Below are positions 1 to 24,268 of a stretch of DNA of 24,268 bases, piece by piece. The translations under genes and the position numbers were made by a program. The notes under the pieces are model-generated. The model was given only the letters and a program-made list of their open reading frames with translations, was not told the origin of the DNA and did not search any database. The DNA lies in the IMG/VR virus record IMGVR_UViG_3300012954_000077, positions 1 through 24,268 of that record. The stretch is one strand, 5' to 3'. This DNA is from a virus. Numbering within the stretch: position 1 is the first letter of the stretch; each line of letters starts with the position of its first letter.

Positions 1-1
1 C

Positions 2-574
2 CCCGCTTCCGCTAAACAACTTTTTCTGGATGCTAAAGATTACCTGTCAGGATCTGCAACGACAGATAAATTTCCGCCATATTCTGAAGATATCTGGCGT
101 GCTGTTTCTTTTTATATTGTTAACAAGTGTTCTTTCTCAGGACTCACGGAGTCTAGTTCCTTCTCCAAGCAAGCAAGTGATTCCAACTTCTCGCTTGCAG
201 GGATAGATCGTCTCTCACAATACCAAGATCTAATTGGCAACTGGAAAATCACTAACAAGTCCTATGAAGATCTCTTGACTGATGACAAGAAGGTATTTAC
301 ATACCTAGATCCACCGTATGAGATCAAAGACAATCTCTATGGTAAAAAAGGATCGATGCACAAAGGATTCGATCATGATGACTTTGCTGCTCAGTGTGAC
401 AGATTCATTGGTCCACAGTTGATTTCTTACAACAACTCACAACTTATCAGAGATAGGTTCAAGGAGTGGACAGCTGCGGAATTTGCACACACTTACACCA
501 TGCGCTCCGTGGGGAGTTATAATATAGATCAAGCAGCTCGCAAGGAACTAGTCCTTTTTAATTATGAAGTGTGA
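2..574 (+). CDS. dam: DNA adenine methylase (Dam-like, D12 class), 5'-truncated
   Basis: An open frame runs from the window edge to the TGA at 572-574, so the N-terminal part, including the SAM-binding FxGG motif expected for this class, lies outside the window. The catalytic DPPY motif of N6-adenine methyltransferases is at bases 308-319, in the context VFTYLDPPY. Upstream, VNKCSFSGL matches the segment that D12-class enzymes carry between the SAM motif and DPPY. The family transfers a methyl group from SAM to adenine, typically in GATC. GATC is common here (seven sites between about 200 and 375), which fits self-methylation rather than site avoidance. The next gene starts inside its last codons (ATG at 564). 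The family call is firm; GATC specificity is inferred. Confidence 0.85.
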   Translation, partial: PASAKQLFLDAKDYLSGSATTDKFPPYSEDIWRAVSFYIVNKCSFSGLTESSSFSKQASDSNFSLAGIDRLSQYQDLIGNWKITNKSYEDLLTDDKKVFTYLDPPYEIKDNLYGKKGSMHKGFDHDDFAAQCDRFIGPQLISYNNSQLIRDRFKEWTAAEFAHTYTMRSVGSYNIDQAARKELVLFNYEV

Positions 575-704
575 AGTCCGTCTCTATGTTGCAGGTCAAG
601 TCTTTAACGAGACCGTGATTGCTCGCAACTACCAAGAAGCAAAAGAAGTCGCTCTTGCTCGTAATCCCAATGCCAAAGTGCTTGGCGTCAACTCCAAGTT
701 TTAA
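564..704 (+). CDS. Conserved-looking micro-protein, 46 aa, unknown function
   Basis: This short frame starts at ATG 564 inside the end of the methylase gene and stops at TAA 702-704, whose last base is the first base of the next ATG (TAATG). The protein begins MKCEVRLYVAGQVFNET and ends NPNAKVLGVNSKF. It reads as a small alpha/beta protein: a strand, then an Ala/Glu-rich helix (YQEAKEVALARNP), then a strand. The tight coupling on both sides and the lack of any other use for the interval support a real gene. It resembles small conserved hypotheticals of T4-like cyanophages from memory. Function unknown. Confidence 0.7.
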   Translation: MKCEVRLYVAGQVFNETVIARNYQEAKEVALARNPNAKVLGVNSKF

Positions 705-1222
705 TGTCAGGAATCAATATCTCCACTGTTCGTAAAGAGATTCCCGTGTTCATTCTTCACGAGGATCCAGAACAGTGGGGACTTTCTCGTATCATCAAGA
801 AACATAGAAAGAAGCATCCAGAATCGTACAAAAGCAATGTCAATGCATGGCATAGTGCGTGGGATACTCATAAGATAAATCATAAGTTTGATCCATTCGT
901 TAAGCATCTGGTTGGTGCTTGTGAATTTATCATGGCAGGTTACTATGATCATGATGCAAAACTCAAGTGTGAAAATTTTTGGGTGATGCAATATGAGAAA
1001 GGAGATTCTGCCCAAAAACATCAACATTTTCCATATACATTTGCGTGTGCATATTATGTTGATACTGAAGAAGGTTGCTCTCCTATTATATTTGAGAGTA
1101 AACTAGAGATACCTGCTGAGACAGGTAAGTTAATTATATTTCCTGCTTATCTTAAGCATGAAGTACCACCAACTGATTCAAAGAGAACTGTAATTTCTGC
1201 AAACATATGTCTTACCAATTAA
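704..1222 (+). CDS. 2OG-Fe(II) oxygenase-like protein
   Basis: 172 aa. The C-terminal half reads as a double-stranded beta-helix dioxygenase. Candidate iron ligands are H106 and H108 in QKHQHFP and the distal H152 in YLKHEVPP. R161 in KRTVISANI is placed to bind the 2-oxoglutarate carboxylate. Preceding WVMQYEKGD and following ACAYYVD match the strand pattern of the small phage 2OG-Fe(II) oxygenase family (2OG-FeII_Oxy_5-like). Such enzymes hydroxylate proteins, nucleobases or small molecules; the substrate here is unknown. It starts at TAATG with the preceding micro-ORF and overlaps gp62 by 16 nt, so it is embedded in a replication operon. The first ligand pair is HxH, not the classical HxD. 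Fold fairly sure, substrate unknown. Confidence 0.75.
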   Translation: MSGINISTVRKEIPVFILHEDPEQWGLSRIIKKHRKKHPESYKSNVNAWHSAWDTHKINHKFDPFVKHLVGACEFIMAGYYDHDAKLKCENFWVMQYEKGDSAQKHQHFPYTFACAYYVDTEEGCSPIIFESKLEIPAETGKLIIFPAYLKHEVPPTDSKRTVISANICLTN

Positions 1223-1599
1223 AAGATTATTTGTATTCAATTAACCAATCTAAGAAGAACATTCTCGATGATGATACTGATGCTGAGCGAGGGTATCCTC
1301 CTTACATTGTTAACAGGTGCCTCAGTTCTTTCACTGATACTATCCTTTATGTCAATGAGATGAACAAGTGTTCACACCTGCCAAAGAAGATGCAATATGA
1401 CTTTTTACTAAATAGTGTGAAGCCTAGGAAGCGTTTCTCTCCTTGGGCACGAAAAGATTCTATTGATTATCTTGATGTGGTCAAAGATTATTATGGTTAT
1501 AATGACGATAAAGCTTTGCAAGCACTCAGGATTCTCACCAAGGATCAACTAGATAGTATTACATATTCATTGAGAAAAGGTGGTAAGCATGAGCGTTGA
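1207..1599 (+). CDS. 62: Clamp loader small subunit (gp62)
   Basis: 130 aa, assigned to T4 gp62, the small subunit of the gp44/gp62 sliding-clamp loader that opens gp45 clamps for the phage polymerase. Supporting features are PPYIVNRCLSSFTDTILYVNEM near the N-terminus, the basic PRKRFSPWARK segment (T4 gp62 has a comparable GKRYGKWAK stretch), the C-terminal helical segment, and the position directly before regA, as in T4 (44-62-regA). It is shorter than T4 gp62 (187 aa), which I take to be usual for cyanophage versions. The start ATG 1207 lies inside the preceding oxygenase gene and has no clear Shine-Dalgarno, suggesting translational coupling. Gene 44 would be expected upstream but is not in the window. 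Confidence 0.88.
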   Translation: MSYQLKDYLYSINQSKKNILDDDTDAERGYPPYIVNRCLSSFTDTILYVNEMNKCSHLPKKMQYDFLLNSVKPRKRFSPWARKDSIDYLDVVKDYYGYNDDKALQALRILTKDQLDSITYSLRKGGKHER

Positions 1600-2011
1600 A
1601 ACTGAAGTACAGTGGAAGCAATCTGATATGATTGAAGTGGTTCTAAAAGAACCAGATGATTTCCTCAAGGTGAGAGAAACACTGACTAGGATTGGTGTAG
1701 CATCACGCAAAGAAAAAAAGATCTATCAGTCCTGTCACATTCTGCATAAGCAGGGCAAGTATTATATTGTACACTTTAAAGAATTGTTTGCCTTAGATGG
1801 TAAGAAAACAAACTTCTCTTTGAATGATGTGCAGCGTCGTAATCGTATCGTCCAGTTGCTGAGTGACTGGGGATTGATTGGTGTTGTCAACGCAGAACAA
1901 ATTGCAGATCTGGCACCACTAAATCAAATTAAAGTCCTAGCATTCAAAGAAAAGGGTGAGTGGACACTAGAAAGTAAGTATAATATCGGAAGGAAAAAGC
2001 AAGAGGTATAA
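1589..2011 (+). CDS. regA: Translational repressor RegA
   Basis: 140 aa from ATG 1589. RegA is the T4 RNA-binding protein that represses translation of many early mRNAs by competing with ribosomes at start sites. The match is strong: MIEVVLKEPDDFLKVRETL, then YQSCHILHKQGKYYIVHFKE, then LLSDWGLI and a C-terminal EWTLESKYNIG all align by eye with T4 RegA (122 aa). Start choice is uncertain. ATG 1589 has AAGGTGG just upstream and overlaps gp62 by 11 nt; a GTG at 1580 is in frame. ATG 1628 begins exactly where T4 RegA begins (MIEI), has GGAAG upstream, and would give 126 aa. The gene abuts the next one at TAATG. Confidence 0.93.
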   Translation: MSVETEVQWKQSDMIEVVLKEPDDFLKVRETLTRIGVASRKEKKIYQSCHILHKQGKYYIVHFKELFALDGKKTNFSLNDVQRRNRIVQLLSDWGLIGVVNAEQIADLAPLNQIKVLAFKEKGEWTLESKYNIGRKKQEV

Positions 2012-2742
2012 TGCCTGAAGTGAATTTGCAGGGAGGCATCGATGATCTGGTAATCAAACAGAGAAACGGTGATCCTAAACTACATCGATGGAAAACTTGG
2101 GAACCTAATACACCATTTGCACCAAAATTAGATGTTTCTTTGTACTTAGATAAGTACCAGGGAAATCTTGCGTCTAAGTTGAAACGCATGATTGAGAAAG
2201 CAGGTGTTGGTTCTTACAATGAACAACTATCTGGCAATAATTTTTTTGGTGAGTGGACCAAATATAATATTTTTGACTGGAAAGAACCATGCGTTCAGGT
2301 TCTTAGGCATAAGATATATCAGTCGTATGTAGATTACTGCAAAGCAATTGATGTTCCTGCGTTGGACCGAGAAGATATTCTAATCCGTGGGTGGGCAGTT
2401 CGTCTAGAACCAGGCGAACCAATTGGTATGCATTCACATTCTCTACATGAAAATACATTTGTCAGTGGTAACATGAGTCTGGATGATTATCCAACCAGCA
2501 CTGACTATTGGATACCACTTTTTAGTTTATATCATGGACCATATGAGTGTCCAAATAAGAAAGGAAATGTTGCTCTGTTTCCTTCATGGTTGCAGCATGG
2601 AGTAGCAAATAATATGACAGGTGAGGTTCGGTTTTCACTAGCATTTGACATGTTTGTTAAAGATAGCATCGAATTTATACTGAAAACCGAATCACAAAGT
2701 TCGGATCTTGCCCAAATTATACTAAAATCTAAACCACTTTAG
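2011..2742 (+). CDS. 2OG-Fe(II) oxygenase (second of three)
   Basis: 243 aa. GWAVRLEPGEPIGMHSHSLH around residues 127-146 gives the first ligands H141 and H143. FPSWLQHGV gives the distal ligand H196, and R207 in EVRFSLAFD is the probable 2-oxoglutarate anchor. The layout G...HxH...H...R, with the strand ending SLAFD, is typical of the 2OG-FeII_Oxy_5-like phage family. The N-terminal 120 residues are a helical extension that may bind substrate. It starts at TAATG overlapping the regA stop and is the last gene before a strong terminator. Target unknown; hydroxylation of a protein or metabolite is the family-level expectation. Confidence 0.82.
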   Translation: MPEVNLQGGIDDLVIKQRNGDPKLHRWKTWEPNTPFAPKLDVSLYLDKYQGNLASKLKRMIEKAGVGSYNEQLSGNNFFGEWTKYNIFDWKEPCVQVLRHKIYQSYVDYCKAIDVPALDREDILIRGWAVRLEPGEPIGMHSHSLHENTFVSGNMSLDDYPTSTDYWIPLFSLYHGPYECPNKKGNVALFPSWLQHGVANNMTGEVRFSLAFDMFVKDSIEFILKTESQSSDLAQIILKSKPL

Positions 2743-2745
2743 TGT

Positions 2746-2751
2746 TATAAT
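2746..2751 (+). promoter_or_regulatory. Possible sigma70 -10 element upstream of the terminator
   Basis: TATAAT lies just after the oxygenase stop and about 20 nt before a terminator hairpin. No good -35 is found 17 nt upstream (the position holds TAAAAT). If used, transcription would start near 2758 and run into the terminator as a leader for hsp20. Weak call. Confidence 0.25.
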
Positions 2752-2770
2752 TATACCTGTAAGAGGATGA

Positions 2771-2792
2771 GGGGTGTACGCACCCCCCTTTT
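2771..2792 (+). terminator. Rho-independent terminator after the regA/oxygenase block
   Basis: GGGGTG (2771-2776), loop TACG, CACCCC (2781-2786), then CC and TTTT. This is a six-pair GC-rich stem with a tetraloop and a short U-run, located 28 nt after the stop of the oxygenase gene. It probably ends the gp62-regA transcription unit. Confidence 0.7.
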
Positions 2793-2797
2793 ACGCC

Positions 2798-2814
2798 AGT
2801 CGCCTTCGGGGACT
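2798..2814 (+). promoter_or_regulatory. UUCG-tetraloop hairpin in the hsp20 leader
   Basis: AGTC, bulged G, CC, loop TTCG, GG, GACT. C(UUCG)G is an exceptionally stable RNA tetraloop. The hairpin lies between the terminator and the Shine-Dalgarno of hsp20 and has no U-tract, so it is probably an mRNA-stabilising or processing structure rather than a second terminator. Confidence 0.45.
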
Positions 2815-2847
2815 ACACAACACAAACTCGCTTATCAAGGAGCTATC

Positions 2848-3282
2848 ATGGCAGATCTAATGCGCTTTAATGCAGCTAATGTAAACCAACTGTTCGACAG
2901 AATCAACAGGAACAGTATTGGTATGGATGAATATTTTGATAGAATTTTTTCTCTACACGAAACTACATCAAACTACCCACCATATAACCTAGTTCAAGTA
3001 AATAATATCCTGACAAAACTCGAACTAGCACTTGCTGGATTTAAGAAAGGAGAAGTATATGTCTACACACAAGACGGAAAATTATTCGTCGAAGGACAGA
3101 AAGAAGATAAAGAAACTGAGACAACATATGTCCATAGAGGAGTGGCTCAACGATCTTTCACCAGAGCATGGACACTGGCAGACGATACGGAAGTTGGATC
3201 AGTTGAATTTGAGGATGGGATGCTAGTGGTCGAACTGAATAAAATCGTACCCGAGCGCCATCAACGCAAAGACTACCTCTGA
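2848..3282 (+). CDS. hsp20: Small heat-shock protein, Hsp20/IbpA family
   Basis: 144 aa from ATG 2848, chosen because AAGGAG lies five bases upstream; longer in-frame starts run back through the terminator. It is an ATP-independent holdase chaperone expected in the cytoplasm. The alpha-crystallin domain spans about residues 44-138: NYPPYNLVQVNN opening, HRGVAQRSFTRAWTLADD in the middle (the IbpA-type RGIA.R.F.R pattern) and DGMLVVELNKIVPE near the end. It has the length normal for IbpA-type proteins but lacks a clear C-terminal IxI motif, ending RHQRKDYL. Hsp20 genes are common in T4-like cyanophages, where roles in capsid or photosystem protein folding are suspected but unproven. Confidence 0.93.
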   Translation: MADLMRFNAANVNQLFDRINRNSIGMDEYFDRIFSLHETTSNYPPYNLVQVNNILTKLELALAGFKKGEVYVYTQDGKLFVEGQKEDKETETTYVHRGVAQRSFTRAWTLADDTEVGSVEFEDGMLVVELNKIVPERHQRKDYL

Positions 3283-3283
3283 C

Positions 3284-3312
3284 TTGACAGTCACCCATTT
3301 ATAGTTTAGAAT
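3284..3312 (+). promoter_or_regulatory. Near-consensus sigma70 promoter of the gp43-UvsX-gp41 unit
   Basis: -35 TTGACA at 3284-3289 is perfect, the spacer is exactly 17 nt, and -10 TAGAAT is at 3307-3312. It directly follows the hsp20 stop and lies 24 nt before the next start codon. Expected transcription start is about 3319. It would be read by the host sigma70-type RNA polymerase and would drive the DNA polymerase operon down to the terminator at 9392-9425. Confidence 0.82.
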
Positions 3313-3322
3313 ACCATCGTAC

Positions 3323-3336
3323 AAGTTTGCAAACTT
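3323..3336 (+). repeat. Perfect 14-bp palindrome touching the start codon
   Basis: AAGTTTGCAAACTT is perfectly self-complementary and ends at the base before ATG 3337. It lies within the first bases of the transcript expected from the promoter at 3284-3312. No Shine-Dalgarno is present. It could be an operator for a dimeric repressor or a ribosome-access element. Confidence 0.6.
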
Positions 3337-3756
3337 ATGACTACTGAGACTCAAATTACTCATAATATTCGTATTGTTACGATTCAGACTGGTGAAAACA
3401 TTATCTGCAACTTTACTCAAGTTCGCGAAGAAGATAAGTTTGTTGCATATCAATTGCTGTATCCACTGGTCATGAATCTTGAATCTGATGGAGAAGAGGA
3501 TGGTAACTATCGTGTTAACTATCGCCGTTGGAATGTCTTCACTCCTTATGAAGACTTCAGACTCAACCCTTCTTCTGTGGTAACTGCTATGCCACCTAAT
3601 CAAGATATTCTTGTCAACTATGTTGCCAAGTTGAAAGAAGCAGGTGTTGATCTTTCGTTCATTCCTAATAATGGTGAGGATATTCTAAATGGAACCGATG
3701 GAAACCGAGGTGCGGCTGCTGAGACTTCAGGACCAGTGGCTGCTAGCGTTAGTTAA
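3337..3756 (+). CDS. Unknown protein with possible Sm-like N-terminal barrel
   Basis: 139 aa. Function not recognised. Residues about 8-50 (THNIRIVTIQTGENIICNF, then AYQLLYPLVMNL) form a short-strand pattern reminiscent of an Sm/LSm-like small barrel, but this is only a resemblance. The middle YRRWNVFTPYEDFRLNPSSV is aromatic-rich; the C-terminal 40 residues (NGTDGNRGAAAETS) are low complexity and probably disordered. It is the first gene after the sigma70 promoter and has no Shine-Dalgarno; a 14-bp palindrome abuts its ATG. Its last 68 nt overlap the next gene. Its position ahead of gp43 suggests a role in replication or early control. Confidence 0.7.
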   Translation: MTTETQITHNIRIVTIQTGENIICNFTQVREEDKFVAYQLLYPLVMNLESDGEEDGNYRVNYRRWNVFTPYEDFRLNPSSVVTAMPPNQDILVNYVAKLKEAGVDLSFIPNNGEDILNGTDGNRGAAAETSGPVAASVS

Positions 3757-3946
3757 TGAGGTGGAGGATGTACAGTACGGCGATCCCGACTGCATCCTCA
3801 AGCGCCCCCTGGAGGTCAATGGAGATGAACTCACTCCATGGCCTCCTTACTCTGACGATACTGAAGTCGTTGTCAGATCGTCAGACATTACAGTTCTGGT
3901 AAATGCATCCAGAAAAATGACTGCCCGTTACATTGAATTTGAATGA
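3689..3946 (+). CDS. Small unknown protein upstream of gp43
   Basis: 85 aa from ATG 3689, preceded by GGTGAGG at a workable distance; ATG 3698 is an alternative. The protein has a WLLALVNEVEDVQYGDPDC strand/turn, then WPPYSDDTEVVVRSSDITVLVNAS, which reads as a small beta protein. The pattern GDPDC...WPPY.DD.E...SSDI is familiar from cyanophage hypotheticals, recalled and not searched. It overlaps the preceding gene by 68 nt in another frame and overlaps gp43 by ATGA (3943-3946), so translation of gp43 is probably coupled to it. Confidence 0.72.
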   Translation: MEPMETEVRLLRLQDQWLLALVNEVEDVQYGDPDCILKRPLEVNGDELTPWPPYSDDTEVVVRSSDITVLVNASRKMTARYIEFE

Positions 3947-6432
3947 AGTTTTATACTAATGTTGAGCAGGCGGGCAACCGTCTGCTCGTTCGTGGTCATG
4001 AAAATGGGCATTCTTTCTCATACAGGGTCAACTTCGATCCGACCCTGTATGTCCCTACAAAAAATTATTCAGAATGGCGTACCCTAGAGGGTGATTGTGT
4101 CGAACCAGTGAAGCAAGGTTCTATCAATGACGCCAAAGAATTCATAAAGAGATACCGTGATGTAGAAGACTTCGATATATACGGTAACAGTAGATTTTTG
4201 TACCAATATATTGCAGAGGAGTATCCACAAGATGAACTCAAATTCGACAGTAATGCCATCCGCATATTTAACATCGATATTGAGACCGCTGCCGAAAACG
4301 GATTTCCAGATATCGAGACTGCCGATCAGGCGATCCTTGCCATCAGTATCAAAGACAGCTTCACTGGTCGCATTATTGTGTTCGGGGCACGAGCATACGA
4401 TAACAGGGACCCCCTGGTGGACTACATGCATTTCAAAACAGAAAAGGGAATGCTGGGTGCGTTCTTGGAATACTGGAATGAAAACTTCCCCGATGTAATC
4501 ACTGGTTGGAATGTTCAGCTTTTTGATATTCCCTATATTGCTAGGCGTATTGATAGGATTCTTGGTGAGAGATATACTAAGATGCTTAGTCCTTGGAAGC
4601 TTATTTCTTATAGGGAAATTTTTATTAAAGGACGTAAACAAATTGCCTACGATCTTCCTGGCATTTCTACTCTGGATTACCTTGAACTATACAGAAAGTT
4701 CACTTACACTAATCAAGAATCTTATCGACTCGACCACATCTGCAGCGTCGAACTCGGAGAGAAAAAATTAGACCACTCAGAATTCGATACCTTCAAAGAA
4801 TTCTACGAGAAAGATTGGCAAAAGTTTATTGACTATAACATCCACGATGTTCGTCTGGTTGATAAACTTGATGAAAAGATGAAGTTACTTGACTTGGCAT
4901 TCACCATGGCATATGATGCTAAGGTGAATTATGAAGATGTGTTTTCTCAAGTTCGCATGTGGGATAACTATATCTATGTCGAACTGCTAAAACGGAAGAT
5001 TGCGATCCCTCCCAAAAAGCAGAACGACAAGTCAGAAAAGTACGCGGGTGCATATGTCAAGGAACCGAAACCAGGAATCTATGATTGGGTTGTTAGTTTT
5101 GACCTTAACTCTCTCTACCCTCATCTTATTATGCAGTACAATATCTCGCCAGAAACCCTACTGGATGAGAGACATCCCAGCGCGACTGTTGATGGATTCC
5201 TCAAACAGGAAGTAACTGTTGATGGTGAGTATGCTGTCTGTTCTAACGGTGCTCAGTACCGTAAAGACATTCATGGTTTCTTGCCAGAGATGATGCAGAA
5301 GATGTATGACAGTCGCGTCATTTTTAAAAAGAAAATGATCGCCGCCAAAAAAGAATATGAAAAAAATCCGTCCGTTGAACTTACCAACGAGATATCCAGA
5401 TGTAACAACATCCAGATGGCTAAGAAAATTAGTCTTAACTCTGCTTATGGTGCTATCGGTAACGAGCATTTTCGCTATTACAGGCTCGCAAACGCAGAAG
5501 CAATCACACTGTCAGGACAACTCTCTATCAGGTGGATAGAGAACCGCATGAATGATTATCTAAATAATCTTTTGCAAACTGAGGGTAAAGATTATGTCAT
5601 TGCATCAGACACTGACTCAATCTATCTTAATCTCGGACCTCTTGTTAGTAAATTTTTTGCTAATAAGTCTGGCGACAAAGCAGCAATTGTGGGCATACTT
5701 GACAAAATCTGTCAAGAAAAACTGGAACCTTTTATCGAACGTTCATATCAGGAACTTGCGAATTATGTTTCGGCGTATGACCAGAAAATGCAAATGAAGC
5801 GAGAGAATATCGCAGACAAAGGCATCTGGACTGCCAAGAAGCGATACATATTGAATGTGTGGGACAGCGAGGGTGTCAGATACAAGCAACCCAAGATGAA
5901 AATCATGGGTCTTGAGACTGCCAGGTCATCGACTCCTGCTTATTTTAGAGACAAACTCTATGAAGCATTCAAACTTATCATCAGCAAAACAAATGATGAT
6001 CTCATCAGTTTTATCGATGAGGTCAAACGCGACACTCGCGCTCAAGAATATGAATATGTCGCATTCCCCAGAGGATGCAACGGAGTGGACAAATACTATC
6101 ACCCGAAAGAAATCTACCAAAAAGGCACACCTATTCATGTCAGAGGCGCTCTCCTCTATAACCACTTGGTACGAAAAAACAAAGTCCAAAACAAATACCA
6201 ATTGATTCAGGAAGGTGAGAAGATTAAGTTCATCTACCTGAAGACACCAAATCCAGCGATGGAGAATGTTATTTCATTCTTCAGCACCATACCACCAGAG
6301 TTCAACCTGGATAAGTATGTGGATTATCAAACACAATTTGAGAAGTCCTTCTTGGATCCTCTCAAAAATGTGCTACAATGCATTGGTTGGACCCATGAGA
6401 AGGTCGTCACTATTGGGAGCTTCTTTGAATGA
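3943..6432 (+). CDS. 43: DNA polymerase, family B (gp43)
   Basis: 829 aa. T4-type replicative polymerase with 3'-5' proofreading. Exonuclease motifs: ExoI FNIDIETA with D112 and E114 (same numbers as T4 gp43), ExoII GWNVQLFD with D195, ExoIII YNIHD with D302. Polymerase motifs: A is DLNSLYP (D387), B is KISLNSAYGAIGN (about 494-507), C is ASDTDSIY (D556, D558). All catalytic residues expected for both activities are present. It is somewhat shorter than T4 gp43 (898 aa). It starts at ATGA overlapping the preceding gene and ends at ATGA with the next micro-ORF. It works with gp44/62/45, gp41 and gp61. No intron or intein interrupts it. Confidence 0.98.
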   Translation: MKFYTNVEQAGNRLLVRGHENGHSFSYRVNFDPTLYVPTKNYSEWRTLEGDCVEPVKQGSINDAKEFIKRYRDVEDFDIYGNSRFLYQYIAEEYPQDELKFDSNAIRIFNIDIETAAENGFPDIETADQAILAISIKDSFTGRIIVFGARAYDNRDPLVDYMHFKTEKGMLGAFLEYWNENFPDVITGWNVQLFDIPYIARRIDRILGERYTKMLSPWKLISYREIFIKGRKQIAYDLPGISTLDYLELYRKFTYTNQESYRLDHICSVELGEKKLDHSEFDTFKEFYEKDWQKFIDYNIHDVRLVDKLDEKMKLLDLAFTMAYDAKVNYEDVFSQVRMWDNYIYVELLKRKIAIPPKKQNDKSEKYAGAYVKEPKPGIYDWVVSFDLNSLYPHLIMQYNISPETLLDERHPSATVDGFLKQEVTVDGEYAVCSNGAQYRKDIHGFLPEMMQKMYDSRVIFKKKMIAAKKEYEKNPSVELTNEISRCNNIQMAKKISLNSAYGAIGNEHFRYYRLANAEAITLSGQLSIRWIENRMNDYLNNLLQTEGKDYVIASDTDSIYLNLGPLVSKFFANKSGDKAAIVGILDKICQEKLEPFIERSYQELANYVSAYDQKMQMKRENIADKGIWTAKKRYILNVWDSEGVRYKQPKMKIMGLETARSSTPAYFRDKLYEAFKLIISKTNDDLISFIDEVKRDTRAQEYEYVAFPRGCNGVDKYYHPKEIYQKGTPIHVRGALLYNHLVRKNKVQNKYQLIQEGEKIKFIYLKTPNPAMENVISFFSTIPPEFNLDKYVDYQTQFEKSFLDPLKNVLQCIGWTHEKVVTIGSFFE

Positions 6433-6602
6433 CAAAAGTATTTGTGGTTACCTGGACCAATCATGTCGTAGGACAAATTGGTCCTGAAGATGTCAAGTGT
6501 TTTGAAAACTATGACACTGCTGTCGCATTTGCAAAAATGATGAGCAACGATTATAATTATGTAAACTTTTACGAGGACGAAGCAACACAATGGGATTCTT
6601 AG
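6429..6602 (+). CDS. Micro-protein between gp43 and UvsX, 57 aa, unknown
   Basis: ATG 6429 overlaps the gp43 stop (ATGA) and the frame ends at TAG 6600-6602, 13 nt inside uvsX. The sequence [18 protein letters not shown] looks like a strand-turn-strand. [15 protein letters not shown] looks like a helix and [10 protein letters not shown] a final strand, so a complete small alpha/beta fold is plausible. Coupling on both sides and the lack of other coding use support it. Function unknown. Confidence 0.68.
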
Positions 6603-7603
6603 ATTCTGTAATTAAAGATAGTGGAAATGAATTTGCTGGTTTGGTTAGTGAAGGAGTTGCTGCTGGCGACATTACTAACTATGTTGATACTGGGAGTTAC
6701 ATCTTTAACGCCTTGGTTAGTGGTTCGTTGTTTGGAGGTCTTCCTTCCAACAAAGTCACTGCCTTGGCTGGAGAATCGAGCACGGGGAAGACTTTCTTTG
6801 CTCTCAGTGTCGTTCGTAATTTCCTTGATGCTAATCCTACAGGTGGTGTCATTTATTTTGAAACTGAATCCGCCATTTCCCGTGACATGATCGAGTCTCG
6901 TGGCATTGCTGCAGACCGTATGGTGCTATTTCCTGTTGCTACTATCGAAGAGTTCAGGACACAGGCATGTAGGATCCTAGACAAGTATCTCAAGGAACCT
7001 AAAGAAGACAGACAACCTATGATGTTTGTGTTAGACTCATTAGGTATGCTGTCTACTTCTAAAGAGATGGAAGACATCTCTAATGACAAGCAAGTCCGTG
7101 ACATGACCAAGAGTCAGTTAATTAAGGGTGCGTTCCGTGTGCTCACACTTAAACTAGGACAAGCACAGGTGCCCATGATCGTCACCAACCATACATATGA
7201 TGTGATTGGTTCCTATATCCCTCAGAAGGAGATGGGAGGTGGCACAGGTCTGAAGTATGCAGCATCCACCATCATCTATCTTGGTAAAAAGAAAGAGAAA
7301 GATGGTACTGAACTGGTTGGTAACATCATCAAGTGCGAGGCAAAGAAGTCTCGCCTAACCAAAGAAGGTAGCAAAATTGAGACTAGATTATTTTTTGACG
7401 AGCGTGGACTCGACCGCTATTATGGACTATTGGAACTGGGTGAACAGTACGGAGTCTTCAAGCGCGTCGGGAATCGTATCAAATTTGGTGAATCTTCTGT
7501 TTATCCTAAGTCTGTACTCGCTGATCCGCAAAAGTATTTCACCCCCGAAGTAATGGAGAAACTGGAGGAGGCAGCAAAGCAAGAATTTACCTATGGCAAC
7601 TGA
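6590..7603 (+). CDS. uvsX: UvsX, RecA-like recombinase
   Basis: 337 aa. It forms ATP-dependent filaments on single-stranded DNA for strand exchange and recombination-dependent replication. Walker A is GESSTGKT at residues 61-68, the catalytic Glu region YFETES is at 90-95, and Walker B is MMFVLDSLG with D149. DNA-binding loop regions follow ([19 protein letters not shown] and [15 protein letters not shown]). The size is close to T4 UvsX. The start ATG 6590 is inside the preceding micro-ORF; the gene overlaps gp41 by 11 nt, keeping recombinase and helicase translation linked. Confidence 0.97.
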
Positions 7604-8981
7604 GCGTATTGAACAAACCATCTTGCGTAACCTCCTATTCAGTGAGGTTTACTATCGTAAGGTGGTTCCTTTTATTAAAGCAGAATATTTTCAGGAATAT
7701 CATGAGAAAATTGTCTACGAAGAGATTGCTGACTTTGCTTCTAAGTACGACAAAGTTCCTACTCAAGAAGTTCTTTCGATTAATTTACAAAATCGCAACG
7801 ATCTCACAGAGGAGGCATTTCAAAATTCGGTATCGATCGTCAGAGAACTCACAGACGAATGGGTAGACTACGAATGGTTGCTCGATGCCACAGAAAAGTG
7901 GTGTAAAGATAGAGCTATATACATCGCACTCATGCAATCGATCAAAGTTGCAGACGGCGGCGATCCTAAAATTTCACGAGATGCGATACCATCGATACTC
8001 CAAGAAGCATTGGCAGTATCTTTTGATGAACACATTGGACACGACTACATTGACCAAGCAACAGACAGATATGATTTCTACCACAGAAAAGAGGAGAAAG
8101 TTCCCTTTGATTTGGACAAATTCAACTTTATTACCAAAGGTGGTCTCAGTAATAAGACTCTCAACATCGCTCTTGCTGGCACAGGTGTCGGGAAAAGTCT
8201 TTTCATGTGCCACATGGCTAGTGCCGCCCTCTCATCGGGGTACAACGTACTCTACATTACATGTGAAATGGCAGAGGAAAAAATTGCTGAACGAATTGAC
8301 GCAAACCTTCTGAATGTAAGCATCAAGGACATTGTTGATCTACCTGAAGTTCTCTTTACTTCTAAAGTGAATGAGATTGCTAGGAAAACTAGAGGTAAAC
8401 TGATCATCAAAGAATATCCTACTGCTTCTGCACATGTAGGTCACTTCAAAGCATTGCTCAGTGACCTGAAATTGAAGAAAGATTTCAAACCACAACTTAT
8501 TTTTGTGGACTACCTTAATATTTGTGCTAGTGCCAGATATAAAGGTGCTGTTGTAAACTCTTATACTTATGTTAAAGCGATTGCAGAGGAGCTTCGCGGT
8601 CTTGCTGTGGAATGTAATGTACCTATTGTCAGTGCCACTCAGACTACTCGTAGTGGTTATGGCAATAGCGATCCAGATCTTACCGATACTTCTGAGTCTT
8701 TTGGTCTACCTGCTACTGCTGATTTTATGTTTGCCCTTATCTCTACTGAGGAACTTGAACAACAGGGTCGCATCATGGTCAAACAACTTAAAAACAGATA
8801 CAGCGACCTTGTTACCTCACGAAAATTCATGGTGGGAATTGACAGATCGAAAATGAAGCTGTATGATGTTGCGGATGATGCTTCAGATATCAGCATCAAC
8901 GCAGAAGATCCTGGTGAGGACTTCCAACAATTCTCCGAAACACAAACCCGTTTATCTAAATTTGCAGAGTGGAACGTATGA
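7593..8981 (+). CDS. 41: Replicative DNA helicase gp41 (DnaB-like)
   Basis: 462 aa. Hexameric 5'-3' helicase that partners with primase gp61. The N-terminal domain (about 1-150) starts [22 protein letters not shown], like DnaB-type N-domains. The RecA-like motor has Walker A AGTGVGKS (195-202), [15 protein letters not shown] (the DnaB H1a/CEM motif) and Walker [11 protein letters not shown] with D306. An SATQTTRSG motif follows in the H3 region. The length is near T4 gp41 (475 aa). It overlaps uvsX by 11 nt and mazG by ATGA. Confidence 0.97.
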
Positions 8982-9382
8982 CAATTGATTTTAATAGATA
9001 TGAAGAGTTTGTATCGGCAGTCACTTCAGACTGCTCGACAAACTTTGTTGACTTCGCTGATCGTATTGGCGAGTTGGATCGTCAGGGTGCCAATATTGAG
9101 CGCCTTCTTACTAGTGGGGTTGGGATTAATGCTGAAGGTGGTGAGTTTCTTGAAATCGTTAAGAAAATGGTTTTCCAAGGAAAGCCGTGGAACGAGGATA
9201 ACCGTGAGCATCTTATCATTGAGTTGGGTGATATTCTATGGTATGTCGCTCAAGCAACAATGGCACTGGGTGTCAGTTTTGATGAAGTCATTGAGACAAA
9301 TGTAAAAAAACTGGAGAAGCGATACCCAGGTGGGTCCTTTGAAATCAAACGCTCAGAAGTTCGAGCAGCAGGCGACCGTTAA
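8978..9382 (+). CDS. mazG: MazG-like nucleotide pyrophosphohydrolase
   Basis: 134 aa from ATG 8978, chosen because it forms the ATGA junction with gp41; an in-frame GTG at 8969 is less likely. MazG enzymes hydrolyse nucleoside triphosphates to monophosphates and pyrophosphate. The metal-binding helices are visible: E53GGEFLE59 and E82LGD85 (EXXE and EXXD pattern), with NREHLIIELGDILWYV between them. A single MazG domain is present, as is usual for cyanophages, where the enzyme was once linked to ppGpp and is now thought to act mainly on dNTPs. It is the last gene before the terminator hairpin at 9392. Confidence 0.92.
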   Translation: MTIDFNRYEEFVSAVTSDCSTNFVDFADRIGELDRQGANIERLLTSGVGINAEGGEFLEIVKKMVFQGKPWNEDNREHLIIELGDILWYVAQATMALGVSFDEVIETNVKKLEKRYPGGSFEIKRSEVRAAGDR

Positions 9383-9391
9383 ATTAAAAGC

Positions 9392-9425
9392 AACCTCCCT
9401 CTAAATACTTAGATGGGAGGTTTTT
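9392..9425 (+). terminator. Terminator hairpin whose 3' arm is the next gene's Shine-Dalgarno
   Basis: AACCTCCC (9392-9399) pairs with GGGAGGTT (9415-9422), and TCTAA (9400-9404) pairs with TTAGA (9409-9413). There is one bulged T and the loop is ATAC; a TTTTT tract follows. It ends the gp43-mazG unit. The GGGAGG of the 3' arm is also the only Shine-Dalgarno for ATG 9430 (9-nt spacing), so the folded hairpin would block translation of that gene. Confidence 0.82.
9400..9407 (+). promoter_or_regulatory. Candidate T4-type late promoter inside the hairpin
   Basis: TCTAAATA matches the T4 late -10 box TATAAATA at seven of eight positions and lies in the 5' arm and loop of the hairpin. A start about six bases downstream (near 9413) would give a transcript that keeps GGGAGG but lacks the pairing arm. 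Weaker than the exact matches elsewhere in this window. Confidence 0.45.
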
Positions 9426-9429
9426 CTAT

Positions 9430-10575
9430 ATGGCATTCGATAGCATTCCTAAAAACTCTTCTGAGATGAGAGCTCTTGCAGGGAGCAGTATTGATAGAAA
9501 ATACAGAGGACCAATCATACATTTCTATAACCATGTGAAGAAACACTATGGTGTAGAAGATGCGCTTGCATTCAATGCAAAAACAAATGCAGGTAAGACT
9601 GCTAAGTTGATGCGAGCACTAAAAGGAACAGTTGATATTGCACAAGTCAAGAGAAAGGTAGGACTTGATGCAGCATTTAAGATTACTTGGGGTGATGGTA
9701 GTAGAGGAAACCGTGGCACAGGTAACAGAGGTAATTTATTTGAAGACCAATTATTTCAGGGACTGAATGATTGGATAGAAGAGGGTGATTACAGTAGAAA
9801 TCAATACAAAGATTACATCTCTGACTTGATCAAAGATTATGATCTTGAGAATTGTCAGGTGGTTGATGTTGTAGCTGAAGGTGGAGAGAACAAGAGGCGT
9901 CCGTTGACATTTGTTGCTGGTAATTGGAAAGTTGGTGATGCTGATGCAAACAACTATGACATTGGTGCGACAGTAACAGATTTAACACTCAACACTAGAT
10001 GTAAAGGTAAGGATAAAAAGGTGTATTTGTCACTGAAAACTAGTGGCACAACCACCATGTCTAACCTAGGTGTAAAGAAATCATTTCCACAGTCTGAGAT
10101 TGAAACAAATGAAATCAAAACACCTATTGGACTGAAGATACTAGAGACATTTGGCATTGATAATGCTAGATTCTGTGCTGTTTTTAATGAGGCAGCGAAG
10201 GGAACTGTGACCAGTGGTGGTGATGTAAAAAATCCTAGGTATAACAGACAACTATTGCAGGGAATGATCCGTGGTTCTGTTGGTTATGGGTATCACTACA
10301 CCCATAAGCAGGGCACCAAGATTAAAAACTTCCCGATGACTAAGGCAGTGTGCGACAGCGCAACCAGAGTCACCTCAGTCACTGTCCATTATGGTGGTAA
10401 GACTGGTACTGGACAGCGTATTGACATCACAGTCATGACACCTGTCATGGAATTGAAGTTTAACATTCGTGACACTACTGGCAGTCCATACCCATGGCCT
10501 GATAAACTACAGTCAGCATACAAGTTCAAGGACGAAGTGGTGTTCAGTGTTGCTGAGGACGGGTACGAGGACTGA
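9430..10575 (+). CDS. Unknown protein, possible PD-(D/E)XK-like nuclease
   Basis: 381 aa, not recognised with confidence. A possible restriction-fold core runs from about residue 100: helix GNLFEDQLFQGL with E105, then YDIGATVTDLTL with D184, then a strand KVYLSLKTS ending in K203. That gives an E...D...xxK layout like PD-(D/E)XK enzymes, but the usual acidic residue two before the lysine is S201, which weakens the call. A Gly/Arg-rich stretch (GDGSRGNRGTGNRG, about 88-101) sits just before. The Shine-Dalgarno GGGAGG is part of the preceding hairpin. It is joined by TGATG to the KxDG protein, followed by the NMNAT-like protein, so a nucleic-acid processing role is suggested by context. Confidence 0.6.
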   Translation: MAFDSIPKNSSEMRALAGSSIDRKYRGPIIHFYNHVKKHYGVEDALAFNAKTNAGKTAKLMRALKGTVDIAQVKRKVGLDAAFKITWGDGSRGNRGTGNRGNLFEDQLFQGLNDWIEEGDYSRNQYKDYISDLIKDYDLENCQVVDVVAEGGENKRRPLTFVAGNWKVGDADANNYDIGATVTDLTLNTRCKGKDKKVYLSLKTSGTTTMSNLGVKKSFPQSEIETNEIKTPIGLKILETFGIDNARFCAVFNEAAKGTVTSGGDVKNPRYNRQLLQGMIRGSVGYGYHYTHKQGTKIKNFPMTKAVCDSATRVTSVTVHYGGKTGTGQRIDITVMTPVMELKFNIRDTTGSPYPWPDKLQSAYKFKDEVVFSVAEDGYED

Positions 10576-11777
10576 TGGCAAACATTAAACAACTCAAGCA
10601 CCTAGAGCACCTGGAAGACGAGATGCTGAACTACGGCACTGATGGGTGCATGGCAGCGGTGTCTTTCTTGAAAGAACTTCGTAAGATGCTTGGACACCAA
10701 GAGAGTGCTGGTTTCATGCAGACCAAGTGGGATGGAGCTCCATCTGTGATCTGTGGTATGGATCCACTTGCAGATATATTTTTCGTTGGAACCAAGTCAG
10801 TATTTAACAAAGAAACACCAAAGATTTGCTACTCGGAGGATGATGTTGACTCCATGTATAGTGGAGACCTAGCAGAGAAACTCAAGTTTTCCTACAGATA
10901 CTTCAGTAAACTTGGTATCAAAGGTGTGATCCAGGGAGACTTGTTATACACTAGTGATATCAGACGAGAGACAGTAAATAACGAGAATCTTTATACATTC
11001 AGACCAAACACTATTACATATGGTATTCCTGTAAACCATCCCATAGGACAGGCAGCAGGTAGATCAAAGATTGGTGTGGTATTTCATACACATTATGTTG
11101 GAACCGACCTGCCTACTATGCAGGCAATGGCAGGTGCTCCAATTGACACATTCAATCAGATACCAGAGGTGTTGGTAGTCAACAATGACACACCTATGGA
11201 TCGTGTTGGATTCTCTCGCGCAGAGATGACTAAGTTTGATAATTATATCGCGAAAATTGAGCGTATGTGTCAGTTGTGTGGTGACTTTCTTGACGAACTG
11301 GTTGGCGCTACTGGCACTACTGGAGACAAGAAGTTTCATATTGCATCCTATCTCAAGCAGTTTTTCAATAATGAAATTAAGAATGCTCGTAGCATCACAA
11401 ATGTTGATGAAGCAATGTACTCCTTGGGAAATTTCTATCATGCAAAGATGAGTAAGGAACTTGCAAAAATCAAGACTCCTGCAAACCTAGTTAAGAAGAG
11501 AAACTTGGTGTATGAGAGTGAGAATTATCTGGTAGATAATGTATACAAGTTCAAGTCTATGCTTGCATTGTACAAAGAACTGCAGGAAGTCAAGCAAATG
11601 GTTATAGATAAACTTGACCACCTGGAAGAGTTCAGGACATATGTCCAGACAGAGAAAGGATACAAGGTCACAACTCCTGAAGGATATGTTCTTCATAAAG
11701 ACGGCAGTATGATTAAGTTTGTCAACCGTTTGGAGTTTGCATACAACAACTTCACTCTTCAGAAGCAATGGCGTTAG
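10575..11777 (+). CDS. KxDG-type nucleotidyltransferase-like protein with long insertion
   Basis: 400 aa. The pieces of a covalent nucleotidyltransferase (DNA/RNA ligase-type) fold are visible. Motif I is MQTKWDGAP, with candidate nucleophile K51 and D53-G54. FFVGTKSVF is about 15 residues on. IQGDLLYT (G121-D122) is motif III-like, IGVVFHTHY is motif IIIa-like, TPEGYVLHK (E369-G370) is motif IV-like, and MIKFVNR (K381) is motif V-like. Between IIIa and IV lie roughly 195 mostly helical residues; typical ligases have far fewer there. No OB domain is obvious at the C-terminus. It overlaps the upstream gene by one base and the NMNAT-like gene by 10 nt. Whether it ligates, caps or adenylylates is unknown; the fold assignment is from motifs only. 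Confidence 0.68.
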   Translation: MANIKQLKHLEHLEDEMLNYGTDGCMAAVSFLKELRKMLGHQESAGFMQTKWDGAPSVICGMDPLADIFFVGTKSVFNKETPKICYSEDDVDSMYSGDLAEKLKFSYRYFSKLGIKGVIQGDLLYTSDIRRETVNNENLYTFRPNTITYGIPVNHPIGQAAGRSKIGVVFHTHYVGTDLPTMQAMAGAPIDTFNQIPEVLVVNNDTPMDRVGFSRAEMTKFDNYIAKIERMCQLCGDFLDELVGATGTTGDKKFHIASYLKQFFNNEIKNARSITNVDEAMYSLGNFYHAKMSKELAKIKTPANLVKKRNLVYESENYLVDNVYKFKSMLALYKELQEVKQMVIDKLDHLEEFRTYVQTEKGYKVTTPEGYVLHKDGSMIKFVNRLEFAYNNFTLQKQWR

Positions 11778-12331
11778 ACGGTAAGAAGTGCTACTTTACA
11801 TTTGGAAGGTTCCAACCACCTACTACAGGACACAAGGAGAACTTTGATGGTGTGAAACGCACCGCAGGATCTTATGACTATCGCATATACATTTCACAAA
11901 CTTTTGACAAGAAGGGAAAGAATCCTCTGCCACCTGATAGAAAATTATTCTATATGAATAAGATGTTTCCCGAACATCGTGGTAAAATATACTCAGGTCC
12001 TAGGGATCCAGTTAGTATTCTGCAGGACTTGATGATGGCAGGGTACGATGAGGTTTGTTTCCTGGTTGGTTCTGATAGAGTCAGTGCCATGCAGTTCCTC
12101 CATAAATATAATGGAAAGGATTTTTCCTTCCGAAAGATAGACATTAAGTCTTCTGGTAGTAGAGACGCCGATGGTGATACCTTCGCTATTTCAGGAACAA
12201 AAATGAGACGCGCTGCATTTGCTGGTGACTTCAAAACTTTTCGTTCTGGTATCCCTAGGGCATTGAATGATAATGATTGTCGCGCTCTGATGTCAGAGAT
12301 CGTGGCAAATTTGCCTAGTAATTTTAAATGA
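11768..12331 (+). CDS. NMNAT/cytidylyltransferase-like nucleotidyltransferase
   Basis: 187 aa. YFTFGRFQPPTTGH at residues 9-22 is the GxFxPxTxGH nucleotide-binding signature of the cytidylyltransferase-like superfamily (TxGH form). FAISGTKMRRA near residue 145 is the ISxTxxR motif. Between them, EVCFLVGSDRV fits the central strand. The nearest familiar enzymes are NadM/NadR-type nicotinamide-nucleotide adenylyltransferases, which make NAD+ from NMN and ATP. Cyanophage homologues are often simply called cytidyltransferases, so the real substrate is open. The 3' end meets the next gene at ATGA. The motifs are intact, so it is probably active. Confidence 0.85.
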   Translation: MALDGKKCYFTFGRFQPPTTGHKENFDGVKRTAGSYDYRIYISQTFDKKGKNPLPPDRKLFYMNKMFPEHRGKIYSGPRDPVSILQDLMMAGYDEVCFLVGSDRVSAMQFLHKYNGKDFSFRKIDIKSSGSRDADGDTFAISGTKMRRAAFAGDFKTFRSGIPRALNDNDCRALMSEIVANLPSNFK

Positions 12332-12540
12332 AAGACTTCAAAAAACTCAGGGAACAAGCAGTCCGTCAAGAGTTTAGACAGACGCCAATGCTCCGTGAAG
12401 GTGACTATGTTATGTCTGCTAGAACAGGAGAGAAAGGAAAAATTCACAGGACGGGTGTTAACTACTGCATCATTGTTACCGAAGGTGGTGACATGTTTCG
12501 TGAGTGGGTAAAGGATGTTCGTCCTATAAATAAACCATAG
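12328..12540 (+). CDS. Small KOW/SH3-like protein
   Basis: 70 aa starting at the ATGA junction with the NMNAT-like gene. The core LREGDYVMSARTGEKGKIHRTG, then NYCIIVTEGGD, has the GD.V....GEKGKI pattern of small KOW/SH3-like barrels that bind RNA or protein. The N-terminus MKDFKKLREQ resembles the leader of the gene at 13250 and, more loosely, the T4 internal-protein capsid targeting sequence. An exact late promoter lies within its last codons. Function not known. Confidence 0.65.
   Translation: MKDFKKLREQAVRQEFRQTPMLREGDYVMSARTGEKGKIHRTGVNYCIIVTEGGDMFREWVKDVRPINKP
12525..12532 (+). promoter_or_regulatory. T4-type late promoter (TATAAATA)
   Basis: Exact TATAAATA, the T4 late -10 box recognised by RNA polymerase with gp55. 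It overlaps the end of the small KOW-like gene and lies 28 nt before ATG 12561. Expected start is about 12538, next to a 10-bp palindrome GAAGATCTTC (12540-12549). Confidence 0.75.
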
Positions 12541-12560
12541 AAGATCTTCACTTTTAAACA

Positions 12561-13253
12561 ATGGATAAGCAGAGACCTGTAAACAAAGTCGTGCATAATG
12601 ATGCCTACTCTGCATCTCTCATGGAGATGTATACTAACTGGATGGCTGGTGACTGCTTCCAGGGTAGTAATATTCCTGAAGCATTCAACGGAATGGATCC
12701 CCAATCTCACGGTGCTGAGGTAGAAGATATTACTAAGAAGAAGAAAAAGAACGACAAGAAAGAAAAGTCTGTTGCTGAAGAAGTTGTTCTTGAGCGTGAA
12801 GAGATCGAAATTGATGGCGAGACAATCATCATTGAGAAGAAGAAAGGTCTTGATGGTAAGGCATGTTGGAAAGGATACAAGCTTGCAGGAACCAAGAAGA
12901 AAGGTGGTAAGACTGTAGACAACTGTGTTAAAGCAGGTGACGAAGTATCTCATGACGGTGAAGAACTAGCAGAGAAAAAGGGTCTCTATGCCAATATCCA
13001 TGCAAAGAGAAAGCGTGGTGAAGCACCTGCAAAGAAAGGTAGTAAGGACTACCCTGCTGCTGATGCATTTGAAAAGTCTGCGAAGACTGCAAAGAAAGAA
13101 GAAGTAGAGTATACTACTGAGAAGAAGCTCGACCCAGTTGGCAAGGAAGATAAGGACATTGATAATGATGGAGATCATGACAAGTCCGACAAGTATCTTC
13201 TCGCTCGCCGCAAGAAGGTTGGTAAGATCATTGCTATGTCTAAGAAAAAATGA
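12561..13253 (+). CDS. Lysine-rich mosaic protein with EF-hand-like loop, probable head-associated protein
   Basis: 230 aa, highly charged, Lys/Glu-rich. Four parts can be seen. Residues 1-50 are non-repetitive (LMEMYTNWMAGDCFQGSNIP). Residues 94-125 carry GKACWKGYKLAGTKKKGG then DNCV, a two-Cys motif. Residues 139-165 are KKGLYANIHAKRKRGEAPAK followed by a DYP motif. Residues 197-222 are KDIDNDGDHDKSDKYLLARR with D199, D201, D203, D205, D207 and D210 spaced like a calcium-binding EF-hand/dockerin loop. I recall such modules recurring in structural or hypothetical proteins of T4-like phages. A late promoter precedes it; no Shine-Dalgarno is seen. It ends at ATGA with the next gene. Role inferred: DNA-binding or internal head protein. 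Confidence 0.7.
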   Translation: MDKQRPVNKVVHNDAYSASLMEMYTNWMAGDCFQGSNIPEAFNGMDPQSHGAEVEDITKKKKKNDKKEKSVAEEVVLEREEIEIDGETIIIEKKKGLDGKACWKGYKLAGTKKKGGKTVDNCVKAGDEVSHDGEELAEKKGLYANIHAKRKRGEAPAKKGSKDYPAADAFEKSAKTAKKEEVEYTTEKKLDPVGKEDKDIDNDGDHDKSDKYLLARRKKVGKIIAMSKKK

Positions 13254-13660
13254 AATCGTTTAAGCAATTCCGCGAAGAGTGTGGTTGCGATAAGAAAGAA
13301 CGCAAAAGCAAAAAGAAAAACAAAACCATTGAGGTGATGCCAACCGTGAAGGATGGTCCACCATCTGGATCGGATGCTTCTTATCGTCCTATGAAAAAAG
13401 AATCTATGAATTATGAAGGACCTTTATACGCACCCTGGTCAAAAGTTGTTGACGGAAGAGGGTTCGACCCAATCACCGAACGAGCGAAGTCGAAATCGCA
13501 ACAACGATTTATGGGAATGGTTAGAGCGGCTCAGAAAGGCGAGGGAGCGTCGTCGCCTGAGGTTGCCAAAGTTGCTTCCTCCATGAAGAAGAAGGATGTC
13601 AAAGATTTTGCTTCCACAAAACATAAAGGTTTACCTGAGAAAAAGAAGTCCGATAAATAA
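13250..13660 (+). CDS. DUF3008-like basic protein with capsid-targeting-like N-terminus
   Basis: 136 aa. Residues about 78-132 (RAKSKSQQRFMGMVRAAQKG, then SPEVAKVASSMKKKDVKDFA and STKHKGLPEKK) match the DUF3008 family of phage proteins by eye. The first ten residues MKSFKQFREE resemble the T4 internal-protein capsid targeting sequence MKTYQEFIAE, which T4 prohead protease gp21 removes after an (I/L)xE site. The residues here would be FRE or REE, so cleavage is uncertain. The middle is basic then Pro/Gly-rich (TVKDGPPSGSDASYRPMKKE). Coupled by ATGA to the Lys-rich gene. I infer a protein packaged in the head; the family itself has no known function. Confidence 0.75.
   Translation: MKSFKQFREECGCDKKERKSKKKNKTIEVMPTVKDGPPSGSDASYRPMKKESMNYEGPLYAPWSKVVDGRGFDPITERAKSKSQQRFMGMVRAAQKGEGASSPEVAKVASSMKKKDVKDFASTKHKGLPEKKKSDK
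13652..13659 (+). promoter_or_regulatory. T4-type late promoter (GATAAATA)
   Basis: GATAAATA, matching the late box at seven of eight positions, overlaps the stop of the preceding gene and lies 25 nt before ATG 13685. Expected transcription start is about 13665, inside the 5' arm of the following hairpin. Confidence 0.65.
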
Positions 13661-13681
13661 TTGAGCTCATAATGAGGTCAA
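13661..13681 (+). promoter_or_regulatory. Imperfect 21-nt palindrome covering the Shine-Dalgarno
   Basis: TTGA, a G/G mismatch, CTCAT, central A, ATGAG, G, TCAA: nine paired bases on each side. The 3' arm contains ATGAGG, the Shine-Dalgarno for ATG 13685. Read-through transcripts could fold and hide it. A transcript starting at the late promoter near 13665 would lack the outer arm. Confidence 0.6.
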
Positions 13682-13684
13682 ATC

Positions 13685-13897
13685 ATGCTCGCATTTCTAC
13701 TGCCACTTGCGTCAAAAATTATCACAGACGCTGTTGCAAAAGTTCCAGATAACGAAGAACTAGGTGAAAAACTAGTTGAGGTGTGCCTACTAATTCTAGG
13801 TAAGGCAGTCAAACTAACTAAGACAACTATGGATGATGATCTACTAGAGGTCGTCACTAAAGCAATTCAGGCACGCGAAGAAGAAGCGGCTGAATAA
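13685..13897 (+). CDS. Small protein with hydrophobic N-terminus, unknown
   Basis: 70 aa. The N-terminus MLAFLLPLASKIITDAVAKV is hydrophobic to amphipathic but too broken by Lys/Asp to be a sure membrane helix. EKLVEVCLLILGKAVKL is a second, amphipathic helix and the tail is acidic (REEEAAE). The overall look is that of a short helical protein; a small holin-like or tail-associated role is possible but not supported by a clear transmembrane segment. It stands alone between a late promoter/hairpin and a terminator, so it is effectively a monocistronic late gene. Confidence 0.65.
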   Translation: MLAFLLPLASKIITDAVAKVPDNEELGEKLVEVCLLILGKAVKLTKTTMDDDLLEVVTKAIQAREEEAAE

Positions 13898-13905
13898 TAT
13901 TAGAC

Positions 13906-13929
13906 GGGGGACGCTAGTCCCCCTTCTTT
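13906..13929 (+). terminator. Rho-independent terminator
   Basis: GGGGGAC (13906-13912), loop GCTA, GTCCCCC (13917-13923), then TTCTTT. A perfect seven-pair stem with a U-rich tail, 8 nt after the preceding stop. Its last base overlaps the next late promoter. Confidence 0.85.
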
Positions 13930-13936
13930 ATAAATA
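13929..13936 (+). promoter_or_regulatory. T4-type late promoter (TATAAATA)
   Basis: Exact TATAAATA immediately after the terminator and 32 nt before ATG 13969. Expected start is about 13942. The leader carries TTGGAG as a Shine-Dalgarno. Confidence 0.82.
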
Positions 13937-13968
13937 ATCGTAGTCACAGTATAACTTGGAGCGTATCA

Positions 13969-14550
13969 ATGTCTCTATACGGTAGAACTGACAGCAATGC
14001 TAATGTCGCCAAAGCTGGCAGAGGCATCGCTGCATCAAGTCAATCTAAAACTGTTGTTTTCATCGACGAGACGGAAGCAGCACTCGAATCAAACAAGAAG
14101 CGTGGACTAAACGCTCCTGGATGGTGGTCTTATTTTACATATACAGATAGCTCAGGTGCTACTCGCCATAAAGCAGAGCATCTAGTAACTCTTGCTAATG
14201 CAGATCTCAATGCTAATGAGACTCAGAGTGATGATGCTATTGCAGCAGATGCAGCATCAGCAATCACTATCGGTACTCAACCTGCTGATCAGGATACTAG
14301 CAGCGGTGCAGCAACATTCACAGTTGCCGCTACAACTACAGGTTCAGGTGCAACACTTACCTATCAATGGCAGAAGTCTACAGACGCAGGTCTCAACTTC
14401 GTCAATGTTGCTGGCGCAACTTCTGCATCTCTAGTCCTCGCTGGTCAGACTGCTGCTGAGAATGGTGATCAGTACAGAGTCAGAGTTAACAACAGCATCG
14501 GTGCAGACGAAGTAGTCTCTTCTGTTGCTACTTTGACATTCGTTGACTAA
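13969..14550 (+). CDS. Virion structural protein with Ig-like domain
   Basis: 193 aa. Residues 1-75 (MSLYGRTDSNANVAKAGRGI, then GLNAPGWWSYFTYTDSSG) resemble the N-terminal module of cyanophage structural proteins, recalled not searched. Residues about 96-193 form an Ig-like beta-sandwich: ATFTVAATTTGSGATLTYQW, then ASLVLAGQTAAENGDQYRVR, then VVSSVATLTFVD. The YQW tryptophan and the GDQYRVRV tyrosine corner are characteristic. Phage Ig-like domains usually decorate capsids or tails and bind weakly to cell-surface or environmental glycans. Expressed from a perfect late promoter with Shine-Dalgarno GGAG 8-9 nt upstream. Confidence 0.85.
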   Translation: MSLYGRTDSNANVAKAGRGIAASSQSKTVVFIDETEAALESNKKRGLNAPGWWSYFTYTDSSGATRHKAEHLVTLANADLNANETQSDDAIAADAASAITIGTQPADQDTSSGAATFTVAATTTGSGATLTYQWQKSTDAGLNFVNVAGATSASLVLAGQTAAENGDQYRVRVNNSIGADEVVSSVATLTFVD

Positions 14551-14557
14551 TAAATGA

Positions 14558-14914
14558 ATGAACCTAAATGAATTGAATCCACAGAACTGGATTATCTTTG
14601 CCATTAAACACTATCATAATCCTCAGTCGGTTACTTACGGTGACTTTGAAGAGGATCTAAAACGCTTCAAGTATATTAAGAGACTCCTTCGTAGATATGA
14701 AACTACGGGGGAGCTTCGTAAACATTTGATTTTAAATCATATCATATTGTTGTATAATGTATTTGGTGATGCAGCAACACCATTGCTGTTTTATAAGATA
14801 GAAGTGGCATACTGGCCAGTCATTAAGTCATTCATGCTGTTTTTAAATAGACTGCCTGAATCACTAAATAATGATATCGATGATTTTTGTCTCAAAGAGC
14901 TGGATCTAATATGA
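14558..14914 (+). CDS. Conserved-looking helical protein, unknown function
   Basis: 118 aa. It starts MNLNELNPQNWIIFAIKHY and contains DFEEDLKRFKYIKRLLRRYE, then TGELRKHLILNHIILLYNVF, then PLLFYKIEVAYWPVIKSF. It reads as an all-helical small protein. I recall close relatives in many T4-like phages, of unknown function, but no family name can be given with confidence. Its position between an Ig-like structural gene and a coiled-coil gene suggests a late or structural role. It ends at ATGA with the next gene. Confidence 0.75.
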   Translation: MNLNELNPQNWIIFAIKHYHNPQSVTYGDFEEDLKRFKYIKRLLRRYETTGELRKHLILNHIILLYNVFGDAATPLLFYKIEVAYWPVIKSFMLFLNRLPESLNNDIDDFCLKELDLI

Positions 14915-15609
14915 AAAAGGTTGATGAAATGGTAGCGGGGGATGGTAGTGGTCTAGCACTTCCACCTGCTTTTGTGTTTGTTAATCCAAGATCTGCTCGT
15001 CGTTATAAGAAAGCTAACCAAGATAGCGTCGATGGTCGTACCAAAGGTGCGAGACAATTGCTCTCCAGAATACAACGCAGGAAAATGAAAGAGGAACTAG
15101 ATACTAACATTACTGAAGGTGCTCCTACTGAAACTGAGAGAGCACAGAAACAGATCGGTCAGATGAAAAAACTGAACCGCTCTAAAGATCTTCAGAAAAA
15201 GCGTGATGAAGCTAAGAAGAAGATGCAATCCAAGACGAAAGAAATGGATGTGCTAATGAAGGCACGCCTGTCTGACTTCAAAAAGAAGGCATCGACTCAG
15301 ACATCTAAATTAAAAAAATTGAACAACTCTGTTGAAATGAAAGGTGAAAAAATTATGGAAAACCAAGATGTAGTACAGGTTGCACTTGATGTAGCAACTA
15401 GCGAACTCAATCCTGCAGGCGAAACTAACTTCGCAAAGATTCAGTTCGGTGATGGTTCCTCACAGAACCTAGATAACTTCTCAGCAAAGCGTATTGCTGC
15501 TTGTTATGCTCAGCTAGATGATACTCACAAGCAACAGTTTCAGTATATGCTGAACAAAGATGCTACGACCTATCAATCTGCTCTCGACTTTGCTATCAGG
15601 AATGTATAG
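14911..15609 (+). CDS. Lys-rich coiled-coil protein with conserved C-terminal domain
   Basis: 232 aa from ATG 14911, at the ATGA junction; an in-frame TTG start at 14887 is less likely. Residues 1-40 hold LALPPAFVFVNPRSARRYKK. Residues about 75-155 are Lys/Glu/Gln-rich helix (QKQIGQMKKLNRSKDLQKKR) suggesting a coiled coil. The last 84 residues, from MENQDVVQVALDVATSELNP to YMLNKDATTYQSALDFAIRN, look like a separate folded domain. ATG 15355 at its start has AAGGTGA upstream, so an independent short product is possible. Structural or head-assembly role inferred from context only. Confidence 0.68.
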   Translation: MKKVDEMVAGDGSGLALPPAFVFVNPRSARRYKKANQDSVDGRTKGARQLLSRIQRRKMKEELDTNITEGAPTETERAQKQIGQMKKLNRSKDLQKKRDEAKKKMQSKTKEMDVLMKARLSDFKKKASTQTSKLKKLNNSVEMKGEKIMENQDVVQVALDVATSELNPAGETNFAKIQFGDGSSQNLDNFSAKRIAACYAQLDDTHKQQFQYMLNKDATTYQSALDFAIRNV

Positions 15610-16013
15610 TGGATGACAGGATGCCAGACTCAGAAATTAATACAGCTATTCTAGAGAGACTAGAAACTGTAGTAATATCTCTTCAGGATAACTCAATTAA
15701 AATGGGTCAACTCCTAGCAGTTCATGCAGAAAAGCTAGAACAGCAGGAGAAAACTGATGATATATTGTTTACTAAAATAGATCACCTGCATAAAGATCTA
15801 CATCAAACAACCAATGATATCAAGAAAGGATGCGAGAGAGACATCCTTCTAGTCAACAATCGACTTGGTATGATTGAGAAAAAGATGTGGTCAATAGCAG
15901 GAGCGTTGACTGTTATATCTTTCATAGTGTCTGCACCTGGACAAGCGTTTCTCAAGACCTTGACACCATCGTCGAATGCTACTACAATGGAGAGCATAGT
16001 ACGGTCTGATTGA
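15609..16013 (+). CDS. Coiled-coil protein with C-terminal membrane segment (XhlA-like architecture)
   Basis: 134 aa from GTG 15609, which overlaps the preceding TAG and has AGGA upstream; ATG 15621 is an alternative. Residues about 10-90 are heptad-like (LQDNSIKMGQLLAVHAEKLE, then DDILFTKIDHLHKDLHQTTN). They are followed by MIEKKMWSIAGALTVISFIV and SAPGQAF, a probable transmembrane helix at about 93-110. A coiled coil before one C-terminal membrane helix matches the layout of XhlA-type lysis-accessory proteins. T4-like tail or membrane-anchored proteins could look the same, so function is not fixed. A cell-wall hydrolase without signal peptide lies further on (21767). Confidence 0.65.
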   Translation: MDDRMPDSEINTAILERLETVVISLQDNSIKMGQLLAVHAEKLEQQEKTDDILFTKIDHLHKDLHQTTNDIKKGCERDILLVNNRLGMIEKKMWSIAGALTVISFIVSAPGQAFLKTLTPSSNATTMESIVRSD

Positions 16014-16016
16014 TGC

Positions 16017-17006
16017 ATGTCGTATATCGACGTTGAGTATATTCAATTAGTATCCTCTCGTTTAGTTCTATTCACACGCAAGAAGGCAGACCTGTACAAT
16101 TTCAGGTGTCCATACTGCGGTGATTCTCAGAAGAGAAAGAACAAAGCGAGAGGATACCTATTTAAAGTGAAGAATGATTTTGTGTACAAATGCCACAATT
16201 GTGGTGTTGGCAGAACATTCAGTAACTTTTTGAAAGATCAAGATTCTCATCTTCATGACAGGTATGTCATGGAGAAATTTAAGAACGGTAGGACTGGTAA
16301 AGGAACCACGGTCCCCAATCCTAAATTTGAATTCAAGGAACCGAAATTTGTAAAACGCGATACCGATTTACAGAAAATTTCTGACCTAAATATTTCTCAC
16401 CCAGCGCGAATCTATCTCGAAAAGAGAGGCATCAAAGACCTCAGTTATTTCTACTATTGTCCTAAATTTAAAGCTTGGACCAACGGAAAGAAGAAGATCT
16501 TTGACAATCTAAAACAAGATAGCGAACGCATCATCATCCCATTCAAAGACAGAGAAGGCAACCTTTTTGGTTATCAAGGTAGATCGTTAGCGCCCAAGGC
16601 GAAACTTAGATACATTACGATCATGCTTGACGAGGGACAACCCAAGATCTTTGGACTGGATACGGTAAACACTAATAAACCAATTCATATTGTAGAGGGA
16701 CCATTTGACTCGACCTTCTTGGAAAACTCGGTTGCTATGGCTGGGTCCGACGCTGATGTTAGGACGCTTGGTTGGAGCAATTATATTTGGGTTTTTGATA
16801 ATGAACCACGCAACAGAGAGATCATCAACAGAATCTCCAAAGTCATTGACCGAGGAGATCAAGTAGTCATCTGGCCATCTAAAATTAAAGAGAAAGACAT
16901 CAATGACATGCATCTTGCTGGACATGATGTACAATCTCTGGTAGACTGTAATGCTTACCAGGGATTAGAAGCAACCCTTAAACTGAACGATTGGAAAAAA
17001 GTATGA
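16017..17006 (+). CDS. 61: DNA primase gp61
   Basis: 329 aa, close to T4 gp61 (342 aa). It makes the short RNA primers for lagging-strand synthesis with helicase gp41. The N-terminal zinc ribbon uses C31-P-Y-C34 and C59-H-N-C62. The TOPRIM catalytic core shows the motif IHIVEGPFDS with E227, and WVFDNEPRN with D261 and E263 for metal binding. IIIPFKDREGNLFGYQGRS is the usual DnaG-type segment before TOPRIM. The start ATG 16017 lies 3 nt after the previous stop. It overlaps nrdA by ATGA, linking primase to nucleotide supply. Confidence 0.95.
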   Translation: MSYIDVEYIQLVSSRLVLFTRKKADLYNFRCPYCGDSQKRKNKARGYLFKVKNDFVYKCHNCGVGRTFSNFLKDQDSHLHDRYVMEKFKNGRTGKGTTVPNPKFEFKEPKFVKRDTDLQKISDLNISHPARIYLEKRGIKDLSYFYYCPKFKAWTNGKKKIFDNLKQDSERIIIPFKDREGNLFGYQGRSLAPKAKLRYITIMLDEGQPKIFGLDTVNTNKPIHIVEGPFDSTFLENSVAMAGSDADVRTLGWSNYIWVFDNEPRNREIINRISKVIDRGDQVVIWPSKIKEKDINDMHLAGHDVQSLVDCNAYQGLEATLKLNDWKKV

Positions 17007-19315
17007 GCAACGGTCACGGTACGAAAGTTCGTAAGCGCAATGGTTCTGTGGAACCACTTAACCTAGAAAAAATCCACAAGGTAACTGCTGAGGCATGTGA
17101 CGGTCTTGGTAGTGCAGTGAGTGCATCCCAGGTAGAAATGAATTCTGGAATTCAATTCTATGATGGTATCAGCACAGAAGAAATTCAAGAAATTCTTGTT
17201 CGCTCTGCTAGTGACCTGATCAGTTTGGAAGCACCAAACTATCAATTTGTTGCTGCTAGATTGCTCCTGTACGGACTCAAGAAGCAGGTGTTTGGTGTCG
17301 GATGGGTCAAAGGTCATCCACCTGTCCACGCACACGCTGTAGAGTGTGTATCGAAGTGTGTATACGATGGAGAAATCCTAGATAAGTATAGTGCAGAAGA
17401 GTGGGATCAGATCGACACAATGGTCGATCACGATCGTGACTACCTGTTTACTTATGCTGGACTACGCCAAGTAGCAGACAAGTATTTGGTTCAGGATCGC
17501 AGCAGTGGAGAGGTGTATGAGACACCTCAGTACATGTATATCATGATCGCTGTAACTCTCTTCCAAAATTATCCTAAGGAGACGAGACTCGATTATGTCC
17601 GACGATACTACGACGCAATCAGCAGACACAAAATCAACATTCCCACACCTATCATGGCAGGGGTTAGAACTCCACTTCGACAATTTGCTAGCTGTGTTCT
17701 TGTTGATGTTGATGACACCCTCGATAGCATCTTTAGTTCTGATATGGCTATCGGGAAGTATGTTGCACAGAGGGCTGGCATCGGCATCAACGCAGGCAGA
17801 ATCCGTGGCATCAACAGTAAAATCAGGGGCGGTGAAGTACAGCACACAGGTGTTGTTCCATTCCTCAAAAAGTTTGAATCAACTGTCAGATGCTGTACGC
17901 AAAATGGCATTAGAGGTGGAAGCGCAACAGTACACTTCCCAATCTGGCACCAAGAGATCGAAGACATCTTAGTCCTCAAAAATAATAAAGGAACCGAGGA
18001 CAACCGTGTCAGAAAACTCGACTACTCAATTCAATTCACAAAACTATTCTACGAGCGATTCATTACGGATGGAGACATCACGCTATTCAGTCCTCACGAT
18101 GTCCCAGGTCTGTACGATGCTTTTGGGACTGACGATTTTGATGATCTCTATAGGCATTATGAATCTGAGGGACACATTCGTAAAAAGACTGTCAAAGCTC
18201 AGGAACTTATTCTGAATTTGTTGAAGGAGAGAGCAGAGACTGGTCGCATCTATCTGATGAACCTTGATCACTGCAACACTCACTCGTCATTTAAAGACAA
18301 AGTGAACATGAGTAATCTGTGCCAGGAGATTACCCTGCCTACAGATCCTATCCAACATATTGACGGCGATGGAGAAATTGCGTTGTGTATTCTCTCTGCC
18401 ATTAACGTGGGTAAGCTCAAAAATCTTGATGAACTTCAGGATCTATGTGACCTTTCGGTTAGAGGTCTGGAAGAACTCATCGACTATCAAGAGTACCCAG
18501 TTGAAGCAGCACGAGTGAGCACACTTGCTCGTCGTTCACTTGGTATTGGTTTCATTGGTCTTGCACATTACTTAGCAAAGAATGGTTACAAGTACAGCGA
18601 TGCTGGTGCTTGGAAACTTGTTCATGATTTGACAGAAGCATTCCAATACTATCTTCTTAAGTCCAGTAACGAACTTGCTAAAGAGAAAGGTGCATGTGAA
18701 TACTTTGATCGTACAAAGTATTCTGATGGCATTCTACCTATTGACACCTACAAAAAAGATCTGGATCAACTAGTACCTAACAACTTGAACTATGATTGGG
18801 AAACTCTTAGAACCGATATACGAACACGAGGTCTACGACATTCAACACTGTCTGCTCAGATGCCATCGGAAAGCAGTTCCGTTGTGTCAAACGCAACAAA
18901 TGGAATCGAACCACCTAGAGGGTATCTGTCCGTTAAGAAAAGCAAAAAGGGACCGCTCAAACAGATTGTTCCTTCGTATAGTAGGCTCCGACCCAATTAT
19001 ACTTTGCTTTGGGATATGCCTGACAACACTGGTTACATCAATGTTGTGGCTTGTATGCAAAAATTCTTTGACCAAGCAATCAGTGGAAACTGGAGTTACA
19101 ATCCAGAGAAATATCCAGATCACGAAGTCCCAGTATCCGTCATGGCACAGGACTTCCTGACCACATATAAATTAGGGTGGAAGACATCTTACTATCAAAA
19201 CACCTACGACATTAAGTCGGAACAAGAACCAGAGGAGGACAAAGAACAACTTAAGAATTTGTTAGACGATATCTTTACAACGGAGGCAGAAGATTGTGAC
19301 AGTTGCAAAATTTAG
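17003..19315 (+). CDS. nrdA: Ribonucleotide reductase class Ia, large subunit (NrdA)
   Basis: 770 aa from ATG 17003 (ATGA junction with gp61; an in-frame TTG at 16991 is less likely). It reduces ribonucleoside diphosphates to deoxy forms with NrdB. An N-terminal ATP-cone is visible (KRNGSVEPLNLEKIHKVTAE, to about residue 95), so dATP feedback control may be kept. Catalytic cysteines: C231 in FASCVLVDVDD, C440 in SNLCQEITLP with E442, and C462 in LCILSAINVGK, numbers nearly identical to E. coli NrdA (225, 439, 462). The tail ends CDSCKI, supplying the C-terminal CxxC that is re-reduced by thioredoxin or glutaredoxin; a glutaredoxin begins at 24118. No intron is present. Confidence 0.98.
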   Translation: MSNGHGTKVRKRNGSVEPLNLEKIHKVTAEACDGLGSAVSASQVEMNSGIQFYDGISTEEIQEILVRSASDLISLEAPNYQFVAARLLLYGLKKQVFGVGWVKGHPPVHAHAVECVSKCVYDGEILDKYSAEEWDQIDTMVDHDRDYLFTYAGLRQVADKYLVQDRSSGEVYETPQYMYIMIAVTLFQNYPKETRLDYVRRYYDAISRHKINIPTPIMAGVRTPLRQFASCVLVDVDDTLDSIFSSDMAIGKYVAQRAGIGINAGRIRGINSKIRGGEVQHTGVVPFLKKFESTVRCCTQNGIRGGSATVHFPIWHQEIEDILVLKNNKGTEDNRVRKLDYSIQFTKLFYERFITDGDITLFSPHDVPGLYDAFGTDDFDDLYRHYESEGHIRKKTVKAQELILNLLKERAETGRIYLMNLDHCNTHSSFKDKVNMSNLCQEITLPTDPIQHIDGDGEIALCILSAINVGKLKNLDELQDLCDLSVRGLEELIDYQEYPVEAARVSTLARRSLGIGFIGLAHYLAKNGYKYSDAGAWKLVHDLTEAFQYYLLKSSNELAKEKGACEYFDRTKYSDGILPIDTYKKDLDQLVPNNLNYDWETLRTDIRTRGLRHSTLSAQMPSESSSVVSNATNGIEPPRGYLSVKKSKKGPLKQIVPSYSRLRPNYTLLWDMPDNTGYINVVACMQKFFDQAISGNWSYNPEKYPDHEVPVSVMAQDFLTTYKLGWKTSYYQNTYDIKSEQEPEEDKEQLKNLLDDIFTTEAEDCDSCKI

Positions 19316-20483
19316 AACCAGTGGTGAGTCAATGCAAACTAGTGTAAAAGGCATGACGGTATTCAATACAGATGTAGTGGATACCACGAAGCAAAAAATG
19401 TTTTTTGGACCTCCCCTTGGAGTCCAACGCTATGATAAGTTTAAGTATCCTGTGTTTGATAAACTAACACAGCAACAACTTGGATATTTTTGGAGACCTG
19501 AAGAGGTATCTCTACAGAAAGATCGTGCTGACTATCCACTTCTAAATGATGCACAGAAACACATCTTCACGAGCAACCTCAAGTACCAGATTCTTCTTGA
19601 CTCTGTACAAGGGCGCGGTCCTGGTCTTGCTTTTACACCATACTGCTCACTACCTGAGCTTGAAGGTGCAATGAATATTTGGCAGACCATGGAGATGATT
19701 CATAGTCGTTCTTATACTCACATTATCAAAAATGTATATGCAGATCCTTCTGAGGTGTTTGATCACATCTTAGAAGATGACAAAATTTTATCACGAGCAC
19801 AAACAGTAACACTTGCCTATGACGAATTCTTACAAGCAGCATCTGAATGGGGTGCAGGTAGACAGTGGCAACACTATCTCGAAGAAGTTCCTAATGCACA
19901 ATGGGAACTTCGCGAACTTAAGAGAAAACTGTACAGAGCGGTTGCAAATGTCTACATCCTTGAAGGAGTTCGATTCTATGTATCGTTTGCATGTTCTTTC
20001 GCCTTTGGCGAACTTAAACTACTGGAGGGATCTGCTAAGATCATTGGATTGATTTCTAGAGATGAAGCATTGCATATGACTATCACTCAGAACATCATGA
20101 ACAAGTGGCGTGATGGTGATGATGCTGAGATGGCAGAGATTGCCAAGGAAGAAGAAGATAATGTCTATGAGATGTTCAAACAGTGTGTTGAGGAAGAGAA
20201 AGCATGGGCACAGTATCTGTTTAAGGATGGATCGATCATTGGTCTCAATGATAAGTTGCTTTCTAGTTATGTTGAGTGGACTGCTAACCGTAGACTGAAG
20301 GGTCTTGGTATGAAACCCATATTTGATACACCACTAGCAAACAACCCACTGCCTTGGACAGCACACTGGTTATCCTCTAAGGGTATGCAAGTGGCACCAC
20401 AAGAAACTGAAGTTGAGTCCTATCTAATCGGGAGCATCAAGCAAGATGTTAAGAAAGATACTTTCGCTAATTTTAAACTATGA
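19296..20483 (+). CDS. nrdB: Ribonucleotide reductase class Ia, small subunit (NrdB)
   Basis: 395 aa from GTG 19296, chosen because a full GGAGG lies 9 nt upstream; it overlaps nrdA by 20 nt. ATG 19332 and ATG 19353 are alternatives, and the latter (MTVFNT) fits the usual protein start better. It holds the diiron centre and tyrosyl radical. D102 (NLKYQILLDSVQGR), E133 and H136 (MEMIHSRSY) are ligands and Y140 is the radical tyrosine position. The second half-site is around ILEGVRFYVSF and ISRDEALHM. All expected residues are seen, so this is a classical Ia/R2 protein. Confidence 0.97.
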   Translation: MTVAKFRTSGESMQTSVKGMTVFNTDVVDTTKQKMFFGPPLGVQRYDKFKYPVFDKLTQQQLGYFWRPEEVSLQKDRADYPLLNDAQKHIFTSNLKYQILLDSVQGRGPGLAFTPYCSLPELEGAMNIWQTMEMIHSRSYTHIIKNVYADPSEVFDHILEDDKILSRAQTVTLAYDEFLQAASEWGAGRQWQHYLEEVPNAQWELRELKRKLYRAVANVYILEGVRFYVSFACSFAFGELKLLEGSAKIIGLISRDEALHMTITQNIMNKWRDGDDAEMAEIAKEEEDNVYEMFKQCVEEEKAWAQYLFKDGSIIGLNDKLLSSYVEWTANRRLKGLGMKPIFDTPLANNPLPWTAHWLSSKGMQVAPQETEVESYLIGSIKQDVKKDTFANFKL

Positions 20484-20635
20484 CAGAGTTACCAGAGTGG
20501 AGGAAGAGAGCACTCCAGGACCCGAATCTACCAGAGAAGCAGGTCCAAGTGCTCCTCCACGGTCCCAAGTGTCTGACAGACGCATGGTTCCTTCAAGCAA
20601 TGAGATTCAAATACCTGACCCATGGGAGTAGATGA
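20480..20635 (+). CDS. Micro-protein after NrdB, 51 aa, unknown
   Basis: ATG 20480 forms ATGA with the nrdB stop and TGA 20633-20635 forms ATGA with the next gene. The protein reads MTELPEWRKRALQDPNLPEK, then VLLHGPKCLTDAWFLQAMRF, and is basic with two Trp. It could be one or two helices. The double ATGA coupling and lack of other coding use make it a likely real gene. I recall similar short frames beside cyanophage nrdB. Function unknown. Confidence 0.7.
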   Translation: MTELPEWRKRALQDPNLPEKQVQVLLHGPKCLTDAWFLQAMRFKYLTHGSR

Positions 20636-21297
20636 AACCAAATACCATATTATTTGAGAGTGATCCACCACAAACTCCATACGCACCTGACTATAGGTAT
20701 TTGATATATGAAACATATCACAGTGATGCTATAGACACTGCAAAAATTGCAGAGTTTTTCCTGTCAAAGGAGGAGGAGATTCTTTCTTTGCCAGAGTCTG
20801 ATGCTGGTGAAACTGGATTGCCAACTAAGAGTACGACGAATAGACATAGAAATTATAATGTCTTTCAGTATGAACATGAATGTTCTGAGCTACCCAAACT
20901 TCGTAGAGCAATTAGAAGATCTCATAAACAGTATGGGAAAGAATTGTTTGGTAGTTTCTACAAGTATGACAAGCGTCTATACATTAGATGCTGGGTAAAC
21001 ATTATGAGGAAGGGTCATAAGATCATGCCTCACATTCACTCTACACACCCACACACATATCTCGGTGGACATTTTACTGTAGCATGTGATGATTCTGCTA
21101 CCATATATCTCAATCCAATCAATCAACTACACAATGGTGAGAGATACCAGAGTCATAATGTACCAGGGAAGTTAACACTGTTCCCTAACAATGTCCCACA
21201 CGAGACAACCAGGCATAAATTTGAAGAACCTAGGATCACTATCGCATTTGATTTGACTCCTATCACAGACCCAGGATCGACTCTAGTACCCCTATAA
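20632..21297 (+). CDS. 2OG-Fe(II) oxygenase (third of three)
   Basis: 221 aa. RCWVNIMRKGHKIMPHIHST supplies ligands H134 and H136. FPNNVPHETTRHK supplies H190, and R201 in EPRITIAFDLTP is the likely 2-oxoglutarate anchor. This gives the same G...HxH...H...R plan as the gene at 2011. The first 120 residues are an extension with a glutamate-rich helix (LSKEEEILSLPESD) and RRAIRRSHKQYGKELFG. It is coupled by ATGA to the micro-ORF after nrdB, so it is probably co-expressed with ribonucleotide reductase. The substrate is unknown. A late promoter for the next gene overlaps its stop region. Confidence 0.82.
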   Translation: MKPNTILFESDPPQTPYAPDYRYLIYETYHSDAIDTAKIAEFFLSKEEEILSLPESDAGETGLPTKSTTNRHRNYNVFQYEHECSELPKLRRAIRRSHKQYGKELFGSFYKYDKRLYIRCWVNIMRKGHKIMPHIHSTHPHTYLGGHFTVACDDSATIYLNPINQLHNGERYQSHNVPGKLTLFPNNVPHETTRHKFEEPRITIAFDLTPITDPGSTLVPL

Positions 21298-21300
21298 ATA
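21293..21300 (+). promoter_or_regulatory. T4-type late promoter (TATAAATA)
   Basis: Exact TATAAATA overlapping the stop codon of the oxygenase gene, 21 nt before the next start (GTG 21322). Expected transcription start is about 21306. It probably drives the nuclease and cell-wall hydrolase genes. Confidence 0.78.
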
Positions 21301-21321
21301 TCTACAGTTATTCATGGGACA

Positions 21322-21792
21322 GTGGTTGATTATGAAAACCCCTGGCATTATAAAGGATCCCCTTTTCTATCTGAGAATATTGACGGTATGTACGGTTTTG
21401 TCTACCGCATCACTAATATTCAGAACGGCAGGCAATACATCGGTAGAAAATACTTCTGGCAAAAACGAAAGCCTAGAAGTACAGTGGAAGGTAAAAGACC
21501 AAGGCGTGTTACAAGTGAAAGTAACTGGCGCAACTACTATGGAAGTTGTCCAGAGCTTAAAGAAGATATTAACCAGTTCGGGAAACTCGCTTTTAAGCGA
21601 GAGATCCTATCCTTACACGGAACCCCTGGAAAGGTCAACTACGAAGAGACCCGCCAACTCTTTGTAAACAATGTGCTGGTGGAAGCATTGACAGATGGCA
21701 CACCAGCGTACTATAATTCCAACATCCTCGGTCGTTACTACAGGAAAGATTATTTTGATTTTGGAAATGTTACTGGCACTGACGCCAGCTGA
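21322..21792 (+). CDS. GIY-YIG endonuclease-like protein
   Basis: 156 aa from GTG 21322; ATG 21387, just before the motif, is an alternative. The GIY-YIG catalytic set is visible: YGFVY (24-28), then ten residues on YIGRKYF with Y39, G41 and R42, a Glu pair E108/E109 in VNYEETRQL, and an Asn in YYNSNI. These enzymes cleave DNA with one metal ion. No separate DNA-binding domain such as the NUMOD or zinc finger of Seg-type homing enzymes is seen. It follows a late promoter and overlaps the hydrolase gene by 26 nt. It could be a Seg-like mobile endonuclease or a domesticated nuclease for DNA processing. Confidence 0.75.
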   Translation: MVDYENPWHYKGSPFLSENIDGMYGFVYRITNIQNGRQYIGRKYFWQKRKPRSTVEGKRPRRVTSESNWRNYYGSCPELKEDINQFGKLAFKREILSLHGTPGKVNYEETRQLFVNNVLVEALTDGTPAYYNSNILGRYYRKDYFDFGNVTGTDAS

Positions 21793-22144
21793 TTACGATC
21801 ATCTGGCACGGACAGTGCAGGTTGAGGCAGCACCCAATACCATGGACGAATACTGTGTAGCAGTATCAGTTCTGAACCGTGTGCGCTCACCTAAATATCC
21901 CAACAGCGTTGCGAATGTGGTATATTCTCCTGGTCAGTATGAAGGATTCAACTACTGGAGACCAGTTGCCAAGCAGTCTGTCATCGATAGACTTAAGGAC
22001 AACAATGCAATGCTTAAAGCATATGACATTATTGGAGATCGAACAGACTTCAAAGGACAGAGTATGCTACGATACCGTGTAGCATCGGAAGACCCGATGT
22101 GTGACACGAAAGGAAACTTCTTTCACTATCACTGGCAATCATGA
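21767..22144 (+). CDS. SleB-like cell-wall hydrolase
   Basis: 125 aa from ATG 21767, chosen because the domain begins there; an in-frame ATG 21695 adds residues unlike the family. LTPADYDHLARTVQVEAAPN carries the probable catalytic E20. The signature continues YCVAVSVLNRVRSPKYPNSV, then NVVYSPGQYEGFNYW, matching the SleB/Hydrolase_2 family, which cuts peptidoglycan. No signal peptide or membrane helix is seen, so export needs a holin or the tail. It could act in lysis or in entry. Meets the next gene at ATGA. Confidence 0.85.
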   Translation: MLLALTPADYDHLARTVQVEAAPNTMDEYCVAVSVLNRVRSPKYPNSVANVVYSPGQYEGFNYWRPVAKQSVIDRLKDNNAMLKAYDIIGDRTDFKGQSMLRYRVASEDPMCDTKGNFFHYHWQS

Positions 22145-22437
22145 CTTATAAAGCACCTGACTACTTAGAAGATGATCCTTGGTTTGGTCCAGCGATCCTC
22201 TCTGAAAAGCAGCAAGCACTTAGAGTTGCGAACAGCAGAGCAGTGGCAGAGAAAATGTTTATCGCTTCAACCAAAGAGGTAGACAACATCCACGAAGTGC
22301 TGTATAATATGGCAACCATGAACGGTAAGACCACCACTCAACTCAATCCAATCCCTAAACTAGGTGGCGGATCTGAGCAATACCAAACCTCTCCAGGTGG
22401 GTGGACTTCTGGAAATGGATTCAACGAACTATTTTAA
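22141..22437 (+). CDS. Unknown small protein
   Basis: 98 aa, starting at the ATGA junction with the hydrolase. It opens MTYKAPDYLEDDPWFGPAIL, has a central helix (QQALRVANSRAVAEKMFIAS), and ends in a Gly/Ser/Thr-rich tail with GGGSEQYQTSPGGWTSGNG. No known family is recognised. A flexible glycine-rich tail is common in virion proteins, but nothing else fixes the role. Confidence 0.62.
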   Translation: MTYKAPDYLEDDPWFGPAILSEKQQALRVANSRAVAEKMFIASTKEVDNIHEVLYNMATMNGKTTTQLNPIPKLGGGSEQYQTSPGGWTSGNGFNELF

Positions 22438-22438
22438 C

Positions 22439-22648
22439 ATGACAGAAGACTGGCGCTACAGTGAACAGAGATTGCAAGCGAGAGAGCAAGCACTCAAAGT
22501 TTTACTAGCAAAGTTCGGGCACCAAACAAAGGGTGGTGCCCCTGTCTACAGTCAGAAGTCCATTTACGAATGTGCTCATGACTGGGTATCACAAGGCAAC
22601 ATCTCTACTGGTGGCATTGTGAAATACTACCAAGCATATTACTCTTAA
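22439..22648 (+). CDS. Unknown small protein before the tRNA cluster
   Basis: 69 aa from ATG 22439, one base after the preceding stop codon; a longer frame from 22364 would overlap that gene and is not favoured. MTEDWRYSEQRLQAREQALK starts a helix, followed by KFGHQTKGGAPVYSQKSIYE and CAHDWVSQGN, then a Tyr-rich end. It could be a small helical DNA-binding protein, but no motif proves that. Ends 7 nt before tRNA-Arg. Confidence 0.65.
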   Translation: MTEDWRYSEQRLQAREQALKVLLAKFGHQTKGGAPVYSQKSIYECAHDWVSQGNISTGGIVKYYQAYYS

Positions 22649-22655
22649 TACTATT

Positions 22656-22729
22656 GTCTCAGTAGCTCAGTGGATTAGAGCAACTGCCTTCTAAGCAGTC
22701 GGTCGTAGGTTCGAGTCCTACCTGAGACG
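22656..22729 (+). tRNA. tRNA-Arg (anticodon TCT)
   Basis: Acceptor GTCTCAG pairs with CTGAGAC, the anticodon arm is ACTGC-CTTCTAA-GCAGT with anticodon TCT, and the T arm has GGTTCGAGTCC. Discriminator is G; no CCA is encoded. Reads AGA. Confidence 0.95.
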
Positions 22730-22733
22730 CCTT

Positions 22734-22816
22734 GTCGGTGTGGCGGAATCGGTAGACGCGCAAGTTTTAGGTACTTGTGTCTTTATGGCGTGGAGGTTCA
22801 AGTCCTCTCACCGACA
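22734..22816 (+). tRNA. tRNA-Leu (anticodon TAG)
   Basis: Acceptor GTCGGTG pairs with CACCGAC, the anticodon arm is CAAGT-TTTAGGT-ACTTG with anticodon TAG, and a long variable arm (class II) follows, as expected for leucine. Discriminator A; no CCA encoded. Reads CUA. Four bases after tRNA-Arg. Confidence 0.95.
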
Positions 22817-22820
22817 CTCA

Positions 22821-22892
22821 GGGTGAATAGCTCAGCGGTAGAGCATCTCCTTTACACGGAGGCGGTCGGGGGTTCAATCCCCTCTTCACCCA
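22821..22892 (+). tRNA. tRNA-Val (anticodon TAC)
   Basis: Acceptor GGGTGAA pairs with TTCACCC. The anticodon stem is TCTCC/GGAGG around loop TTTACAC, giving anticodon TAC. T arm has GGTTCAATCC. Discriminator A; no CCA encoded. Reads GUA. Four bases after tRNA-Leu, so the three are probably cut from one transcript. Confidence 0.95.
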
Positions 22893-22920
22893 TTACTTCA
22901 CAGAGGTTAAATGCTGTACA

Positions 22921-23169
22921 ATGTTATCCGCAAGATGCAAACTATGCAACAAAGAACTGACAAGCACTAGCAAAGCACAGTTCTGTGGTTGTCCTAACCA
23001 GATGTGTGTTCAGGACAATCATGTTGGAGCAATTAATCTCAATGAAGTTGTTCTAACGAATCATGAAAAAACTATTAAATATAACGGAATCCTGACAGAA
23101 AGTGACCTAAAATACCAGGAGGAACGACGCAAACGCAAGGTCCGCCGTATCACTTTTGAGGAACGCTAA
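22921..23169 (+). CDS. Small zinc-ribbon-like protein
   Basis: 82 aa. Cysteines are arranged as CKLC near residues 6-9 and CGCPNQMC at about 22-29, which fits a single zinc-binding ribbon. The C-terminal part is charged: LTESDLKYQEERRKRKVRRI and TFEER, a basic helix that could touch nucleic acid. The pattern C..C...CGCPN...D..(E)RRKRK is familiar from cyanophage hypotheticals, recalled and not searched. It sits between tRNA-Val and a small gene it joins by TAATG. Function unknown; a regulator or RNA-binding role is possible. Confidence 0.75.
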   Translation: MLSARCKLCNKELTSTSKAQFCGCPNQMCVQDNHVGAINLNEVVLTNHEKTIKYNGILTESDLKYQEERRKRKVRRITFEER

Positions 23170-23372
23170 TGATTAATCTCGATGACCGCTACCATTCTTA
23201 CTTACACACTGACAAATGTTTTGTGATTGATGGAGCGTGTGAAAAAGTAAAAGGTTACGGTTACGAGTGTGATAATGTCAACATCATTGGTTACTATGTG
23301 TTGACAGAAAACTACAAGTTGCATTATAATTTGGAAGAACGATTCCTTTGGAAGGAAGACATCGGGACTTAG
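23169..23372 (+). CDS. Unknown small protein whose stop codon lies in tRNA-Pro
   Basis: 67 aa, starting at TAATG with the zinc-ribbon gene. It opens MINLDDRYHSYLHTDKCFVI, has paired Cys/Tyr-rich strands (YGYECDNVNIIGYYVLTENY) and ends FLWKEDIGT. It reads as a small beta protein of unknown function. The TAG stop at 23370-23372 is inside tRNA-Pro, which starts at 23363, so the last three codons and the stop are tRNA sequence. If the tRNA were cut from this transcript, the mRNA would lose its stop codon. Confidence 0.65.
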   Translation: MINLDDRYHSYLHTDKCFVIDGACEKVKGYGYECDNVNIIGYYVLTENYKLHYNLEERFLWKEDIGT

Positions 23373-23436
23373 TTCAGTTTGGTAGAACGCTCGCTTTGGG
23401 AGCGAGAGGTCACAGGTTCAAATCCTGTAGTCCCGA
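23363..23436 (+). tRNA. tRNA-Pro (anticodon TGG)
   Basis: Acceptor CGGGACT pairs with AGTCCCG. D arm is GTTC/GAAC, anticodon arm CTCGC-TTTGGGA-GCGAG with anticodon TGG, T arm ACAGG-TTCAAAT-CCTGT. Discriminator A; no CCA encoded. Reads CCA. Overlaps the end of the preceding gene by 10 nt. Confidence 0.95.
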
Positions 23437-23452
23437 TTGGTACAATTACCAA
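23437..23452 (+). repeat. Short hairpin between tRNA-Pro and talC
   Basis: TTGGTA, loop CAAT, TACCAA: a perfect six-pair stem starting at the base after the tRNA and ending 9 nt before ATG 23462. No U-tract follows, so it is not a clear terminator. It may guide tRNA 3' processing or protect the talC mRNA end. Confidence 0.4.
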
Positions 23453-23461
23453 AATACATAC

Positions 23462-24121
23462 ATGAAAATTTTTCTAGACACAGCAGATGTTGCCTCAGTA
23501 GAGCAACGATTCGCATCAGGACTCATTGATGGAGTCACTACTAACCCATCTCTTATCAGAAAGAGTGGCAAAGATCCTATTGATGTTTATAAAGAGTTCC
23601 GTGATATCGGTATCTTTGACATCAGCATGGAGGTTGTCGGTTCTGTTGGTGAGATGTATGAGCAAGCAGTGAAACTTCACGCTGAGTTCAGAGAATGTGC
23701 TACAATCAAACTGCCTTGCACAGTGGATGGTCTTCAAGTCTGTGATGCTCTATCCAATCAAGGCATCAGGACAAATGTAACACTCATCTTCAGTGCAGCA
23801 CAGGCAATCCTTGCAGCAAAAGCAGGTGCTACATATGTCTCTCCATTCATTGGTAGATATGATGACAACAGCATCAGTGGTCTAGAACTAGTGCGTTCTA
23901 TTACTAGCATCTATCAGGTGCAAGGTGTAGAAACAAAGGTACTTGCTGCGTCACTGCGTGATGTATACAAGGTTTCTCGTGCCTTCTTCAATGGAGCACA
24001 CATTGTTACCATGCCAACTAAAGTGTTTGACAAGATGTATAACCATGTCTTGACAGATGCTGGTCTGGAAATTTTCCAGAAAGACTACGATGAAACTATG
24101 CTTCTTCTAGAAAAGGCATGA
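23462..24121 (+). CDS. talC: Transaldolase, TalC type
   Basis: 219 aa from ATG 23462; a longer frame from 23348 runs through tRNA-Pro and is rejected. It moves a dihydroxyacetone unit in the pentose phosphate pathway. The fold is a small TIM barrel with MKIFLDTADVASVEQ, GVTTNPSLIRKSG and the Schiff-base lysine K83 in CATIKLPCT. TNVTLIFSAAQAILAAKAGA, YVSPFIGRYDD and KVLAASLRD complete the family signature. Cyanophages use it as an auxiliary metabolic gene, thought to push carbon toward NADPH and ribose for nucleotides, which suits the nearby nrdAB. No Shine-Dalgarno is visible. Ends at ATGA with the glutaredoxin gene. Confidence 0.97.
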   Translation: MKIFLDTADVASVEQRFASGLIDGVTTNPSLIRKSGKDPIDVYKEFRDIGIFDISMEVVGSVGEMYEQAVKLHAEFRECATIKLPCTVDGLQVCDALSNQGIRTNVTLIFSAAQAILAAKAGATYVSPFIGRYDDNSISGLELVRSITSIYQVQGVETKVLAASLRDVYKVSRAFFNGAHIVTMPTKVFDKMYNHVLTDAGLEIFQKDYDETMLLLEKA

Positions 24122-24268
24122 TATTTACCATCTACACTAGAAAAAGATGCGAGTATTGTACTAAAATCAAACAAGTCATGGACTTGTCTGAACTGAAGTA
24201 CATAGTTTATGAACTTGATAGAGACTTCACGCGAGAAGAATTCTATCAAGACTTTGGGGAAAACACTA
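24118..24268 (+). CDS. grx: Glutaredoxin-like protein, 3'-truncated by the window edge
   Basis: About 50 residues are visible from ATG 24118 (ATGA with talC). MIFTIYTRKRCEYCTKIKQV has the redox pair C11-E-Y-C14 after a first beta strand, as in glutaredoxin/NrdH folds, and YIVYELDRDFTREEFYQDFG follows as strand plus helix. It would reduce the C-terminal CxxC of NrdA. The cis-Pro and Gly-Gly motifs lie beyond the window. Confidence 0.85.
   Translation, partial: MIFTIYTRKRCEYCTKIKQVMDLSELKYIVYELDRDFTREEFYQDFGENT

Follow-up and report, generated by a model that had tools for sequence, protein, structure and literature searches.

Phage T4 provides the closest described model for delivery: its internal head proteins and Alt bear an N-terminal capsid-targeting sequence (MKTYQEFIAE) that is cleaved by gp21, and in which residues 4, 7, 8 and 10 matter (PMC9026906). 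The T4 internal proteins vary fast among relatives and, unlike the predicted products described below, are neither nucleases, ligases nor NMNATs. Among cyanophages, the T4-GC190 "cytidylyltransferase"/NMNAT family is a core gene whose products have been detected in virions of S-SM1 (PMC3037559), S-CREM2 (PMC10665884), S-SCSM1 (PMC9602691) and, as a cytidyltransferase, S-SZBM1 (PMC9146016), and the virion NMNAT has been suggested to act on NAD at entry (PMC9602691). The accounts consulted regard it as a stand-alone gene of metabolic or structural role, whereas here a member of this family is encoded alongside a ligase-fold protein and a variable putative nuclease in one cassette. The nearest structural counterparts of those two proteins are type II restriction endonucleases such as HinP1I, and the RNA ligases of Naegleria and T4 (Rnl2). 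Chloroviruses carry restriction enzymes in their virions and protect their own DNA by methylation.

The stretch of DNA that we analyzed (24,268 nt, hereafter the window) is part of the genome of a T4-like cyanophage (Kyanoviridae). A sequence-only reading had described four coupled genes in it (P1 to P4, Table 1), and the ORFs do lie at those positions, with P1 and P2 joined by TGATG, P2 and P3 by a 10-nt overlap and P3 and P4 by a 4-nt ATGA overlap. All four match PHROG families (P1 E 6e-111, P2 2e-145, P3 2e-68 and P4 4e-34), and these matches, together with the Pfam DUF6267 match of P2, rule out chance ORFs. The genes are not freely separated within Kyanoviridae, where the order helicase, (MazG), P1 slot, DUF6267 and NMNAT-like recurs; one pelagiphage and one methylophage are among the phages that show it.

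Table 1. Features of the cassette and its upstream region in the window
Feature	Position	Strand	Description and basis
Hairpin (AACCTCCC/GGGAGGTT) and T-run	9392-9425	+	RNA fold -17.5 kcal/mol, z -4.68
T4-type late-promoter motif CTAAATA	9401-9407	+	In hairpin loop region, just 5' of P1 start
P1	9430-10575	+	381 aa; predicted restriction-endonuclease-fold nuclease, PD-(D/E)XK with S-x-K; phrog_8438, AlphaFold model, VIA-align
TGATG stop/start overlap, P1-P2	10573-10577	+	1-nt overlap
P2	10575-11777	+	400 aa; DUF6267, predicted ligase-superfamily (covalent nucleotidyltransferase) fold; Pfam PF19782, E 3.5e-126
P3	11768-12331	+	187 aa; putative NMNAT/NadR-type (HIGH superfamily) nucleotidyltransferase, T4-GC190 "cytidylyltransferase" family; phrog_3041/395
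P4	12328-12540	+	70 aa; small domain, fused in relatives as the C-terminal part of NMNAT-like proteins; phrog_4808, phrog_395 positions 208-271, alignments

Our main new point, as judged from comparing loci, is that the P1 position is a hypervariable slot rather than a fixed partner in the cassette. No other gene of the region is as exchangeable as P1: two S-RIM44 isolates, which belong to one species, carry unrelated P1 genes between flanks that are 99.4% identical, and where the DUF6267 proteins are 75-85% identical, homology between the slot proteins is detectable in only 42% of P1 pairs. P1 nonetheless overlaps the DUF6267 gene in 60 of 89 loci, although the P1s are unrelated, and the hairpin/late-promoter element is likewise kept 5' of unrelated P1 genes. 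The motif [CA]TAAATA occurs within 70 nt upstream in 261 of 277 P1 loci (66 of 71 P1 clusters; median position -29), as against 3.6% of random stretches. Occupants of the slot are usually annotated as "hypothetical", and none of 55 slot proteins scanned against Pfam matched a relevant family. A slot family other than that of the window (L010, L032 and L040) gives hits to type II restriction enzyme models in PADLOC, with a best E of 6.8e-12. For two slot families, no bacterial relatives turned up in the scans used, which covered 85,000 genomes, a difference from HinP1I and other type II restriction endonucleases.

The possible PD-(D/E)XK core that had been read in P1 is borne out as an S-x-K variant. 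As modeled by AlphaFold (pLDDT 78 only), P1 has the fold of the restriction endonuclease HinP1I (2fkc; Z 8.6, rmsd 4.9, 197 aa by VIA-align), with further matches to 1ynm (Z 7.3) and SwaI (Z 5.2); a Z of about 8 is near the level that VIA-align calls common, and the fold scores of P1 and P2 are both middling. Foldseek alone returned no significant match for either model, and profiles of P1 and P2 run against PDB sequences yielded no relevant entry. E105, D184, S201 and K203 are invariant in P1 homologues; D184 and K203 would belong to the catalytic set, the (D/E) position is occupied by S201, and E105 may substitute for the missing acidic residue. P1 resembles type II restriction endonucleases in fold and in its putative PD-(D/E)XK-type residues, but S-x-K replaces their (D/E/Q)-x-K and no methyltransferase lies next to P1 in annotated cassettes or PHROG scans. 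We rejected P1 as part of a type II restriction-modification system because no cognate methyltransferase stands alongside. Adenine methylases occur elsewhere in the genomes of some cyanophages.

For P2, whose domain DUF6267 is borne by 467 phage records but not named in the literature searched, the K-x-D-G and ligase-type motifs proposed from sequence were confirmed by alignment and fold matching, motif V in part. Sixty homologues share invariant K51-W-D53-G54 (motif I, K-x-D-G), K74, Q120-G-D122 (motif III), E369-G (motif IV, E369-G-x-V, itself invariant) and K381 of motif V, whose second lysine is V383. In the predicted structure (pLDDT 87.7), P2 has an RNA/DNA-ligase catalytic fold: the top 50 VIA-align entries are polynucleotide ligases in all cases (Z 5.6-8.0), mostly ATP-dependent. 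The best is Naegleria RNA ligase (Z 8.0), with T4 Rnl2 (Z 7.0) and TbREL1 also among the leading entries, and the top matches include both RNA and DNA ligases within a spread of about 2 Z units. The folds retrieved for P1 and P2 are a restriction endonuclease and polynucleotide ligases, not structures foreign to the original proposal. P2 has in common with T4 Rnl2 and the Naegleria enzyme the nucleotidyltransferase fold, K-x-D-G and the motif IV E-G-x-V; unlike them, it has a helical insertion of about 150 residues between motifs III and IV, lacks conservation of the second motif V lysine and has nearly no sequence past motif V. A DNA ligase with a C-terminal OB domain was rejected, since merely 19 residues follow K381.

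P3 carries the NMNAT-type motifs that had been noted in it, GRFQPPTTGH (T-T-G21-H22) and ISGTKMR (R147), which are conserved across 37 homologues and identify it as a probable NMNAT/NadR-type nucleotidyltransferase. Its orthologues are annotated T4-GC190. The match to the NadR domain is weak (NCBIfam E 0.0055, far below cut-off), and substrates of the superfamily besides NMN are possible. P4 had been called KOW-like, a reading confirmed in part: P4 corresponds by homology to the C-terminal domain found in fused cytidyltransferases (phrog_395), but domain-family searches gave no KOW match. We rejected its GenBank name of ribonucleotide reductase subunit.

At least the NMNAT-like part of the cassette is a member of a head-packaged family. 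P3 relatives begin M-K-x-F-x-x-F-[IL]-x-E-A, which matches the T4 sequence at its key residues 4, 7, 8 and 10. Scored as M-x-x-[FY]-x-x-[FL]-[IL]-x-E, T4-like capsid-targeting N-termini occur in NMNAT-like proteins at 27 of 83 loci, as compared with 5 of 94 for DUF6267, 1 of 79 for P1 and 11 of 701 other ORFs. In S-SZBM1, just three annotated genes begin with such a sequence, and the virion-detected cytidyltransferase is among them. The window's own P1, P2 and P3 lack it, a difference of P3 from the T4 proteins; the N-terminus of P4 (MKDFKKLREQ) has F4 and L7 as in the pattern, but R8, and resembles a degenerate capsid-targeting sequence. The published lists of virion proteins for S-SZBM1 (PMC9146016) and S-CREM2 (PMC10665884) include neither P1 nor DUF6267. 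The slot genes share with the T4 internal proteins their fast variation.

Some phages completely lack particular short sites (for GA-N6-TC, 0 versus about 700), and this loss tracks some P1 subfamilies, for which host restriction may be an alternative cause. GA-N6-TC status is uniform inside each P1 cluster at 80% identity; the site is gone from 5 of the 55 clusters that make up the H9-related family and from none of the 58 remaining ones (p 0.025 by cluster). For CTNNAG, 4 of 7 S-SZBM1-type clusters have lost the site, as has 1 of the other 106 (p 2.7e-5). The window-type P1 group shows no group-specific loss of any short motif; its CCGG sites number 2 against 332 expected, and CCGG is also lost in most cyanophages, over many P1 types. 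ACGT was rejected as P1-linked, being scarce in the window and Sf-CH1b yet not in contigs with a P1 91% identical to that of Sf-CH1b, as was GTAC, whose complete loss is independent of P1. No Dam family (PF05869) member was found in 13 cyanophage genomes. S-H9-1 and S-MbCM7 (KF156338) also have in common a cluster of other genes, possibly of host-recognition genes.

We tentatively favor, with confidence somewhat below even, a cassette that serves as a late, partly head-delivered kit attacking non-self DNA and protecting or resetting the cell. The late operon would yield an exchangeable restriction-endonuclease-like nuclease (P1), the ligase-fold P2 and the NMNAT/NadR-like P3 with P4 as accessory, made late and in part carried into the next infection. 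There P1 would cut non-phage DNA, either the host chromosome or that of a competing phage, P2 would seal broken nucleic acid, the phage's own or otherwise needed, and P3 would support the NAD pool at entry. We are more doubtful of a further version, in which the slot holds diversifying site-specific endonucleases without methylases, the phage being immune through purged sites (for example GA-N6-TC in the S-MbCM7/S-H9-1 type) and exchange shifting which DNA can be attacked. Such restriction by site self-elimination, delivered late or with the virion, would share with the chloroviruses the idea of a virus-delivered site-specific nuclease acting on host DNA; unlike there, no partner methylase of P1 was seen, and packaging of P1 is something that we infer here.

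A serious competitor, if a less than even one, is that host restriction-modification removed the sites, P1 being a phage nuclease of generic or structure-specific action. Site elimination driven by hosts is documented for phages (PMC6286503), several unrelated motifs (TTCAA, ATTAAT and CGATCG) are gone together in S-SZBM1, the GTAC and CCGG patterns fit, and the further genes common to S-H9-1 and S-MbCM7 could reflect host recognition. Against it stand the uniformity of GA-N6-TC status within P1 clusters, with losses confined to the H9-related family, and the concentration of CTNNAG loss in S-SZBM1-type clusters. S-RSM4, which like S-MbCM7 infects WH7803, retains its GA-N6-TC sites. Counter-defense, with P2 as an RNA-repair ligase and P3 as an NAD restorer opposing RNA-cleaving or NAD-depleting host systems and P1 as a separate counter-defense, is unlikely in our view; the RNA ligases heading the P2 matches, the NadR/NMNAT-like domain of P3 and the published suggestion for virion NMNAT agree with it, while the top P2 matches include DNA as well as RNA ligases within about 2 Z units.

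The self-contained end-processing pathway of the sequence-only reading, with nuclease, ligase and NAD-making enzyme acting in sequence and P3 feeding cofactor to P2, appears improbable. The enzyme classes, gene overlaps and conserved order suit it, as do natural DUF6267-NMNAT fusions (L052, L060 and L061) and a P-loop (zeta/AAA_33) kinase within the HTVC008M cassette. Yet unrelated sequences replace P1 while P2 and P3 remain, jumbo phages have NMNAT-like genes without DUF6267 nearby, and the P3 family includes virion proteins, with capsid-targeting N-termini in sister phages; for the cofactor supply we found no support, and the P2 matches are mostly ATP-dependent ligases. We give still less credence to P1 as a free-standing mobile endonuclease gene of the homing type that spreads into this position and plays no part in the cassette. 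Sharp exchange between conserved flanks and the predicted nuclease fold would be expected of such a gene, but in 79 of 89 loci a large gene precedes DUF6267 at a distance of no more than 130 nt, overlaps and late promoter persist across unrelated occupants, and five S-x-K families share the same place.

The cassette, uncharacterized as a unit and centered on a domain of unknown function (DUF6267), has been sequenced in hundreds of T4-like cyanophages, a group abundant in the ocean, and our analysis points to a possible kit for attack, repair or take-over that the phage delivers. The site-loss pattern yields predictions that can be checked by simple digest. Should the slot prove to be a swappable weapon of restriction type, it would hold a large pool of new endonucleases, give a reason for the recurring NMNAT-like proteins in virions and partly explain host DNA breakdown or the exclusion of rivals.

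The window is an IMG/VR fragment of a T4-like cyanophage; among sequenced phages, Sf-CH1b and S-RSM4, both of Synechococcus, are its nearest relatives. Its four ORFs and the joins between them agree with the sequence-only reading, which had proposed a cassette of nuclease-like, KxDG, NMNAT-like and KOW-like proteins. Lysine-rich proteins and a head protein follow on the 3' side.

Features of the window and conserved residues of other P1-slot occupants
Feature	Position	Remark
2OG-Fe(II) oxygenase-like genes (three in the 24-kb window)	704-1222; 2011-2742; 20632-21297	
gp41 helicase	7593-8981	5' of the four-ORF cassette
MazG	8969-9382	between gp41 helicase and P1
P1	9430-10575 (+)	381 aa
P2 (DUF6267)	10575-11777 (+)	400 aa
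P3 (NMNAT-like)	11768-12331 (+)	187 aa
P4	12328-12540 (+)	70 aa
Gene after P4	12561-13253	
P6	13250-13660	capsid-targeting-like N-terminus, MKSFKQFREE
Slot family 1		D259/S312/K314
Slot family 2		D221/S234/K236; distant relative of window P1
Slot family 3		D236/S284/K286
Slot family 4		D147/S162/K164

The AlphaFold model of P1 (pLDDT 78) matches the restriction endonuclease HinP1I with Z 8.6 across 197 residues (second entry 7.3), followed at lower scores by SwaI (5.2) and HhaI (4.3), and residues E105, D184, S201 and K203 are invariant among 18 homologues. Other occupants of the slot, i.e., the place of P1 before DUF6267, mostly have no BLAST similarity to the window P1; aligned family by family, they too conserve D...S-x-K. 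A loose search finds this pattern in 75 of 77 slot cluster representatives versus at most 54 in 200 shuffles, and one slot family is matched by PADLOC type II restriction enzyme models.

The P1 slot is hypervariable. Among loci gathered by DUF6267 and P1 similarity, 95, 42, 38, 22 and 17% of P1 pairs are detectably homologous at DUF6267 identities of 85+, 75-85, 65-75, 55-65 and 45-55%, respectively; the identity of the NMNAT-like protein tracks that of DUF6267 closely across the same bins. Two isolates of phage S-RIM44 are 99.4% identical as far as 41 nt ahead of P1, and are so once more from position 20718 onward. The stretch between holds a Syn1-type P1 (99.8%) in one isolate and an unrelated P1 of 410 aa in the other, with DUF6267 and the downstream genes 90.6% identical. 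The sequence [CA]TAAATA lies within 70 nt upstream of 261 of 277 P1 genes versus 3.6% of random stretches, about 29 nt ahead of most P1 starts and frequently within a terminator-like hairpin. It is a putative T4-type late-promoter motif, TATAAATA-like sequences being T4 late promoters. The slot is framed by this motif 5' and, in 60 of the 89 loci, by an overlap of P1 with the start of DUF6267 3'.

A site-specific nuclease P1 that lacks a partner methylase would require a phage genome free of its sites. GA-N6-TC occurs 0 times versus about 700 expected in each whole genome of S-H9-1 and S-MbCM7 (L197-L216 among the compared loci), where other tested GA/TC spacings are at normal counts. It occurs 0 or 1 times in all nine contigs with a P1 at least 82% identical to that of S-MbCM7, in contigs with a P1 at least 95% identical to that of S-H9-1, and in loci L081, L082, L229 and L231; its status is uniform inside every 80%-identity P1 cluster. 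By cluster, GA-N6-TC is lost in 5/55 of the H9-related family versus 0/58 elsewhere (p 0.025) and CTNNAG in 4/7 of the S-SZBM1-type family versus 1/106 (p 2.7e-5), p-values that are overstated because the counts do not separate P1 type from phylogeny and because motif choice followed inspection. For the window P1, a search for a specific lost motif gave none.

The loci in which GA-N6-TC is absent or nearly absent include L078, L081, L082 and L217-L224. Other losses were seen alongside. GTAC occurs 0 times versus about 570-610 in Syn1 (L167-L176) and S-RIM44 (L187-L196, L438), and TTCAA/TTGAA 0 times versus 250 or more in S-SZBM1 (L101-L104). The window has no CCGG (versus 16) and scarce ACGT (6 versus 50); CCGG loss is common to most T4-like cyanophages examined, S-CAM4 and ACG-2014e excepted.

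Host restriction, rather than P1, could have removed such sites, a process that is documented (PMC6286503). The loss of GTAC is not tied to P1 type, several unrelated motifs can be missing from one genome, and S-H9-1 and S-MbCM7 have other genes in common too. Site loss is a lead to the specificity of P1 and not proof of it. Whatever its cause, the loss of GA-N6-TC is a striking whole-genome constraint.

P2 is assigned to Pfam DUF6267, a family for which a search of one paper library gave no paper. In an alignment of 60 homologues, K51-W-D-G, G-T-K74, Q120-G-D122, E369-G-x-V and K381 are invariant or nearly so and follow the ligase motif order I, Ia-like, III, IV, V. Both halves of the AlphaFold model (pLDDT 87.7) align to RNA and DNA ligases with VIA-align, polynucleotide ligases making up 50 of the 50 entries listed (best Naegleria RNA ligase, Z 8.0; T4 Rnl2, Z 7.0). 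Because a Z of about 8 is modest and Foldseek alone gave no significant match for the model, the predicted fold rests on the agreement of this list with the motifs. Between motifs III and IV lies a helical insertion (about 150 residues), space for an OB domain is lacking past motif V, and valine takes the place of the second motif V lysine. These features lead us to file P2 as a probable covalent nucleotidyltransferase/ligase superfamily member, outside any named ligase family.

P3 carries GRFQPPTTGH and ISGTKMR motifs and has weak matches to NadR/NMNAT. It forms a single protein with P4 in relatives (phrog_395) and with DUF6267 in L052, L060 and L061; its other fusion partners are of two kinds, P-loop kinases and pol-beta-type nucleotidyltransferases. 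A kinase of zeta-toxin/AAA_33 type is fused to the NMNAT-like domain in L072, and one stands between DUF6267 and the NMNAT-like gene in the cassette of pelagiphage HTVC008M (L001:7709-8371); in L055:7678-9660 and L064:6028-8538, the NMNAT-like domain is fused behind an MntA-like pol-beta-type domain. For the GenBank naming of P4 and its orthologues as ribonucleotide reductase or NrdB, we found no supporting evidence, and it looks like an annotation error.

In sister phages, P3 homologues have N-termini like MKSFLQFISEA or MKKFSAFLNEA. At the positions known to matter (PMC9026906), these agree with MKTYQEFIAE, the targeting signal of T4 internal proteins. Capsid-targeting-like N-termini occur in 27/83 NMNAT-like proteins, 5/94 DUF6267 proteins, 1/79 P1 proteins and 11/701 other ORFs, and in only three annotated genes of S-SZBM1. 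The window's P1-P3 have no such N-terminus, and its P4 has a degenerate one. Published proteomics places the P3 family in virions of S-SM1 (as T4-GC190; PMC3037559) and S-SCSM1 (PMC9602691), of S-SZBM1 with the next gene's product (PMC9146016), and of S-CREM2 with the products of the next two genes (PMC10665884). The S-SZBM1 gene, right after the cytidyltransferase, has the position of the gene after P4 in the window. P1 and DUF6267 are absent from the virion protein tables of S-SZBM1 and S-CREM2.

Our best reading, inferred where it goes past the folds, the conserved residues, slot exchange, the promoter motif and the virion proteomics of others, is a late operon that would make an exchangeable site-recognising nuclease (P1), a ligase-fold enzyme (P2) and a head-associated NAD-type enzyme (P3). 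During entry or late infection, these products would act against non-self DNA and would also steady the cell or the phage DNA.
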